From a virus: a stretch of DNA of 54,966 nucleotides. Below, piece after piece: positions 1 through 54,966 of this stretch; the first letter of the stretch is position 1; every line of letters begins with the position of its first letter. Position numbers and translations under genes: made by a program. The notes under the pieces are model-generated. The model was not told where the DNA came from. It worked only from the letters and a program-made list of their open reading frames with translations, and did not search any database. The stretch covers positions 1 through 54,966 of the IMG/VR virus record IMGVR_UViG_3300020156_000036. The stretch is one strand, 5' to 3'.

Positions 1-9
1 GGTCCTTAA
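1..9. repeat. 9-bp terminal direct repeat, left copy
   Basis: Bases 1-9 (ggtccttaa) are identical to bases 54958-54966. They lie inside terL, where both the merged and the duplicated readings stay in frame. The merged reading fits the terminase family better, so this is most likely an overlap left by linearising a circular map. A cohesive end inside terL would be unusual. Confidence 0.85.
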
Positions 10-700
10 CAGGCAGCGACTCCAGTTCTTCCAGATACTCCTCAGGCAAGTTTGCCATGTTGTGTATCGGGTTCATATGCATGTTGACGTACTGCTCGGG
101 GCGCTTCAGAGCTTCACCCGACTTCGGTTCAACGAGCTTGATGAACAGACGGTAAATCCAGTGCCCCACCGTCGGTGGGTTGCAGTCGTAATATGCCTTC
201 AGGGGCAGGTAGGCAGGGTTCTCGGGGTCATGCCCAGGCGGTTGCTCATCGAGCGGGCACTTCTGCGCCAAGCGAGTCATCGCCTTGTTGCGGGAGTCGT
301 AGCCAATCTGCGAGCATTCGTTCAGATAGATGGTCGCGTGCTCTTGACCCAGAATCTTCTCAGTGCGCTCCTTGTCGTCCAGACCGCCGAACCAAATCTT
401 GGAACCGTTGGCGAACTCAGCGTACCAATCAGTCTTGTCAAGGCGATACTTCACGCCAGGGAAGCATTTTGCCATGACATCCGGGAATGTCTGAGCGATG
501 ATCGACGACTTGATGTGGTTGAAACGGAAACGCAGGATAACGTGCGAGCTGTTCGACGCCTTCATGGCACGAATGCACACAGCACGTACCAGTAGCCATG
601 TTTTGCCAGACCGTGAACCACCGTACAGGAGAATATGCCGCGCGGGAGACCCGAGCAGTTTATTCCCCTCCTGTTGGCGTTCAGTGAGTCGGACTCTCAT
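1..700 (-). CDS. terL: Terminase large subunit, N-terminal ATPase part (continues at 54966)
   Basis: DNA-packaging motor ATPase and nuclease; it cuts the concatemer and pumps DNA through the portal. This part starts at ATG 700-698, which overlaps the stop of the upstream small gene (ATGA). The Walker A loop GGSRSGKT is at residues 27-34. A Walker B-like segment ATIYLNECSQ lies near residue 125, followed by the NPPTVGHWIYRLF motif typical of Terminase_6 proteins. The frame is open to base 1 and continues in phase from base 54966 downward. If the 9 bases shared by both ends are counted once, the join reads LPVKDRQRFLEG, which has the usual family spacing, and the protein is about 448 aa. If they are counted twice, three residues are duplicated in frame. 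Family identity is very secure. Confidence 0.96.
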   Translation of the reverse strand, partial: MRVRLTERQQEGNKLLGSPARHILLYGGSRSGKTWLLVRAVCIRAMKASNSSHVILRFRFNHIKSSIIAQTFPDVMAKCFPGVKYRLDKTDWYAEFANGSKIWFGGLDDKERTEKILGQEHATIYLNECSQIGYDSRNKAMTRLAQKCPLDEQPPGHDPENPAYLPLKAYYDCNPPTVGHWIYRLFIKLVEPKSGEALKRPEQYVNMHMNPIHNMANLPEEYLEELESLPVKD

Positions 701-873
701 TCGTCGTCTCTGGGGTCCCTGTCGTTCATTTCCCGTTTCGCGATGACCCAAGCCACCGCACAGATCAGTACGATCACCGCCAAGATAATCGCTGGCATAT
801 AGCCAAGCGGCAATCCATCGAACTCCTCCACCTGCTTGGAGATGAGCTCAGCCGTGTTCCCGGCATCGTTCAC
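697..873 (-). CDS. Small single-span membrane protein between TerS and TerL
   Basis: 58-residue product from GTG at 873. The start overlaps the TerS stop (GTGA) and the stop overlaps the TerL start (ATGA), so the three genes should be translationally coupled. The sequence has a polar N-terminus of about 26 residues, one clear hydrophobic span (YMPAIILAVIVLICAVAWVI, about residues 27-46) and a charged tail starting AKREMNDRD. The positive charges after the span suggest the C-terminus is cytoplasmic. No family is recognised. Possible roles are a holin- or spanin-like accessory or a membrane tether for packaging, but neither is supported by homology. Confidence 0.8.
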   Translation of the reverse strand: MNDAGNTAELISKQVEEFDGLPLGYMPAIILAVIVLICAVAWVIAKREMNDRDPRDDE

Positions 874-1355
874 AGGTCTGCATCCCCAGGGGTAATCGTG
901 ATATTGAAGCTGCCACCACCCAACGCGCCAAAGTTGGCGTACCGACCCGGGTTGCGGGCTTTAAGGAGGAACATGATGAGCTTCTCGGAACCGGCATGAG
1001 CCATGTTCATGGCCAGGTCCTCCAGGACCTCGGTTCCGATGTCGTGCGACTCTTTCCAGTCGTTCTTGAACTCTTCATTGCCGGGCTCATCGCGCCAGAC
1101 GTAGAAGGTCTTGCGGGCGGGGACGGCTCTGCCGAAACTGGGATGTGGCTCTTCGACGAGTTCTCGTCGCAGGTTGATATGCTTGTCAGGAACCGTCGCC
1201 CAGTCCTTCAGCATCTTGATCGCGCCGTCTACGGTCCAGCCATGAGCCAGCAGCTCCACGAAGTCCTGCATTAAGGACTCCTTGTCTTCGGGAGCATAGC
1301 CGAGCTTGCGGCTGTTGTTGGCTGAACCAGTGCCGTCGTAGCGCTCAGAACCCAT
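870..1355 (-). CDS. terS: Terminase small subunit
   Basis: 161-residue DNA-recognition subunit of the packaging terminase. A helix-turn-helix-like segment (AHGWTVDGAIKMLKDW, about residues 37-52) is followed by a helical middle. The C-terminal segment AGSEKLIMFLLKARNPGRY resembles the conserved end of many small terminases. Position supports the call: it is directly upstream of TerL with only the 58-residue membrane gene between. Start ATG 1355; the ribosome-binding site is weak (taggtagc). The glycine-rich C-terminal end GALGGGSFNITITPG may contact TerL. Small terminases diverge quickly, so the assignment rests on motif plus position. Confidence 0.85.
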   Translation of the reverse strand: MGSERYDGTGSANNSRKLGYAPEDKESLMQDFVELLAHGWTVDGAIKMLKDWATVPDKHINLRRELVEEPHPSFGRAVPARKTFYVWRDEPGNEEFKNDWKESHDIGTEVLEDLAMNMAHAGSEKLIMFLLKARNPGRYANFGALGGGSFNITITPGDADL

Positions 1356-1444
1356 CGGTGTAAGCTACCTAGGTGAGTGACAATGACACCAAAGTAGTAT
1401 GCGAATGAATGCAAAGATACTGAACTGTGTGGCAAATGCCTTGG

Positions 1445-1621
1445 TTATTCAGTTTTTGCAGAATCTTCTGGGTTCTTTTCCAGATAGCTTTGGAACAGCT
1501 TATCTGGGAACAGGTCACTCACTTGTGGAGGACTGGGCAGGGTGAACAGCCACACGATCAGGCTGACCATCCCCGCCCCGGCTACGCACACGACGAATAA
1601 GAACTCGGGCGTCACGGACAA
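1445..1621 (-). CDS. Small single-span membrane protein
   Basis: Probable 58-residue product starting at TTG 1621, 7 nt after a good GGAGGG ribosome-binding site. A GTG at 1648 in the same frame would add nine residues but has no such site. The N-terminus is hydrophobic with one span (FLFVVCVAGAGMVSLIVWLF). It is followed by a proline-rich turn and a charged tail. It overlaps the 3' end of the next upstream membrane gene (1515-2000) by about 107 nt in another frame. No family recognised. The position just before terS is unusual for lysis genes but would suit a small holin-like protein. Confidence 0.55.
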   Translation of the reverse strand: MSVTPEFLFVVCVAGAGMVSLIVWLFTLPSPPQVSDLFPDKLFQSYLEKNPEDSAKTE

Positions 1622-2000
1622 GGCATTTCCCTCCAGGATAAGTGACACAAAGCAGCTGAGCGCTGAAAACTCCTAGGCCGAAATAATAATGCGGGTAGAC
1701 GGTTTCATAACCCTGGGCCTCTAGGAACCAGAACAGAGCCTGGCCCAAGAAGGATACGCCAAATAGCCACAGAACCAGTAACGCCCACCGTGGCCGCCGA
1801 GGTGGCATGCAGTAGGCACAGAGGCCAAATGCCCAGAAATCCATCAATAAGCTGCCAAGCTCTCCAGTCCACCCTGTATTCAGAGTGAGTATGGAGACTT
1901 GTACGAACCACATGACGCCGAGAACAAATACGTATGGCCTCGCGTGATAGTCACGCAAGGCTGTGAGCATCAGGAAAGGCCATACGTACTCGACCAGCAC
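1515..2000 (-). CDS. Predicted four-span membrane protein
   Basis: 161-residue product from GTG 2000, one base after the stop of the poly-proline peptide, with gaaggcg upstream as a modest ribosome-binding site. Four hydrophobic stretches are visible: about residues 24-40 (FVLGVMWFVQVSILTL), 50-66, 71-92 (ALLVLWLFGVSFLGQALFWF) and 100-118. The tail is rich in arginine (RDARVLIRRVRSRG) and should lie in the cytoplasm. The last third overlaps the next small membrane gene. No known family is recognised. It sits at the head of the late operon before terS. Confidence 0.6.
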   Translation of the reverse strand: MLVEYVWPFLMLTALRDYHARPYVFVLGVMWFVQVSILTLNTGWTGELGSLLMDFWAFGLCAYCMPPRRPRWALLVLWLFGVSFLGQALFWFLEAQGYETVYPHYYFGLGVFSAQLLCVTYPGGKCLVRDARVLIRRVRSRGGDGQPDRVAVHPAQSSTSE

Positions 2001-2001
2001 C

Positions 2002-2112
2002 TTATTCGCCTTCGGTCTCGAACTTGGGTTGAGACGGCGGCGGAGGCGGCGGAGGCGGAGGCGGCGGAGGACGAACCCCGTCGTCTTCGGTCTGTTGGTT
2101 TTGATCGGTCAC
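2002..2112 (-). CDS. 36-residue poly-proline peptide, first gene of the late operon
   Basis: Starts at GTG 2112 behind a near-perfect ribosome-binding site (aaaggaggtgataac), the strongest seen in the window. The product begins MTDQNQQTEDDGVR, then has twelve consecutive prolines (codons at about 2035-2070), then SQPKFETEGE and TAA. The stop is followed after one base by the GTG of the next gene. Twelve prolines in a row should stall ribosomes unless EF-P is present. That makes the strong initiation site notable and suggests either a real structural peptide or a translation-pausing element. No homologous family is recognised. Confidence 0.7.
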   Translation of the reverse strand: MTDQNQQTEDDGVRPPPPPPPPPPPPSQPKFETEGE

Positions 2113-2161
2113 GTTATCACCTCCTTTCGGCTGACCTAACTCTAGCACGTGGAGATGTCGG

Positions 2162-2191
2162 TGTATACACAACGAAACGATGGCTTGGCAA
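2162..2191 (-). promoter_or_regulatory. Candidate promoter for the late operon
   Basis: On the minus strand, TTGCCA (2191-2186), an 18-bp spacer, then TATACA (2167-2162) resembles a sigma70-type promoter and lies about 50 bp upstream of the poly-proline gene. The 2113-2339 gap otherwise holds a small GGGCGCC/GCCC hairpin near 2281-2295 and no gene that I can see. Confidence 0.45.
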
Positions 2192-2339
2192 CCGGATTTT
2201 TGGTTTCTGTTATATGGAGGGAGGTATCGGGGTTTCGGTTATAGGAGAGTGACACACGGTTTTTGACTTTGGAGCTGTCGGGCGCCGCCCCTGACGACTT
2301 GGGCCCAAAATATATTGGCCAAATCGACTGAGCGAATAC

Positions 2340-2570
2340 TCAATCGCTCATGTTCTCTCTCCACCACATCTCAATACGACCGATAGCGGTTTGCATGTCA
2401 AGAGCAGTTGGCAAATCTTCATAGAGATCGTAATAAGTTTCGTCGTCAACATACTCAAGCACCATGAACGTGTTGTTTTCGAGTTTCGCGATGAAACACA
2501 CATCATCGTGCACATACACGACTTCAGCGCTCATGTTTTCGATAGCGATGGTCTCACCGACGTTGAACAT
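2340..2570 (-). CDS. Hypothetical protein, 76 aa
   Basis: 76-residue acidic product starting at ATG 2570, preceded by ACGGAGATTGAGAC as ribosome-binding region. It begins MFNVGETIAIENMSAEVVYV, a small beta-rich N-terminus, and ends in a helix with paired tryptophans (IEMWWRENMSD). No family recognised. It is the last gene of the leftward early block and has its own promoter and hairpin leader upstream, so it is probably expressed independently. Confidence 0.75.
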   Translation of the reverse strand: MFNVGETIAIENMSAEVVYVHDDVCFIAKLENNTFMVLEYVDDETYYDLYEDLPTALDMQTAIGRIEMWWRENMSD

Positions 2571-2571
2571 G

Positions 2572-2638
2572 TCTCAATCTCCGTTGTTGAGATCATCTTA
2601 GCGCATTCGACGTAGAAGTAAAATTACGATTTCGTAAT
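2572..2638 (-). promoter_or_regulatory. Promoter, hairpin leader and upstream palindrome for the 2340 gene
   Basis: Minus strand: -35 TTTACT (2622-2617), 16-bp spacer, -10 TAAGAT (2600-2595). The leader can fold as TCTCAA/TTGAGA (arms 2592-2587 and 2577-2572) with the GGAG ribosome-binding site in the loop. Directly upstream of the -35 is the 16-bp palindrome ATTACGATTTCGTAAT (2623-2638), a likely operator. Confidence 0.6.
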
Positions 2639-2692
2639 ATTTGAAATCTTTCTTGAGTGTCACTCTCATTCGGACATGTTGATAATGACAGT

Positions 2693-2725
2693 CAGTATCA
2701 ATGTATCAGAAACAGATACTGATAC
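2693..2725. repeat. Cluster of GATACTG/CAGTATC sites
   Basis: CAGTATCA (2693-2700), GTATCAG (2703-2709) and GATACTGATAC (2715-2725) lie within 33 bp as direct and inverted copies. This looks like a protein-binding cluster in the 305-bp intergenic stretch 2571-2875. No gene is visible there. Confidence 0.5.
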
Positions 2726-2766
2726 AATACCAAGCAAATGAAAGCGACACTCACTTACGCGTGTGC

Positions 2767-2820
2767 CGCTGGGACTTCGCTGGGACTCCGCCAGCACTTG
2801 CAAGGATTTTCACTGGGACT
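2767..2820. repeat. CGCTGGGACT repeats
   Basis: CGCTGGGACT occurs at 2767-2776 and again at 2778-2787 (11-bp period). A variant CACTGGGACT is at 2811-2820. Related CGCTGGAACT copies occur downstream of the next gene at 3660 and 3698. Confidence 0.6.
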
Positions 2821-2846
2821 GGGTGGGAACCTGCTGGAACCCACCC
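2821..2846 (-). terminator. Hairpin downstream of the 2876 gene
   Basis: GGGTGGG (2821-2827) pairs with CCCACCC (2840-2846) around a 12-nt loop, about 30 bp after the stop of the 2876-3394 gene on the minus strand. No clean T-tract follows, so this is a weak or Rho-assisted terminator, or a 3' stabilising hairpin. Confidence 0.4.
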
Positions 2847-2875
2847 GTCACCGAGTACTCACGAGTCGATTACCT

Positions 2876-3394
2876 TCACGCCGCCAGTCGAAGACCGAGG
2901 GTTTCCATCACGCGACGGTAGTAGGCGAACAGAGCGGCGGGGTCGATCTTCGAGGCGAGTTTCCCCGAGTTGATGGCGCCGCCACAGATTTCCCCACCGC
3001 GCATGGCGTCATCCGGCGTGGTGATACCTTCGTCGGCCATGTAGTTGAGCAGAAGACGAACCTGGTTGGGCGCAGCCTGGAACGCCTTGTCGTAGTCCGT
3101 CGTGGACTTCACCGACAGGTCGTAGTAGTACAGCTTCGCCTTGAACGGCTGGTTGCCGGACAGGTTCCGCCCCGTCCTCACGACCTTCCCGTCCTCGCCA
3201 CGCTCTGCCGCACTCGGCTTCCGCTTCTTGACGTCCTTGACGATGTCGGCCAGAGCGGCGTTCTCACCGGCACGGTCGAGCAGCGCATCGGCTTCAGCCT
3301 CGTTCAGCTGCACCGGGGCGGCAGCAGCCTTGGTCTTGCGCGGGGCACGAGCCTTGGGCTCGGTGGTCGGGGCGGTTTGCTTCTTGGTAGCCAT
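2876..3394 (-). CDS. Hypothetical protein with basic Ala/Lys N-terminus and shared C-terminal motif
   Basis: 172 residues. Residues 1-30 are rich in Lys, Ala and Pro (MATKKQTAPTTEPKARAPRK) and look like a disordered nucleic-acid-binding tail. The C-terminus (KIDPAALFAYYRRVMETLGL, about residues 150-170) matches a motif in two other proteins of this genome (17952-18725 and 19244-19633: DP-x-R-I-x-x-Y-x-x-x-L-x-x-x-G). The three may be paralogues. Starts at ATG 3394 behind the leader AACGTGGAGACTGAGAC found before many genes here. Function unknown; a DNA-binding role is only an inference from the basic tail. Confidence 0.8.
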   Translation of the reverse strand: MATKKQTAPTTEPKARAPRKTKAAAAPVQLNEAEADALLDRAGENAALADIVKDVKKRKPSAAERGEDGKVVRTGRNLSGNQPFKAKLYYYDLSVKSTTDYDKAFQAAPNQVRLLLNYMADEGITTPDDAMRGGEICGGAINSGKLASKIDPAALFAYYRRVMETLGLRLAA

Positions 3395-3481
3395 GTCTCA
3401 GTCTCCACGTTTTGCAGCGGATGTTCATTCATCCGATAGATGCATCCTACAACGTCCGCTGTCCGTGTACACAAAAGAAAG

Positions 3482-3497
3482 ATTACAAATTCGTAAT
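3482..3497. promoter_or_regulatory. 16-bp palindrome, candidate operator
   Basis: ATTACAAATTCGTAAT differs at only two positions from the palindrome at 2623-2638. Both lie upstream of leftward genes (3394 and 2570). They look like paired binding sites for one regulator. The promoter here is less clear than at 2622: a weak TTGTGT / TGTAGG pair is possible. Confidence 0.5.
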
Positions 3498-3640
3498 GTT
3501 TTGGCCTGTTTACATCCGACCCAATCTAGTGTAGCCGCGCGTGCGCCCGCGAACTACTATGCGTGTCACCGAGCTCTCGCCCGGGCCAACGACATCCTCC
3601 CGCGCCTATCCCCGACCCACGCCCCCACGCGCCTTGCACC

Positions 3641-3707
3641 CGCAAGCACTTTACTCGGCCGCTGGAACTACGCCCGCAAGCACTTTCGCCGAGCGCCCGC
3701 TGGAACT
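3641..3707. repeat. Two tandem copies of CGCAAGCACTTT...CGCTGGAACT
   Basis: CGCAAGCACTTT occurs at 3641-3652 and 3675-3686, each followed by CGCTGGAACT at 3660-3669 and 3698-3707. The block lies just after the stop of the 3708-3926 gene, within the GC-rich gap 3395-3707. That gap holds no gene I can support. Confidence 0.65.
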
Positions 3708-3926
3708 TTACCGCCGCGCCACCTCATGACGCTCGATCTCGGCGCAACGCGGCAGCAGGTCCTCCTCCGTCGCCACGGCAACGCTACTGGGACTTTCACA
3801 GCCGAAGCCGACGAGCACAGTGTGAGGCGCGTTGTGCGGGTCATTCGCCGCATGGTCCCAGGCGATCAGCCCAATGATCGCGCCCAGCACGCCAATGATC
3901 ACGGCCATGATGTCGAACTTGTTCAT
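3708..3926 (-). CDS. Small single-span membrane protein, 72 aa
   Basis: Start at ATG 3926, chosen because it follows the recurrent leader AACGTGGAGACTGACT; a longer upstream reading would run through the promoter. The N-terminus carries one clear membrane span (IMAVIIGVLGAIIGLIAW, about residues 6-23). A 50-residue hydrophilic tail with two cysteines follows. No known family. Its own promoter and leader imply independent expression. Confidence 0.7.
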   Translation of the reverse strand: MNKFDIMAVIIGVLGAIIGLIAWDHAANDPHNAPHTVLVGFGCESPSSVAVATEEDLLPRCAEIERHEVARR

Positions 3927-3929
3927 AGT

Positions 3930-3979
3930 CAGTCTCCACGTTGATAGGTTGATAGTATCATGATTTGAGGAACACGTAA
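3930..3979 (-). promoter_or_regulatory. Promoter and leader of the 3708 gene
   Basis: Minus strand: -35 TTACGT (3979-3974), 16-bp spacer, -10 TACTAT (3957-3952) within GATACTATC. It is followed by the AACGTGGAGA ribosome-binding leader directly before ATG 3926. Confidence 0.55.
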
Positions 3980-4540
3980 TATGGCGCGGGTGGGTGGAAC
4001 CGAGAATGATGCGCGGCGGAGCGTGAGCGTAAAGGCGATGAGTGAATATTTCGCCCATAGAGCCCTCGGCCGCCGTCCCATCTTCGTCTCTCCTTCACCA
4101 AGTCTCTCTAGTCTTACTCAACTGTCCTCAATCCATGCTCTTCTCAATCAGTTCCATAGTCTCTTATTCATAGTGTCCTATTAGTCCTAGTTCAAATAAA
4201 ATAACCTATATATGCTAGGACACCGCCTCGTTCAACCAGTCACATAATACATGATTCTTGGTGTCTATCAAGTCCTAGTAGAACCATTGAAAAAGGTTTG
4301 GGCAAAAATCCCATAGGCTCTATCCATAGCCCTTTTCATAGACACCAAAGACACCATGATCACGCAACCCAATCCTCAAGTCACCACACGACTGTCCAAG
4401 CGTACAGGCTAGTCGAATATAGGAACTAGGCCACTGAGGACACCACGCTTTCAACACCCTTACCAGACCACGACCACAGTCGCCTCGTCACCTGCTACTT
4501 ATCCCAACACTTTTGGCACAGCATAATGGGGCAAGCACGA
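3980..4540. other. Repeat-rich, AT-richer intergenic region, candidate replication origin
   Basis: A 560-bp stretch without a credible gene. It is rich in short repeats: GGACACC and AGACACC with inverse GGTGTCT/GTGTCC (about 4171-4440 and 4570), GTCCTAG, and at least six CATAG copies (between 4055 and 4345). It has AT-rich tracts such as caaataaaataacctatata (about 4190). It lies just upstream of the only plus-strand gene of the left arm. Iteron-like repeats plus AT-rich DNA fit an origin or partition-like site, but this is inference. Confidence 0.35.
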
Positions 4541-4568
4541 TTACAACAGGCAAACCCTACACTATTCT
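4541..4568 (+). promoter_or_regulatory. Promoter for the plus-strand gene 4629
   Basis: TTACAA (4541-4546), 16-bp spacer, TATTCT (4563-4568), about 60 bp upstream of ATG 4629. Confidence 0.45.
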
Positions 4569-4628
4569 AAGACACTAGTCTCGTGGTGACAGTCGGTGTT
4601 GCCCTCGAATACCCAAGGAACAACAGAA

Positions 4629-5186
4629 ATGCCGGGCCCAGTCAACTTCAACCCACTGAAACTCAACTCGAAACCAGAGCCGTTGAAAGACTGGGAGACC
4701 GTCTTTGCTCGTGACTGTCCTGACGGCGACCCACGCGAGGTCGCCGACCAAATGCTCTGTCGCACCAAGTCTGAGTTCCAACTGCTGGGTCGAATGTACG
4801 ACAAGCAGTGCGTCCGACGCCTGGATACTGGCAGCACACCGGTCTTCTTCGGGACTCAGCAGTCCTACCTCAACATGCTGGTCAACCGCGGCTTGGTGGA
4901 GCTCATCGCGAACCAACGCAACCGCTACCAGCTCACTTATCTCGGCATGCGAGTCTATGAGCTCAACTACTGGCTCGATCAGTGGAAGCGCAGCAAGCGA
5001 CAGGGCCGCATCCTCGAAGAGGCGAAAGACCGAGCGTTGCTCGACGCCCGCGGTGCCTGGGTCAATCCTAAACCAGACTCGGAACCCGACGCCGTTCCCC
5101 AGGCTGCCATCAAGCAGCTCGAAGAACAGGTCACCGAGAAAAACGAACCTACGCTCCCTCCAGGCGTGTATCCGCCTTTAAGTTGA
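4629..5186 (+). CDS. Putative winged-helix-like regulatory protein
   Basis: 185 residues from ATG 4629, chosen for the AAGGAA site 8 nt upstream; a GTG at 4596 is possible but lacks one. The middle (QQSYLNMLVNRGLVELIANQ, then NRYQLTYLGMRVYELNYWL) looks like a winged helix: recognition-like helix, beta turn, and a long C-terminal helix. A charged, proline-containing tail follows. It is the only gene on the plus strand in the left arm, has its own promoter and sits next to the repeat-rich region. Its 3' end overlaps the convergent gene by 9 nt. A role in origin binding or transcription control is plausible. Family not identified. Confidence 0.7.
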   Translation: MPGPVNFNPLKLNSKPEPLKDWETVFARDCPDGDPREVADQMLCRTKSEFQLLGRMYDKQCVRRLDTGSTPVFFGTQQSYLNMLVNRGLVELIANQRNRYQLTYLGMRVYELNYWLDQWKRSKRQGRILEEAKDRALLDARGAWVNPKPDSEPDAVPQAAIKQLEEQVTEKNEPTLPPGVYPPLS

Positions 5187-5369
5187 CGGGGCAATCCACG
5201 CCTTGGAACGTATCCAGGCAAGTTGTGGGCTGGCGCCTGTGCCCATGGTGACCAGACCATTGCGAACGACATAGCGCTCAAGAATGCTGGCTTCAGGCCT
5301 GTGATGAAGTCGTGCCTTTGGAAAGGCCTCGAGCACCGCTTGACGATGAGTCTTGGGTCGGAGAACCAT
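5178..5369 (-). CDS. Small hypothetical protein, 63 aa
   Basis: Starts at ATG 5369, which overlaps the stop of the upstream gene (TGATG). Basic product beginning MVLRPKTHRQAVLEAFPKAR, with a short helix-strand pattern common in tiny phage proteins of unknown function. It ends convergently with the 4629-5186 gene with a 9-nt overlap. Confidence 0.65.
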   Translation of the reverse strand: MVLRPKTHRQAVLEAFPKARLHHRPEASILERYVVRNGLVTMGTGASPQLAWIRSKAWIAPST

Positions 5370-5548
5370 CACACCTTCTCCAATGTCAAGTTCTGCCCGT
5401 CCCACGCCTTGGCTCCACCTGACTTCTCACGCATGTCAGCCTTGTGAATCGCCTGCATACAGAGGGCGAAGGCATGGTGCCAGTCTCGCGCCTTGATCAC
5501 GATCGACTGACCAGTGTCCATGGTGAGTTTGAAGTTCTGCTTGGCCAT
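5369..5548 (-). CDS. Small hypothetical protein, 59 aa
   Basis: ATG 5548 overlaps the upstream stop (TAATG) and its own TGA overlaps the next ATG. The product begins MAKQNFKLTMDTGQSIVIKA, followed by DWHHAFALCMQAIHKADMRE. It has a two-strand N-terminus and a helix. Tight stop-start overlap on both sides is the main support; function unknown. Confidence 0.65.
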   Translation of the reverse strand: MAKQNFKLTMDTGQSIVIKARDWHHAFALCMQAIHKADMREKSGGAKAWDGQNLTLEKV

Positions 5549-5796
5549 TAGTCGTCTGCCTTCCTGACCAAGTCCATAATCGACACGGTCTCATAGTTCT
5601 CGGCGCGAAGTCGATCTTCCGAGGTAATCTCACCGAACTCCTCCTTGAGGACTCGGCGAAACTCGCTGGCTAAGAACGCAGCCCGCTTACCAGGCTCATC
5701 GTCTGGATGGTAGGCGTCTGCGAAGCTATCCCGCTCACAGATAGCATAGTGGAGGGCGAGGCGGTGGGCGTTTCTACGCGACAATCGTTTAGCCAT
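5548..5796 (-). CDS. Hypothetical protein, 82 aa
   Basis: Basic N-terminus (MAKRLSRRNAHRLALHYAIC) followed by an acidic helical body. Coupled by TGATG to the gene before and TAATG to the gene after. No family recognised. It is part of the 6720-5178 operon of small genes. Confidence 0.7.
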   Translation of the reverse strand: MAKRLSRRNAHRLALHYAICERDSFADAYHPDDEPGKRAAFLASEFRRVLKEEFGEITSEDRLRAENYETVSIMDLVRKADD

Positions 5797-5957
5797 CAGA
5801 GTTTCACCATCTCAAACGACACCTTGTCGTACCAATGAGTCCAGTCGGGATGTTTCTGAGCCCGTTGCACAGCTTCAGTAAGATTATTGGCAAAGACTGC
5901 AAACGGTTTGCCGATAGGTTCGTCCCGCGACATTTGCATAACCCAGTATTTGTTCAT
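5796..5957 (-). CDS. Small hypothetical protein, 53 aa
   Basis: ATG 5957 overlaps the stop of the 193-residue upstream gene (ATGA); the stop overlaps the next ATG. Sequence MNKYWVMQMSRDEPIGKPFA then a helix with KHPDWTHWYDKVSFEM. The strand-loop-helix pattern with several tryptophans is common among short phage early proteins. Function unknown. Confidence 0.65.
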   Translation of the reverse strand: MNKYWVMQMSRDEPIGKPFAVFANNLTEAVQRAQKHPDWTHWYDKVSFEMVKL

Positions 5958-6535
5958 GCCCGTAACCCTATCCACTCGAAATCTTCCACCAGGTCAAACT
6001 CGGGTGAACGCCATGAGTAGACATCCAGCTCGTCTACCCGGGACTCATCTACCTCAAGCCAGTCGCCCACGTTCTTGTTATAGAACCGGCCGTCCTCCCG
6101 CGCCTTGATCTGGGCCAGGACTTCCTCAGGGATTGGCGCCGGTCGCTTCCAACCGATCTGAATACGGTCAAGCAGTGGCGCCAGTATCGAAATCATAGCT
6201 GCCACGTCTGGGTCCCACTCCTTGAACTGACCCAGCCTTAGCTCGGTGATCAGACCCTCACAAGCCCGTGAGGCCCAGTCTACCTGCTCCTTGTTCGCAA
6301 GATGAGCTACGTCACCTTCCTCCGGCACCACCGCCCACACGGCTTGGATGCGTTCCAACTTGTTCCGCATCATCCAGGCCAGACTCGGCGCACCGCGCCG
6401 CTCAATCTCCTCAGCAGCCTTTAAGTATCGCCGACGGAGCCGGTCCAGTGCGTGCTTGACCAAGTAGACCTCAGCCGCCGATTTGAGGTCGACGGTGGGG
6501 CGGTCCTGTGGTGGTTTGCCGGGCTGACGAGCCAT
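5954..6535 (-). CDS. Hypothetical helical protein, 193 aa
   Basis: The largest member of the 6720-5178 operon. It is mostly alpha-helical and highly charged, with an arginine-rich helix (ALDRLRRRYLKAAEEIERRG, about residues 29-48). A later hydrophobic helix (DVAAMISILAPLLDRI) and an acidic end (EFDLVEDFEWIGLRA) follow. ATG overlaps the upstream stop (TAATG). No family identified; possibly a host-takeover or DNA-associated protein. Confidence 0.75.
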   Translation of the reverse strand: MARQPGKPPQDRPTVDLKSAAEVYLVKHALDRLRRRYLKAAEEIERRGAPSLAWMMRNKLERIQAVWAVVPEEGDVAHLANKEQVDWASRACEGLITELRLGQFKEWDPDVAAMISILAPLLDRIQIGWKRPAPIPEEVLAQIKAREDGRFYNKNVGDWLEVDESRVDELDVYSWRSPEFDLVEDFEWIGLRA

Positions 6536-6720
6536 TAGCCTTGACTACCTTCGACCTCATACCACCGATCAACGGCGCGTCGAGCCTCGGCTCGAGTCTT
6601 GCACGACCCTGTAATGAAGAAACCTTGAGCCGCGAAAAAGGCTCCATACACGCCGTTCTTGACGGCTATGGTAGCGCCTTCGTAGACTTCGCATTCAGTC
6701 CAGTCGTTGGGAATAGACAT
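6535..6720 (-). CDS. Small hypothetical protein, 61 aa
   Basis: First gene of an operon with its own promoter and leader. Residues 13-45 form an apparent beta-hairpin (YEGATIAVKNGVYGAFFAAQ) followed by an arginine-containing helix (TRAEARRAVDRWYE). The alternation resembles small beta-beta-alpha phage proteins. Function unknown. Confidence 0.7.
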   Translation of the reverse strand: MSIPNDWTECEVYEGATIAVKNGVYGAFFAAQGFFITGSCKTRAEARRAVDRWYEVEGSQG

Positions 6721-6724
6721 ATCT

Positions 6725-6772
6725 CATCTCCACGTGATACATCGATAGTATCACGTCCTGCGATCATGTAAA
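6725..6772 (-). promoter_or_regulatory. Promoter with 8-bp inverted repeat leader, gene 6535
   Basis: Minus strand: TTTACA (6772-6767), 16-bp spacer, TACTAT (6750-6745). CGTGATAC/GTATCACG (6733-6740 and 6748-6755) form a perfect inverted repeat that overlaps the -10 and runs up to the GTGGAGA ribosome-binding site. Confidence 0.65.
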
Positions 6773-6781
6773 CCGCAGCCG

Positions 6782-7039
6782 CTAGGCGATTGCGAAGATG
6801 GGCCGCGGTTCCGTGGTCGTCGCCGAGTGCACCCAAGCCTGGTACAGACCGAACGAGCTCGACCTATAGCACGTCCACAGCACAGGGTGTCGGTTATCGA
6901 CTTCCACGGGCTCGGTGGAGCAGCTGTCGACAGGGTTGTGTTTACCCACGAACTCGCGTCCCTTGGCAATCGCCTCGTCACGATTTTCGAAGAGTTCGAC
7001 CGTGTCCCAGAACTTGGAACGGGTTTGCAGCAGAAACAT
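6782..7039 (-). CDS. Hypothetical protein, 85 aa
   Basis: Starts at ATG 7039 with AGAGGACTGAGTC upstream, 3 nt after the stop of gene 7043. It begins MFLLQTRSKFWDTVELFENR and contains a helix with DEAIAKGREFVGKH. Two cysteines and several tryptophans are spread through the rest. No family recognised. Confidence 0.65.
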   Translation of the reverse strand: MFLLQTRSKFWDTVELFENRDEAIAKGREFVGKHNPVDSCSTEPVEVDNRHPVLWTCYRSSSFGLYQAWVHSATTTEPRPIFAIA

Positions 7040-7042
7040 GAC

Positions 7043-7339
7043 TCAGTCCTCTTCTTTCATGGGGCCATACCGCTCAATGCGGATGATCTTGTTGCCGAGC
7101 ATATCCCGACCCATGACCTGGGCACTGTTACCAACAGACAAGGTGAGGTCAATGCGGCGTTGTTGCCAAAACCGAGCATCCTTCCGATCAAAGTCGTCTG
7201 GAAACAGGGCTTTGTACTCTTCTTGGAACTCTTCCATGGCTTCATCAGTCGTGCCAATAAAGAGTCGACGATCTTGGTGACGAGGAGTTGAGCCCGCTTC
7301 AAACACCGAGATATAAAACTGTCCGGTATAGCGAGTCAT
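7043..7339 (-). CDS. Hypothetical protein, 98 aa
   Basis: Begins MTRYTGQFYISVFEAGSTPR, then a helix (TDEAMEEFQEEYKALF) and a C-terminal strand pair with NKIIRIERYG. Mixed alpha-beta, acidic. It has its own hairpin leader immediately upstream. Function unknown. Confidence 0.7.
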   Translation of the reverse strand: MTRYTGQFYISVFEAGSTPRHQDRRLFIGTTDEAMEEFQEEYKALFPDDFDRKDARFWQQRRIDLTLSVGNSAQVMGRDMLGNKIIRIERYGPMKEED

Positions 7340-7344
7340 AACGT

Positions 7345-7373
7345 CTCTCCGCAGTTGATACTCCTACAGTATC
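7345..7373 (-). promoter_or_regulatory. GATACT hairpin leader of gene 7043
   Basis: Minus strand: GATACT (7373-7368), loop gtagg, AGTATC (7362-7357), then GCGGAGAGACGTT before ATG 7339. A possible -10 is TACTGT inside the first arm; the -35 (TGTCAT, 16 bp upstream) is weak. Confidence 0.5.
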
Positions 7374-7417
7374 ATGTTCTACGATTCATGACACAGGGCA
7401 ACTGAAACTAGCCGCGT

Positions 7418-7801
7418 TTACCACCCACCTGTTATGAGCAACAGAGCTTCATCGATTGTCTTAGCCCGCTGCACGAGTGGATGATACTGCCACGTTCCAA
7501 AATCGGCATTATCACCCACAACAACTACTTGCTTGCCGAGACCAAGAGCAATACCGGCCTCAACCAAGGCACCACGCAGCTTGTCTTCAGGCTCAGCGTA
7601 AACCAGCACAGCGTCTGCTTTGCGAACGTCGGCTACATCGTGGTGCCAGAACGCGACAGCATTCTCAGGCGTATCGGGCACGTGGCCTTCAATGTCTGGC
7701 CAACGAGCCGTGAAGAATACATCTTGCCGTTCTTCGCGTAGGCGTATCCACATCGGACCATGACGAAGCTTCGACGCGGTATACACAGAAGCCATTCTCA
7801 T
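7418..7801 (-). CDS. Nucleoside 2-deoxyribosyltransferase-like protein
   Basis: 127 residues. This family exchanges or hydrolyses the base of deoxynucleosides or their monophosphates. The N-terminus MRMASVYTASKL is followed by WIRLREE and FTARWPDIEG. The core has VRKADAVLVYAEPEDKLRGA and then VEAGIALGLGKQVVVVG. The order of strand, D-x-x-x-A-D, then E-x-G-x-A-x-x-x-G-K is the usual Rossmann-like pattern of these enzymes. ATG 7801 overlaps the ligase stop (ATGA), so the two are coupled. It may work with the modified-nucleotide genes of the right arm. Confidence 0.75.
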   Translation of the reverse strand: MRMASVYTASKLRHGPMWIRLREERQDVFFTARWPDIEGHVPDTPENAVAFWHHDVADVRKADAVLVYAEPEDKLRGALVEAGIALGLGKQVVVVGDNADFGTWQYHPLVQRAKTIDEALLLITGGW

Positions 7802-8706
7802 GACAGCAAATCCAACGGGTCCCTGCGACCCAGTGCCACGGGGTGTCGTGCCTTGTCCTTGACGCCGACAGGGAAGTGCTTGTACTTCCAGACCTTACCC
7901 AGCTCCCGTTCACGATGGCGCCAAATCTCATCACGCTCAGCCGCGGTGAAGCCGGTTCCGAGCTTGACCTCACGTCCGTCGTGGATGTCCACTCCAACGA
8001 GCTTACCCATCGTGCCGCCTGGCACCATGTTCTCTTTGTGAGATGACCGAGCCCCGTAGCCCAGTTCATTCTCCTTGGATTCATTCATGTTGCGCATGAG
8101 CTCTTCCACGCCCGTGACCCGCATCTCAGAGTCAACGAAGCGCTTCAGCTTACACTTGCCACCCTCCTTGGGCGTTGACCGACCAAACTTGTAGGTCGTG
8201 TCAGGTCGAGCGATAATCAGGCCTTCGTAACCAGCGGCGAGGTAGCTCTCCTCACACAGGTAGAGCTGGTCGACCGAGGTAACCATAATCTGCTCAAGCA
8301 CCTTTACGCGTCCATTGGACTCCAACCTACCGAATCTGTGGGCGAAGTCCTGACCATTGAGGTCCCAGCGATCGAACACGTAGAACGTGAAGTCTGGTTC
8401 ACCGTCGTACGACATGACTTGGCTCATTGTTGTGCGATAGCAATCCTTGGCTGTCGGGTCACCGACAATGAGCTCACCGTCGTAGCCGTGCAGATTCTGT
8501 TGTTGGTGAAAAGCCCCACCAATCCCAGCGATAGCATTCTGCACAAACTTATTGCGGATAGGTTTCAGCGAACGGCTTAGCATCTGCTGGCCGTCAACCA
8601 GGCCACGAACACCGTCCAGCTTGGGCGAGACGAACAGAAATCCTGCGGCCTTTAAGTAGGCGTGGATATCGTCCTCGGTCGGCGTCGCACAGAGGTTCGG
8701 TCTCAT
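7798..8706 (-). CDS. ATP-dependent DNA ligase
   Basis: 302 residues, the length of a minimal phage ligase. The adenylation motif KLDGVR is at residues 29-34 with the nucleophilic lysine at 29. Other motifs in order are an SRSLKPIRN region (Ia), YDGELIVG (III), FYVFDRWD (IIIa), EGLIIARPD (IV) and KCKLKRF (V). The C-terminal part (MGKLVGVDIHDGREVKLGTG) is a short OB fold. It seals nicks during replication. Linked to its neighbours by ATGA overlaps on both sides. Confidence 0.92.
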   Translation of the reverse strand: MRPNLCATPTEDDIHAYLKAAGFLFVSPKLDGVRGLVDGQQMLSRSLKPIRNKFVQNAIAGIGGAFHQQQNLHGYDGELIVGDPTAKDCYRTTMSQVMSYDGEPDFTFYVFDRWDLNGQDFAHRFGRLESNGRVKVLEQIMVTSVDQLYLCEESYLAAGYEGLIIARPDTTYKFGRSTPKEGGKCKLKRFVDSEMRVTGVEELMRNMNESKENELGYGARSSHKENMVPGGTMGKLVGVDIHDGREVKLGTGFTAAERDEIWRHRERELGKVWKYKHFPVGVKDKARHPVALGRRDPLDLLS

Positions 8707-8957
8707 GAGCCGAACATCTCCATCTGTGCAGCCAAGAGATTCTGGCCTTTCTCAGCTGCTCGGTAGCCTACCTCAAATGCCATCATGACTTCCTGTCTAC
8801 GAACAATATCCATAGCTTTGAATCGTTGAATAAACAGGCTCATGATATGCTGAGCAGGAACCATGTTGCGACTGCCCTCGATGTATTCGAGAAGCTCCGC
8901 ATTGGTGAGCTGAGAGCTCGGCTTGTTGTAAAGCTCGAGGCGGCGCTCAGGTGTCAT
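8703..8957 (-). CDS. Hypothetical helical protein, 84 aa
   Basis: Wholly helical, charged protein beginning MTPERRLELYNKPSSQLTNA. It is coupled by ATGA overlaps to the gene before and to the ligase after. Co-translation with the ligase suggests a shared role, but no family is recognised. Confidence 0.7.
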   Translation of the reverse strand: MTPERRLELYNKPSSQLTNAELLEYIEGSRNMVPAQHIMSLFIQRFKAMDIVRRQEVMMAFEVGYRAAEKGQNLLAAQMEMFGS

Positions 8958-9304
8958 GACAGATGTTCTCCGTTTTCGTTACCGCGTTCCCATGCCTTGA
9001 CCGCCGGCATGTGCTTCTCGAGCAGGCCGTCCTTCTTCAGGGCGCGATATTCCTTGTACAGAGCGCGGACGTCTTGGCCGGTCGCAGCCGCCCAGGCCCG
9101 TAGTTCGCTCGGGAGCGCGTTGGCGTACATGTCGAACTTGGCGTCGCCCGTCTCGAGCTTGGGCGCGGCCGGCCGGTTAGCGAAACCTGATCGCTTACGT
9201 GGAAGGTAGTCAGTCTTGGCGAGTCCGACAGAGACTCCAGCCTCGACTTGTGTGACCTGACCACCTTTGGCCAAGTATTGGGCGACAAGGTCTTGATCGG
9301 ACAT
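8954..9304 (-). CDS. Hypothetical protein, 116 aa
   Basis: First gene of the 9304-7418 operon that carries the ligase. The N-terminus MSDQDLVAQYLAKGGQVTQV resembles a short helix-turn-helix start. The centre is basic (YLPRKRSGF) and the C-terminal half is helical. A DNA-associated role is possible from the composition and the operon. ATG 9304 follows a covarying hairpin leader. Confidence 0.7.
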   Translation of the reverse strand: MSDQDLVAQYLAKGGQVTQVEAGVSVGLAKTDYLPRKRSGFANRPAAPKLETGDAKFDMYANALPSELRAWAAATGQDVRALYKEYRALKKDGLLEKHMPAVKAWERGNENGEHLS

Positions 9305-9306
9305 CT

Positions 9307-9359
9307 GATACTCTCCACGTTTCTGAGGCTAGAGTATCACGAGTCGCGTCTTACGTAAA
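9307..9359 (-). promoter_or_regulatory. Promoter and hairpin leader of the ligase operon
   Basis: Minus strand: TTTACG (9359-9354), 17-bp spacer, TACTCT (9336-9331). The leader arms GATACTCT (9338-9331) and AGAGTATC (9314-9307) pair perfectly. The AACGTGG part of the ribosome-binding region lies in the loop and the GGAG runs into the second arm. Confidence 0.7.
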
Positions 9360-9364
9360 TCGGC

Positions 9365-9829
9365 TTAAGTGAAGTTGCCGCGCAGAGCCTCGAGGACGAG
9401 TAGTTCCAAGGCGATGCGATCACGCCGAGTTCTCATGGTTTGATATCGCCTGGCTAACGGCTTCATAATCGCTTCAAGGTTCTCATCTTCCTTGATGATC
9501 TTGTCGCGAATCTTATCGGCAGCCTCAGCCGTCTGGACTGCACGACTGGCGATGTTCCACACCTGGCGCTGCTCTCGGTCAGGCCACATGTTGACATATT
9601 TCGCCATTCCACTCCTGACGGCCGTGTCTGTGGCTGGAACCTCGTAGATACAGCCGCTTTGAAACCGCGACTTCATCTTGCGATCAGGCTTGAACGCCAT
9701 CGGCTCACCAATCAGGCGCCACTCACCGTCTACTTCTTCACAACGTTGAAGACCGAGGCGCTGTTCGCCTTTCCAGTTAGCAGTGTAGCCAGTACACACG
9801 AAGAACTGGTTGGTAAAATCTTCAGACAT
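9365..9829 (-). CDS. Hypothetical protein, 154 aa
   Basis: N-terminal beta-rich half (FVCTGYTANWKGEQRLGLQR and CIYEVPATD) and a long charged C-terminal helix pair (DKIRDKIIKEDENLEAIMKP). The C-terminus may be a coiled coil. ATG 9829 overlaps the upstream gene by 8 nt. No family recognised. Confidence 0.7.
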   Translation of the reverse strand: MSEDFTNQFFVCTGYTANWKGEQRLGLQRCEEVDGEWRLIGEPMAFKPDRKMKSRFQSGCIYEVPATDTAVRSGMAKYVNMWPDREQRQVWNIASRAVQTAEAADKIRDKIIKEDENLEAIMKPLARRYQTMRTRRDRIALELLVLEALRGNFT

Positions 9830-10178
9830 GAGAAAGTTCCTCAGCTTGGGTCATGAGCCTGAGTGCAGCTTCAAAATGAGCGTAGCTCTTGGTCCAGCCA
9901 GTTTCACCGCCAATCACGGCTGTATAGTGCGCCCCCGTTTCTGGGCTATCAAAGCGCAGATACTTACGGGCTCGTTGAGCCAGGATGTGTGCCTTCGCTT
10001 CATGGTAAGTTGCCGAACGTGCCTGCGCACCGTCCCGCATCGGGCCGATGCCATTGCTGTACATGCAGGCCGTTGGCGGTCCCCAGTTAAGCTGAAATAG
10101 CTCGCTATGCTGCTCTTCTGTCAGGTTCACGTCAAGGCAAACCGTCAAGTCATGGTTGTAAAATCGAGCCTGACGCAT
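9822..10178 (-). CDS. Hypothetical protein, 118 aa
   Basis: Start at ATG 10178, directly behind the leader AACGTGGAGAGTGTGTC; a longer reading would cross the promoter. Begins MRQARFYNHDLTVCLDVNLT, with mid-sequence NWGPPTACMYSNGIGPM and a helical end. No family recognised. Confidence 0.7.
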   Translation of the reverse strand: MRQARFYNHDLTVCLDVNLTEEQHSELFQLNWGPPTACMYSNGIGPMRDGAQARSATYHEAKAHILAQRARKYLRFDSPETGAHYTAVIGGETGWTKSYAHFEAALRLMTQAEELSHV

Positions 10179-10181
10179 GAC

Positions 10182-10233
10182 ACACTCTCCACGTTTCTGA
10201 GAAGAGTGTATCGTGTCTTTCGCCACCTGTAAA
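10182..10233 (-). promoter_or_regulatory. Promoter and hairpin leader of gene 9822
   Basis: Minus strand: TTTACA (10233-10228), 17-bp spacer, TACACT (10210-10205). Leader arms ACACTCT (10209-10203) and AGAGTGT (10188-10182) pair perfectly. Compared with the 9307 leader, the T-A pair has become a C-G pair on both arms. Confidence 0.7.
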
Positions 10234-10237
10234 CAGG

Positions 10238-10492
10238 CTATTGCGACAAATGCCGTTCCCAATCTGCTCGCCAGCCTGAAGGACCGGTTGGCACCTCAAA
10301 GTAGGCTTGACGAATACGAACCCTGATTAAATCTCCACTGATTGGCTTTAAGCTCACCAGGTAAGCTACTGGGATTATCCAGTATAGGTCATGCCCGCGC
10401 CAAGGATGACGTAACGCAATAGTCTTCTCACGCAACTCAAGGTTACGCGCTGGCACTCGTAGCACAAAGGTGGCTGCGGCGTTAGTTGGCAT
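10238..10492 (-). CDS. Hypothetical basic protein, 84 aa
   Basis: Begins MPTNAAATFVLRVPARNLEL. It contains a hydrophobic segment (LYWIIPVAYLVSLK) that is more likely a buried strand pair than a membrane span. It overlaps the upstream gene by 11 nt. Function unknown. Confidence 0.65.
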   Translation of the reverse strand: MPTNAAATFVLRVPARNLELREKTIALRHPWRGHDLYWIIPVAYLVSLKPISGDLIRVRIRQAYFEVPTGPSGWRADWERHLSQ

Positions 10493-10715
10493 GGATGCCG
10501 TTCAGGCTCGCCAGCACTTTTGGAATCATAAGCCCGATAACTTTGCCGCTGCTGTCGTGAACACTCACTGGAACTTCCATGTCACGAACCTGATAGCGGC
10601 CACGGTTGACGTGAAACCATCGGTTGTCTTGGCGATCGTGAACTCGGCGAATATCGTCGGCCCAGACCCAGATAACTTCACCGATGACGGGGTAAATGTC
10701 TTCGACGATAACCAC
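10482..10715 (-). CDS. Hypothetical protein, 77 aa
   Basis: Starts at GTG 10715 with CTGGAG 7 nt upstream. Beta-rich product beginning MVIVEDIYPVIGEVIWVWAD. It is preceded by an unusually long, highly structured leader of about 110 nt after its own promoter, which suggests post-transcriptional control. No family recognised. Confidence 0.7.
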   Translation of the reverse strand: MVIVEDIYPVIGEVIWVWADDIRRVHDRQDNRWFHVNRGRYQVRDMEVPVSVHDSSGKVIGLMIPKVLASLNGIHAN

Positions 10716-10734
10716 GCGAATCTCCAGATATGAT

Positions 10735-10769
10735 GAAGGGCCGTAGCCTATCGGAGACTACGACCCTTC
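10735..10769 (-). promoter_or_regulatory. Hairpin in the 5' leader of gene 10482
   Basis: GAAGGG-c-CGTAG (10735-10746) pairs with CTACG-a-CCCTTC (10758-10769), an 11-bp stem with one internal mismatch, about 20 nt before the GTG start. It has no T-tract, so regulation of translation is more likely than termination. A second hairpin (GACGCA-cgg-TGCGTC) lies upstream near 10807-10821. Confidence 0.5.
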
Positions 10770-10833
10770 AGAGCCGTCCTGGTTTCACAGTCGAGACCCT
10801 CCTCGCAGACGCACCGTGCGTCGCGATAACCTC

Positions 10834-10862
10834 AACATAGTCCAGGTGAACGGCCCTGTAAA
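10834..10862 (-). promoter_or_regulatory. Promoter upstream of the structured leader
   Basis: Minus strand: TTTACA (10862-10857), 17-bp spacer, TATGTT (10839-10834). It would start a transcript whose leader of about 110 nt contains two strong hairpins. Confidence 0.55.
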
Positions 10863-10930
10863 CCCCTCACGGCTTGGTGAAGTGTTGTTGAGGCCTTAGG
10901 CTCCAAAGACACTCAAACCGACATTCCACG

Positions 10931-11010
10931 GTCAAGGGACGTGAGGTAGAGGGTTCAACGGGTGGTCCTCCTTAGGGCATATACATGTGGACCACCCGGA
11001 GGACCCTAGG
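10931..11010 (-). repeat. 80-bp structured element, copy B
   Basis: Read on the minus strand, this matches 29560-29639 (plus strand) in four blocks with identical spacing: CCTAGGGTCCTCCGGGT, 27 nt, ACCACCCGTTGA, 8 nt, CCTCACGTC, 2 nt, TTGAC. By eye about three quarters of the 80 positions agree. Here CGGGTGGTCC can pair with GGACCACCCG, while GGTCCTCC can instead pair with GGAGGACC, giving two exclusive folds. The first block contains the stop codon of the 11006 gene. Confidence 0.75.
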
Positions 11011-11458
11011 AAATGCCAGCTTGCTGACGAGTCGGGAACTCATGGCGTCGATTTTTCCACGCTCTCCAGAATGCAGTGCCCATACCCTTATGAGGTGGCT
11101 CGATCGAATAGAAGTTGTCTTCAGCGAAGTAGACCCCGGTCGGAATGGAGAGTTCTTCGTCTTGGAGACCAGCGCCGCCGCTTAGTTCGAATGCCTCTCG
11201 TCGATTTTCAGCGAAGCCCTGGAGCAGAGCCTGCATCTGGTCGGTCTGTTGATTGAGCAGATCATTGAACTGTTCAGCTTCCTCGGGCGTAAGCTCGATC
11301 GCTCGGGGCTCAGCGACAAAGCTGTAGTCATCCTGAGCATTATGTTCGAACCAGGTTACGAAGACCCTGTCGTGCACCAAGCTGAAGCCGAAGATTGGTT
11401 CAGGCTGAACCAGCTCTTCCTTCTCCGGTACAGGTTCTACACCTTCATTCAAGTCCAT
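11006..11458 (-). CDS. Hypothetical acidic protein, 150 aa
   Basis: Start ATG 11458 is chosen for the strong AAGGAGGAG site upstream; the ORF is open further but that reading lies inside the previous gene. Acidic N-terminus (MDLNEGVEPVPEKEELVQPE), a beta-rich section (SLVHDRVFVTWFEHNAQDDY), then a glutamine-rich helix. The stop codon falls inside the first block of the 80-bp element. Function unknown. Confidence 0.7.
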   Translation of the reverse strand: MDLNEGVEPVPEKEELVQPEPIFGFSLVHDRVFVTWFEHNAQDDYSFVAEPRAIELTPEEAEQFNDLLNQQTDQMQALLQGFAENRREAFELSGGAGLQDEELSIPTGVYFAEDNFYSIEPPHKGMGTAFWRAWKNRRHEFPTRQQAGIS

Positions 11459-11786
11459 CTGCCAGCTCCTCCTTGGTTTTGTGCGGATGCAGCCGACGCC
11501 AGTCGTCATACCGCATGGTATTCATAGCTTGGCGTAGTTCGTTATCATGTTGCCAGGCTTCAACGATTTCTGTGGCACTGAACAGCAAACCACCAGTCCT
11601 GGCTCGACGAACCAACTCGTCCATCTTAAAGGTCGGTGGTTCTTGGCCGACCCAGGTCTGGCGAACCTTGCGCTTCCACTCCTGGCAGCGATAGCAGGTT
11701 GGCACACCGTCTTCACGGCACACGGTGGGGCGGCCGCAGTCGCACGGTAGGAGGGGTGGCAGGGTGCCTGCAGTGCCGATAAGCAT
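11445..11786 (-). CDS. Small zinc-ribbon-like protein, 113 aa
   Basis: The N-terminal region carries CDCGRPTVCREDGVPTCYRC (residues 15-34). Pairs C15/C17 and C31/C34 would form a zinc site, with C22 as an extra. A helical charged C-terminal region follows (DELVRRARTGG to MRYDDWRRLHPHK). ATG 11786 overlaps the previous stop (TGATG). A nucleic-acid-binding role is plausible for a zinc ribbon. Family not identified. Confidence 0.7.
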   Translation of the reverse strand: MLIGTAGTLPPLLPCDCGRPTVCREDGVPTCYRCQEWKRKVRQTWVGQEPPTFKMDELVRRARTGGLLFSATEIVEAWQHDNELRQAMNTMRYDDWRRLHPHKTKEELADGLE

Positions 11787-11902
11787 CAGTAGTGTGCCGC
11801 TGCGATGTACTTGAGCTGCTGAACGATTTCAGCTAGGAAATAGACGCCAACTGACATGGTTCCCCACATCAGCCAGCGCCAGACGTCGTAGTCACGCTTC
11901 AT
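11786..11902 (-). CDS. Tiny membrane peptide, 38 aa
   Basis: ATG 11902 lies 11 nt inside the end of the upstream gene; the stop overlaps the next ATG. It begins MKRDYDVWRWLMWGTMSVGV and has a single span of about residues 10-25. A longer reading upstream in this frame lies inside another gene and looks non-biological. Function unknown. Confidence 0.6.
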   Translation of the reverse strand: MKRDYDVWRWLMWGTMSVGVYFLAEIVQQLKYIAAAHY

Positions 11903-12212
11903 CGGTAGCCAGCTGCGCGTGGTGCAGGTCCATTTGGCCATAACCGAGTTCACCCATGGGGTACATCTTGTGGTCCCAGGGTCCGCCGGCAAGCCAGGAG
12001 AGGTGGCGGCGACCGGTGCCTTCGAGACGGATGCGCTTGCAGGTACGTCGACCAGTGAGGCGGTTCTCCCAGTATCCCCAGATGCCATAGCAGCCGACAT
12101 AGTCCCAGGTGAACTGAGAACGAACCCAGCGAATGAGGCCACGGTTGATGAGTGAGTCGAATGTGTTACTCACAGCAGCGACAGTGTTCAGAAAGTGATG
12201 GCGGACGTGCAT
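11892..12212 (-). CDS. Hypothetical protein, 106 aa
   Basis: Start ATG 12212 follows the recurrent AACGTGGAGACTTCTG leader. The protein is rich in Trp, Arg and His (RGLIRWVRSQFTWDYVGCYG, then GRRTCKRIRLEGTGRRHL). Basic and aromatic; nucleic-acid contact is possible but unproven. No family recognised. Confidence 0.65.
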   Translation of the reverse strand: MHVRHHFLNTVAAVSNTFDSLINRGLIRWVRSQFTWDYVGCYGIWGYWENRLTGRRTCKRIRLEGTGRRHLSWLAGGPWDHKMYPMGELGYGQMDLHHAQLATDEA

Positions 12213-12216
12213 CAGA

Positions 12217-12270
12217 AGTCTCCACGTTGATGTCTGAAGAGACTGTAACCTGAAAAAATGCGACCGTAAA
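12217..12270 (-). promoter_or_regulatory. Promoter and hairpin leader of gene 11892
   Basis: Minus strand: TTTACG (12270-12265), 17-bp spacer, TACAGT (12247-12242). Leader arms AGTCTC (12244-12239) and GAGACT (12222-12217) pair, with the AACGTG of the ribosome-binding region in the loop. Confidence 0.65.
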
Positions 12271-12274
12271 TCGG

Positions 12275-12433
12275 CTAGAGGAGTTTGACCTTGGAGAACG
12301 GGAGGGAGATGCCGTTCACGAACTGTGGGTGCTTGACATGGCACCAGTCTTTGGTCGGGTGCCGCCAGTTAAGCGTGGCGGTGATCAGGAACTCAGGGTC
12401 CCAGGGTAAACGAAGGCGGACTTGCTGGCTCAT
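12275..12433 (-). CDS. Small hypothetical protein, 52 aa
   Basis: ATG 12433 follows GGGGTGGGTAGTTAG. The product begins MSQQVRLRLPWDPEFLITAT and continues NWRHPTKDWCHVKHPQFVNG. Compact and tryptophan-containing. It lies just upstream of the 12212 promoter and is probably the last gene of the transcript that begins near 12817. Confidence 0.55.
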   Translation of the reverse strand: MSQQVRLRLPWDPEFLITATLNWRHPTKDWCHVKHPQFVNGISLPFSKVKLL

Positions 12434-12811
12434 CTAACTACCCACCCCGGTCGCACGCTGTATCACGTGGCCGGGGTCGGGTGTGCCTGCATTGCTTTCG
12501 CTGGAAGGTTCCAGCTGATCTGTGGCGACTAATCGTTCGGCAGGCTCCAAAGTAGCTGCAAGCAGCTCATGGTCTACTCGTCGATTGCCAGAGTCAAGAT
12601 CAATCTTGGCAGGTCTTGGTTCGCATGGAGACGGCAGTCACCGCCCCTGTGGCGTGTTTGGCGAAATGTGTACGGCCGCGCGACCAGCCTCAAGCGGGAC
12701 TCCCTCCCGCACGGCGGAGGCCCATGTTTGTTTGCGCCGGCTCCGGCGGTGTTCGGCGATCATAGCGTGCTCGCTTCAACTGGCAGGACTGAATGTCCCG
12801 CGAACAAGAAG
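12434..12811 (-). other. Mostly empty leader region with one weak small ORF
   Basis: Between the promoter at 12812-12839 and the gene at 12275-12433 I find only a weak 41-residue ORF (12638-12763), beginning MIAEHRRSRRKQTWASAVRE, without a good ribosome-binding site. Short ORFs of 12-13 codons are also present. GC-rich inverted repeats occur (GCCGGAGCCGGC near 12736-12747; GCGGGAGGGAGTCCCGC near 12694-12710). It may be a structured leader. Confidence 0.35.
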
Positions 12812-12839
12812 ATTGTAGCACGTTAAGAGTGACTGTAAA
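12812..12839 (-). promoter_or_regulatory. Promoter upstream of 12763/12433
   Basis: Minus strand: TTTACA (12839-12834), 16-bp spacer, TACAAT (12817-12812); one of the best matches to the sigma70 consensus in the window. Confidence 0.6.
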
Positions 12840-12847
12840 CAGGCCGA

Positions 12848-13114
12848 TTATTTCGGAGCCAGCTGTTGTACCAGGGTATGCAAGGTGCCAAGTACACCAC
12901 GCAGAATCTTCTTTTGTGTTTCTGACAAGCCTCGGTCACCAGGCTCCGTGGTCGTCTCATAGGTCGTAAAACGATGGCCGCAGTTGGCGCACTCGCGTCG
13001 ACGCCGCACGTAAGTGTCCTGAGGCCGACTGTCTACCGTAGAGCCTTTACGAGCACCACACTTAGCACAAGGTACTCCGACTGAGGTTCCACGTGGCCGA
13101 AAATGATCTGCCAT
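12848..13114 (-). CDS. NrdR-like zinc-ribbon protein without ATP-cone
   Basis: 88 residues. A four-cysteine ribbon CAKCG...CANCG (about residues 16-45) is followed by HRFTTYE, and the segment between, with DSRPQDTYVRRRREC, is almost the classic zinc-ribbon signature of NrdR, the repressor of ribonucleotide reductase genes. The ATP-cone that makes up the rest of NrdR is missing and is replaced by a short helix (ETQKKILRGVLGTLHTLVQQ). No ribonucleotide reductase gene is seen here, so a target in host nucleotide metabolism is an attractive inference. Confidence 0.75.
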   Translation of the reverse strand: MADHFRPRGTSVGVPCAKCGARKGSTVDSRPQDTYVRRRRECANCGHRFTTYETTTEPGDRGLSETQKKILRGVLGTLHTLVQQLAPK

Positions 13115-13120
13115 TAGGAT

Positions 13121-13396
13121 TCAGGACTCGCTCCTGATGATGCGACGGAACCTGTCAGGCTCAGCGAACTCGTCGTAAGGCCGCTGGTACTGCTCACGCG
13201 GATGCGGCCACAGGTGCTCATATGTGGCGAGCTGCTGGCCCTTTTGGACGTGAGGCCGGTTGCCCTTCCACTTGAGGTCCGAGTTTCGAAGACTGGTGAT
13301 CTCGAGGAGGCGGTAAATGCCGCCTCGTTTGTGGCGGTAAAGCTCGCCAGGCTCGTTGAGCGCTTCAGCCTCAGAAAGGAGGGACGAGGTCATCAT
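13121..13396 (-). CDS. DUF1653-like small protein
   Basis: 91 residues from ATG 13396 (a second ATG follows at 13393), just after the stop of gene 13401. It contains LYRHKRGGIYRLLEI followed by a central basic turn and an EHLWPHPREQYQRPYDEF stretch. That Y-R-H-x-x-G-x-x-Y...R-P-x-x-x-F pattern is typical of DUF1653 proteins. Function of the family is unknown. Confidence 0.7.
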   Translation of the reverse strand: MMTSSLLSEAEALNEPGELYRHKRGGIYRLLEITSLRNSDLKWKGNRPHVQKGQQLATYEHLWPHPREQYQRPYDEFAEPDRFRRIIRSES

Positions 13397-13400
13397 CGTT

Positions 13401-13544
13401 TTACCGCTCAATGAAGCTTATGAAGATTTCTACAGGACCGATGATCATCCACCAGTTCTGCCAGCTTTTGCCAGCATCCAGTTGCCAGTCAAACGGTCTG
13501 ATGAACAAGCCGATTTCCAGATGCAGCGGGTTAGGGATATCCAT
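13401..13544 (-). CDS. Tiny hypothetical protein, 47 aa
   Basis: ATG 13544 overlaps the stop of the upstream gene (TGATG) and has GGAGACAAAAGTG as ribosome-binding region. Hydrophobic and Trp-rich: begins MDIPNPLHLEIGLFIRPFDW, later WWMIIGPVEIFISFIER. It could be a peripheral membrane peptide. Function unknown. Confidence 0.6.
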   Translation of the reverse strand: MDIPNPLHLEIGLFIRPFDWQLDAGKSWQNWWMIIGPVEIFISFIER

Positions 13545-13798
13545 CACTTTTGTCTCCAGCGTTCAAACTCAGCACGAGCTTCGGCTTCGGTGAATGGTTC
13601 CGTGATCTGACGGTTAGGGTTTCCGTCGACGTAACCCACGACCTTGTAGTTCACGTCCCAGTGAAGGTCGAGTGAGTCTTCATCCTCGCCAGTCCAACAC
13701 ATGACATGCCAGCGATCGCCCTCGGCTTGCTTATGTAGCTCAAAGAGCTGAAACTGACCTGAGATGTCAGTGTGTTGGTGAGAGTCTATCAGAGCCAT
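13544..13798 (-). CDS. Hypothetical protein, 84 aa
   Basis: Begins MALIDSHQHTDISGQFQLFE and ends in an acidic helix (FTEAEARAEFERWRQK). The middle (WHVMCWTGEDEDSLDLHWDV) is beta-like and acidic. TGATG coupling to the next gene. No family recognised. Confidence 0.65.
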   Translation of the reverse strand: MALIDSHQHTDISGQFQLFELHKQAEGDRWHVMCWTGEDEDSLDLHWDVNYKVVGYVDGNPNRQITEPFTEAEARAEFERWRQK

Positions 13799-13807
13799 GG
13801 CCGTTTC

Positions 13808-14200
13808 CTACAAGTCGAAATAGATATCGTCCTCGGTGCGTTCGACCAAGGAGCCGCCAGTGCGTTGACTGGTGTTGTCGCGAATAATCCATTTACCGTT
13901 ATCATAGGCAACAAGTCGACCATGATAATAACCCTCGTTAACTCCGGGTTCCGAGTTGTAACGCACCTTGTCGCCAACACGTAAAGGACGCTTGGTTACC
14001 TTCGCATCGAGAGGAGCGCGGAGCTCAGTATAACGGCTCACGTCGCTGAGATAGACTTCTGCGCCATACATTGGCTCAACGACAAGCCTGTCACCCTTGA
14101 TCTCAGTGACTCGGGCCTCGATCTGAATAATGTCGTTGACTCTGACCTTGTAGGTGTCGCCGACCACACCGGGGTGCGATTTATCTTGATGCAAAGTCAT
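13808..14200 (-). CDS. Hypothetical beta-rich protein, 130 aa
   Basis: Pattern of short strands with repeated G-D-x-V/L (VNDIIQIEARVTEIKGDRLV, then LRVGDKVRYNSEPG, then GRLVAYDNGKWIIRDN). It suggests two SH3-like beta-barrel units in tandem. Such folds often bind nucleic acid or protein. No named family is recognised. Confidence 0.65.
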   Translation of the reverse strand: MTLHQDKSHPGVVGDTYKVRVNDIIQIEARVTEIKGDRLVVEPMYGAEVYLSDVSRYTELRAPLDAKVTKRPLRVGDKVRYNSEPGVNEGYYHGRLVAYDNGKWIIRDNTSQRTGGSLVERTEDDIYFDL

Positions 14201-14201
14201 G

Positions 14202-14543
14202 TTAACCTACTAAGTGATTGGGCGGGCGGGGAATGAAACCGCTAACCGGTCGCCAGATGTGTAGGCAATACGGATGGCAGTTGATGTGCTCAGCTTCAGG
14301 GACATGGAGCTGCATACAGGTGTCGCTAGGCTCAAAGAAGCAGCGTTTCACCCACTCCATCTCTTCCCACGTAGGGCAACGGGTTTGGCAGGAGACAGAA
14401 ACGTGTTCCCAGCCTTCATCCGTCGAGGCGATTACCCTAAGGCGATCAGACTGCCAGGCTTTGAGCCCTAGCATATTTGGAATGGGTCTCCACAGAGACC
14501 TAGCGCTCATACCGGCGGCCATGATTGGGATTTCTCTCAACAT
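14202..14543 (-). CDS. DUF7694-like hypothetical protein, 113 aa
   Basis: The pattern EHVSVSCQTRCPTWEEMEWV...FFEPSDTCMQLHVP...LHIWRP recurs in many phage genomes as a conserved protein of unknown function. Start is either ATG 14543, six bases after the -10 box with no ribosome-binding site (leaderless), or ATG 14522, which has a weak GAGAGA upstream. A run of five prolines and asparagines marks the C-terminus. Confidence 0.75.
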   Translation of the reverse strand: MLREIPIMAAGMSARSLWRPIPNMLGLKAWQSDRLRVIASTDEGWEHVSVSCQTRCPTWEEMEWVKRCFFEPSDTCMQLHVPEAEHINCHPYCLHIWRPVSGFIPRPPNHLVG

Positions 14544-14549
14544 GTGGTC

Positions 14550-14579
14550 AGTATATCACGTCTAGAAGACAACGTGTAA
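14550..14579 (-). promoter_or_regulatory. Promoter of gene 14202, probably leaderless
   Basis: Minus strand: TTACAC (14579-14574), 18-bp spacer, TATACT (14555-14550). The first ATG is at 14543, where transcription would be expected to start. Confidence 0.6.
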
Positions 14580-14582
14580 CGG

Positions 14583-14620
14583 CAAAACGAAAACGGCCGG
14601 CCCATCGCTGAGCCGGCCGT
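14583..14620 (-). terminator. Intrinsic terminator after the acidic lipoprotein gene
   Basis: Minus strand: CGGCCGGC (14619-14612) pairs with GCCGGCCG (14101+ range 14594-14601 arm) and is followed by TTTTCGTTTT. A strong GC-rich stem with a T-tract directly after gene 14648-14908. Confidence 0.85.
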
Positions 14621-14647
14621 CCAGTCTGTGGAGACTGTGTTCAGCGA

Positions 14648-14908
14648 CTACTCGTCGCCGTCGCCGTCGCCGTCGTCGCCCAGCTCGCCATCGTCGCCGT
14701 CGTCGTCGCCCAGCTCGCCGTCGTCGCCCTGGTCGGTGTCGTCCACGGTGTCGGCCACCTGGGCCTGGTCTTCCGCCGGGGTGCCGCCGCCCGAGGTCGG
14801 TTCGTCCGCGCCGTCGTCGATCGTGGTGAGGCCATGGCCCTGGTCGCTGTTCATCATCAGGCAGGCGGCCAGCAGGCCGAACGCCAGCATTCCGTGGAGA
14901 TGCTTCAT
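14648..14908 (-). CDS. Small acidic putative lipoprotein
   Basis: 86 residues from ATG 14908. The N-terminus MKHLHGMLAFGLLAACLMMN has a short basic region, a hydrophobic core and a LAAC lipobox (Cys about residue 16), so export and lipid attachment are likely. The mature part is extremely acidic, with repeated GDDGELGDD-type units toward the end. It is flanked by its own promoter and a strong terminator, so it is a single-gene transcript. Possible roles are surface masking, superinfection exclusion or cation binding; none is proven. Confidence 0.75.
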   Translation of the reverse strand: MKHLHGMLAFGLLAACLMMNSDQGHGLTTIDDGADEPTSGGGTPAEDQAQVADTVDDTDQGDDGELGDDDGDDGELGDDGDGDGDE

Positions 14909-14936
14909 CGTCGTTGTTCCCTTGAGGGTGGTTGAA

Positions 14937-14986
14937 CCGGAGTCGCTCCGGAGATTTGATAGTATCACGACGATTTTGGGAGGTAA
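14937..14986 (-). promoter_or_regulatory. Promoter and leader hairpin of the lipoprotein gene
   Basis: Minus strand: TTACCT (14986-14981), 16-bp spacer, TACTAT (14964-14959). The leader hairpin CCGGAG-cga-CTCCGG lies at 14937-14951. Confidence 0.6.
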
Positions 14987-15005
14987 CTGGGCAAACGTTC
15001 GTTGC

Positions 15006-15146
15006 CTAGTTCATCTCGCTGAGCGTCTCCCGCAAAGCTTCAGCAGGGTCGGGCGAAGGCTCCTGAGTGTTCAAGAAGATAAGAACACCGATGAGGCATA
15101 ACGCTCCCAACAGTGCGGTTTGGATGATGGAAAGGGCGTGTTTCAT
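15006..15146 (-). CDS. Small single-span membrane protein, 46 aa
   Basis: Begins MKHALSIIQTALLGALCLIG and has one strong span (about residues 5-26) followed by a charged tail (EPSPDPAEALRETLSEMN). No good ribosome-binding site is visible before ATG 15146; the upstream sequence CACCTCC looks like the reverse of one. Function unknown. Confidence 0.55.
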   Translation of the reverse strand: MKHALSIIQTALLGALCLIGVLIFLNTQEPSPDPAEALRETLSEMN

Positions 15147-15196
15147 GGAGGTGATTAGAGACTGCGAATCTTCAGCAGTACACCCTTACGGCTTGG

Positions 15197-15430
15197 TCAA
15201 TGTAGTCGACGTTGTAGTGGCCGAACCGTAATCAGGTCTGTCATAGGTTGGCAGTTCCTGAACGCGTAGAGCAAGGGCTCAGGGTCACCATTCAAGAACA
15301 CGCGAACCCACTCGATACGTCGGTTTGACGAGCAGCAGGCGTTGACGAAGAGGTTGTGTGCTTGCTGTTCATCTTTAGCAGGCATGCACTCAACGACTAC
15401 GCCGTTTCTGTCATAGGTCTGGACGTACAA
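15197..15430 (-). CDS. Hypothetical protein, 77 aa
   Basis: Start placed at TTG 15430, 1 nt after the upstream stop and 9 nt after a GGAG. A GTG at 15454 inside the previous gene is the alternative. Beta-alpha pattern: LYVQTYDRNGVVVECMPAKD, then AHNLFVNACCSS, then RIEWVRVFLNG. Ends with a basic helix. Function unknown. Confidence 0.6.
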   Translation of the reverse strand: MYVQTYDRNGVVVECMPAKDEQQAHNLFVNACCSSNRRIEWVRVFLNGDPEPLLYAFRNCQPMTDLITVRPLQRRLH

Positions 15431-15431
15431 C

Positions 15432-15629
15432 CTAGAATGCTCCTGGATTGGCACGACGACCAGCCTCAATCTTGTTCTTGATTTCAGCTTCAGTAGCCGT
15501 CAGCCCACGCTCCTGCTGGAGAGTAGACAACCGCTCCATTGCTGCCGAGATGAACCGTCGCATCTCTGCGTCAGTAAAGTGCAGCGATCCCCGCACAGTG
15601 GTGATCGAGGCGTTATTGCGGTTGCGCAT
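15432..15629 (-). CDS. Small hypothetical helical protein, 65 aa
   Basis: Begins MRNRNNASITTVRGSLHFTD with two predicted helices after (AEMRRFISAAMERLSTLQQE and ATEAEIKNKIEAG). ATG 15629 has ACGGAGACTGTC upstream. Good promoter upstream. No family recognised. Confidence 0.65.
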   Translation of the reverse strand: MRNRNNASITTVRGSLHFTDAEMRRFISAAMERLSTLQQERGLTATEAEIKNKIEAGRRANPGAF

Positions 15630-15654
15630 GACAGTCTCCGTTGAACCTAAGGAC

Positions 15655-15683
15655 AGTATATACTGCTTTCAGTTCACCATAAA
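15655..15683 (-). promoter_or_regulatory. Promoter of gene 15432
   Basis: Minus strand: TTTATG (15683-15678), 17-bp spacer, TATACT (15660-15655). The -10 sits in the palindrome CAGTATATACTG. Confidence 0.65.
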
Positions 15684-15688
15684 TAGGC

Positions 15689-17950
15689 TTAGAACGGCAC
15701 GCCGTCATCCTTGGAAATCGCTGCGGCTTGATCACCTTCGTCGTCTTGCCACGCTGTAGCGCCGCCTAGAACCTTATCGAACATCTCACGGCAGGCCTTT
15801 AGGGGCGGCAGCTCGTAACCCCAGGTTCGGACTGACTGGATTTGACCCAGATTGTCGAGTTGCTGAATGGTCATGCGCGAGCGCTTGAGCTCGCCACCAG
15901 GTACCAAGGCTGCAATCTCACGACCAAACTGGTTGTCAGCTACGCGCCGCCGCTCACCCCAGTCAGTGGCGCGCTTGATGTAAGCCTGGTAGAGGTGCTC
16001 GGTTGAAACTTTCTCAGGCCAACCCAATGTGGTGCGTGGCATGATCTCACCATCTCGCAGCCGTTCATACCAGAACCGCTGGACCGCGTCCATGGTGTGT
16101 ATCTTTTGGTCGACTAGTGCAGACGTGTTAGGGATGACTCCCACGTCCACCGTAGACAAGTCCAGGTGGAGTAGATGGTGGAGTAGACCCTCAAATCCCC
16201 CGTTCTTGAGCTGGTCCTCCATCGCTTTGAAATAGGCGCGGTTCTGTTTCTTACCTTCGCCCACATCCTGCACAAGGAATCGACGCTCGTCAAAAGCCGC
16301 TGGAACGATAAAGCCTTCGTTTGAACTGATCAGCAGCCGCATAAAGTTCTGGGTTTCGATAGAGTCCTTGCCTTTGAACTCAATGCGGTTCTTCTCAGAC
16401 GTCACCATGCCTTTAAGGCGACCAACGACTCGGGGGTCACCAGCGAAGAATGCTTCGTCAGCATGCAGCAGAAGGCAACTAGCTTGGTGGGAGTTGAACT
16501 GTCCCACGACATAGCGCGGGTCGTCCACCAAGATATAGTGCTGGGGCACCAGTGCACCGATGATCTTGCCGATGATCGTTTTACCTGTACCCTGCTTGCC
16601 ACGGAAACCGATTGATGTACCAGGCTTAATCTGAGGTTGCTGATACATCTGAGCAAACCATGCCCACAGCCAGTTGTTCAGCGACTCGTCACCCTGCGCG
16701 ACATTCTCGAACATGTGCTCCTTGAACAGTGAGAAGTCGCCATCCGGGTCAGGTTCATAGGCAAAGCCTCGCCACAGGTTGTAATCGCGCTTGATCACAC
16801 TGCCTGGTTTAAACGTAACGCCGTGGTAGGTACGACGCCGTTCCGACTTCATCCAGACATTGGGTGCTGGTTCTTCCTTGCGGCCCATCTGAACATAGCG
16901 GTTGCCGAACAGCATGCCGAAAGCCGTGGTCGACATGAACTGAATATCGACCTTGTTCGGGTGTTCCTCGTCAGGCTTTTCCCACAGCACAACTGTTTTA
17001 TCACCGACTAGGACGAGAGCGAACTGCTGGTTGTATTCAGAGACCAGGTCAAGTTGCTGCTCTTCGTAAAGCTGTGCAGTACGGACGAGGTAGATCGGGT
17101 CCAGTCCGACCGAGTCAGGGATAGTATCAGCCAGGTCCCAGCCCTCAGGCAAACCTGCTGGCAACTGCACAGTCTTTACGGTCCGAGCGCCCTCGCGCTT
17201 CAGGATTTCGCAAACTTGCGCTTGAGCCTTGTAACCAGGCTCATCGGCATCTGGCCAGAACACGACGTCTCTTCCAGCCAAGCCTGACCAGTCGACATAC
17301 TTGGCGGCTTTAGAGCCGCCTGGCCAGGTAACGACAAGGTATTCACCACCAAAGATGAGCTGAGCCGCGTCCGTCGTTTTTTCACCCTCAACAACTAGCA
17401 CAGGGGCTTCAGGGTATTCCTTCAGCAGGTTACCACGGTAAAGTGGCCTCGGTTTGACGAAACCTTTCCAGCACCAAGACTCCTTGGCAGAGTCAGCGTC
17501 GCGGCCCCAGCACATTGGCGCCAGTTCCTTGATCGTCTTGGTTCCGACGACTTTTTCAAAGCGACAGATAAAACCTACCAGTCGACCCTCAAGGTCACGG
17601 TACTCCCAGGTCTTTTCGGCCGGACCTAGTCGGGGATGGGTAAACGAGCCAGGTCTGCTGGCGTTGGCTGGTGCGAACTTCTGCGGGACCCAGTTACGAC
17701 GGGCTCTTGGCCAGAGGTCTTGGCGCTTGAGCGCGTCGATGACATCCTCTTGGCGACAGCCTGAATGACAGTGGACGAGTAGCCGTCCTCCGTTACCTTC
17801 ACTGACAGTAAGGCTGGGTCCTTTATCATTGTGAGCAGGACAGACAGTATTCCACGAGCCGTCGCCATTCTGAAACTCCTTGCCCTCGCCCAACGCATGG
17901 GCGATTGTCTCAGGTTTAATAACCTGCCCCGACTGCTGTGGTAATGCCAT
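15689..17950 (-). CDS. DNA primase-helicase
   Basis: 753 residues combining priming and unwinding at the replication fork. A zinc-binding CHC2-like N-terminus (C37, H40, C61, C65; CPAH...CHSGC) is followed by a TOPRIM core, with E188 in VLVVEGEK and D234/D236 in WPDADE. The C-terminal half is a DUF5906/SF3-type helicase, with Walker A GKQGTGKT near residue 455 and Walker B-like HADEAFFAG near residue 498. Further motifs are LISSNEGFIVPAAFDERRFL. The length and order match phage primase-polymerase/helicase fusions. It is 1 nt downstream of gene 17952, so co-transcribed. Confidence 0.92.
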   Translation of the reverse strand: MALPQQSGQVIKPETIAHALGEGKEFQNGDGSWNTVCPAHNDKGPSLTVSEGNGGRLLVHCHSGCRQEDVIDALKRQDLWPRARRNWVPQKFAPANASRPGSFTHPRLGPAEKTWEYRDLEGRLVGFICRFEKVVGTKTIKELAPMCWGRDADSAKESWCWKGFVKPRPLYRGNLLKEYPEAPVLVVEGEKTTDAAQLIFGGEYLVVTWPGGSKAAKYVDWSGLAGRDVVFWPDADEPGYKAQAQVCEILKREGARTVKTVQLPAGLPEGWDLADTIPDSVGLDPIYLVRTAQLYEEQQLDLVSEYNQQFALVLVGDKTVVLWEKPDEEHPNKVDIQFMSTTAFGMLFGNRYVQMGRKEEPAPNVWMKSERRRTYHGVTFKPGSVIKRDYNLWRGFAYEPDPDGDFSLFKEHMFENVAQGDESLNNWLWAWFAQMYQQPQIKPGTSIGFRGKQGTGKTIIGKIIGALVPQHYILVDDPRYVVGQFNSHQASCLLLHADEAFFAGDPRVVGRLKGMVTSEKNRIEFKGKDSIETQNFMRLLISSNEGFIVPAAFDERRFLVQDVGEGKKQNRAYFKAMEDQLKNGGFEGLLHHLLHLDLSTVDVGVIPNTSALVDQKIHTMDAVQRFWYERLRDGEIMPRTTLGWPEKVSTEHLYQAYIKRATDWGERRRVADNQFGREIAALVPGGELKRSRMTIQQLDNLGQIQSVRTWGYELPPLKACREMFDKVLGGATAWQDDEGDQAAAISKDDGVPF

Positions 17951-17951
17951 C

Positions 17952-18725
17952 TTACACGTTCATCGTATGATCTTCGAGCTTGTGTCGCTTGCCCGGATAG
18001 TACAGGAAACCGATATCGCCCAGTTCCGGCGCATAGTACGAGAAAATGCGCCACGGGTCTTGCTTCGTCTTGATGATGCCTTCACGAACGGCTTGGTGCA
18101 TCATATCTTTGAGTTCGGTCTCGACTGCTCGAGTCCTGCCGAACTTGATCAGTTCTTCACAGATTTGCCGCTTCTGTTTATTGAACTTGGCGATGATTTC
18201 CATGTTCTCAGGTAGGGTCATCCGGTCAAGCCGGATGGTGAACTGATCATCGTCAGCCACCTCGTTTATCGAGGTGGTTTGTTCGATGCGATCGGCGACC
18301 TGTTGTAATAGCAGCCAGAGCCAGTTCGCAGCGTCTATGCGACTGCCCATAAGGTCATCGGGCATGGGCTCAAAGTGTGGTGGTTCGATGGCCGCCGGAT
18401 TTTCCTGAGCTTGCTGCTTCCAGGTCTTATTCCAACACCTTGCGAAACCGGCAGCCTTGGCCTTTAGGCTGGTAGCGGCCGCGGTCTTGACGTTGAAGTA
18501 GGCGTAGGCGTCGAACAGGTCTTGGGTGCCAAAATGGCGAGCGAGGTCGTAAGGGCTCTGAAAGACTGTTCGACAGTTACTGCCGTATTTATCGGTGAGC
18601 AGGTCCATGGTGCGGAAAGTGCGTGCTGTCCAGCGCTGCGACTCTTCCTCATGGGCTTTCAGTTGCTTGCAGAGGAAAAGTACCCACTCGCCCTCTGGTC
18701 GTTCTTCATAGTCTGCATATTCCAC
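17952..18725 (-). CDS. Hypothetical replication-associated protein, 257 aa
   Basis: Helical protein immediately upstream of the primase-helicase. The N-terminus is acidic (MEYADYEERPEGEWVLFLCK). A central acidic/Trp region follows and the C-terminal part is KTKQDPWRIFSYYAPELGDI. That last motif recurs in 19244-19633 and 2876-3394. Its operon position suggests a role with the primase. No family named. Confidence 0.75.
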   Translation of the reverse strand: MEYADYEERPEGEWVLFLCKQLKAHEEESQRWTARTFRTMDLLTDKYGSNCRTVFQSPYDLARHFGTQDLFDAYAYFNVKTAAATSLKAKAAGFARCWNKTWKQQAQENPAAIEPPHFEPMPDDLMGSRIDAANWLWLLLQQVADRIEQTTSINEVADDDQFTIRLDRMTLPENMEIIAKFNKQKRQICEELIKFGRTRAVETELKDMMHQAVREGIIKTKQDPWRIFSYYAPELGDIGFLYYPGKRHKLEDHTMNV

Positions 18726-18727
18726 GT

Positions 18728-18779
18728 TGCAGTCTCCACGTTGATATCTGACATTACACTTTCCGGGTGTTCATGTAAA
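18728..18779 (-). promoter_or_regulatory. Promoter and leader of the primase operon
   Basis: Minus strand: TTTACA (18779-18774), 17-bp spacer, TAATGT (18756-18751), then the AACGTGGAGA leader and a second AACGTGGA just before ATG 18725. The ribosome-binding motif is therefore duplicated here. Confidence 0.7.
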
Positions 18780-18794
18780 CTTTCAGGGCGTGGA

Positions 18795-18860
18795 TTAACC
18801 CCACTGATGGTGCAGATACAACAATGGCCCCGATGCACGTGGATACACCGGAGCCATCAT
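18795..18860 (-). CDS. Candidate 21-residue micro-ORF with the recurrent leader
   Basis: ATG ATG at 18860, preceded at about 18870-18885 by AACGTGGAGACGG, the same leader used by real genes here. The product is MMAPVYPRASGPLLYLHHQW plus Gly. The coding stretch contains the hairpin GGCTCCGGTG/CGGGGCC (about 18826-18856). Either a tiny real protein or a leader peptide whose translation affects that hairpin. Weak. Confidence 0.35.
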   Translation of the reverse strand: MMAPVYPRASGPLLYLHHQWG

Positions 18861-19202
18861 TGCCGTGCGACTTCCGTCTCCACGTTCCAAGCTAATCTCG
18901 CGACCCGTGGCCGGGAGATGCTTGGCGACCAGGCCACGCAAGCGTGTCCCAGCCCCTCTGATGCGGCGGCAGATATAAGTGCCTGCCTGTTACCCCTCGG
19001 GCACGCGCTTGTTCTCCTACACACCTGATCGGCCTGCCTTGAACGCGTCCTAAGAGGCGTAACCAGCAGACGGACCTAGGCTTCGGTGAGCCCGCTATCC
19101 CTCAGACCGCTTCGGTGCCCTGGTTGCCAGCCGATCGGACCCCTTGCGCACGGGCCATGCTGACAACCCTACCGTCAAAGACGGAGTCCCGGAGCCAGGA
19201 AA
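18861..19202 (-). other. Long untranslated GC-rich region
   Basis: About 340 bp between a terminator and the micro-ORF. I see no credible gene; one open frame (near 18859-19073) lacks ATG and has an arginine-rich, random-looking product. Several hairpins are visible (for example CCGTC-aaa-GACGG near 19172) and a repeated CACCGAAGC (about 19096-19125). It may hold a structured non-coding RNA. Confidence 0.4.
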
Positions 19203-19226
19203 CCCTCCCCGCCGAAGCGAAGAGGG
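19203..19226 (-). terminator. Terminator of gene 19244 with UUCG tetraloop
   Basis: Minus strand: CCCTCTTCGC, loop TTCG, GCGGGGAGGG, a ten-pair stem with two G-U pairs, followed by TTTCCT. Ends the transcript of gene 19244-19633. Confidence 0.75.
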
Positions 19227-19243
19227 CAACCGTTGGACCAGGC

Positions 19244-19633
19244 TTACGCCGTGGCGCCGGCGGCCGGCTTCGGAGCCGCGGCGGCCGGCTTCGGAGCAGC
19301 GGCAGCGGTTTCCTTGGCGGCGCCGGCGGCGGCCGGCTTGGCGGCGGTCTCCTTGGCCGGCTTCTCCGGCTTCGGTTCCGCTTCCTTCTCGATGACGATG
19401 ATGCCCTTTTCGACCAGCTGCGGCTGGTAGAAGGACAGGATGCGCGCCGGGTCCTGGCGGGTCGTCAGCTCGGACGACTTGGTCAGGGTCTCGATCACCG
19501 TCTTGCGCTCGGCGCGCTCGCCCGGCTTGCCGTCCTTGACCGAGGCGACGACGGCGTTGGCGCAGGCCTTGATCTGCGGGCCCAGCTTGTCGTCGTCCTT
19601 GGGCAGACGCACCAGCTTGATGAAGGTCTTCAT
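19244..19633 (-). CDS. Hypothetical protein with Ala/Pro/Lys repeat tail
   Basis: 129 residues from ATG 19633 (CACGGAGAAAGACC upstream; a longer reading crosses the promoter). The N-terminal domain ends in TTRQDPARILSFYQPQLVEK, the motif shared with 17952-18725 and 2876-3394. The last 45 residues are low-complexity repeats of KPAAA/KETAA type, resembling histone-H1-like tails. It has its own promoter and a strong terminator, so it is probably made early and in quantity. DNA binding is an inference. Confidence 0.75.
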   Translation of the reverse strand: MKTFIKLVRLPKDDDKLGPQIKACANAVVASVKDGKPGERAERKTVIETLTKSSELTTRQDPARILSFYQPQLVEKGIIVIEKEAEPKPEKPAKETAAKPAAAGAAKETAAAAPKPAAAAPKPAAGATA

Positions 19634-19703
19634 GGTCTTTCTCCGTGTTGAACGCCGCTCAGTGCGGCTTGCATCGAGCAGCGTTGAATGACTCGATGAT
19701 TTG

Positions 19704-19732
19704 AATGTAGCGTGTCGCATTCATCATGTAAA
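19704..19732 (-). promoter_or_regulatory. Leftward promoter of the divergent pair
   Basis: Minus strand: TTTACA (19732-19727), 17-bp spacer, TACATT (19709-19704), driving gene 19244. Confidence 0.65.
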
Positions 19733-19834
19733 TAGGTGAAATGAACTCGACGCTTGGCCACTTACTACGTGCCATGCTCCCGTGTGTATAGAGTCTATAA
19801 GGAGTGCCTCCGGGGCATGCGTCACTCTCCGCAG

Positions 19835-19863
19835 TTTACACACGTTTCTGAGCATGCTACTCT
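19835..19863 (+). promoter_or_regulatory. Rightward promoter of the divergent pair
   Basis: TTTACA (19835-19840), 17-bp spacer, TACTCT (19858-19863), about 30 bp before GTG 19895. Probably drives the whole right-arm metabolism operon. Confidence 0.7.
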
Positions 19864-19894
19864 TGACCATCATTCAGCCTTAAAGGACACTGTT

Positions 19895-20863
19895 GTGGCA
19901 AACGAACGGGGCAAGTCGATCGACAACACCCACCTGTCGATCGATCAAGCGGAGGCTCGTGGGTTTATCCACCGCGACTACATCGCTCACTGCCTTCGCT
20001 GGACTCACGTCGCGAAGTATATGCAGAAGAGCACTGTCTATCCGCGTGCCAGGGTCCTTGACATCGGTTGTGGCGTCGACTTGCCGCTGGCTCGTCTGCT
20101 CTATTCCTCTCGCCTGATCGTGGAGGACTACGTCGGCGTGGAATACAACAAGTCGCACAAGTTCAAGACCGAACCGTTCCACACCGGCAAGTTCCCGATG
20201 TCTGCCTACGGCTCCATCGATTTCGCGCACCCTGACCAGGTGATCATCGCCAACCCGCCTGAAGGTAGCAAGCTCACCGACAACCGCGTGATGTGGTATG
20301 GCGGTGACAACGAGCAAGCCTTCCACCGCCTGCCCAACGTTTTCGTTTCCTTCGAGATGCTGGAACACATCGAACCGGGGCATGCTCGCGCGGTTATGCG
20401 CAAGGTCTATGAGATGATGGTCGCCTGCCGAGAGGACACCGGCGACAATCCCATCGGCTTCTTCAGCACACCTTGCTGGAGTCCGCGGGTTGGCGCCGCT
20501 GCTAACCACGTCAACGAGATGCTGTACGAAGCACTCGGCGCAATGTTCGAAGACCTGGGCTTCGTCATCGAAAATGTCGCTGGGACTTTCGCCAGTCAGT
20601 CCGACTACAAGGGCCAGCTGATCGCCGACGGACACCTGTCGGCCTACAACGCGCTGTCTGAACACTATGACAGCAACTACCTGGCGACCATCTTCGCACC
20701 GCTCTATCCTCACTTGGCTCGTAACGCCCTTTGGACTCTGCGCGTTCCGAAGCCCGGCCAGGAATACGAGCGCAAGTTCCTGCCGCTCGCTGAGGTCGCT
20801 GGACCTTGGACTTCGTCGGCTCACTGGGAAGACCTGGCCTCGGATGAAGCCTATGGAAGCTGA
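19895..20863 (+). CDS. SAM-dependent methyltransferase-like protein
   Basis: 322 residues from GTG 19895, chosen for AAAGGA 7 nt upstream and because the promoter's -10 (19858-19863) lies inside the longer reading. A class I methyltransferase core is visible: motif I ARVLDIGCGVDLPLARLL (about residues 51-68), an acidic residue after the next strand (DYVGVEY), and motif IV-like VIIANPPEGSKL. EMLEHIEPGHARAVM follows as in many small-molecule or nucleotide methyltransferases. No target-recognition domain is seen. Position at the head of the nucleotide operon suggests a DNA or nucleotide modification role, but the substrate is unknown. Confidence 0.7.
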   Translation: MANERGKSIDNTHLSIDQAEARGFIHRDYIAHCLRWTHVAKYMQKSTVYPRARVLDIGCGVDLPLARLLYSSRLIVEDYVGVEYNKSHKFKTEPFHTGKFPMSAYGSIDFAHPDQVIIANPPEGSKLTDNRVMWYGGDNEQAFHRLPNVFVSFEMLEHIEPGHARAVMRKVYEMMVACREDTGDNPIGFFSTPCWSPRVGAAANHVNEMLYEALGAMFEDLGFVIENVAGTFASQSDYKGQLIADGHLSAYNALSEHYDSNYLATIFAPLYPHLARNALWTLRVPKPGQEYERKFLPLAEVAGPWTSSAHWEDLASDEAYGS

Positions 20864-21788
20864 GCTCATCAACATTCAGAAACTGCCCGATGAACTTAAC
20901 GGTCAGGCTCTGGCAATCTGCATAAAGAACGTGCAAGGTTTCAACGAGCTGAGCGCCGGCACCAAGACTGATATCCACCGCGCAGTGGCTGAGGCCTTGG
21001 CTGGCGTTCACCATTCGGAGAAGGTTCAGACCGAACCACATCGAGTCTGCCAGAACTACTCCCAGATGCGCAATCAGGAAATGGCTTCGCGTATTGTGGG
21101 CATCGTCATGCCTCACTGGCGTGGCTCCGTGAAGACTGCTGCAGCTGCTCAGGTCCAGCTTATGCTGGACCGTGAGCTGACCCGCATGTGGAACGACATC
21201 GAGTCCTTCCACCACAAGTTCCGGCTCGATTATGGTGGACCGCCTCGGCCACTGCCCTTTGAGCTGGCACAGTTTCGTATCAAGTTCTTGCAAGAGGAAC
21301 TGGACGAATACGCGGCGGCGTATGAGGCTGATGACAGTCTTGAAGCACGTGAACAAATGCTGGATGCACTCGTAGACCTCGTCTACGTCGCTCTGGGTAC
21401 AGCCTATCTGCATGGGTTCAACTTTGCAGAAGCCTGGCGACGGGTCCAAGTCGCGAACATGTCCAAGGTTCGAGTCGAACGTGCTGAGGACAGCAAACGT
21501 GGAAGCAAGTTCGATGTCGTTAAACCTGAAGGCTGGAAGCCTCCTTGCCACCTTGACCTCGTGGGCGTCTTGGTTGCGCAGACTGGCGTGGCCCCTGCCG
21601 AAGGACCTGAAGCCCGACGAGCCGGGGATAACCCTGATACTGGGTCGGGGGACAGTGTTTCTGGATGGTCAGCCGATTGGGTTGGCTCAGGAAGTGAGCT
21701 TCGAGACGCACAGCTCCAAGCCGGGCAAGGCGACGAGGAAGGCGAATCTGAAACCGGACAACCAGCCGGGGACCACGACCTCTTCTGA
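20844..21788 (+). CDS. MazG-like nucleotide pyrophosphohydrolase
   Basis: About 314 residues; start ATG 20844 or 20853, inside the end of the previous gene. The MazG/all-alpha NTP-PPase signature lies in the centre: FLQEELDEYAAAYEADD with paired Glu/Asp, then ALVDLVYVALGTAYLHG and FAEAWRRVQVANMSKVR, followed by SKRGSKFDVVKPEGWKPP, the usual family end. The N-terminal 120 residues are an unrecognised helical domain. The last 80 residues are low-complexity and overlap the next gene in another frame. The enzyme would hydrolyse (d)NTPs to monophosphates and so adjust the nucleotide pool. Confidence 0.85.
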   Translation: MKPMEAELINIQKLPDELNGQALAICIKNVQGFNELSAGTKTDIHRAVAEALAGVHHSEKVQTEPHRVCQNYSQMRNQEMASRIVGIVMPHWRGSVKTAAAAQVQLMLDRELTRMWNDIESFHHKFRLDYGGPPRPLPFELAQFRIKFLQEELDEYAAAYEADDSLEAREQMLDALVDLVYVALGTAYLHGFNFAEAWRRVQVANMSKVRVERAEDSKRGSKFDVVKPEGWKPPCHLDLVGVLVAQTGVAPAEGPEARRAGDNPDTGSGDSVSGWSADWVGSGSELRDAQLQAGQGDEEGESETGQPAGDHDLF

Positions 21789-22071
21789 CGGCTTTAAGCC
21801 GACAGTAGGTAAGCAGTTCTTTGAGTGTCCCTGCTTCAGCGCTCGACCCAAGGTGGCCAACGACCGTGAGGCTTGGCTGGCCGGTCACATGTATAATGAG
21901 ATACGTGACGAACTCAACCGTCGTGGTATCTGTCCCAATCGAGGCATGGTGATCGCGCTTAAGATCGCAGCAATCATGGCTCGCAACATTGAACCTGAGG
22001 ACCGAGCCTGGGTCGAGCCCCAGCTGCACGAGTTCTTTGACCATGAACTAGCCCACAACCCGAGCATGTAA
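21514..22071 (+). CDS. Hypothetical protein overlapping the MazG gene
   Basis: 185 residues from ATG 21514 (GGAAGCAAGTTCG upstream), so its first 275 nt lie within the MazG reading in another frame. The part after residue 40 is convincing (GITLILGRGTVFLDGQPIGL, then a Cys pair in FECPCFSARP). The C-terminal helix region contains NRRGICPNRGMVIALKIAAI. A start further downstream is possible. No family recognised. Confidence 0.6.
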   Translation: MSLNLKAGSLLATLTSWASWLRRLAWPLPKDLKPDEPGITLILGRGTVFLDGQPIGLAQEVSFETHSSKPGKATRKANLKPDNQPGTTTSSDGFKPTVGKQFFECPCFSARPKVANDREAWLAGHMYNEIRDELNRRGICPNRGMVIALKIAAIMARNIEPEDRAWVEPQLHEFFDHELAHNPSM

Positions 22072-22072
22072 G

Positions 22073-23062
22073 ATGAAGCACCCTGTGATCGTTCTCGAGG
22101 GCGCTGACTGCGCCGGTAAATCCACTTTGGGTGAGTTCTTGCGAGGCAAGTGGGGCGGCGCTCTCATCCACGCTACGTATCGCTTCCCCAACCAAATGTT
22201 CGACTACCACACGGCGCTGCTGGAGAAGGTGTTAAAGCTCCGTGAGCAAGGTCCAGTCATCCTTGATCGTTGGTGGCCGTCAGAGCTGATATATGCTGAC
22301 GTATTTCGCGGTGGTTCTCGCTGGCCCATGGGTGGTCGAATGCTGGACCGTGTCGCTCTGAAGCACGGGTTCATCTATGTCGGCTGCATTCCATCTGACG
22401 ACGGCTGGCATACGCGTGTGTTCAACGAACGGGCCGAGGCTGGCGGTGAGATGTATACTCGCAACGAAGGCGTCGCAGACCAGTATAAACAGTGGCATCA
22501 CCGTATGGTATGGCGCCCTGACTACCGGCGTTATGATGTCTGCACCCATGGCCAAGATATGTCAGGTTACGCCGACATTCTCCTCCAAGCTCATGAGACA
22601 GTTCAGCGAGACCTGCCGCCCCAGTTTCTTGATCGGACTTATCGCCAGATCGCCGGCAATCCTCGTTCACCACTGGTCATGATACTGGGTGAACGGTCCA
22701 ATCCGAAAGGCAGACACCACGTCTGGCCGTTCTTCGAACACGCTCATTCGTCTTTATGGGTGACTCAGGCCGCGGCAAACGCCGGTCTGAAAGAAGAACG
22801 CATCTGCTGGTATAACGTGCTGCCAGAGGACGGTAATGATCGCTACGTGGTTAGTGGGCTGCGAACAGTCTATGATATCGTAAAACCGCATTATGTGTTG
22901 GCTCTGGGTCGAACGGCTCAGATGATGTGCGTAAAGGCTGGTATGATGGTACCGGAACATGGCTATCGAGCACTGCCCCATCCCGCATACGTCAAGCGGT
23001 TCCAGAACGGCAACATGTCGAGTTACATCGATATGTTTGAAACCATGATCAGAGAAGGTTAA
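22073..23062 (+). CDS. Deoxynucleotide kinase fused to a uracil-DNA-glycosylase-like domain
   Basis: 329 residues. Residues 1-200 are a thymidylate-kinase-type P-loop domain: EGADCAGKST (Walker A, about residues 9-18) and VILDRWWPSELIYAD (DR-type motif). Residues 205-329 look like a family 4/5 UDG fold: VMILGERSNP, WPFFEHAHSSLW, ICWYNVLP (Asn), YVLALGRTAQ and LPHPAYVKRF (His-Pro). The two activities in one chain suggest handling of an unusual deoxynucleotide. It starts 1 nt after the previous stop and is followed by the ThyA-like gene. The kinase call is secure; the glycosylase-like call is by motif order only. Confidence 0.8.
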   Translation: MKHPVIVLEGADCAGKSTLGEFLRGKWGGALIHATYRFPNQMFDYHTALLEKVLKLREQGPVILDRWWPSELIYADVFRGGSRWPMGGRMLDRVALKHGFIYVGCIPSDDGWHTRVFNERAEAGGEMYTRNEGVADQYKQWHHRMVWRPDYRRYDVCTHGQDMSGYADILLQAHETVQRDLPPQFLDRTYRQIAGNPRSPLVMILGERSNPKGRHHVWPFFEHAHSSLWVTQAAANAGLKEERICWYNVLPEDGNDRYVVSGLRTVYDIVKPHYVLALGRTAQMMCVKAGMMVPEHGYRALPHPAYVKRFQNGNMSSYIDMFETMIREG

Positions 23063-23065
23063 ACC

Positions 23066-23878
23066 ATGATCGGATACGACACTGCAGATCACGTCTGGCT
23101 CGACCTGCTCGATCACATTAACCGGGTTGGCGAGCCGCATGCTCCGCGTGGTATCGGCACCCGCGAAATACTAGGTTATCAAACCCGAGTCGATATGCGG
23201 TTCCCAATCGTTACGAACCCTGACCGCAAGATGGGTTATAAGTTCATGGCTGCCGAGGCTGCCTGGATACTCTCGGGTGATAATCGTGTATCGACCATCA
23301 GTCCGTTCTCCCGGGCCATCTCCTCATTCAGCGATGATGGCGAAACATTCTTCGGAGCTTATGGCCCCAAGATCATCGACCAGTTGGCCTACGCCGTGAA
23401 GACACTTGAGCAGGACCCAGACTCCCGCCAAGCGGTTATCAACATCTGGCGCGAGAATCCGCCGAAGTCGAAAGACATTCCCTGCAGCATCTCGGTTCAG
23501 TTTCTGATCAGGAACAACAAGCTGCACTGTCAGTACACCATGCGCTCTTCCGACGCGTGGTTAGGCTGGGTTTACGACGTCTTCAACTTCAGCATGCTGA
23601 GTGGCGTCGTGCTGCTAGGACTTAGCGAGAGGTTCCCACAACTGGAACTGGGTCACCTTACACTCACGGCTGGGTCGCAGCACCTTTACGACCGAGACCG
23701 GGAAGGTTATTCTGCTGTGTTGACCGGCAGTCGCGAACGCTGGCGGTATTTCCCCTTCAACCCTCGTGCCCAGTTTAGGCATGGCAATCACCTTGTGTCG
23801 GTTCTGTGGAATGCAGCTCACGGCGGTGGCGCACTTCAGCTGGCTCAGACTGGCTGGAACCTTGACGAGGTGAACTGA
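23066..23878 (+). CDS. ThyA-family enzyme, probable dCMP hydroxymethylase
   Basis: 270 residues of thymidylate synthase fold. Key residues: R121 (SRQAV), catalytic C140 (DIPCSISVQF), R160-S-S-D163 (MRSSDAWLG) and H-x-Y in QHLYDRD. E. coli ThyA has Asn 31 residues after its cysteine; this protein has Asp (D171, VYDVFNF), which is the residue that marks dCMP hydroxymethylases such as T4 gp42. A separate ThyX further down can make dTMP, so this copy is free for another reaction. Product would be 5-hydroxymethyl-dCMP. Possible alternative: dUMP hydroxymethylase. Confidence 0.8.
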   Translation: MIGYDTADHVWLDLLDHINRVGEPHAPRGIGTREILGYQTRVDMRFPIVTNPDRKMGYKFMAAEAAWILSGDNRVSTISPFSRAISSFSDDGETFFGAYGPKIIDQLAYAVKTLEQDPDSRQAVINIWRENPPKSKDIPCSISVQFLIRNNKLHCQYTMRSSDAWLGWVYDVFNFSMLSGVVLLGLSERFPQLELGHLTLTAGSQHLYDRDREGYSAVLTGSRERWRYFPFNPRAQFRHGNHLVSVLWNAAHGGGALQLAQTGWNLDEVN

Positions 23879-24366
23879 TGAGACCATCATCTGATGAAAA
23901 CTACATCGAACAAGCTCTCGTCATCGCTAAACGTGCGACCTGCGCTCGTCGATCGGTGGCTTGTATCCTTGTGGATGTTCACAAGCAGATTCTATCCACC
24001 GGTTATAACGGTCCCGCAGCTGGTGAAGCACACTGCATTGATCACCCTTGCGCGGGCGCTCATCTGGCTTCTGGAACTGGTCTCAGCGTGTGTGAAGCTA
24101 TTCACGCTGAAGCCAACGCCCTCCTCCAGTGCCGAGATAAGTTCGCCATTCATACCGCCTACGTAACCACACCGCCATGCCGCGACTGCGTAAAGCTGTT
24201 GATGAATACAGGGTGCCGTCGCATCGTGTTCGTGGGCGACTATCCGCAGATGGAAGAGGCGCGAGAACTGTGGCAGCGCAACAACCTGGAACATCCTCTA
24301 TCGACCATAGACCCTACAATCACCTATCCTGATAAACGCAATCGTGAATGGGTCCGCCTTGGTTAA
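23878..24366 (+). CDS. dCMP deaminase
   Basis: 162 residues. Zinc and catalytic motifs HAEANALL (His and proton-shuttling Glu) and TTPPCRDCVK (two Cys) are in the family order. RRSVACILVDVHKQILSTGY is the usual N-terminal strand pair. It converts dCMP to dUMP, the substrate of ThyX in this operon. It starts with TGATG coupling to the hydroxymethylase-like gene, so both compete for dCMP. Confidence 0.92.
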   Translation: MRPSSDENYIEQALVIAKRATCARRSVACILVDVHKQILSTGYNGPAAGEAHCIDHPCAGAHLASGTGLSVCEAIHAEANALLQCRDKFAIHTAYVTTPPCRDCVKLLMNTGCRRIVFVGDYPQMEEARELWQRNNLEHPLSTIDPTITYPDKRNREWVRLG

Positions 24367-26446
24367 GGTCCGGAAAGCCAAAGCGTACCGACATCCTGAT
24401 CAGCTTCCACTGATCACGCCTGATGCTGACTGGGTGGCACCTGAACAAGCAGATTGGATTGATTTCCGAGACTGCAAGTACTTGGGTCTTGATACCGAGA
24501 CCCATGACCCTGGTCTGACCGAGCACGGCCCGGGGTTTATCCGTGGCGACGCTTATCTATGCGGCTTCTCGTTGGCTGATGAGAATGGTCGTAAGATATA
24601 TCTGCCTGTCGGTCACGCCGAGGGCAATGTTGACAAGCAAAAAGCCCTCGAATATCTGAGATATCAACTCAAGCGACCTGGCCTCGTCAAGGTTGCTGCC
24701 AACGCCATGTATGAGCTCGAGGTTTTGTGGTCAGAAGGTCTGGAGATACCGGGCGAGCTTCGTGATGTACAGATTGCCGAACCCTTGCTTGATGAAGACA
24801 AGGCTACAGGATACAGCCTGGATGTCTTGGCAAACGAATATCTTGGCCGGCGTAAGAACGAGCAAAAGTTGAAGGAGGCTGGCGCCGCTTACGGCGGGGA
24901 TAAGGCGAACGTTAAGGCGATGGCGGCGATTATGCCTGCCAAGTATTGGGGTGAGTACGGTGAGGATGACGCTGACCTTCCTGTCCAGATTTATCTTAAG
25001 CAGTTAGAGCGCATCAAGGCTGAAGACCTACAAAGTATCTTCGACCTAGAAACCCGACTTCAACGCGTACTCTTTAAGATGCGCTTGCATGGGGTGGCTG
25101 TCGATCTAGACTACGCTGAGCGCTTGGCTAAGCAGACTCGCGAAGAAGAAGACAGACTTCTGAAATGGCTTCACCGAGAAGCTCACTGGGACTTCAACCC
25201 ATTCAGTGGCAGTGATTGTCATGCGGTGATGCTGAAACGCGGCTTTGAAGGTCCATACAACAAGCCTACGAAGAAGCATCCAGGCGGCGCGCCTTCGATC
25301 ACCAATGAGTGGCTGCAGGAGATTGGTCATGTCGACCCGGACACGAAACAGCCTTCCGGTTCCGGTGACGAGCTGGCGGCTAACCTATATGAGCTACGAC
25401 GCATCAACAAGATGCGGAAAGATTTCCTTGAGGGCGCTATTCTCGAGCGAAACGTGTGTGGTCGACTACACCCTCAATGGCATCAGCTTCGCGAGTATGA
25501 TGAAGAGGGTAAACGCACTCGCGGAACTCGATCGGGACGGATTGCTGCAAGTAAGCCGAATCTTACGAATGTCCCGGCACGAGACCCGGTGTGGGGGCGT
25601 CGCGTCCGTGGATGTTTCGTGGCTGACAAAGGAAAGCGATGGTTCAAGTTTGACTATTCCCAGCAAGAACCCCGCTTCCTGCTCCATTTCGCCTACTTGA
25701 TGGACCAACTGCCAAGGCATCTTGGCGGTGAGCCAATGCCTGGTGCTGCTGAGGCTGTTAAACGCTGGTGCGACGACCCCACGATCGACTATCACCAGAT
25801 GGTTGCCGATCTGATTGAGGAACGGTCTGGTAAGCCAATGAAGCGCCGTCCCGCTAAGGATATCAACCTTGGCGGTGCGTACGGCATGGGTTTCATGAAG
25901 CTGTTCAACAAGCTCAAGGTTCACTTCCCAGGCTTGACGACTGACATGTGTAAGGAAATCTTGGCTACCTACCATGAAGGTGTGCCTTACGTAAAGTCGA
26001 TGAGCAACTCCTGTATGAGGCGTGTTGAGGAGAAAGGCTTCATCCGAACCATTCTCGGTCGACGGCGCCGGTTCAACCGATGGGAGAAGAAGAGCTGGGG
26101 CAATAAGGATGACGGCTACAGCTGGACTTACGGCAGTTATGAAGAAGCGGTCGCCGAGTGGGGTGCCGAGAATGTTCAACGTGCTGGCATTCACAAGGCT
26201 TTGAACGCGCTTATTCAAGGCAGCGCCGGTGATCAAATGAAACTGACGCTGTGTCTACTGGATGACGAGGGGCTCACTCCTCAAATCCAGGTGTATGACG
26301 AACTAGACGGTTCATGGGAAACTCCCGAAGAAGTTCGACGCATCGTGCACATCATGACGCATTCTGTGGAACTTGTCGTACCTCACCTCGTGGAACCTGA
26401 GGTTGGTTCTAGCTGGGGTAATCTGAAGGATTGGGTTGATGGGTGA
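24344..26446 (+). CDS. Family A DNA polymerase with 3'-5' exonuclease
   Basis: 700 residues, replicative polymerase. The exonuclease ExoI motif LGLDTETHD has D50 and E52. The polymerase motifs are A, KFDYSQQEPRFLL (about residue 433), B, KDINLGGAYGMGF (about 505; the usual KxxxF/Y helix) and C, VYDELDG (about 651). No 5'-nuclease domain, as in other phage enzymes of this type. Start GTG 24344 overlaps the deaminase end by 23 nt with no clear ribosome-binding site; the downstream TTG at 24359 is an alternative. Confidence 0.93.
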   Translation: MNGSALVKVRKAKAYRHPDQLPLITPDADWVAPEQADWIDFRDCKYLGLDTETHDPGLTEHGPGFIRGDAYLCGFSLADENGRKIYLPVGHAEGNVDKQKALEYLRYQLKRPGLVKVAANAMYELEVLWSEGLEIPGELRDVQIAEPLLDEDKATGYSLDVLANEYLGRRKNEQKLKEAGAAYGGDKANVKAMAAIMPAKYWGEYGEDDADLPVQIYLKQLERIKAEDLQSIFDLETRLQRVLFKMRLHGVAVDLDYAERLAKQTREEEDRLLKWLHREAHWDFNPFSGSDCHAVMLKRGFEGPYNKPTKKHPGGAPSITNEWLQEIGHVDPDTKQPSGSGDELAANLYELRRINKMRKDFLEGAILERNVCGRLHPQWHQLREYDEEGKRTRGTRSGRIAASKPNLTNVPARDPVWGRRVRGCFVADKGKRWFKFDYSQQEPRFLLHFAYLMDQLPRHLGGEPMPGAAEAVKRWCDDPTIDYHQMVADLIEERSGKPMKRRPAKDINLGGAYGMGFMKLFNKLKVHFPGLTTDMCKEILATYHEGVPYVKSMSNSCMRRVEEKGFIRTILGRRRRFNRWEKKSWGNKDDGYSWTYGSYEEAVAEWGAENVQRAGIHKALNALIQGSAGDQMKLTLCLLDDEGLTPQIQVYDELDGSWETPEEVRRIVHIMTHSVELVVPHLVEPEVGSSWGNLKDWVDG

Positions 26447-26687
26447 TATGGTCGAAGACTTCAAGCTTCTGAAACAACGCGACAAAGAACGGCGCGAGCG
26501 AAACTGGCGCAATGCTGATTCAGAAGGCTGGACTCAACACACTCCGTACCATTGGTCACGACAGCTTAACGGCAAGCGTCTTGACTACTGGCCTAGTCGA
26601 AACAAGTTTCAATACGATGGTGGCCGCGTTATGGTAGGCGACGTCGTTGGTTTTATTCGCAAAAGAGAGAAGAACAATGCAGGTTAA
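26439..26687 (+). CDS. Hypothetical protein, 82 aa
   Basis: ATG 26439 lies inside the polymerase end and follows AAGGA by 8 nt. Basic N-terminal helix (KLLKQRDKERRERNWRNADS), then WSRQLNGKRLDYWPSRNKFQ, a pattern seen in many short phage proteins with the strand order F-Q-Y-x-G-x-x-x-x-G-D-V. It overlaps ThyX by 11 nt. Function unknown. Confidence 0.75.
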   Translation: MGDMVEDFKLLKQRDKERRERNWRNADSEGWTQHTPYHWSRQLNGKRLDYWPSRNKFQYDGGRVMVGDVVGFIRKREKNNAG

Positions 26688-27357
26688 GTACGTGGACCAT
26701 CTTGGCAGTGACCTGTTTGTTGCCAACGCTGCTCGCAAGTCTTTTGGAGCTGGTTATGAAACATGGTCAGATGTCCCTCGAACAGCTCGCGGTCGTTCCG
26801 ATGGTGAGCTTGTGGCAAGCCTTGCACGTGATGGCCACCTGCTCCCCTTCCGACATCCACACATCACGATTGAATGCGATGCGCCGATACCTGTGGCTCG
26901 GCAACTCGGCAAACATCAGGTCGGCCTGGATTGGTCAGAGATTAGCCGACGATACAAGACGAAGGGCATCGAGTTCTACCGCATTGGAACGCGTTGGCGT
27001 GGCGACGTAAAGGACCGGCGCCAAGGTAGTGGTGGGCTGATTGACCCTGAAACTCAGCTAGTGCTTGAGTCAATCGAAACCCACGTTATCAGAACCTGTG
27101 TCGAAGCCTATGAAGAGGCCTTGACACTAGGAGCTAGCCCAGAACAAGCCCGTTTTCTGCTACCGCAATCCATGGAGGTCTCATGGACCTGGACAGGCAG
27201 CCTGTTGGCTTTCGCGCATCTCTATAACCAGCGCACCCATCCTGATGCTCAGACGGAGACTCGTGACTTTGCTGAGCAATGCGGCCAGATCATGGCAAGG
27301 CATTTCCCTGTGTCGTGGCTTGCTCTCACTGGTGTTGAGTATGCGAACCTGGACTGA
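26677..27357 (+). CDS. thyX: Flavin-dependent thymidylate synthase
   Basis: 226 residues from ATG 26677. It makes dTMP from dUMP with FAD and methylene-tetrahydrofolate. LPFRHPHITIECDAPIPVAR is the typical start of the core. The ThyX signature is ARQLGKHQVGLDWSEISRRY (about residues 68-87), with Lys-His-Gln where most enzymes have Arg-His-Arg. Later motifs QARFLLPQSMEVSWTWTGSL and LYNQRTHPDAQTETRDFAEQ fit the family. Its presence next to a ThyA homologue implies that the ThyA copy does something else. Confidence 0.9.
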   Translation: MQVKYVDHLGSDLFVANAARKSFGAGYETWSDVPRTARGRSDGELVASLARDGHLLPFRHPHITIECDAPIPVARQLGKHQVGLDWSEISRRYKTKGIEFYRIGTRWRGDVKDRRQGSGGLIDPETQLVLESIETHVIRTCVEAYEEALTLGASPEQARFLLPQSMEVSWTWTGSLLAFAHLYNQRTHPDAQTETRDFAEQCGQIMARHFPVSWLALTGVEYANLD

Positions 27358-27577
27358 GCTTGAAAAAGCGAAACTTCGCCGACTTAAAGTCGAAGGTGTG
27401 AAGCTGCCTGAGATTATGCGACAGCTGAATAAGACCAAAGGCCAGGTCTGCGGGCAGTGGAATCGCATGAACGGCTACAAGGTACCTAGTCGCAAGAAAA
27501 TAGATAACCGAGGCGATCGGACCATGTGGACTGATGAGTCTCTTACTGAACGCTGGGCGGACCGTCGCCGTGCTTGA
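27341..27577 (+). CDS. GcrA-like helix-turn-helix protein
   Basis: 78 residues from ATG 27341, overlapping ThyX by 17 nt. MRTWTELEKAKLRRLKVEGV and then LPEIMRQLNKTKGQVCGQWN is a three-helix DNA-binding pattern like GcrA, the alphaproteobacterial cell-cycle regulator (W-T-x-x-x...L-x-x-L...S/P-x-I-x-x-x-L...V-x-x-x-x-x-R). The rest is basic with a second WTDESL. It lacks the C-terminal sigma-interacting region of full GcrA. Phage homologues could retune host transcription. Confidence 0.65.
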   Translation: MRTWTELEKAKLRRLKVEGVKLPEIMRQLNKTKGQVCGQWNRMNGYKVPSRKKIDNRGDRTMWTDESLTERWADRRRA

Positions 27578-27983
27578 ACAGGATTTCGCCAATGACCATG
27601 TCTTGCCCCGCTTACGAGCCAAAGGCCACGCTGTCCATGTACAGAATAGCGCTGAGACTGGCACTCCGGACATCAACTACGCTGTCTTCCCCAGGCAAGG
27701 CTGGATTGAAGTTAAGGTTGCCAAGTCCGGTTGGCTATACTTTGAAAAGTTCCAGATACCTTGGATACGGCGCCGTCACCGGGCATTCCCATTCAGTGTA
27801 TGGGTACTGGCAAGGATTGGACCAGAGGCTGCACTATATAGCGCTGAGGCGATTCTTGGGGCTGACCGCGAGCCTTACCGCAAGTGGACACGATGTCGCG
27901 TCGATGGCCTCGAAAGCGTTGCACGAACAGGGCTTTCTGACGATTGGTCACACATAATGTCGGTACTTACCGACCCTTCGTAG
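27570..27983 (+). CDS. VRR-NUC-type nuclease
   Basis: 137 residues from GTG 27570; an ATG at 27534 would add 12 residues inside the previous gene. The catalytic core reads HVQNSAETGTPDINYAVFPR, GWIEVKVAKSGWLYFEKFQI: G-x-P-D followed by E-V-K is the PD-(D/E)xK signature of VRR nucleases. Such small enzymes act on branched or flap DNA in phage replication or recombination. The TAG stop is followed immediately by the TTTACA of the next promoter. Confidence 0.75.
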   Translation: MLEQDFANDHVLPRLRAKGHAVHVQNSAETGTPDINYAVFPRQGWIEVKVAKSGWLYFEKFQIPWIRRRHRAFPFSVWVLARIGPEAALYSAEAILGADREPYRKWTRCRVDGLESVARTGLSDDWSHIMSVLTDPS

Positions 27984-28011
27984 TTTACATCGCGTCCAGA
28001 GACGCTATAAT
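27984..28011 (+). promoter_or_regulatory. Strong promoter before gene 28040
   Basis: TTTACA (27984-27989), 16-bp spacer, TATAAT (28006-28011). The -10 is a perfect consensus. It is followed by CACGTGGAGCAGAAAC before ATG 28040, the plus-strand version of the recurrent leader. Confidence 0.75.
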
Positions 28012-28039
28012 CGAACAATCATACACGTGGAGCAGAAAC

Positions 28040-28663
28040 ATGACCGAACCTTTGGATGCCGTACAACAGGCAATCGCTGATGCTGCTGGTGGCGTGGCTA
28101 AGGTCGACGATAAGGTCAAGTCCAGCATCAGTCAACTTGCTGTACGTCAACTGGACTTGATGCGCCGCAAGAGTGAAACCGAAGCGCAGCTGAAACGTAT
28201 CGATGAAGACCTGAAGCGCATTTCAGAGTTTGATCTGCCCAATGCCATGGCTGAAGCCGGCATGAAGACGTTCGAACTGCTGGACGGCTCCAAGATCGGC
28301 GTAAAGCGAGTTTATGCTGCCGGTATCAGGGTTGAGAACCGACCCGAAGCCTTCGCGTGGATGCGCGAGCGTGGTCATGACTCCTTGATCAAGACCGAGG
28401 TTCAGGTGCCCCTTGGTAAAGGCGCTCACGATATTGCTGAACAGATTCTCGAGGCACTTCGTGAGAAGTTCCCCGACTATTCTGGGAAGCTAGACGAATC
28501 TGTTCACTGGCAGACGCTGCGTGCGTTCGTTAAGGAACAGATCGAGGCCGAGGAAGCGGCCGCTGCTGGGGGAGACACCGTAGACGACCCGCTGCCCCGA
28601 GAACTTCTGGGCGTCTATATCATCGATAAGGCGGAAATCACTCTGCCTAAGAAAAAGGACTAA
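28040..28663 (+). CDS. Conserved phage protein of replication region, 207 aa
   Basis: Start ATG 28040 follows the leader. Residues 35-70 form a long helix (QLDLMRRKSETEAQLKRIDE), then DLPNAMAEAGMKTFELLDGS, a strand with KIGVKRVYAAGI, and RPEAFAWMRERGHDSLIKTE. The C-terminus is VHWQTLRAFVKEQI followed by an acidic linker. This architecture is common in siphovirus and podovirus replication modules without an assigned function. High expression is likely from the consensus promoter. A role in DNA binding with the following gene is an inference. Confidence 0.75.
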   Translation: MTEPLDAVQQAIADAAGGVAKVDDKVKSSISQLAVRQLDLMRRKSETEAQLKRIDEDLKRISEFDLPNAMAEAGMKTFELLDGSKIGVKRVYAAGIRVENRPEAFAWMRERGHDSLIKTEVQVPLGKGAHDIAEQILEALREKFPDYSGKLDESVHWQTLRAFVKEQIEAEEAAAAGGDTVDDPLPRELLGVYIIDKAEITLPKKKD

Positions 28664-28669
28664 CAGACC

Positions 28670-29509
28670 ATGGCTACCGGAAAAGGACAGGCAGTAGCCC
28701 CTGTCACCGCTGAAGGTCAACTTCCCGTGGGTTACGACCTGCAGGACATCATGGCAGACGCCGGCGTCGGCTCGGCTGATATGGGTGCCGGCGATCTTGG
28801 CATTCCCTATCTGTCGCTGCTTCAACCCGGCTCGCCGCAGATCAAGCCGGGCCACGCCAAGTACATCGAAGGCGCGCGCGTCGGCGAGTGGTTCAACTCG
28901 GCCACCGGCGAAACGTTCTCCGGCGCGATCACCTTCGTGCCGTGCGCCTATGAGCGGAAATACGTGCAGTGGCACGACCGTGACCTGGGCGAGGGCGGCT
29001 ACGTCATGGACCATCCGATCGACTCGGATATCATGTCCAAGACCGCCAAGAACGCAAAGGGGCAACCCTGTCTCCCTGATCAGGGTCACGACCTGATCAT
29101 CGAAACGGCGTATCAGTACGGTCTGATGCAGAATCCGAACACCGGTCGGTGGGACCAAGTCGTCATGCCGCTGAAGTCGACGGCTCTCAAGGCCAATCGA
29201 CGCATGAACAACCTGATCGCCGGCTCGACCATCCCCGGCACTCAGATGCAGGCGCCTCGCTGGCTGTTCCCGTTCACCCTGTCTACGGCTCTCGAGTCGA
29301 GGGGTCAGAACAGCTGGTACACGCCGGTGCCCGAAAAGCAGCCTGAACCCGTGTCGGCCGAAGTCTACCAGGCCGGCAAGCAGTTCAACTCGATGTTCCA
29401 GGCTGGTCTGGTGTCGCGAGCCAACGAAGGCGATCTTGCCGAAGGCAGCACGACGAGCACTTCGGCTGGCGAACGCGCTGGTCCGGGCGACGACGAGGTG
29501 CCCTACTAA
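28670..29509 (+). CDS. Putative SSB-like protein
   Basis: 279 residues. The C-terminus is acidic and ends DDEVPY, like the partner-binding tail of single-stranded DNA-binding proteins (acidic, Pro, aromatic). The core (FSGAITFVPCAYERKYVQWH, then QVVMPLKSTALKANRRMNNL) is beta-rich with basic and aromatic residues that suit an OB fold. Higher GC at third positions than its neighbours and a strong terminator directly after suggest heavy expression. The assignment is by tail and context, not by a recognised family. Confidence 0.5.
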   Translation: MATGKGQAVAPVTAEGQLPVGYDLQDIMADAGVGSADMGAGDLGIPYLSLLQPGSPQIKPGHAKYIEGARVGEWFNSATGETFSGAITFVPCAYERKYVQWHDRDLGEGGYVMDHPIDSDIMSKTAKNAKGQPCLPDQGHDLIIETAYQYGLMQNPNTGRWDQVVMPLKSTALKANRRMNNLIAGSTIPGTQMQAPRWLFPFTLSTALESRGQNSWYTPVPEKQPEPVSAEVYQAGKQFNSMFQAGLVSRANEGDLAEGSTTSTSAGERAGPGDDEVPY

Positions 29510-29515
29510 GAACCG

Positions 29516-29550
29516 TGGCCCCGTGGACGCAAGTCTGCGGGGCCATAGTT
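29516..29550 (+). terminator. Intrinsic terminator after gene 28670
   Basis: TGGCCCCG (29516-29523) pairs with CGGGGCCA (29538-29545) over a 14-nt loop, followed by TAGTTTTCTG. Confidence 0.8.
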
Positions 29551-29559
29551 TTCTGAATC

Positions 29560-29639
29560 CCTAGGGTCCTCCGGGTAGACGTGATGTAGTTGCATCCATA
29601 GAGACCACCCGTTGATGCCACTTCCTCACGTCTATTGAC
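29560..29639 (+). repeat. 80-bp structured element, copy A
   Basis: Same four blocks, same spacing as complement 10931-11010. Here CTAGGGTC (29561-29568) can pair with GACTCTAG (29637-29644). TAGACGTGA (from 29576) can pair with TCACGTCTA (to 29634). CGGGT can pair with ACCCG. The element lies between a terminator and the helicase start at 29674, so it may be the 5' leader of the helicase transcript. Confidence 0.75.
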
Positions 29640-29673
29640 TCTAGAACCACCGATTGAACCCCTTTGAGGCCAC

Positions 29674-31134
29674 ATGTCCCTACCAACCTTTGAGTTTCGT
29701 CAGCCTCCATTTGGTGATCACCAGGCTCGACTCTTTCCGCTGCGTCGTGAGCAACGTGGCTGGGGTCACTTCTGGGAGATGGGTACCGGCAAGTCCTGGG
29801 AAATCTGCCATGAGGCAGCTTGGGCCTTCTGTCTAGGTGAGATCGACTGCTTGGTCATCATGGCCAAGAAAGGTGAGTATGCGAACTGGGCTCAGTTCCT
29901 TATTCCTGATCTGATGCCACTCAATATTCCGATCGAAGTCGTGCTATTCAACAGCAGCCTATACTCGCAGGGCAAGCTTCGTGAGCAACTGGAAAGCCTG
30001 ATGCAACCCAAGCCAGATGTGCTTCGCATTCTGGTTGTAAACGTCGAATCGATGGCCTACAGACTACCGGAAGTCTTAAAGGCATTCTATGCGTCGGCTC
30101 GACGTGGTGTGTTCTTTGCTACCGATGAGTCGACCTGTGTCAAAGAACCGAAGGCCAAGCGATCGAAGGAATCCTATATCTGGTCAACCAAGGCACGGAT
30201 ACGCCGGATTATGACCGGCACCCCGGTCACACAGTCCCCGCTCGACCTCTGGGGTCAGAGCATGATGCTGGGTAAGCACACGCTCGGTTTCAGCAGTTTC
30301 TTCAGCTTCCGCAACACCTTCGAGGTACGCGAACCTCTGTACCTGGGACCACAGCGAACGATCATGGTTACGAAGGGTTACAAGAACCTGGACCAGCTCA
30401 ACCGCATCTTGGACAGTTTCAGCGATCAGGTCTACAAGAAGGACGTGCTGGACTTACCGGAGAAAGTTTACAAGAAACACGTTGTACCGCTCGCTCCGGA
30501 ACAGCAGAAGCTCTACGACCAGATGCGCGATGAAGCTATGCTTGAAATCGAAGGACATGAAGTCGAAGTTACCACTGTCTTGGCACAGATCGTCAAGCTT
30601 CACCAGATCGCCTGTGGCCAACTTAAAGTCGGTGAGAATGAATATGTTTCGATTGAGAATAACCGCATCGAGGCATTGGAGACCATCCTCGAAGACTTCA
30701 GCGGAAAAGCTATTATCTGGGCGAACTACCGACAGACACTTGTTGATGTCGTCGCGGCCCTTCGGAAAAAGTTCGGCAATGAGGCTGTGGTTCATTATTA
30801 CGGCGGAACATCCGCCGACGAAAGAGACTATGCTTATCGTGCCTTCCAGGACCCTGCCAGTCCTGTTCGATTCTTTGTCGCGAATGCCCAGAGCGCTGGC
30901 TACGGCCTTACACTCACGGCAGCGTCCCTGGTCGTATACTACAGCAACGGGTATAACCTGGAACATCGACTACAGTCCGAAGACCGGGCTCATCGGATTG
31001 GCCAAAATAAGTCGGTCACCTATATCGACTTGGTCAGTCCCGATACCGTGGACGAACGTATCATTGACGTTCTCAGAAGCAAGAAGAACCTAGCACACGA
31101 AGTGCTAGGTTCTCCGATCAGCGCCTGGATTTAG
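29674..31134 (+). CDS. SNF2-family DEAD/DEAH-like helicase
   Basis: 486 residues, DNA-dependent ATPase of superfamily 2. Motif I is EMGTGKSW (about residues 35-42), motif II TDESTCVK (DEST), motif III MTGTPVTQSP, motif V SAGYGLTLTAA and motif VI QSEDRAHRIGQ. These are the standard SNF2 set, as in phage remodelling or replication-restart helicases. The end of the gene contains a bidirectional terminator and its TAG overlaps the convergent lysis-operon stop. Confidence 0.92.
   Translation: MSLPTFEFRQPPFGDHQARLFPLRREQRGWGHFWEMGTGKSWEICHEAAWAFCLGEIDCLVIMAKKGEYANWAQFLIPDLMPLNIPIEVVLFNSSLYSQGKLREQLESLMQPKPDVLRILVVNVESMAYRLPEVLKAFYASARRGVFFATDESTCVKEPKAKRSKESYIWSTKARIRRIMTGTPVTQSPLDLWGQSMMLGKHTLGFSSFFSFRNTFEVREPLYLGPQRTIMVTKGYKNLDQLNRILDSFSDQVYKKDVLDLPEKVYKKHVVPLAPEQQKLYDQMRDEAMLEIEGHEVEVTTVLAQIVKLHQIACGQLKVGENEYVSIENNRIEALETILEDFSGKAIIWANYRQTLVDVVAALRKKFGNEAVVHYYGGTSADERDYAYRAFQDPASPVRFFVANAQSAGYGLTLTAASLVVYYSNGYNLEHRLQSEDRAHRIGQNKSVTYIDLVSPDTVDERIIDVLRSKKNLAHEVLGSPISAWI
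31089..31109. terminator. Bidirectional terminator inside the helicase gene end
   Basis: CCTAGCAC (31089-31096), loop acgaa, GTGCTAGG (31102-31109), a perfect 8-bp stem. On plus it is followed by TTCT; on minus by TTCTTCTTGCT. It lies in codons encoding NLAHEVLG near the helicase C-terminus and would stop both converging operons. Confidence 0.65.
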
Positions 31135-31343
31135 CGCCGGCTTGCCTGGTCCAGCTTGACGTCGAGTCGTTGGAACAGCTGATCGTTGATCGGCTTGATC
31201 TTGGCGAGTTCGGCGTCGAGTTGCTCTTGCTCGACGGGGCCGAGGCTGGCGCGAATACGGTTGGCATTCTCGAGCAACTGAGGAAGGGTCTGCATGGCTT
31301 GGTTAGCCAGCTCCAGGCCCTTCAGAATGGCAGCGAAGTCCAT
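31131..31343 (-). CDS. Small helical protein, last gene of the late operon
   Basis: 70 residues, almost wholly helical (FAAILKGLELANQAMQTLPQ, then VEQEQLDAELAKIKPINDQL). No membrane span or signal peptide. TAA at 31133-31131 overlaps the convergent helicase stop by three bases. Possibly a structural or lysis-control protein. No family recognised. Confidence 0.7.
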   Translation of the reverse strand: MDFAAILKGLELANQAMQTLPQLLENANRIRASLGPVEQEQLDAELAKIKPINDQLFQRLDVKLDQASRR

Positions 31344-31346
31344 GGT

Positions 31347-31733
31347 CTACTCCCGACTACGGATAGTGAGCTGAATCTGGGAAATCAGACCCAGCACCCT
31401 CGTGGTCTGTTCCACGTAGGTACGAGCATCGGCGGTGACCTGCGCCTGACGCGCAAGAACCAAGGCGTCATACGCCTGCCGATTGAGATCACGCACCAAA
31501 GCCGCACGCTCGCCGACGAGCAGGCCGGAGTCGACAGCCGCTTCCACCAACGTACCCACGCCATTGTAGGCGGCTTCAGCGACCAGCAACGCCCGTTCAT
31601 CGATCGAGGACGAAGAGGCAGTGAAGGGAGACTCCGGGTAACCCCCATGTGTATTCCCATTGGAGAGACACCCGGAGATGCTCAGGGTGGCCGCACACGC
31701 GACAGAGATGAGCAGAAAGCGGGACTTGATCAT
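31347..31733 (-). CDS. Putative lipoprotein of the lysis block
   Basis: 128 residues. The signal peptide MIKSRFLLISVACAATLSIS is followed by GC, a lipobox I-S-G-C with Cys at 22, so an exported lipid-anchored protein is likely. The mature part is helical and rich in Ala and Arg. It lies 11 nt after the muramidase gene, where outer-membrane spanin subunits often sit, but no partner inner-membrane spanin is recognised. The spanin idea is an inference. Confidence 0.65.
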   Translation of the reverse strand: MIKSRFLLISVACAATLSISGCLSNGNTHGGYPESPFTASSSSIDERALLVAEAAYNGVGTLVEAAVDSGLLVGERAALVRDLNRQAYDALVLARQAQVTADARTYVEQTTRVLGLISQIQLTIRSRE

Positions 31734-31744
31734 GACGACGTCCT

Positions 31745-32428
31745 TTAAGCGGCCAGTTCAGGTTGAAGCCCTTTGACGAGCTTCTCCATGACCTTAGCGG
31801 CGGCCTCCGCCTTGGTCACGACCGAGTCCTTGTTCTTGTCAAGGCCCGAGTTGACAGCGTAGGTGCTGGAACCCTTCACCCACAAACGGTATTCGGACGG
31901 CTTACCCATGCCAGCCGGCCACAGGATAGCCATATAACAGTCGTCCAGCGACCGAATAGGGCCGCGCGCCTTGATCATCTTCTCAAAGTACCAGAAGACG
32001 TAGCGCAGCTGATCTTCATCGGTCATTGCCGCAAGTTTAGCAGTAGTCGTGCCAAACATATCGCGTGCGGTCTTCTCCATGAACTGGATAAGACCGGTAG
32101 CCGAAGACGCCGGGTTCTTCTTCTTGGCTGAGAACGTCTCGCCGGTTTCGAAGGCCATGCAAGCCATCAACCAGTTCGCATCGAACAGCGAACCTTGAAT
32201 CTTGGTGAGCTCGTCGGCAATCCACCAGACCCGATCGCGGAAGACTTCACTGACCTTTGCGCCCCACGCCAAAGTCGGCCGCTGCCCAGGAACCTCAGGC
32301 CGTTCTTCAACGACTGGCGGCAAAACCTCCGGCGGCTTGGGCTGTTCAGTAGTGGGTTTCCACCCAAGCTGGGCGAGCGCTTGCAGCAGCAGGTTGATGA
32401 CCGCTTGGTTGGGGTTCGACATTTCCAT
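31745..32428 (-). CDS. Lysozyme-like muramidase (endolysin)
   Basis: 227 residues. Residues 1-60 form a proline-rich linker region (QPKPPEVLPPVVEERPEVPG). The catalytic domain has MACMAFETGETFSAKKKNPA with the expected Glu in the first helix. SSATGLIQFMEKTARDMFGT follows, as in SLT-type transglycosylase/lysozyme folds, and AILWPAGMGKPSEYRLW near the end. It degrades peptidoglycan at lysis. No signal peptide is visible, so it needs a holin. The start (ATG 32428, or ATG 32422) overlaps the upstream membrane gene by about 80 nt. Confidence 0.85.
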   Translation of the reverse strand: MEMSNPNQAVINLLLQALAQLGWKPTTEQPKPPEVLPPVVEERPEVPGQRPTLAWGAKVSEVFRDRVWWIADELTKIQGSLFDANWLMACMAFETGETFSAKKKNPASSATGLIQFMEKTARDMFGTTTAKLAAMTDEDQLRYVFWYFEKMIKARGPIRSLDDCYMAILWPAGMGKPSEYRLWVKGSSTYAVNSGLDKNKDSVVTKAEAAAKVMEKLVKGLQPELAA

Positions 32429-32732
32429 TCACCGTGGTGTTTTCAGTTTCGACGATGACCTCTCTAGTCGACGTCGGTTGCGGAGTTGCAGCCGCGGCAG
32501 TAGCCAGGGTCTGGGTAACCACCTCATTACTGCGTTGTTGCTGAGCGTTGGTCTTCTGAATGATACCATTCACCAGACCCGTGATGATGATACCCGTGGC
32601 CAGATACATGAACCCTTCATTTGAAGTGAGGTCAGGCTCCATCCAAATCATGACGAGAATGATCAGGGTGAGAATGAAGACAACCAGCAGAATCAGGTTC
32701 TCTTCAATAATGCGGACAGCACGATCAGACAT
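32346..32732 (-). CDS. Two-span membrane protein, holin candidate
   Basis: 128 residues from ATG 32732. Two hydrophobic segments: ENLILLVVFILTLIILVMIW (about residues 10-30) and FMYLATGIIITGLVNGIIQK (about 42-61). A long Gln/Ala/Pro-rich tail with STREVIVETENTTV follows and overlaps the muramidase start. The two-span layout fits a class II holin, but the tail is unusually long. Function inferred from context. Confidence 0.6.
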   Translation of the reverse strand: MSDRAVRIIEENLILLVVFILTLIILVMIWMEPDLTSNEGFMYLATGIIITGLVNGIIQKTNAQQQRSNEVVTQTLATAAAATPQPTSTREVIVETENTTVNGNVEPQPSGHQPAAASARPAWVETHY

Positions 32733-33177
32733 TTTCTTCGTGAGCTCTCTTAACGGCCTCAGGTGAGGCATTCGGGGGAACGACTTTGTAGCCTAGACTT
32801 GCCAGAATGGCTAGGGCGCCACCATTTGCACAGGTCGCCAAGTCTTCAATATACTTGAGTCGGTTCCACACCCGCACCGGAAAAGTCCGACGTAGAATGT
32901 GGACAGCTAAGGCCGTAAAGGTGTAGCAGATGATGATGGTTGCGACCATCGATTCTTGGTTCATGTGGCCTGCACTGGTCGGCGGAACTTCACCAGACAA
33001 GATTGCCAAGTTGATGCCACGATACATGATCGCGGCACCTGCGACAAAGAAACCGACTCGCACATAGTTGGGCAAATCGACCCAGTGGCCCCGACGAGGA
33101 CTTGACAGAACATGTATGATGAAGCAGGCTACTGCCATCATAAAACAGAGGAAGCTGGCCAGCGCGTCCAAGATCAT
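32725..33177 (-). CDS. Multi-span membrane protein, lysis block
   Basis: 150 residues with about four hydrophobic segments: FLCFMMAVACFIIHVL (residues 9-24), VGFFVAGAAIMYRGINLAIL, MVATIIICYTFTALAVHIL and GGALAILASLGYKVV. It starts at ATG 33177 and its end overlaps the next gene by 8 nt. A holin or antiholin is plausible. No named family. Confidence 0.6.
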   Translation of the reverse strand: MILDALASFLCFMMAVACFIIHVLSSPRRGHWVDLPNYVRVGFFVAGAAIMYRGINLAILSGEVPPTSAGHMNQESMVATIIICYTFTALAVHILRRTFPVRVWNRLKYIEDLATCANGGALAILASLGYKVVPPNASPEAVKRAHEENV

Positions 33178-33506
33178 TAGGCCGAACCCTTCATGCTCTT
33201 CAACATCGAGATAAGGGTCTCAATATTGAATAGTTTTGGAGCGACTGGATTTGCCAAGAGACCTACGATCGCTGCAATCGCCATAGTCTCGTGGCTGCCG
33301 TCCCGCTTGAGAAAGTGCTGGACCCAAGGTGCAATCAGCGGAGAGCTGATCGTTCCAATAGCCAAGCAGATTACTGTCTCCACTATGCAAACCAGGCTTG
33401 ACACACCCGCTTGCCGATTTGCGAAGAAGCAAGCCGAAAAACGCGGCGCCGAGTAGATGAAGGCCCCGAGAAAGCCCCATAATGCCAGCATATACCACGG
33501 CGCCAT
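33177..33506 (-). CDS. Holin-like membrane protein
   Basis: 109 residues with three to four spans: YMLALWGFLGAFIYSA, LVCIVETVICLAIGTISSPL, and MAIAAIVGLLANPVAPKLF. The last matches the VGLLANP turn seen in phage holins of the LydA/type 2 group. It starts downstream of a candidate promoter, so the lysis genes can be expressed separately from the tail operon. Basic C-terminal end. Confidence 0.65.
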   Translation of the reverse strand: MAPWYMLALWGFLGAFIYSAPRFSACFFANRQAGVSSLVCIVETVICLAIGTISSPLIAPWVQHFLKRDGSHETMAIAAIVGLLANPVAPKLFNIETLISMLKSMKGSA

Positions 33507-33535
33507 AGCAGTACACTATCCCGTAAGGGACAAAG

Positions 33536-33564
33536 AATATACGGCTCTGTACGTTTTTCCGGAA
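33536..33564 (-). promoter_or_regulatory. Candidate promoter of the lysis block
   Basis: Minus strand: TTCCGG (33564-33559), 17-bp spacer, TATATT (33541-33536), in the 61-bp gap before gene 33177-33506. Confidence 0.4.
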
Positions 33565-33567
33565 AGG

Positions 33568-33900
33568 TTAAGCTTCCGGCGGCGTCTCAGCCTCGGGTTC
33601 TTCAGGCGCAGGCTCAGGCGGGGCCAGGCGAGCTTCCAGCCGCTGGATGTGCTGCTCCACGATGACAGGAACGTTCTCGAAAGGCACGATCGCGTTAGCG
33701 ATCAGGGCGCTCAGATCTGAAGCCGATGAACGATGAGTAGCAGTGGTATCGTTCGGGTCCTTTAGACCCTGAAGATCGGCGAGAGCTTCCTGTATCGCAG
33801 GACGAGCAATGATGTCTCGAACTGCCTTTGCCCTGGTCAGATCAAGCTCGTCAAGCTGACGCTGAAGAACTGCACGTTGTTCATAGATAGTCTGGGTCAT
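33568..33900 (-). CDS. Hypothetical helical protein, 110 aa
   Basis: N-terminal coiled-coil-like helix (QRAVLQRQLDELDLTRAKAV), a second helix region (LIANAIVPFENVPVIVEQHI) and an acidic Pro/Glu tail (EPAPEEPEAETPPEA). ATG overlaps the upstream stop (ATGA). Located between tail fibre assembly and lysis genes. Function unknown. Confidence 0.7.
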   Translation of the reverse strand: MTQTIYEQRAVLQRQLDELDLTRAKAVRDIIARPAIQEALADLQGLKDPNDTTATHRSSASDLSALIANAIVPFENVPVIVEQHIQRLEARLAPPEPAPEEPEAETPPEA

Positions 33901-34370
33901 TTCTGCCTCAAAGTAGTCGCAAAGCGACGGTTACCGGTTAAAACCGGCGGATTTGGCCACACCACGTCTTGGGGGTGGTTAAACGTACTTGTGATGTCTC
34001 TTAGTTGTTGTCTGTAAGCCACCCAAGCCGTTTTTTCTTGCTCTGTAAGAGGAGCATCGTTAACCTGTGTCCAGTCGCATCTACTTAATAGCGTGTTCCT
34101 TTGAGCTTGAACACCAGACCAGTCAGGGCCAGCTGCCTCAGCTTCTTGAGCCGCTATTTCAGCACAAGCTTCCCGGTAAGGACCACTAGCGCATGTATGA
34201 CAAATAAAAGCCGGAAGTGTTCCTGGCAGACCTTCAGTTGATACGAGACCCTGGGCTGGAAACTTACGAGGACAAGACGGACACTTATAAAGCGGCTTTA
34301 CATCTTCTCCACGGTTTTGAAGCACTGTCTCCAGAGTCAAGAGCTCATAAAGGTTGCTAGGTAGGGTCAT
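33897..34370 (-). CDS. Tail-fibre assembly chaperone-like protein with zinc motif
   Basis: 157 residues. The N-terminal half carries CPSCPRKFPAQG and CHTC (two Cys pairs) that could bind zinc. The C-terminal half, WSGVQAQRNTLLSRCDWTQV...WVAYRQQLRDI...VVWPNPP, is the common domain of phage tail-fibre assembly chaperones (R-x-x-L-L-x-x-x-D-W-T ... Y-R-Q-x-L-R). ATGA overlap with the tail-tip gene supports the pairing. The zinc half may replace the usual variable domain. Confidence 0.75.
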   Translation of the reverse strand: MTLPSNLYELLTLETVLQNRGEDVKPLYKCPSCPRKFPAQGLVSTEGLPGTLPAFICHTCASGPYREACAEIAAQEAEAAGPDWSGVQAQRNTLLSRCDWTQVNDAPLTEQEKTAWVAYRQQLRDITSTFNHPQDVVWPNPPVLTGNRRFATTLRQK

Positions 34371-37300
34371 TGTGGTCTCACAGTCACGCGGGTTTTCTGA
34401 CCATTCGGAGTAGCTGTTCGCACACCGGAGCTACTGCCTGCCGACTGCCAGGTGTACGGGCCAACTCCGGTCACGGAGCCAGCCATTCCATTGGACGACC
34501 CACCACGTACTATGGCCAAGTCAGTCATTCCCGATCCTACCTGTACATCAGAAGAAATGCTCCAGAACTCCGTTACCGTCTGAGGGCCTGGAGGATACAT
34601 GTCTGGGTCCGCCTCGGTTGGAGCGAACAGAGTTGCCACCCGCGTCCAGACACCACCCTTACGGGCATACACATACAGGGTGGTACTTTGGTAATCTTCG
34701 TTACCGAATTCGATAGCACCACCACTGCTTCCCTGTACAAAATGGTTCTGCTGGCCGTTGGCCGCTACCGTGTACACGCCGTCTGCAGATTCCGGCAGAG
34801 CACCTCGCGCGATGTAATAGCCGGGAAAACCTTCAATGGTCACAGCCACGTCCGGACCACTGATGGATTGCGCCGAGGGCGTACCGGGGACGTTGATTTT
34901 AGCACGCATCGTGAACCCTGTTTGGGTCAGGTTCTCGGCCCGCACGTCGTAAGTCTCCCCGGCGGCAAGCGGGGCTAGATTGTTCATAGCAAAGGTCAAG
35001 GCGGGGAGGCCGCCAAGGTCGGTTCCGAACGAAACCACTTCGCCATCGGCAGCGCTGAAGTCCACCGAACGAAGCGCAACTGGCCACCCCTGCCCGTTGC
35101 CGAGGCGAATGAACGCCCCGGCCTGAAGACCACCGGTCAGCACCACGTTGCCATTGCTGACTTCCAGGGCCTTCTTCCAGTCTTGCCCTTGCGGGTTGAA
35201 GACAGCGAACTGGCGAGCTCCGATGGCCACCGACGACGTAGGCGGTGCTCCAGGGGTCAGCTCGGCCCGAGCTTCGATGAAGGCGTCTGCGCCAGGGACA
35301 GCGGCTCCAATGGCCCAACGAGCCATCGTACGGCCTTCCAGATCGGCCACAGCCTCCTCAGTCTCAGTAACACGAGCGTAAAGCTCCGCATCCAGGCCGT
35401 CAATGCGCAAATGATCGATAGAGACCCCGATATCCGGGTTACTATCATAGTTGGCAAGGAACACCAGCCGAATGTGAGTCGTTCCAGCTGGGAAAGCTAG
35501 ACCCGAGTTTCCACCAATCTTAGTCGACAGTTCAATAATGTCGAGAGGATTGTAAAGCTGACCAGAAGTCAGCAAATAGATGTTACCGTTAGCGGCTCCT
35601 ACAAGGTTGCCTGCAGAATCGAAGCACTTGATACCAGCGTAAACTCGAGCCTGACCAGAACCATGCACGAGGAACCGGGTGGAGATGTCGTATTCTTCAT
35701 TGACATCTACCGGGAACTTGTTGAGGCTGTACAGCTGGCGATAGTTGCCAGTGGCACGGAGCAGATTTGAATAACCACGATACGTAGCGATGGGTTGCCA
35801 GATAGATGGATTGGCTGGAGTCCAAGCTACATCCTGAGCCCAGCCCTCAACACCACGATCAAAGGACATGTTGCCCTCGATCATGGACAGGGCATCAACA
35901 CGAGCTTCAACCGTAGTTACACGACTGGCATCAGCCTTCAATAGTTGAAGGTTAGAGTTTGCTTGCTCAGTGCTGGCAATCCGCGCAGCGACTGAGGAGA
36001 AGCTGCCACGAGCTTGTTGAGTTTCAATCTCCTCAGGTCTGGCCGGACGTATGCCGCACAGATACCAAGTCAGACTATTCTCACTGACAACCGTCCCAAG
36101 ACCACCTTGGTGAGCCGAGGGGTCAATGCGAGCTCGCGTGGTGTTGGGGTTCACCGCCCGAATCAGCTTGGAGAAGCGATAGGTACGACCAATCTGGCCA
36201 TCACCAATAGCAACACCCATACTGTTATTGGGATCGGTGGTGAAAGGTATCAGATGACTATCAAGCGTCGTGCCGCCATTATCAACCTCACGCACCCGTA
36301 CCCCGGCTCCGTGCAGAGTCCCTGCGTCCAAGCGGAAATGTCCTTCAACGACCATGTACTGGTCTTTGACCCAAGTCCCAGGCTCAGTTGTTTGAGCCAA
36401 GTAGGCTGAACCTCCGGCAGGTGCAGTGACCTTAAAGCCGTATTGGGCTACTTCACCGGGGACGCGAGTGCCATCAGGACCGCTCTTAGCCCAATGAGTC
36501 GGGACACCGGTTGTAGTATTTTCTGGCCACAACGCCATCTGAGCGTTCTTGTTGATGAACCCTCCAGAAGCAGCTACTGCTGCTTGAGACTGAGCCTCAA
36601 GCGTAGTAACACGACTGGCTTCAGCCTTACCGGTCTCAAGATTGGCCGTTGCAGTTTCCAACAGACCAATACGAGCAGCGGCCGTATGTGTCTCAGTAAT
36701 GTCTTGAAGCGCAGACATCGAGCGAACTTTGACTGAAGCTCCGGCTCCAGGCGCCCGCATTGATGAAAACGACACACGACCAAATGCAGCATTCGCAGGG
36801 AAGAATGAGTCTACCCCAGTGACCCCACCACCACTTCTAGCGAACGTTAAGGAAACCTCGTGAGACCCTACAGCGTAGTTAACGTCGAGTAGAGAAGAAC
36901 CGCCAAGATAGTTACCATCCGCATCCCAAGAATAGCGCACGAAACGAGCATCGGCCGGAGCACCAACTTGGTCAAACTGAACCGAGACTTTGTAAACCTT
37001 GCCTAAAGCCAGAGGGCTGAGAGGCTGAGGAGCAATAGCGCGGGCATCGGTGAAGTTAGCATAATACCCACCAGCATCTTGAGCAACGTAAGCAGTTCCG
37101 AGAGGACCTGCCGGGTTGGCAGACGGGTCACGCGTAAAGTTGGCGCCGGTAGGCTCTGTGATGCGGTTTGAACCGACGTTTGAGACAGAAGCCTCAAGGA
37201 TGGCCACCCGGCTGGCATCAGCCTTGCCGGTGTTCAGATTGCCGATGGCTAGCGTCATGTCCGCAACCCGGGCTTTAATACCCGTGGTTGGTGTGTTGAG

Positions 37301-40300
37301 ATCGACTTCTACTGCCTCAACACGGCTAGCGTCAGCCTTACCTAGTTCAAGATCAGAAACAGCATCCTCAACTTCAGCTGTTCGAGCCAACAGGCCTGTC
37401 GTCGGAGTCTGTACCTGAGTTTCAAGAGTTGATACGCGAGTAACTGAGGCCTTGCCGCTATCCAGATCGGACACGGCATCCTCCAGTTGGGTGGCGCGTG
37501 CCATCAAGCTGATTTCGTCGCTGTGGTCAAACAGCGGAGACATCTCGCGGACTTTTGCAGTTCCGCCAGCTGAATTACGAAGAGGTTGCCACGCTATTCT
37601 AACATATACAGTACCATCAACCAACGTGGTATCAACGCCATCCACCCCGATACCAAATGTGCGAGTAATCTCACTTGCACCAAGAGGAGTGGGATAAAGT
37701 GCCGTGCTCTGGCTGCCGAGGTAAACGCCATTAGCGTCAAATCGATAAGCCACGAACCGACCAGTGTCTGCGACACCATATTGCTCATGAAGTACACGGA
37801 CTTGATAGGCTTTACCGGCAACGAGACGCTTAACTCGCTTGTGGGCGATGTTTTGCTGACTATTAAACTCTATATTCGGACCGACCGCATCAACGGTGAT
37901 ACGGCCCACAGGCATGTCCGGTGGAGCAAAGGCGCTAGCACCTTGAGTATGGCGAGTTCCGGTAGCGTCAATGACAGGGCTATCAATGCCAGCCAACGAA
38001 GCTTCTACGACACTTACGCGGCTTGCATCAGCTTTGCCAAGGTTTAGACTGGCAACAGCGCTATCGAGCCCAGCCACCCGAGCAAGAATACCCGTGGTCG
38101 GGGTATTGATCGACTGTTCCACAACCGACAGACGACTCGCACTGTCCTCAGTCGCTTCCTCGACTTGACCCACTCGAACCTTGAGTCCAGTAGTCGGGTT
38201 ATCTATATCGGCTTCAACTTCTTCAACTCGGTCCTCAAGCAACGCCCGTGCCTGATTGGCCGCAGCCAAACCTTGAGTCAGCCTAGTGTCGAGTTCGCCA
38301 ACACTAAGGTTAAGGTTGCTGATAGCAGTATCTAGCGCCGTTTGTGCGCGCTGCTCAGCTTCAGTAATCAATCCCGGTACAGCATCAATCGCACTCAAGA
38401 CGCCATCTCGAGGACGTCCCCCGATATTTACAGTGTCATCACTTACATTGGAGCCACCCGGAATGGACACTGGGTCCTCGAGCCCCACGTAAACCCAATC
38501 CGAGACCCAGTTGTCTTGAGTCCTAAAGCGGCCGCGAACGATGTAATCTTCGCCAGCGATAATATTTCTGAAATCACCGATAGGATTTGACGCAGGCAGA
38601 GGCTGGCCAGCACTGTCAAAAATGCCTTCGCCTTCTGAATCAAGCTGGGCAAACTCAACATCCAGATACTGAATGTCACCAGCCGTGATCGGGTCAGCAA
38701 TCACCGCGATCACAGGATAAGATGAACCAGTCGCCGCAGTCCTCACGACCGCTATGGCATCAAAACCCGTCGGCGCCAGAACAGTCTTACGAACCTCAAT
38801 CCCAAGAACAGTGGTAGGTGTTGAGAAATCACCTCGGCGAAGCAAAGTTCTAATCTCAACATCGATCAGCGTCTGGATATCCAGGTCAGGGTCATCGGGG
38901 TCATAAGCCGGACGCTGAATAGGCGGAGTTTTGAAGACTCGTGTATCAGAGCCCAGGATAGGCAACGTGTTCCAAGAACCGCCACTATACCGCCACCGAG
39001 CAACAAAGCCCTGAATAGGATTGTTCGCCGTCTCCACAACGTCGTAGAGAACCTCGACACCATCAGGCTCGCCACGAGTACTGATAATGCGCGGCTTAGG
39101 AGCAGCCTCACGTGGTTTCAGACCAGTACTGATATCCGGTATAGGACCAGTTTCAGCGGCTTCAATAATGTCTGCAATATACGGAGAAGCAGAGATGCGG
39201 ATAGACGACGCATCTTGTGAGTCGAAGTTATCGATTTCAACATCTTCAGTAACCAGGTTCGTTTCACCGAACACAACCAAGTCATCTTTATGCGGGGCAT
39301 CTGCCTCCGCCAAAGGAACCTGGAAATACAAGTTACGAGACGAACCTGGGTTATTTGTCAGTGCGATGCCAACAATAGACTCAGCCGCCCTGCGCACGTC
39401 AATCGAATAATCCAGACCGACATCCATCTCTGCGGCGAAATCTACACGAATGCCAGTAACCATCGTCTTCTCGGCATTAAACCACCGATTGACGACTCGA
39501 CCAGCAGCCTTGCCATAAAGTGCTGCGTGGTGTGAGACTTTGATGCGATCACCGTAGGTTGCGGTAACCCCGTCAAACCCAGCCGTGAACTCATGCACTT
39601 CAGTCTTGTATTCCCGCTTAGCGAGGTAGACTCGACCTTCTTTGAAAGCACGCTCTAACGTACAGGCATACGGAAGACGCAGAGTTTCAAACTGGGTGGC
39701 GTTCTCAGCAGTGTAGCCGTCAGCATACACCCAGACTTCATCAGCACCAGAGCTCTCGTCAAGGTTCTTGAACTCGACGAAAACGGCATGGATTTCGTCT
39801 TGGAACTCGCGCCGATACTTATATGCTGAAACATTTACCGCGCTGAACACTTGACGCGGGATTGGTTTTTCCCAATCTGTAACAAAACACAGGTCTTCAC
39901 CTGACCAGTAGGTGCTGAAACGACCTGCTTGCCCACAGACTCGCATCAAATCTTCTTGAGACATTTCGTCAGTGACGAAAATGCCAGCCCTCCAGTCATT
40001 GGCTTCAATCAACTGATAGGCAGTCTCACAAGAACCGTTGATTTCTTCAGGTGTGAGAGGATTATTCGCCGGAGGCCCTGTCAGCACCCACCGCAGACAC
40101 GCTGCCATGTTAGAGGACGGTTCTGCAGTATCCCAGTTCCCATTCTTAAAAACTGGTACGATGGGAGTGACTACACCACTGACAACGGGCAAGGTGCCGT
40201 TCAGGTCTCCTGAGGACTTAATCCGCAGGACGATACAGGAAAGGTTTTCGTCATTGATGGGCTTGCGGTTGAATACAGACCGAACGGCGGTCCAGTAAGT

Positions 40301-41401
40301 ATCCCAAACCGATGTATCATCAAAACGGTTGTCATAATCATAAGCCTTGACCCGAACCTTGTACTGTTTGGTCTGGTCAGGCAGGTTGAACGAATACGTA
40401 CGGCGAATGGCGTTCTGAGTGCGAGCGTTGATATAGAACGAACCAGCCGGCATGAGCTGACCATTCTTGTTATATGCAGCAGGCAAGCCAGCATTGACCC
40501 AGGCTTCAGTGTCTACTTCCGCATATTGAATTTGCCCCGCGACTTCTTCGTTTTTCTTGCGGCCCTTATCATCAGTAAAGTTCAGGCCATTCGGGAGGGT
40601 GATGTCGATCTCAGCACGATCGGCGCCTTCTTGAAGAGTGGCGACTTCCCAGGTGCCGTGCAGGTCCAGTTCGTCGTTTCGATTCTCTTGAAACTTTGAT
40701 TGCCTATACAGGTTGCTGTTACGTGGACCAGGCGTCAGAAAATATTCGATCTGATAATCTGAAGCTGGATAATCAGCGAGCAGAGTCTCGCCGATCTTAA
40801 TATCTTCAACCTGACATGGTCCGTAGTGCACGCCAAAGATGACGTTAATCCAGGACTGGTCTCCGCGGTTTTCTGTATAACCAAGTGCTGCTACATCGAA
40901 ACCAACCCGCTGACGACCTAGCACAAGAGGCATGGGATAGCGTCGGCGAATGTTATTCGATTGATCTCTTAGAGACCCACTATCGTTTGCGTCTGCGAGC
41001 TGTTCAGGATGGTTAGGCGGGAACAAAGCTGTAGTCAGCACAGCTCCGGCCACTTGAACTGCAGCAGCGGCCCACGGTCCATACATTGCGCCAACTACAA
41101 TGGCAGCAACCTGAACGAAGATTTGGAACGCTGTCCGTAGCGGATTGTCACCATGCGCTTTGACATCGATGACAACCAAGTCGCCATCAACCAAGCATCG
41201 ATCTAGCGCCTCAGGTGTCTTGGGCTGCAGCTCGCCGTTGACTCGGATTTCTACACGCGGCAAATCAACGTAGTCAAGCTTCTTCTGAGCAATCGCACAG
41301 CGAAGGGCTCCGGCCAGATTATTACCAGGCACTGTCCTAAGACGCTCAATCCGAGGCTTGAGCGGCTCAGGTGAAATGATAACGTCGTTACCGGAGCTCA
41401 T
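34367..41401 (-). CDS. Tail tip protein J-like (central fibre / host specificity)
   Basis: 2344 residues, lambda gpJ-like. The first 600 residues carry the classic start (NNLAGALRCAIAQKK, GDLVVIDVKAHGDNPLRTAF, RRRYPMPLVLGRQRVG). A transmembrane-like hydrophobic stretch, IFVQVAAIVVGAMYGPWAAA, lies near residue 100. Fibronectin-like domains follow to about residue 1000. Then comes a helical spacer with at least five GKADASRV-type repeats (near residues 1125, 1317, 1357, 1396, 1595, with a variant at 1825). Between them are two homologous lectin-like domains (about 1139-1287 and 1412-1563). The C-terminal 400 residues probably contact the receptor. Confidence 0.92.
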   Translation of the reverse strand: MSSGNDVIISPEPLKPRIERLRTVPGNNLAGALRCAIAQKKLDYVDLPRVEIRVNGELQPKTPEALDRCLVDGDLVVIDVKAHGDNPLRTAFQIFVQVAAIVVGAMYGPWAAAAVQVAGAVLTTALFPPNHPEQLADANDSGSLRDQSNNIRRRYPMPLVLGRQRVGFDVAALGYTENRGDQSWINVIFGVHYGPCQVEDIKIGETLLADYPASDYQIEYFLTPGPRNSNLYRQSKFQENRNDELDLHGTWEVATLQEGADRAEIDITLPNGLNFTDDKGRKKNEEVAGQIQYAEVDTEAWVNAGLPAAYNKNGQLMPAGSFYINARTQNAIRRTYSFNLPDQTKQYKVRVKAYDYDNRFDDTSVWDTYWTAVRSVFNRKPINDENLSCIVLRIKSSGDLNGTLPVVSGVVTPIVPVFKNGNWDTAEPSSNMAACLRWVLTGPPANNPLTPEEINGSCETAYQLIEANDWRAGIFVTDEMSQEDLMRVCGQAGRFSTYWSGEDLCFVTDWEKPIPRQVFSAVNVSAYKYRREFQDEIHAVFVEFKNLDESSGADEVWVYADGYTAENATQFETLRLPYACTLERAFKEGRVYLAKREYKTEVHEFTAGFDGVTATYGDRIKVSHHAALYGKAAGRVVNRWFNAEKTMVTGIRVDFAAEMDVGLDYSIDVRRAAESIVGIALTNNPGSSRNLYFQVPLAEADAPHKDDLVVFGETNLVTEDVEIDNFDSQDASSIRISASPYIADIIEAAETGPIPDISTGLKPREAAPKPRIISTRGEPDGVEVLYDVVETANNPIQGFVARWRYSGGSWNTLPILGSDTRVFKTPPIQRPAYDPDDPDLDIQTLIDVEIRTLLRRGDFSTPTTVLGIEVRKTVLAPTGFDAIAVVRTAATGSSYPVIAVIADPITAGDIQYLDVEFAQLDSEGEGIFDSAGQPLPASNPIGDFRNIIAGEDYIVRGRFRTQDNWVSDWVYVGLEDPVSIPGGSNVSDDTVNIGGRPRDGVLSAIDAVPGLITEAEQRAQTALDTAISNLNLSVGELDTRLTQGLAAANQARALLEDRVEEVEADIDNPTTGLKVRVGQVEEATEDSASRLSVVEQSINTPTTGILARVAGLDSAVASLNLGKADASRVSVVEASLAGIDSPVIDATGTRHTQGASAFAPPDMPVGRITVDAVGPNIEFNSQQNIAHKRVKRLVAGKAYQVRVLHEQYGVADTGRFVAYRFDANGVYLGSQSTALYPTPLGASEITRTFGIGVDGVDTTLVDGTVYVRIAWQPLRNSAGGTAKVREMSPLFDHSDEISLMARATQLEDAVSDLDSGKASVTRVSTLETQVQTPTTGLLARTAEVEDAVSDLELGKADASRVEAVEVDLNTPTTGIKARVADMTLAIGNLNTGKADASRVAILEASVSNVGSNRITEPTGANFTRDPSANPAGPLGTAYVAQDAGGYYANFTDARAIAPQPLSPLALGKVYKVSVQFDQVGAPADARFVRYSWDADGNYLGGSSLLDVNYAVGSHEVSLTFARSGGGVTGVDSFFPANAAFGRVSFSSMRAPGAGASVKVRSMSALQDITETHTAAARIGLLETATANLETGKAEASRVTTLEAQSQAAVAASGGFINKNAQMALWPENTTTGVPTHWAKSGPDGTRVPGEVAQYGFKVTAPAGGSAYLAQTTEPGTWVKDQYMVVEGHFRLDAGTLHGAGVRVREVDNGGTTLDSHLIPFTTDPNNSMGVAIGDGQIGRTYRFSKLIRAVNPNTTRARIDPSAHQGGLGTVVSENSLTWYLCGIRPARPEEIETQQARGSFSSVAARIASTEQANSNLQLLKADASRVTTVEARVDALSMIEGNMSFDRGVEGWAQDVAWTPANPSIWQPIATYRGYSNLLRATGNYRQLYSLNKFPVDVNEEYDISTRFLVHGSGQARVYAGIKCFDSAGNLVGAANGNIYLLTSGQLYNPLDIIELSTKIGGNSGLAFPAGTTHIRLVFLANYDSNPDIGVSIDHLRIDGLDAELYARVTETEEAVADLEGRTMARWAIGAAVPGADAFIEARAELTPGAPPTSSVAIGARQFAVFNPQGQDWKKALEVSNGNVVLTGGLQAGAFIRLGNGQGWPVALRSVDFSAADGEVVSFGTDLGGLPALTFAMNNLAPLAAGETYDVRAENLTQTGFTMRAKINVPGTPSAQSISGPDVAVTIEGFPGYYIARGALPESADGVYTVAANGQQNHFVQGSSGGAIEFGNEDYQSTTLYVYARKGGVWTRVATLFAPTEADPDMYPPGPQTVTEFWSISSDVQVGSGMTDLAIVRGGSSNGMAGSVTGVGPYTWQSAGSSSGVRTATPNGQKTRVTVRPQ

Positions 41402-41786
41402 AAGCGCCTTCTAACCTTCTTAACCACGTCTTCTTCTGGAACGTATCGACACAGGTTCCATAAACCCGGCGAGCGTGCAAGAAGTTGTGAGCATCAAGCA
41501 TGAGGCCCACGTGAGCAACTCTTTCGCCTACTCGTAGAAGCACAACAGCTCCAGCTTTCAGCTCACATTTTTTCCAAGCTGCAACTCTTTCCTGCATTGC
41601 CTGAGCAACGAAGGTAGGGTTTTCAGCCTGCTCAACAGGATACCAGCCGTCCATTCCAGGTGAGTCAAGACCTAGCCAGTTTCGACGGCCCCAAGCTACA
41701 CAGCCTCGGCAGTCCCAACCTGAAAGATCAAAACCATTCAGTTTGTATGGGACAGTGAGAACCTTCTCTGCTGCCTCATAGAACAT
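41388..41786 (-). CDS. NlpC/P60-family peptidase, tail component
   Basis: 132 residues from ATG 41786, whose TAATG overlap with the preceding stop fixes the start. The catalytic Cys lies in SGWDCRGCVAW, the His in VAHVGLML and a further His in NFLHARRVY. Typical of tail-tip K-like proteins that cut peptidoglycan cross-links during DNA entry. Order matches lambda-type tail modules (L/M, K, J). Confidence 0.85.
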   Translation of the reverse strand: MFYEAAEKVLTVPYKLNGFDLSGWDCRGCVAWGRRNWLGLDSPGMDGWYPVEQAENPTFVAQAMQERVAAWKKCELKAGAVVLLRVGERVAHVGLMLDAHNFLHARRVYGTCVDTFQKKTWLRRLEGAYELR

Positions 41787-42259
41787 TAGAACAGTCCTGG
41801 AGTTCTCGCCATCACGTACCTTGCAGCGCATGCAGGTTCACGCTTAAAGTCGCGTGGTGAGATAGTGAAACTAAGTCTGTTGTCGTCCACCTCCACATCG
41901 TCCATCCTCACACCGATGAGCGACTGCTCAACGACATCAGGTTCAGAAAGGCGGACAACACGAACGTCCAGACGAGGCCTGTTTTTGACTGTTCGAGCAG
42001 CCAACATCAGACTACCGTCGATGTTATCAACCTCAAGCCTAGCAGTTTTGCTAGGCTCGTCCATACTAGCCCCGCCAAAGCCTACTGTAAACGCGGCAAA
42101 CTTGTAGAAAACCCCACCGCTAGTCACTCCATCTGGGTGATCACAGACACGGATAGGTTCAGCCAGATTTGCAGCCGTGATAGTCAGAAGAACTGCCTCA
42201 GGCTCGACCACCGAGGAATAGGCGTTCTTGATCGCATCATCAGACAGGTCTTGAGCCAC
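41786..42259 (-). CDS. Minor tail protein, DUF1833 family
   Basis: 157 residues. YSSVVEPEAVLLTITAANLA, then PIRVCDHPDGVTSGGVFYKF, then GASMDEPSKTARLEVDNIDG and LSFTISPRDFKREPACAARY is the standard DUF1833 pattern, which occupies the position of lambda gpL-like tail-tip proteins. ATG and TAA overlaps with both neighbours. Confidence 0.85.
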   Translation of the reverse strand: MAQDLSDDAIKNAYSSVVEPEAVLLTITAANLAEPIRVCDHPDGVTSGGVFYKFAAFTVGFGGASMDEPSKTARLEVDNIDGSLMLAARTVKNRPRLDVRVVRLSEPDVVEQSLIGVRMDDVEVDDNRLSFTISPRDFKREPACAARYVMARTPGLF

Positions 42260-43155
42260 TACAGCACCTGTATTTGAAGGCCGAATGATGCCATTTTATC
42301 AGCACCTAGACCAGAGTAAACGGGCTCACCATCCGGAAGCCACGTAGCACGACACAGCTGAAGAGTATCAGGGCGAACAAACCAAAAGGGTTCGCTGCCA
42401 GTTCTAAAGAACTTATCCAGGATGGCATGGCCTTCTTGGTTCACCTTCACACTACCACGTGCCAAGTACCACGGTACAGTAGTCACTTTCTTAGTCAGAG
42501 TAACACCAGTCTCGCCTTGAAAGCCCTTACGGGTTGGGATAGGTTCAACTGAGAAGTTGTCGGCACGAATATGAGGCAGCTCAGATGGCCAATGTGGCAA
42601 GTCAAGATCAGGATTGATTGAAAGACCCGGGTCCCAACAACGATACTTAGTTTTCGAAGAAGGTAGGGCTTCCAAATAAGGCTTCATCAGCAGTAGATGA
42701 GCGTTGCCAGCGCTTTGAGACGTGCCTAGCAGACGCAGTCGAGCTCTGGTGGCGCCGGCAGGAACAATACGCCGAGCATGAGAAAAGTGAAACGAGCTTG
42801 CCAACCCAAGTCGCGGATTGCCGTCACCAAATCGAACAATCGGAATCTCAACAGCAGCCCCCACCATTGCATTGGCTGCATCATAGTATCGAACCGTCAG
42901 TTGAGACGTTCCCCGCGTAAAGACGTGGTGGCCGAATACTTCTATTGTCTGACCAGCGGTAACTGCCACATCATAAACTGTTCCGCTGGTAATGCTGACT
43001 GTTTCAGGATTGGCTACTACCTTTTCGGCTTGTAGCACAGTACGGCCTTCATAGCCGTATGTATTCTCGTTCGCAGTTAACACAGCTCCAGCGCTGGGAC
43101 TCCAGGCGGTAACACCATCCTGAAAGCCTGCATTAGTGAGACCATTGCCCGGCAT
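42259..43155 (-). CDS. Minor tail protein with N-terminal lectin-like domain
   Basis: 298 residues. Residues 1-165 form a jelly-roll-like region (NAGFQDGVTAWSPSAGAVLT ... GTSQLTVRYYDAANAMVGAA) resembling carbohydrate-binding modules. Residues 190-298 contain FSVEPIPTRKGFQGETGVTL and HAILDKFFRTGSEPFWFVRP, a tail distal-tube-like domain as in gpM-type proteins. The extra N-terminal domain probably decorates the tail tip. Start ATG 43155 overlaps the tape-measure stop. Confidence 0.75.
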   Translation of the reverse strand: MPGNGLTNAGFQDGVTAWSPSAGAVLTANENTYGYEGRTVLQAEKVVANPETVSITSGTVYDVAVTAGQTIEVFGHHVFTRGTSQLTVRYYDAANAMVGAAVEIPIVRFGDGNPRLGLASSFHFSHARRIVPAGATRARLRLLGTSQSAGNAHLLLMKPYLEALPSSKTKYRCWDPGLSINPDLDLPHWPSELPHIRADNFSVEPIPTRKGFQGETGVTLTKKVTTVPWYLARGSVKVNQEGHAILDKFFRTGSEPFWFVRPDTLQLCRATWLPDGEPVYSGLGADKMASFGLQIQVL

Positions 43156-46100
43156 CAGACTCTCCGTTTAGGACGTGGCGTTGATTTTTGAGCCTTGTCG
43201 ACAACGCCTCGACGCCCAGCGCTCATGATGCCTTCATCGATCAAAGGCTCCAAGCGAACTTTGGTGTTACCTTGATCGTCCTTCTCCATCGTAGCCTTAG
43301 CGGGCACGCCCGTAGCATTGATGATGGACAGACCTAGATTAACATCACCCTGACGAACATTCGTTTCAGTACGATTAGGCAGGACTCGACCCGCTTGGTT
43401 AAAAGCGACATATTCAGGCCCATTCTCACCGACTTTGACAACTTCGCCGGACTGGAAGTTGGCGCCACCAGCAGCTTTCTTACCGAAGCCAAAGAAGCTA
43501 CCAATGGAGCTGGCAATCGACCCGAAATCAAAACCTCCGCCTCCACCTTGCTGGTTCATCAAAGCCGCGATCTGCTCAGCAAAGAAGTCGTAAAGGATGT
43601 CGAGAGCGTTTGAAAGACCTTCGACAGACTTTTCTTCAATGGTGTCAGCAAAAGCTTGGCCCCAATCACCACCTCGGTAGGCTTCAAGGAGCGCGTCCTT
43701 AATGGGGTCAAGTACGATGCCTTTGATCTTACCTTTCAGTTCAGCTTCATCGAGGTCTTCTTCATCACGAGTAACTCGGTTTTCTGCGGCCTCAGGAGTC
43801 AGACCGCCCTGCTCAACTAGAGCACGAATACGCTGCAAACGATCAATAATCCGATCAAGCTCACGTACGCGTTCACTGTTACCAGCAAGCCTAGCCAACT
43901 CACGCTGAAGCAAAAGGTCTTGCTCTTGCAGGAACGCCTGCTGCTCTAGTCGAGTCTGACGGGCTTCTTCATCTTTCTCGCGCTGTTCATCAGCACGCTC
44001 ACGTGCTTCTTCAGCAAGTTCAGTCTGACGTGCCAGTTCACGGGCGGCTCGAAGCTCATTTATATGAGCCTTGGCCATCTCTTCTGCTTGCTCAGGCGTA
44101 TATTGCTGATCAATAAGTTCAGCAATCAAACGACGACGAGTAATCTCATCTTCGGTAAACTGGGCAAGACTCTCTGCTCCAGCTTCCCGCTGAAGTTGAG
44201 CCCGACGCTCGAGCTCTGCCATTTCACGGCGAGCCTCTAGTTCCTCCCGGGTTTCCTCCCTTCTAGAGCGTCCACGGCGGCCACCCGTTGAACCCTCTCC
44301 ACCTCCTCCATTGACCGTGGTAATGTTTGAAGTGTTAGGAGAGGGCCTCTCGAGAGTGGGGTCGTCAATAGACTCGAAGATGACATTGCGTGCAGAAACA
44401 GCCTGCCGCAACATATCATTGTTGTCGTTGTAGACCGCTACAGCGTTACGATACTCTTGTTCGGCTGTTCTCAGGGCCTGGCTGGCGTTTGGAGAAGCAG
44501 CAGCTTCAAGCGCCCGTCGCTCCAGATCAGCGCTACTGGAGTATCGGCTCGAACCACGTGGGAAACCGGCTTCTCGGAAGAGTCTGTCACGAGCGTTATC
44601 AACTCGTTCTCGGTTATCTGTCTGGAAGATATCGGACCAGTTTCCGCCGGTTTGCGCTCTACGCAGGTCCGTGATTTGCTCATCAAGTTTTTCAAGCCTT
44701 TGCTGCCGTTGGGCGGCAGTCAGATATTTCACATACTCTGCAGCATTCGCTGCAGCAACAGCGACTGAGTCATAAGCAGAGGCACTATCGCGAGCATTCC
44801 TAGCAGCTTCAGTAGACGCGCGAGCACCATCTCGCTGCTCACCAGCCAACGTATCTACACGCTGGGCAGTTTCCCCAGCAGACTGCTCCATCTCTTCAAG
44901 AGTCGCACGCAGATTATCGCCAGCAGCTTCAGCCTTAGCAGCCTCAGTAGAGAAGTAAGCCAAGGCACCGGCCACGACCATAATCGCGATGCCGATTGGG
45001 CCACCGAAGAAGCCCATAGCCACGCCCAAACCGCGCATAGCCACGGCTGCAGCATTTGCCACAGCAGTGCTGGCACTCATTGCTGTGCGAAGAACCCGCT
45101 GGGCGTTACTCACACGTTGAAGCGAGCCCGACAACGCAACATGCTGCGCATTGAGACGAGCTTCAGCTAAAGCAAGTTCATCCGTAACTCGTTTCAGCTG
45201 CATACGATTGGCGATCATTGCCTTCGTAGCAGTATCTCGAGCGGCCGTAGCAGCACCTTGGTCAGCACCACTTACAAACTGACCACGATTTCTGCCCGAA
45301 GCAATCCCGGCAACTGCAGCGCGCTGTTGTTCAGCAAGCGCAATATTTTGCTGATAGGCCAACGCTTCTTGACGAAGCTGGTTAATCCGCTCCTGAGTAG
45401 CCACCACGCTTTCACGAGCTGCATCTCGATCAGCCTGGGCCTTACGAAGCAGGGCTCCAGCACTGGCTCGAGCGGCCTGAGCTTCAAGTTGGAAGGCTGT
45501 ACGACCTTGCATCAGGCTTGCAACGAACTTAGCGTTCGAAACAGCAGCCTGTTGCAGAGGCACAGTCATGCGACCGACCACAGCGCCGCCCACTAGAGCA
45601 GCAGACACGATGACAGCCTGAGCCATCAGGTCAAAGTCGTTAGCAACTTTTTGAGTAAACTCAGCAACGCCAGTCGAGACGCCCAAAGCACGATCAAACG
45701 TACCAAGGAACTCAGTAGCTTCATTCTTCAGCAGAGTGAATGACTCACCAATAGTAGCACGAGTGCGACCAAACTGCTCGTCAATCTGCGGACCATATTT
45801 CAGAATCGCTGAGAAGACTCGATCTGAAGTAAGTTCACCCTCGGCACCCAACTTCTTCAGCTGACCGATCGTGACCCCAAACTCAGTCGCAATAGCCCGA
45901 GCAATCAGAGGTGAGTTTTCACGAATGGAGCGAAGTTCATCACCTTGAAGATTACCAGAGGCAAGAGCCTGACCAAGCTGTGTGATGGTGCTGATCTGTT
46001 CAGCAGTAGTAGCACCACCAGCCTTCACGGCCTTGTTGATCAGCTCCGTGACACGAAGACGTTGGTAATCAGTGGCGTTAAGCTCTTGGGTTGATCTGGT

Positions 46101-46484
46101 GACCCGAGCATAGATATCAGCAGTCTGGATATACTCGGAGCGAGTCTCACGAGCAGTTTCCATAAGCTGACGTTGACGAGCACCAAGGCTCTCGATTTCG
46201 ACACCAGCAGCAGCAAGCTTGTTACCGGTGGAAGTCCAGGCATCAGCAAGTTGCTGAGCTTCTCTGACTACGGCCCCGACAGCAATAGTCGCGATAGCTT
46301 GGCCCATGCTAAACTGCATGCGGCGACCAGCAGCAGAAACCTGCCGCTCCATGCGATCAGCCGACAGGCCCATCGCACTCATTTCACGGTTAAACTGAGC
46401 GCGACTCATGCGGACGTTGCCGAGATAGCGAGTAGTCCGAGCATCAAGCTCCAGAACTACCTTATCTGCGACAACGTCCACCAT
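43155..46484 (-). CDS. Tail tape measure protein
   Basis: 1109 residues; its length fits a flexible tail of roughly 150-170 nm if the usual 1.5 angstrom per residue rule holds. The N-terminal conserved block (ISTITQLGQALASGNLQGDE, LRSIRENSPLIARAIATEFG, LGAEGELTSDRVFSAILKYG) is the tape_meas_nterm pattern. Hydrophobic segments occur near 495-520 (GPIGIAIMVVAGALAYFS). A very long charged coiled coil follows (about residues 740-900: EREARQTRLEQQAFLQEQDL type). The C-terminus is basic. Confidence 0.93.
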   Translation of the reverse strand: MVDVVADKVVLELDARTTRYLGNVRMSRAQFNREMSAMGLSADRMERQVSAAGRRMQFSMGQAIATIAVGAVVREAQQLADAWTSTGNKLAAAGVEIESLGARQRQLMETARETRSEYIQTADIYARVTRSTQELNATDYQRLRVTELINKAVKAGGATTAEQISTITQLGQALASGNLQGDELRSIRENSPLIARAIATEFGVTIGQLKKLGAEGELTSDRVFSAILKYGPQIDEQFGRTRATIGESFTLLKNEATEFLGTFDRALGVSTGVAEFTQKVANDFDLMAQAVIVSAALVGGAVVGRMTVPLQQAAVSNAKFVASLMQGRTAFQLEAQAARASAGALLRKAQADRDAARESVVATQERINQLRQEALAYQQNIALAEQQRAAVAGIASGRNRGQFVSGADQGAATAARDTATKAMIANRMQLKRVTDELALAEARLNAQHVALSGSLQRVSNAQRVLRTAMSASTAVANAAAVAMRGLGVAMGFFGGPIGIAIMVVAGALAYFSTEAAKAEAAGDNLRATLEEMEQSAGETAQRVDTLAGEQRDGARASTEAARNARDSASAYDSVAVAAANAAEYVKYLTAAQRQQRLEKLDEQITDLRRAQTGGNWSDIFQTDNRERVDNARDRLFREAGFPRGSSRYSSSADLERRALEAAASPNASQALRTAEQEYRNAVAVYNDNNDMLRQAVSARNVIFESIDDPTLERPSPNTSNITTVNGGGGEGSTGGRRGRSRREETREELEARREMAELERRAQLQREAGAESLAQFTEDEITRRRLIAELIDQQYTPEQAEEMAKAHINELRAARELARQTELAEEARERADEQREKDEEARQTRLEQQAFLQEQDLLLQRELARLAGNSERVRELDRIIDRLQRIRALVEQGGLTPEAAENRVTRDEEDLDEAELKGKIKGIVLDPIKDALLEAYRGGDWGQAFADTIEEKSVEGLSNALDILYDFFAEQIAALMNQQGGGGGFDFGSIASSIGSFFGFGKKAAGGANFQSGEVVKVGENGPEYVAFNQAGRVLPNRTETNVRQGDVNLGLSIINATGVPAKATMEKDDQGNTKVRLEPLIDEGIMSAGRRGVVDKAQKSTPRPKRRV

Positions 46485-46485
46485 C

Positions 46486-46740
46486 TCACACCTGTATAGA
46501 GGGGTCGTCGCGCTCGCGCAAACCCTTCAGCTCTTGTTCGTACCACTCCTGGGTGGGTGGCTCAGTGACTATCTCAGTAGCAGTCTTGATATTATGCTCT
46601 TCGACAATCGCTGTATACTGCCAGAGTGTGAGCTCCTCGATCTGAAATGGGCTCAGACCGCCAAGCGTTACTCCGTCTGCGTACGCCGCGGCGAGGTTGA
46701 ACCAGCCGTCTCTGGGGTCTTCGTCGTCGCGGCTTCCCCG
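46486..46740 (-). CDS. Tail assembly chaperone, -1 frameshift extension
   Basis: Reading continued in the -1 frame from the GGGAAAC slip site through to TGA at 46486. The joint protein would be about 216 aa (132 from the first frame, 84 from this one). The extension begins after the slip and includes WFNLAAAYADGVTLGGLSPF and QIEELTLWQYTAIVEEHNIK, typical of gpT-like or second chaperone domains. It has no own start codon or ribosome-binding site. It lies directly before the tape measure, where gpG/gpGT pairs sit in siphophages. Confidence 0.8.
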   Translation of the reverse strand, partial: RGSRDDEDPRDGWFNLAAAYADGVTLGGLSPFQIEELTLWQYTAIVEEHNIKTATEIVTEPPTQEWYEQELKGLRERDDPSIQV

Positions 46741-47135
46741 TTTCCCGACTTCTTAGCCTCCGGCGTATCATAGCCGTGGATACAAGCCTGATAAACGATT
46801 TTCGCGATTTTGTAGACGTCTTCGAGAGGTCGATCGCAATAACGCTCCACCAGTTTATTCGCCAGCTCAGGACTTACTCTGATTTCAGTCTCGCTAACGA
46901 CACCCTGAGCGCCACCCACCAAACCAAGCCGAATGCCTTGAAGCAAGTCTTCGATGTGGTAATGACCCAGCATCACCCGAGCATAGATTTCTCCGATGCC
47001 CGCACCACATTTTTCTTGCAACTCAGCAATCTGCTTGAGTTTGAGTTTGAACAGATACCTGCCATCCCCAAACTCAAGCCAGACTTCATTCGGTGAATAT
47101 GCCCGAGGGTCCTGGCTTACGTCGCCGGAACCCAC
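46668..47135 (-). CDS. Tail assembly chaperone, GTA_gp10 family
   Basis: 155 residues in the zero frame. FKLKLKQIAELQEKCGAGIG, EIYARVMLGHYHIEDLLQGI and RLGLVGGAQGVVSETEIRV fit GTA_gp10-type chaperones of the tail tube/tape measure. Starts at GTG 47135, 19 nt inside the tail-tube gene. Zero-frame product ends at 46668; a -1 frameshift at 46740-46746 makes a longer form. Confidence 0.8.
   Translation of the reverse strand: MGSGDVSQDPRAYSPNEVWLEFGDGRYLFKLKLKQIAELQEKCGAGIGEIYARVMLGHYHIEDLLQGIRLGLVGGAQGVVSETEIRVSPELANKLVERYCDRPLEDVYKIAKIVYQACIHGYDTPEAKKSGNGEAATTKTPETAGSTSPRRTQTE
46740..46746 (-). promoter_or_regulatory. GGGAAAC slippery heptamer for -1 frameshift
   Basis: In the zero frame it reads tcG GGA AAC, the classic X-XXY-YYZ arrangement, one base different from lambda's GGGAAAG. 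Slipping back one base opens the downstream frame to 46486. Confidence 0.8.
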
Positions 47136-47563
47136 GTGACCTCGCCGCTCGACTCCAGGCTGATCTCGACCTGGGTGAGTTCGCCGTCGTTGCCGGTGAC
47201 CTGGAAGTTGGTCAGCATGAACTGCCCAATCCAGTGGCCGCCGTGTTGCAGGGCCGGCACGGCGATCTCGAAGCGGTAGGTTGCCGCATCTTCATCGTCG
47301 TAAGCCGCCTGGAACGACTCCAGCGATGCCATGTTCAGCAGGCCAGAGCCGCTGATCGAGACGTACTTGCCGGACTTGGCGAGCTCACGCCAGGCCGGCG
47401 CGTCCGGATTGTCACAGTCCGGGACGAACGTTTCGTTCGTATTGGTCTGGAAGTTGATCGCCTTGGCGGTCAGACCGCAGAATGCGGTAAAAACTTCCGG
47501 GTCAGCACCATTGCCCTGCAGGAGCCGGACCTTGGTACCTTTTACGGTAACAGGCTTTGCCAT
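47117..47563 (-). CDS. Major tail tube protein
   Basis: 148 residues from ATG 47563, with GGAGACTGAA upstream. Beta-rich sequence (MAKPVTVKGTKVRLLQGNGA, SGKYVSISGSGLLNMASLES, GQFMLTNFQVTGNDGELTQV, ISLESSGEVTWVPAT) matches phage tail-tube proteins of the HK97/lambda gpV type. The GC-rich third positions suggest high expression. It lies between the tail terminator and the chaperone, as expected. Confidence 0.85.
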   Translation of the reverse strand: MAKPVTVKGTKVRLLQGNGADPEVFTAFCGLTAKAINFQTNTNETFVPDCDNPDAPAWRELAKSGKYVSISGSGLLNMASLESFQAAYDDEDAATYRFEIAVPALQHGGHWIGQFMLTNFQVTGNDGELTQVEISLESSGEVTWVPAT

Positions 47564-47564
47564 T

Positions 47565-47981
47565 TCAGTCTCCAACGCCCGTCAGGGCTTCGAAAGTGAT
47601 GCGGTCCTGCCAATGAGTAGACTCAGTTTGCGGAACCGCAGTAGTGCGGACGTAAGTCAAGTCGAGACACCAGCCACCGTCCAACTCAAGCTGGGCATCG
47701 TCCAACGAGGCCACGACAGCCGCGCTGATAGCGTTGATCACTCCCGAGTCTTCACCATCGGCAAAAACATTGAGATTGATCGGTATTCTTCCACCCTTGA
47801 TACAGGTGGCGTTGAATGCCTCGATAGACATCCGCGACGGAGCAATGTACGGCTTCTTACGGTTCGCAGGAACTCGCTCCCCATAGATTTGGAGCGCAGG
47901 CACCAACGCAACTACGGTGGCGTCGGCCCGTAAGTGAGCAATCAAAGCTTCGCGTAAAGGTGTGCGGAGGTCTCGAGACAT
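47565..47981 (-). CDS. Tail terminator / completion protein, DUF3168-like
   Basis: 138 residues. LRTPLREALIAHLRADATVV, followed by a strand with IYGERVPANRKKPYIAPSRM and a later VINAISAAVVASLDDAQLEL, is the DUF3168 pattern of tail completion proteins. Ends right before the tail-tube start. Confidence 0.8.
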   Translation of the reverse strand: MSRDLRTPLREALIAHLRADATVVALVPALQIYGERVPANRKKPYIAPSRMSIEAFNATCIKGGRIPINLNVFADGEDSGVINAISAAVVASLDDAQLELDGGWCLDLTYVRTTAVPQTESTHWQDRITFEALTGVGD

Positions 47982-47990
47982 TCGAAATCG

Positions 47991-48302
47991 TTACGTCGCC
48001 GACGTAGTCCCTCCAGCCGTGGTACCAGCGCCGGCAGCCGCGCTCGACGGAGCTTCGGGCTCGCCGAGTTCAGCTTCAGTCGGCATCAGATGCTGACCAT
48101 CGGCGCGCGGCCGCACGCCCTTGGTGTCGGCGTACTGAGCAGCTTCGGCCTTGCTGGGCGCCTTGGTTTCCTCGGCAGCGCCAGCAGCGATCGCTTCTTC
48201 GCCGCACCTCTTGGTGACGTTCTTGACCATGCCCTTCTTATAGGCAACGATCGCCGTGGGACGTTCGCGCCAGTCGAAGTCCCTTTTGAACTTGACCCAC
48301 AT
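47991..48302 (-). CDS. Small head-tail region protein, 103 aa
   Basis: From ATG 48302 (GGAG nine bases upstream). The start MWVKFKRDFDWRERPTAIVA and AYKKGMVKNVTKRCGEEAIA resembles a short protein found next to gp10-like genes in many siphophages. The tail is an Ala/Glu/Pro-rich disordered region that ends in glycine-threonine repeats. Function unknown. Confidence 0.7.
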   Translation of the reverse strand: MWVKFKRDFDWRERPTAIVAYKKGMVKNVTKRCGEEAIAAGAAEETKAPSKAEAAQYADTKGVRPRADGQHLMPTEAELGEPEAPSSAAAGAGTTAGGTTSAT

Positions 48303-48303
48303 G

Positions 48304-48720
48304 TCAGACAACTCCTCTGCTTGCTGACTTAATCACCGCCGCGATGTCACGACGGATACCAGGCCGTTCTTTTTGACCTGCAGGCCCCAAGAACGGACGT
48401 TCTTCCATCTTTTCAGTACCAAACTCCAGCGGAATAGCGTGATCAGCTGTGAAGGTTGCCTTACCGTGAAGGGTTTGCCGGTTCATCTCGACCTTCCCCG
48501 ATTGGTCGAGTTCATGCGTATCAGCGTTCGGCGGTTCACCCGGCGCGGACGGCACGTGCCCAGGTCCCGAGACCGCACCTTCAAGGATGGAGTCTTGAGC
48601 AGTCTTGACGATGCGTTCCAAGCCTTCCTCGACGACCTGACCAACTCGTCGACGAATAACAGGACTTGAAAGCCTACGTAGACGATCACCGTGCACTCGT
48701 TGTCCGAAAATCTTAGCCAC
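48304..48720 (-). CDS. HK97 gp10-like head-tail joining protein
   Basis: 138 residues. VGQVVEEGLERIVKTAQDSI (long helix), SGPGHVPSAPGEPPNADTHE and then AIPLEFGTEKMEERPFLGPA are the hallmarks of the HK97 gp10 family (E-F-G-T...R-P-F-L-x-P-A). It helps tail-to-head joining. Overlaps the previous gene by 8 nt. Confidence 0.85.
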   Translation of the reverse strand: MAKIFGQRVHGDRLRRLSSPVIRRRVGQVVEEGLERIVKTAQDSILEGAVSGPGHVPSAPGEPPNADTHELDQSGKVEMNRQTLHGKATFTADHAIPLEFGTEKMEERPFLGPAGQKERPGIRRDIAAVIKSASRGVV

Positions 48721-49090
48721 CGGTCACCTCCGTGGCTCGGGCTATATAGGCAGCTCTTACAGGGTCTTGCTTGATCGGAGCCTTCAGCTTCCAATCCTGA
48801 GACTTGCCCTCAACCACCGTTGTGACTTCATCATCTCCGTCCAGTTCAACACCGTCAGGGATGTGATGCTGCAGAATGAGCAAAGCAGAATCTTGTTCAG
48901 AATAGTTCGGCTCACTGCGCATCTCTTCAGTTTGTTCTTCAATCAGAACAAAAATCGGGTACTCCTCATGGGTGCTAGTATAGCCACCCTTCCCGTTGTC
49001 AACGAGATTGGTCTTATGGAGCCATCCGGGGAACAGAAAATCCTCGAACACCTCTCCAAAGAGTTGCTGAAAACCGTCAAGGACGCCCAT
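48713..49090 (-). CDS. Head closure protein
   Basis: 125 residues. Small acidic beta-rich protein (EDFLFPGWLHKTNLVDNGKG, YPIFVLIEEQTEEM, SALLILQHHIPDGVELDGDD). Lengths and position, between a DUF4054 connector and a gp10-like protein, fit a gpFII-type head-closure protein. No direct motif, so the call rests on order. Confidence 0.65.
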   Translation of the reverse strand: MGVLDGFQQLFGEVFEDFLFPGWLHKTNLVDNGKGGYTSTHEEYPIFVLIEEQTEEMRSEPNYSEQDSALLILQHHIPDGVELDGDDEVTTVVEGKSQDWKLKAPIKQDPVRAAYIARATEVTGG

Positions 49091-49475
49091 CGGCCACCAT
49101 GATCGCTGGATGGTTCAGACGGAGCATATCCAGAAACCGTTTACCGAAAGAAGTCCGGCTTAACAGGCTGGCAGTCTTTGTGGTGTCCGCACCAGGTGCC
49201 TTCATCGACACACTGAGCGAAGAAATCTTGATCTGGGAGATGCCAGCGTCGCCTAGCGCCGCAAACTTGGCTTCTCGACCAGTGCCGTGACCATCCATGG
49301 TCAAGACATGGGCTGCATAAAGCAGTTGAGCTTGTTGAAAATCCTCCTCGCGCCAGGTTTGGTCGACCTTATTAGCTGCTTCTCCCAAAGCAGCTTGCAG
49401 CACCGTATCCGCCACCCCAGCGAAGCTGGGGAAGCGGGTTTTCAGGTCCTGTACGGTCGGCGCAACATATGGCAC
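49077..49475 (-). CDS. Head-tail connector, DUF4054-like
   Basis: 132 residues. Begins MPYVAPTVQDLKTRFPSFAG, then VLQAALGEAANKVDQTWREE, FQQAQLLYAAHVLTMDGHGT and ISSLSVSMKAPG. This matches the DUF4054 / gp6-like connector family. The gene overlaps the next by 14 nt. Confidence 0.85.
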   Translation of the reverse strand: MPYVAPTVQDLKTRFPSFAGVADTVLQAALGEAANKVDQTWREEDFQQAQLLYAAHVLTMDGHGTGREAKFAALGDAGISQIKISSLSVSMKAPGADTTKTASLLSRTSFGKRFLDMLRLNHPAIMVADGRP

Positions 49476-49499
49476 GAGGAGGTTCCAGCCCGAGCAGTC

Positions 49500-50102
49500 T
49501 TACGACTGCTGTTCGGCGCCGTCGCCGGCGTCTTCGGTGTTGTCCGTCGACTCCGCGCCGCCGCCGTCGCCGGGGTCGGTCACGTCACCTTCGTCCGAAG
49601 GGTCGGGGGTCACAGGCGATTGCAGGTTGTGTTCGGCCGCGTAGGCGTTGGCCTCGTCTTCGTTCATCGCCTGCGTGATCTTCTCGTCGCCGCGCATGCC
49701 GTAGAAACGACCGAAGCCACGGTGCTCGACGTGGGTCGGACCGTCGGACTGTTCGTCGTCGAGACCGTCATCGTCGTCGCCGCCAGTCGGTTCTTCCGGC
49801 ACGATATCGCCTTCGCCACCGACCGTGGCAGCATCGACAGGGTTCCCTGTCTTGAGTTCCGGCTGCTCGCCGCCGATGTCCACGCTGGTCGCCTTCGGCA
49901 GGTCATCTTCCGACGCGGGTTCCAACACGAAGTGCTTCAGGTCGATGTAGGGCTGAATGCCCTTGACATCGTTTTCGCTGAGACGAAGGACCTTCGACTC
50001 ATCCTTCTGCAGGCTATGCCCGCCGGTGGCCGTCAGAACCATCCGCGGTCCCGGGGCCTTGTTCGTAACGCGGAAAACCGCGGTCTTCTGTTCGTCGGCC
50101 AC
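49500..50102 (-). CDS. Acidic hypothetical head-region protein, 200 aa
   Basis: Starts at GTG 50102 with AGGAG nine bases upstream. The N-terminal 60 residues resemble a small beta-domain (FRVTNKAPGPRMVLTATGGH); the rest is a very acidic Asp/Gly/Glu-rich linker with one small domain (HRGFGRFYGMRGDEKITQAM). Likely a structural or head-fibre protein because it sits in the capsid operon. A terminator-like hairpin just upstream may lower its expression relative to the capsid gene. Confidence 0.6.
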   Translation of the reverse strand: MADEQKTAVFRVTNKAPGPRMVLTATGGHSLQKDESKVLRLSENDVKGIQPYIDLKHFVLEPASEDDLPKATSVDIGGEQPELKTGNPVDAATVGGEGDIVPEEPTGGDDDDGLDDEQSDGPTHVEHRGFGRFYGMRGDEKITQAMNEDEANAYAAEHNLQSPVTPDPSDEGDVTDPGDGGGAESTDNTEDAGDGAEQQS

Positions 50103-50132
50103 CTCGTGGCACTCCTCTCGCTATGAAACCAG

Positions 50133-50166
50133 CAGCCGCTGACCCAGTTACCCAGGTCAGCGGCTG
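50133..50166 (-). terminator. Hairpin between the capsid gene and the 49500 gene
   Basis: CAGCCGCTGACC (50133-50144) pairs perfectly with GGTCAGCGGCTG (50155-50166), a 12-bp stem and 10-nt loop, followed on minus by CTGGTTTC. Weak T-tract, so partial termination or mRNA stabilisation after the abundant capsid transcript. Confidence 0.65.
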
Positions 50167-50176
50167 TGTTCAGGCC

Positions 50177-51145
50177 CTAGATGCCGTCCAGGTAACGGAC
50201 AGCCGCCTTACGACGGATTTCCGTACCACCCAGGCGGAAGATGCCCGGCACCTTGAAGATGATGGAGCCCGGGACGTTGGCGGCCGTCAAGAAGCGGTGC
50301 GGCATCGGCAGATGCAGCTTCACGACCTGACGATCGTAACGGTAGGCGATCATCCGCTGGGTGCCGCCGGCGCCGGCGGTCTCCAGGCCCAGCACCGCGA
50401 AGACGCGAAGCTGGCGGCCGGTGGTCACCGTCAGGACGTTCGTCCGGAGCAGGTAGCTCAGGATGGACTCATCCGACGTGTCCGACCGAGGCGTCGTGGC
50501 CAGGTAGTTGTACCGTTCCAGCGACATCAGGATGGTGTCCGCGACCTCGATACGCCGGGTGTCGACATAGATGCCGCCGACCAACGCGTTGATGTCACGA
50601 AGCACCTGGTTGGAGGTCTTCGACGGGAAGGTCCGCAGACCGCCAGTGCCGTCGTTGGGCGCGAGGCCCGCCGTGACAGTGGCATTGTTGAGCAGACCAG
50701 CCCAGCCCTTCTCGGCGGCGCCGTAAAGAGCGACCGCGTCGACGAACTCCTCGTAGGCGCGGAGAGCGGCATCGGCACGATCGGTATCCAGCGGAATGCC
50801 CAGGCGACGAGCCTGCGCGATTTCCTCGAGGGTGTACTCGTAGCCGATGGCGGCCATCTCGATGGCGACTTCGGCTTCCGACCGGATGACGTCCGCGTAC
50901 GGCACATCCTGGGCCTTGTGGTGGAACCACTCGGCGCGGCCGACCTTATCGGTCGAGTAGTAGGTGACCGATTTGGCCCACTCATCCAGCCCCGTGTCGA
51001 CCGGCACCAGATTCTGGTACTGGGTATCGGCATAGGGAGTCTCGTAGACCTCGGCCTCGATCTCAGCGGCCTGCTGACGCAGGAAGCTGAGAGCCTGCTG
51101 GGCGTCGAACAGGTCGACGTCCTGGAGCTGAAGTTGTCCGAACAT
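50177..51145 (-). CDS. Major capsid protein, DUF2184-like
   Basis: 322 residues, HK97-fold type. The start MFGQLQLQDVDLFDAQQALS is followed by WAKSVTYYSTDKVGRAEWFH, AIEMAAIGYEYTLEEIAQAR and RFLTAANVPGSIIFKVPGIF. Those are typical DUF2184 regions (E-loop-like, spine helix, C-terminal A-domain strands). Heavy use of G/C third positions and a strong local GC bias indicate high expression. Ends in KAAVRYLDGI. Confidence 0.88.
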   Translation of the reverse strand: MFGQLQLQDVDLFDAQQALSFLRQQAAEIEAEVYETPYADTQYQNLVPVDTGLDEWAKSVTYYSTDKVGRAEWFHHKAQDVPYADVIRSEAEVAIEMAAIGYEYTLEEIAQARRLGIPLDTDRADAALRAYEEFVDAVALYGAAEKGWAGLLNNATVTAGLAPNDGTGGLRTFPSKTSNQVLRDINALVGGIYVDTRRIEVADTILMSLERYNYLATTPRSDTSDESILSYLLRTNVLTVTTGRQLRVFAVLGLETAGAGGTQRMIAYRYDRQVVKLHLPMPHRFLTAANVPGSIIFKVPGIFRLGGTEIRRKAAVRYLDGI

Positions 51146-51160
51146 GATGTGATCAGCTCC

Positions 51161-51607
51161 TTACGGGTTGACTTCGATGCGAACGAGGGCGCCGGCGGCA
51201 GCAGAGCTGTCGAAGACGGACCGTCCGGCCGCGAAGTTCGCGCCGCCGCCATCCACATTCGTGTAGGCGCCGGCAGGGGTGATGTAGACGGGGTCGCCCT
51301 TGACGACCGCGGCTGCACCGTTGGTGACCCAGATCACACCGCCGCGCTTCGCAGTAGCGTTTTCGCCCTGCTTATAGCGGTCGACGTCCGCGCCCTTGTG
51401 GACGAGGGTGATGTCGATCGGCGTGATGCCCAGGAACTTGGCCGACGGGGTCGCCGTCGCACCGTTGTCCTTGACACCCTGGAAGACCGGCACACCGAAA
51501 CCGACGCCGGCGGCGTCTTCGATGATGACGGTGACGCCGTCGCCAGGACGGCTGTTCGCGATCATGCCCGGCAGGGCCTGCGCGATGCGAGCGTCATACG
51601 GAGGCAT
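51161..51607 (-). CDS. Head decoration / structural cement protein, DUF2190-like
   Basis: 148 residues. Beta-rich, with IANSRPGDGVTVIIEDAAGV, GVPVFQGVKDNGATATP, VVKGDPVYITPAGAYTNVDG and SVFDSSAAAGALVRIEVNP, the DUF2190 beta-barrel pattern. These proteins stabilise the capsid surface or act as a decoration. The gene precedes the capsid gene by 15 nt, as is common. Confidence 0.82.
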   Translation of the reverse strand: MPPYDARIAQALPGMIANSRPGDGVTVIIEDAAGVGFGVPVFQGVKDNGATATPSAKFLGITPIDITLVHKGADVDRYKQGENATAKRGGVIWVTNGAAAVVKGDPVYITPAGAYTNVDGGGANFAAGRSVFDSSAAAGALVRIEVNP

Positions 51608-51613
51608 GGCGCG

Positions 51614-52237
51614 TTACGCTCCTTGTTGGCGGCTGCCGTAATCACGGCCTCCGCGCAGGCGGGCCAGATAGGCATCGCGGCCTTGCGGCTGGTCGGATTG
51701 ACCATCCTGCAGGGTCCGACGAAGCGGCGGGCGGGGCTGAAGCGGCTGATGCAGGGCATCGCCGACGGTCGTCCGGACAGTGTCCTGCGCCGAACCACCG
51801 GCCGGCTTCACCGTGGTGAAGAGGGCTTCGATGTATTCCGGCGAACGGTCCTTGACCGCTTCGGGACCGTAGGCCTTCGAGGCGACGTCCGTCATCAGGT
51901 CGATGTTGGACTTGCCCTTCGGGTCATAGTCCTTGCCGAGGACCTGTTGGACGGTGGCGACGAGGTTGGCACGTTCGGCAACGCGCTTGTCGAGGGCCTC
52001 GTCGGTGACCTGCGCCTTCAGGCCGGTGATTTCACCGTCCTTGGCCTCGAGGGCCTTGGCGTGGTCGGCGGTTGCGGTTTCCAGCGCGGCTTTCGCCGTC
52101 GCCGTCTCCCGCTGAGCGTCGGCCAGCTGAGTCGTCAGCTTGTCGATCGCTTGCGCACCCTGCGGGGTGACCTCGATGGTGAGGCCATCCACGAGGCGCG
52201 TCACGAGCTGAGGGCTCGCCGGCCCGTTTCCGCTCAT
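51614..52237 (-). CDS. Possible nested scaffold protein from internal start
   Basis: Internal ATG 52237 within the protease-scaffold gene, in the same frame, with GGAGATGACGAA just upstream. The 207-residue product would begin MSGNGPASPQLVTRLVDG and contain the coiled coil and the C-terminal part, mirroring lambda C/Nu3. Direct evidence is only the start site. Confidence 0.45.
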   Translation of the reverse strand: MSGNGPASPQLVTRLVDGLTIEVTPQGAQAIDKLTTQLADAQRETATAKAALETATADHAKALEAKDGEITGLKAQVTDEALDKRVAERANLVATVQQVLGKDYDPKGKSNIDLMTDVASKAYGPEAVKDRSPEYIEALFTTVKPAGGSAQDTVRTTVGDALHQPLQPRPPLRRTLQDGQSDQPQGRDAYLARLRGGRDYGSRQQGA

Positions 52238-52834
52238 TTCGTCATCTCCATGACAGTTGCAAGGCACCTCTGTTTGACCCGCGCAGTCTTCACAGATTGC
52301 TCCGTCCGACAAACGACAGGACCCACCACAACGCCCGGCGCCAACAATGGCGATGTGGTTACCTCTGATATTCCGCTTGATCGCGTCGTATTCCTGGCCA
52401 TTCCAGACACCGGACTTCAACTCGATCTCGCAGGAATAACCATCGGAAAGCTCAACCTTGCCGTTATCGACCTTGGCGATCGCTCCGGCGTCCTGGATGA
52501 GGACCTCACCGACGGTATGATCACCTTGACGCGTCCGCTTTCCGAGAGCCACACCGACTCCGTATTTGCGAACGTTCAAAGAGGTAACGTTCTCGGGCGG
52601 ATGATCATCCGTGATCGGAACGTTTTCGAAACTGTCCAGACTCTCCTGGGAGAAGACCTCCTCTTCGGGGCGGTATACCCTAAGAATATCACCAGGAGGA
52701 CGCCCTTGTAAACCTAGCTCACGTGCTGTATACCTTTGAATGCCCACACGGGAAAACGTAGCGCCAACGCGCATACCCCGATGGTCGAGCACGCGGCTGG
52801 TAACCGTGGCCTTATCATGCAGATGAACAGTCAT
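51614..52834 (-). CDS. Prohead protease-scaffold fusion, DUF2213-like
   Basis: 406 residues from ATG 52834, four bases after the portal stop. Residues 1-165 are a DUF2213-type protease (VLDHRGMRVGATFSRVG, FENVPITDDHPPENVTSLNV, ELSDGYSCEIELKSGV); the His in DDHPP and a Ser near 130-134 are the likely catalytic residues. A Cys-rich segment (C169, C173, C181, C184, C192, C194) follows, then a scaffold-like coiled coil (LADAQRETATAKAALETATA). An internal ATG at 52237 (residue 200), with GGAGAT 8 nt upstream, could start a separate scaffold of about 207 aa. Confidence 0.83.
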   Translation of the reverse strand: MTVHLHDKATVTSRVLDHRGMRVGATFSRVGIQRYTARELGLQGRPPGDILRVYRPEEEVFSQESLDSFENVPITDDHPPENVTSLNVRKYGVGVALGKRTRQGDHTVGEVLIQDAGAIAKVDNGKVELSDGYSCEIELKSGVWNGQEYDAIKRNIRGNHIAIVGAGRCGGSCRLSDGAICEDCAGQTEVPCNCHGDDEMSGNGPASPQLVTRLVDGLTIEVTPQGAQAIDKLTTQLADAQRETATAKAALETATADHAKALEAKDGEITGLKAQVTDEALDKRVAERANLVATVQQVLGKDYDPKGKSNIDLMTDVASKAYGPEAVKDRSPEYIEALFTTVKPAGGSAQDTVRTTVGDALHQPLQPRPPLRRTLQDGQSDQPQGRDAYLARLRGGRDYGSRQQGA

Positions 52835-52838
52835 AACT

Positions 52839-54314
52839 TCAGGCTCCAGCGTCAGGCTCTTGTTCAGAGGGTTTGGGTTCCGGCTCCGTCCCAGTAGGAG
52901 GCTTGGTTTCTTCAGACTTCTTAACAGGTCCAGGGCCAGTCTTTTCACCGTTTTCCTCGAAAGCTGCTTCAAAGCCCGGGAACTGACCATCTTCGATCAG
53001 TTGGTTCGCCTGAGTGCGAGCCAGGACTTCCATCGGAATGAGATTAGTCTCAGCGATCGTGCGAATCGTATCCGCACGGGTTTTCGAGACAGCTGCAGCA
53101 TCTTTCTCACTCATCTGCCACAGCGGCGCCCACACGTAATACATATCACGCGGCGATTTACCCAAAGCAGAGCGCTTAACCATCTCATCCAACGGCGCTA
53201 TGGCAGGGCTCAACTCACTTTTTTGTTCTGATTTGACTCGATCGTAATAGACGCGCTCTTCCGTATCGCCGGTGGCGTTAAGGCCTTGAGGCGACAGACC
53301 AACCATCAGGGTTGCTGGAATAGACAGAGCTCCAGAAGCGATCTGCAGATACAGCTTCAGAATATCCGGCAATTGCGTAAAGTTGATTTGTTTGCGTTCC
53401 CACTGCTCTTCAGAATCCAGGATGAGAGTGTTCTGCGAAGACTTGGCGGCCGCGGCGTACATAAAGCGCTTGGTGAGGCGTTCCGTATAGTCCGCGGTCG
53501 ACAGGTGTTCCATCAGGTTCGGAATACGCACGACATCGATCTTGGCCTCTTGCACCAGGCCCGCAATACCAGCCTGAGCCACGGCGGCGTGCATGATCGC
53601 GTCCTTCACCACCTGCAGAACCGAGTCAGACCAGAAATCGTTCTCGCCCTTAGCCAAACGACGATGCGGAACCTGATTGCCGAAGAAGCGGATAACTCGC
53701 GAGGGGTGGATGCGCGGGTAACGCACGCTACGAGCACTGCCCTGATTGGTCAGCTGCAGTTCCCAGTACATGGGTTCACCAAACCAAGGCGAAAGCAGGT
53801 CGGTGTCTAGCCCAATCGGACGAAGGTCATAGCGAGAGACCGGCAGGAGATACTTCAGACCACCCCTCGTGACCTGAGAGGGGATGAGAGGCTCGTCCGG
53901 GTTCCCAGGACCACCAATGATAATAGCCCCACCCCCGTAGAGTCGACCGAGGATACGAGCCTTCTTAATCGCAGCCCACATCCCCAGCCGAGCTTCCTCG
54001 AGCTCGATCTTTTCGATGTTGTCTTTCTTGGTTTGCCAGTTACGACCTTGGCGAACCGAGTCCTCCGCTGGCAACAGAACAGCCTTGCGGGCAATCCAAT
54101 CGCCACGGAACGAGTTCTCGAGCTCGACTTCGCCCATCGGAGCGAATACAAACTGATTGGCCGTATTCTTGTCATGCGACATGCCAAGACCTGAGACCAG
54201 GTTCAGCATAGAGTCGAAGAGCATCACACCCTTGTCAGCCGCGGCTTGGGCTCCACCAGGCGGCAAGCGCTGGGCAGTGGCCGGGTCGACGTCGGTGTAT
54301 GGAGTATCGGTCAT
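52839..54314 (-). CDS. Portal protein, DUF1073-like
   Basis: 491 residues. MLFDSMLNLVSGLGMSHDKN, then LENSFRGDWIARKAVLLPAE, ILGRLYGGGAIIIGGPGN, YPRIHPSRVIRFFGNQVPHR and VGLSPQGLNATGDTEERVYY fit DUF1073 portal proteins. The C-terminal tail is acidic and low-complexity (KKSEETKPPTGTEPEPKPSE). It forms the dodecameric DNA gate. ATG 54314 overlaps the TerL stop (ATGA). Confidence 0.92.
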   Translation of the reverse strand: MTDTPYTDVDPATAQRLPPGGAQAAADKGVMLFDSMLNLVSGLGMSHDKNTANQFVFAPMGEVELENSFRGDWIARKAVLLPAEDSVRQGRNWQTKKDNIEKIELEEARLGMWAAIKKARILGRLYGGGAIIIGGPGNPDEPLIPSQVTRGGLKYLLPVSRYDLRPIGLDTDLLSPWFGEPMYWELQLTNQGSARSVRYPRIHPSRVIRFFGNQVPHRRLAKGENDFWSDSVLQVVKDAIMHAAVAQAGIAGLVQEAKIDVVRIPNLMEHLSTADYTERLTKRFMYAAAAKSSQNTLILDSEEQWERKQINFTQLPDILKLYLQIASGALSIPATLMVGLSPQGLNATGDTEERVYYDRVKSEQKSELSPAIAPLDEMVKRSALGKSPRDMYYVWAPLWQMSEKDAAAVSKTRADTIRTIAETNLIPMEVLARTQANQLIEDGQFPGFEAAFEENGEKTGPGPVKKSEETKPPTGTEPEPKPSEQEPDAGA

Positions 54315-54966
54315 GCCACATTCGCCAAGGTATAGGTTGAGCCAGTGAGCAGAAGCTCGGTGAAGCCCCAGATCATTGAGTCAGCACGGTCCGGAGACTT
54401 ACCGCCCTCATAGCCAGAGCTTGAGAAGTTGCAGAGTTGTTCTTCCAGGTCAGGGAAATAACCGACATGGAAGATTTTTCCGATCGGTTGGTTGTTCACC
54501 GCCTTCATCGGGTCACCGTACAACAGTGCCACAGGCTCAGCTCGTTGAGCCTTGCCGCGAGACGCTGTAATGATCTTTACAGGAGCAGCGGGCCAGTGGG
54601 CTCGAATGGTCGCTTCCACCATTGCGCCACCATAGTTACGTTCAGCGATGATGACGTCTGCGCCGTATTTGTCGTAAAGTTGTTTGGCCTTGATGGCCCA
54701 TTGTTTCGGTGAGTATCGGCCCGAGGCGTCTTCAAGCAGATAACCACGCTTCTGGTGGTCCTTGGCCGTGACGGTAATACCGATTTCATCTGAACGGTAA
54801 TCCTCCTCGCCTTCACAACCGGACGGGTCGATGTTCACCGAGATACGGGCCAGGAATGGCACCTGCTCAATCTTGCGGCGGTGACGATCGATCAGGTCTT
54901 GTGTCCAGAGTGCGTTGTCGACCTGCGCCAGGAACTTACCCTCGAGGAAGCGCTGACGGTCCTTAA
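54311..54966 (-). CDS. terL: Terminase large subunit, C-terminal nuclease part
   Basis: Continuation of the gene at 1-700. An open frame runs from base 54966, giving KDRQRFLEGKFLAQVDNALW, then the RNase H-like nuclease domain: VNIDPSG (first Asp), VIIAERNYGG (Glu) and SPDRADSMIWGF (last Asp). The TGA at 54313-54311 overlaps the portal ATG. Confidence 0.96.
   Translation of the reverse strand, partial: KDRQRFLEGKFLAQVDNALWTQDLIDRHRRKIEQVPFLARISVNIDPSGCEGEEDYRSDEIGITVTAKDHQKRGYLLEDASGRYSPKQWAIKAKQLYDKYGADVIIAERNYGGAMVEATIRAHWPAAPVKIITASRGKAQRAEPVALLYGDPMKAVNNQPIGKIFHVGYFPDLEEQLCNFSSSGYEGGKSPDRADSMIWGFTELLLTGSTYTLANVA
54958..54966. repeat. 9-bp terminal direct repeat, right copy
   Basis: Identical to bases 1-9; see the left copy. 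Both copies fall in terL in the same phase. Confidence 0.85.

Follow-up and report, generated by a model that had tools for sequence, protein, structure and literature searches.

Organization of the operon and flanking genes

The window, by which we mean the whole stretch of DNA analyzed, is an IMG/VR virus record of 54,966 bp with a G+C content of 55%. It belongs to a virus of bacteria, a tailed phage judging from its tail, portal, head-protease, and terminase genes. The terminase large subunit (54311-54862, minus strand) is represented by its C-terminal part only and lies at the contig end, which implies either a truncated or a circularly permuted record. A tightly packed operon on the plus strand, between 19.9 and 27.4 kb, houses the genes from a methyltransferase (MT) through the flavin-dependent thymidylate synthase ThyX, including a thymidylate synthase (TS) family gene that is predicted to encode a dCMP 5-hydroxymethylase (HMase) (Table 1).

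Table 1. Positions of the genes and codons discussed in the text, with the supporting evidence
Feature	Position	Strand	Evidence or remark
MT, class I SAM-dependent methyltransferase, putatively tailoring 5-hydroxymethylcytosine (5hmC, hmC)	19895..20863	+	PF13489; conserved motif; linkage to HMase
MazG/PRA-PH nucleotide pyrophosphohydrolase, start uncertain	20844..21788	+	PF01503, E 8e-9; phrog_671, E 1e-23
Overlapping ORF, function not assigned	21412..22071	+	Common only to nearest relative L002; start maybe near 21514
Thymidylate-kinase-like P-loop kinase with UDG-superfamily-like domain	22073..23062	+	phrog_761, E 2e-12; PF03167, E 1.9e-5, residues 195-315; alignment
HMase, predicted dCMP 5-hydroxymethylase, TS family	23066..23878	+	PF00303, E 2.4e-26; MilA, E 5e-25; residue alignment; tree
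D137 codon; counterpart of T4 D145 (activates water in hydroxymethyl transfer)	23474..23476	+	Alignment; T4 role from PMC6400193
D171 codon; counterpart of N177 in E. coli ThyA and D179 in T4 (specificity for cytosine)	23576..23578	+	Alignment; PMC8670742
dCMP deaminase	23878..24366	+	PF00383, E 1.6e-18; phrog_174, E 1.8e-35
Family A DNA polymerase with 3'-5' exonuclease	24344..26446	+	PF00476, E 7.6e-42; downstream of the module at the majority of MT loci
ThyX, FAD-dependent thymidylate synthase, dTMP supply	26677..27357	+	PF02511, E 2.5e-33; TIGR02170 above cut-off
ATP-dependent DNA ligase with OB_2 domain	7798..8706	-	PF01068, E 4.6e-10; PF14743, E 1.6e-6

An earlier sequence-only reading had placed a dCMP deaminase and a deoxynucleotide kinase in the same operon as the ThyA homologue and had noted a MazG-like hydrolase. 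Profile searches recover all three, the deaminase directly after the HMase gene and the kinase, with its UDG-like C-terminal domain, before it. The same reading had set ThyX beside the ThyA homologue. A separate ThyX is indeed encoded on the plus strand, but the two genes do not adjoin, as the polymerase gene lies between them and ThyX is about 2.8 kb away. A search of the window record found no dihydrofolate reductase (DHFR) gene. Both hydroxymethylation and ThyX spare folate oxidation.

Several further features of the region were observed. The 219-aa ORF at 21412-22071 shares 377 bases, read in a different frame, with the end of the MazG gene and may be a genuine overlapping gene. The kinase-UDG fusion carries the motifs GERSNPKGR...WPFF and HPAYVKRF and is frequent among related phages; in others the kinase stands alone. 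MazG and kinase form a single ORF in six relatives (L020, L024, L047, L050, L052, and L058), which supports a shared nucleotide pathway. Two conserved genes resembling Pam3 gp33 and gp34 (27944-28663, PF23984; 28670-29509, PF23977) lie downstream of the module at most MT loci. An NCBIfam DpoZ match to the polymerase, a potential signal of 2-aminoadenine, was rejected, as it scores far below the cut-off and the record lacks a PurZ-type gene. Both domains of the ligase, which is of the ATP-dependent type with OB_2, appear on the MetaGPA list for modified-cytosine contigs (PMC8670742).

The ThyA homologue is a predicted dCMP 5-hydroxymethylase

The HMase ORF encodes 270 amino acids from an ATG start preceded by AGAAGG. 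Its key residues are E64, R121, D137, C140, S161, D163, D171, H206, and Y208, of which C140 and E64 correspond to the catalytic pair of the TS superfamily (C146 and E58 in E. coli). The sequence-only reading had drawn attention to an Asp exactly 31 residues after the catalytic Cys, and the alignment bears out both positions, with D171 aligning to E. coli ThyA N177 and T4 D179. Among 72 relatives, the catalytic Cys is present in 72/72, and the D171 column holds Asp in 71 with one gap, that is, in every sequence that covers it, which argues against a chance occurrence. The column three residues before the Cys (D137), an addition to that earlier observation, is Asp in 70/72 and Asn in 2/72.

The two positions (Cys-3 and Cys+31) were compared in an alignment of enzymes of known product, with phage AXL1, a relative of the 5-methylcytosine (5mC) phage Xp12, as the stand-in for Xp12 (MT664984). 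The window HMase, T4 gp42, and MilA all show D/D. SPO1 gp29, a dUMP hydroxymethylase, shows D/N with a one-residue insertion, E. coli ThyA (methyl, uracil) shows L/N, and AXL1 shows N/D. In T4 dCMP hydroxymethylase, D145 activates water from its place three residues before the catalytic Cys, as judged from a ternary structure, and both D145N and D179N abolish activity (PMC6400193). The water-coordinating Ser94 of T4 corresponds to G97 in the window, Thr in MilA, and Ala in SPO1; judging from these sequences, Ser94 is T4-specific rather than family-defining, since MilA and SPO1 gp29 also do without Ser.

According to work cited in PMC8670742, Asp at position 177 on its own confers cytosine preference only, and a thymidylate synthase with the N-to-D change yields 5-methyl-dCMP. 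This favors reading the ThyA homologue as a dCMP 5-methylase that produces 5mC, as in Xp12, and MazG and dCMP deaminase genes adjoin the TS gene in Xp12-like phages too. However, the window enzyme has Asp rather than the Asn of AXL1 at Cys-3, has lost the Trp80 equivalent that AXL1 keeps, is encoded in a record that lacks the DHFR gene adjoining the TS gene of AXL1, and branches in the tree apart from E. coli ThyA and AXL1. Together with the restriction data described below, these differences make a 5mC-producing enzyme very improbable.

Among PDB entries, the HMase matches MilA most closely (E 5e-25, 41% of 190 residues identical). MilA is a CMP hydroxymethylase, so that an enzyme acting on the ribonucleotide CMP, as in mildiomycin biosynthesis, also has to be weighed. 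We consider this more improbable still: R121 and S161 match the deoxy-preferring enzymes, as opposed to the ribo-preferring K133 and A176 of MilA (PMC5175136), and the gene lies in a DNA precursor operon. An ordinary thymidylate synthase, the name given to the protein in AXL3 and most records in line with its PF00303 membership, is the least credible identity in view of D171 in place of Asn177, D137, a C terminus that does not align with the TS-type folate tail of E. coli ThyA, the separate ThyX, and a best score of 84 bits against an NCBIfam TS equivalog cut-off of 327, all such cut-offs being far above the scores reached.

In summary, the D/D pair, the absence of Trp80, the ThyA tail, and DHFR, the MilA match, the tree, and R121/S161 lead us to predict with high confidence that the ThyA homologue is a dCMP 5-hydroxymethylase and neither a thymidylate synthase nor a 5mC-making methylase. 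As such, it is a new example of an already known enzyme type.

The operon starts with a phage methyltransferase resembling HEN1 and UbiG

The MT, the second addition to the earlier observation, is the first gene of the operon. Its longest ORF (369 aa) starts from TTG at 19754, but relatives begin at the GTG at 19895, which has AAAGGA upstream and gives a protein of 322 aa. The match to PF13489 (E 6.7e-6) falls just under the family cut-off, profile searches reach Hen1 and UbiG, and the AlphaFold (AF2) model (pLDDT 86) has a fold that resembles small-molecule methyltransferases. Four residues, E201, E204, H205, and H252 in the numbering of the 369-aa ORF, are invariant in 127/127 members and form an ExxEH...H motif. 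ExxEH is also found in UbiG-type enzymes, which act on other substrates. HEN1 has the ExxEH motif together with a downstream His (PMC1397878), and we infer that H252 is the counterpart of HEN1 H860.

Two other assignments were considered and rejected. The (D/N/S)PP(Y/F/W) motif IV of DNA N4/N6 amino-methyltransferases is not conserved in the MT family alignments, which speaks against an amino-methyltransferase, and the cysteine of the STPC segment is not invariant, which speaks against a C5 methyltransferase. The natural reading of the motif is that the acceptor would be a hydroxyl, for which the hydroxymethyl group of 5hmC is the obvious candidate.

The methyltransferase is linked to hydroxymethylases of several lineages

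To place the MT in a wider context, viral contigs were scanned for its family, and the best 80 of 302 relatives were fetched, giving 79 new loci. Such scans favor the relatives that best match the query patterns, and the linkage figures apply to these rather than to very distant MTs. An HMase gene is found in the stretch for 68/79 loci and elsewhere on the same record for 4 more; the remaining 7 loci end at a contig edge on the relevant side. MazG is present in 76/79. A second scan with the distant MT of AXL3 as query returned 22 loci, of which 21 have an HMase and one is truncated by its contig. A search of 50,697 phage records recovered the MT from four distinct phages, each of which also encodes an HMase. 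Only four MT loci were found in 84,980 bacterial and archaeal genomes: L211 and L212 each share their contig with a D/D HMase, and the remaining two come from short contigs. L211 had appeared to be an MT without an HMase until the latter was located on the same 305,838-bp contig. All of the sufficiently long contigs that were checked, about 95 in number, show the linkage, and the order MT-MazG-kinase-HMase-deaminase recurs in AXL3, PW916, ct3Et533, and many contigs.

The converse fails, as many phages with an HMase have no MT. One-sided linkage of this kind fits an accessory step that follows hydroxymethylation. In addition, the partner is a T4-gp42-type HMase in seven MT loci (L096, L105, L114, L120, L127, L133, and L142). 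The L114 enzyme is 50% identical to T4 gp42, with Asp at both -3 and +31, and the four of these seven partners included in the tree group with T4 gp42 (SH-aLRT 100). The HMase on the L211 contig represents a further sequence type. The association with HMases of different lineages indicates that the MT follows the chemistry and not one gene lineage.

The T7-like Pelagibacter phage HTVC119P (L068, 8475-9341) encodes an enzyme of the same HMase clade, annotated as thymidylate synthase, next to a small kinase. It has neither MT nor MazG near this gene, and its DNA may hold plain 5hmC.

Alternative genes occupy the position of the methyltransferase

In two loci, L015 (5238-7031) and L046 (5410-7095), a carbamoyltransferase (PF16861/PF02543; PF16861 E 1e-24 and 3e-23, respectively) lies directly upstream of MazG-kinase-HMase, in the position of the MT. 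This carbamoyltransferase family has been shown to carbamoylate 5hmC (PMC8670742). A search with PF16861 found no carbamoyltransferase in the window record. In about 35 other loci, a family of approximately 340 aa takes the same slot or lies close by. Its model (pLDDT 83) gives weak matches to GT-B glycosyltransferases (best E 1.3e-3, none <0.001), and T4 alpha-glucosyltransferase is among the fold matches (TM 0.50), so that our best guess from the predicted structure is a GT-B glycosyltransferase. The MT never co-occurs with the slot carbamoyltransferase or the GT-B-like protein.

Members of the 340-aa family include L054 (2686-3711), with relatives in L053, L057, and L185-L208. Nearby genes encode a C5 cytosine methyltransferase (PF00145), a UDP-glucose dehydrogenase, and an NAD-synthase-like protein, and the locus may constitute a further hmC hypermodification module.

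These observations bear on what the MT modifies. It could merely reside in the operon and methylate something else, such as RNA 3' ends like HEN1, a small molecule, or a host target, leaving the DNA with plain 5hmC. The profile similarity to HEN1 and UbiG, the small-molecule methyltransferase fold, and the many HMase phages without an MT beside the HMase, such as HTVC119P, are consistent with this. Against it stand the pairing with HMases of at least two unrelated lineages and a slot shared, without co-occurrence, with GT-B-like proteins and a carbamoyltransferase family that acts on 5hmC. On balance, we regard an unrelated MT target as unlikely and hold that the MT probably acts on hmC. O-methylation to 5-methoxymethylcytosine is our tentative proposal for the product; the MT may instead form other methylated hmC products or have another substrate. 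Methoxymethylcytosine is not mentioned in the literature searched.

Restriction resistance of phage AXL3

The cultured phage AXL3 shares the gene order of the window and is the only proxy for its phenotype. Its published restriction panel was compared with 5mC DNA at Eam1105I, which recognizes the AhdI site, and at KpnI. Of 37 enzymes, AXL3 DNA is cut by two whose sites consist of A and T only, and it resists 35/35 enzymes with G/C-containing sites, including Eam1105I and KpnI; its authors left the modification open and named gp28 a thymidylate synthase (PMC7504290). AXL1 DNA is cut by Eam1105I and KpnI (PMC9206674), and the 5mC DNA of Xp12 is cut by AhdI and KpnI (PMC7653180). Therefore, the AXL3 base is probably not plain 5mC, a further point against a dCMP 5-methylase. 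If each enzyme had an 82-85% chance of being resisted, complete resistance to 35/35 would arise with a chance of 0.1-0.3%, in a rough calculation for enzymes that are not a random sample. This hints, with little weight, at a modification beyond plain 5hmC.

Proposed pathway

From the observed sequence identity, active-site residues, conserved operon, MT-HMase linkage, and MT fold, we infer the enzyme activities, the order of the steps, whether the MT works on the nucleotide or on DNA, and the final base. In the proposed scheme, Cys140 would attack C6 of dCMP, Asp171 would select cytosine, and methylene-THF would provide the carbon. Water activated by Asp137, as by T4 Asp145, would then quench the methylene intermediate, so that the base receives a hydroxymethyl group (5hm-dCMP) rather than a methyl group. 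The adjoining kinase would phosphorylate 5hm-dCMP, dCTP would be broken down by MazG to dCMP for reuse, and dCMP deaminase and ThyX would supply dTMP without making dihydrofolate. The phage polymerase would build DNA with 5hmC replacing C, after which the MT would act on the hydroxymethyl group, with O-methylation to 5-methoxymethylcytosine as the most likely reaction.

We assign this explanation as a whole a probability of roughly 0.8, and the presence of an hmC-derived base in the virion DNA appears very likely. The sequence-only reading had proposed 5hmC or a further derivative; D171, D137, the similarity to MilA, the conserved operon, and the AXL3 resistance are all in agreement with it, and the further derivative now has a putative dedicated enzyme in the MT.

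The new part is the MT, which had not been connected with such enzymes before and accompanies them in more than 100 phages; it is phage-specific, tied to HMases of unrelated lineages, and located in the slot that elsewhere holds proven or likely 5hmC-tailoring enzymes. We propose that the MT-linked module represents a new form of hmC hypermodification. Slightly more tentative than the product itself is the broader idea that this widespread phage module makes an undescribed base, hmC O-methylated by a HEN1/UbiG-like MT (5-methoxymethylcytosine or another methylated hmC), as one of three or more finishing cassettes (methyl, carbamoyl, and glycosyl) that can replace each other on a common HMase operon. 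It would predict a new DNA base in many phages from the environment as well as in cultured AXL3 and PW916, where the genes bear thymidylate-synthesis annotations. If true, capping hmC with a small methyl group would protect the DNA from restriction and hide it from nucleases or glycosylases that are specific for 5hmC.

Comparison with known systems

The T-even 5hmC pathway shares with the window the catalytic Cys and Glu of gp42, the Asp residues at -3 and +31, dCMP deaminase, and the pyrophosphohydrolase and kinase roles. The T4 gp42 and window enzymes are approximately 31% identical over 176 residues, and the pyrophosphohydrolase is of the MazG type in the window and of the gp56 type in T4. 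Unlike the T-even phages, no known glucosyltransferase was found among the window genes scanned, and the MT is present instead. MilA of mildiomycin biosynthesis is the closest solved relative and has the same D/D pair, whereas the window enzyme has R and S of the deoxy type in its sugar/phosphate pocket and a phage DNA-precursor context.

The Xp12/AXL1 5mC system has the cytosine-type Asp, MazG, and dCMP deaminase in common with the window, but differs in the Asn at Cys-3, the retained Trp80, and, in AXL1, the adjoining DHFR gene. The MT family search of phage records found no gene of the window kind in AXL1. Similar to HEN1 and UbiG O-methyltransferases, the MT has the ExxEH motif IV, a subsequent STP segment, and a downstream conserved His. 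However, it has no RNA-binding domains, and its phage-specific family has its own invariant N-terminal D-x-T-x-L...DY..H..RW motif.

AXL3 gp27-gp31 plus gp50 show the same MT-MazG-kinase-HMase-deaminase order and ThyX, and AXL3 DNA is restriction-resistant; the MT proteins are about 30% and the HMases 50% identical. Finally, the MetaGPA 5hmC carbamoyltransferase module (PMC8670742) shares the Asp177-type TS, PRA-PH, dCMP deaminase, and DNA ligase domains. It is found in L015 and L046 with an HMase of the window's clade, and the window has the MT in the corresponding slot instead.
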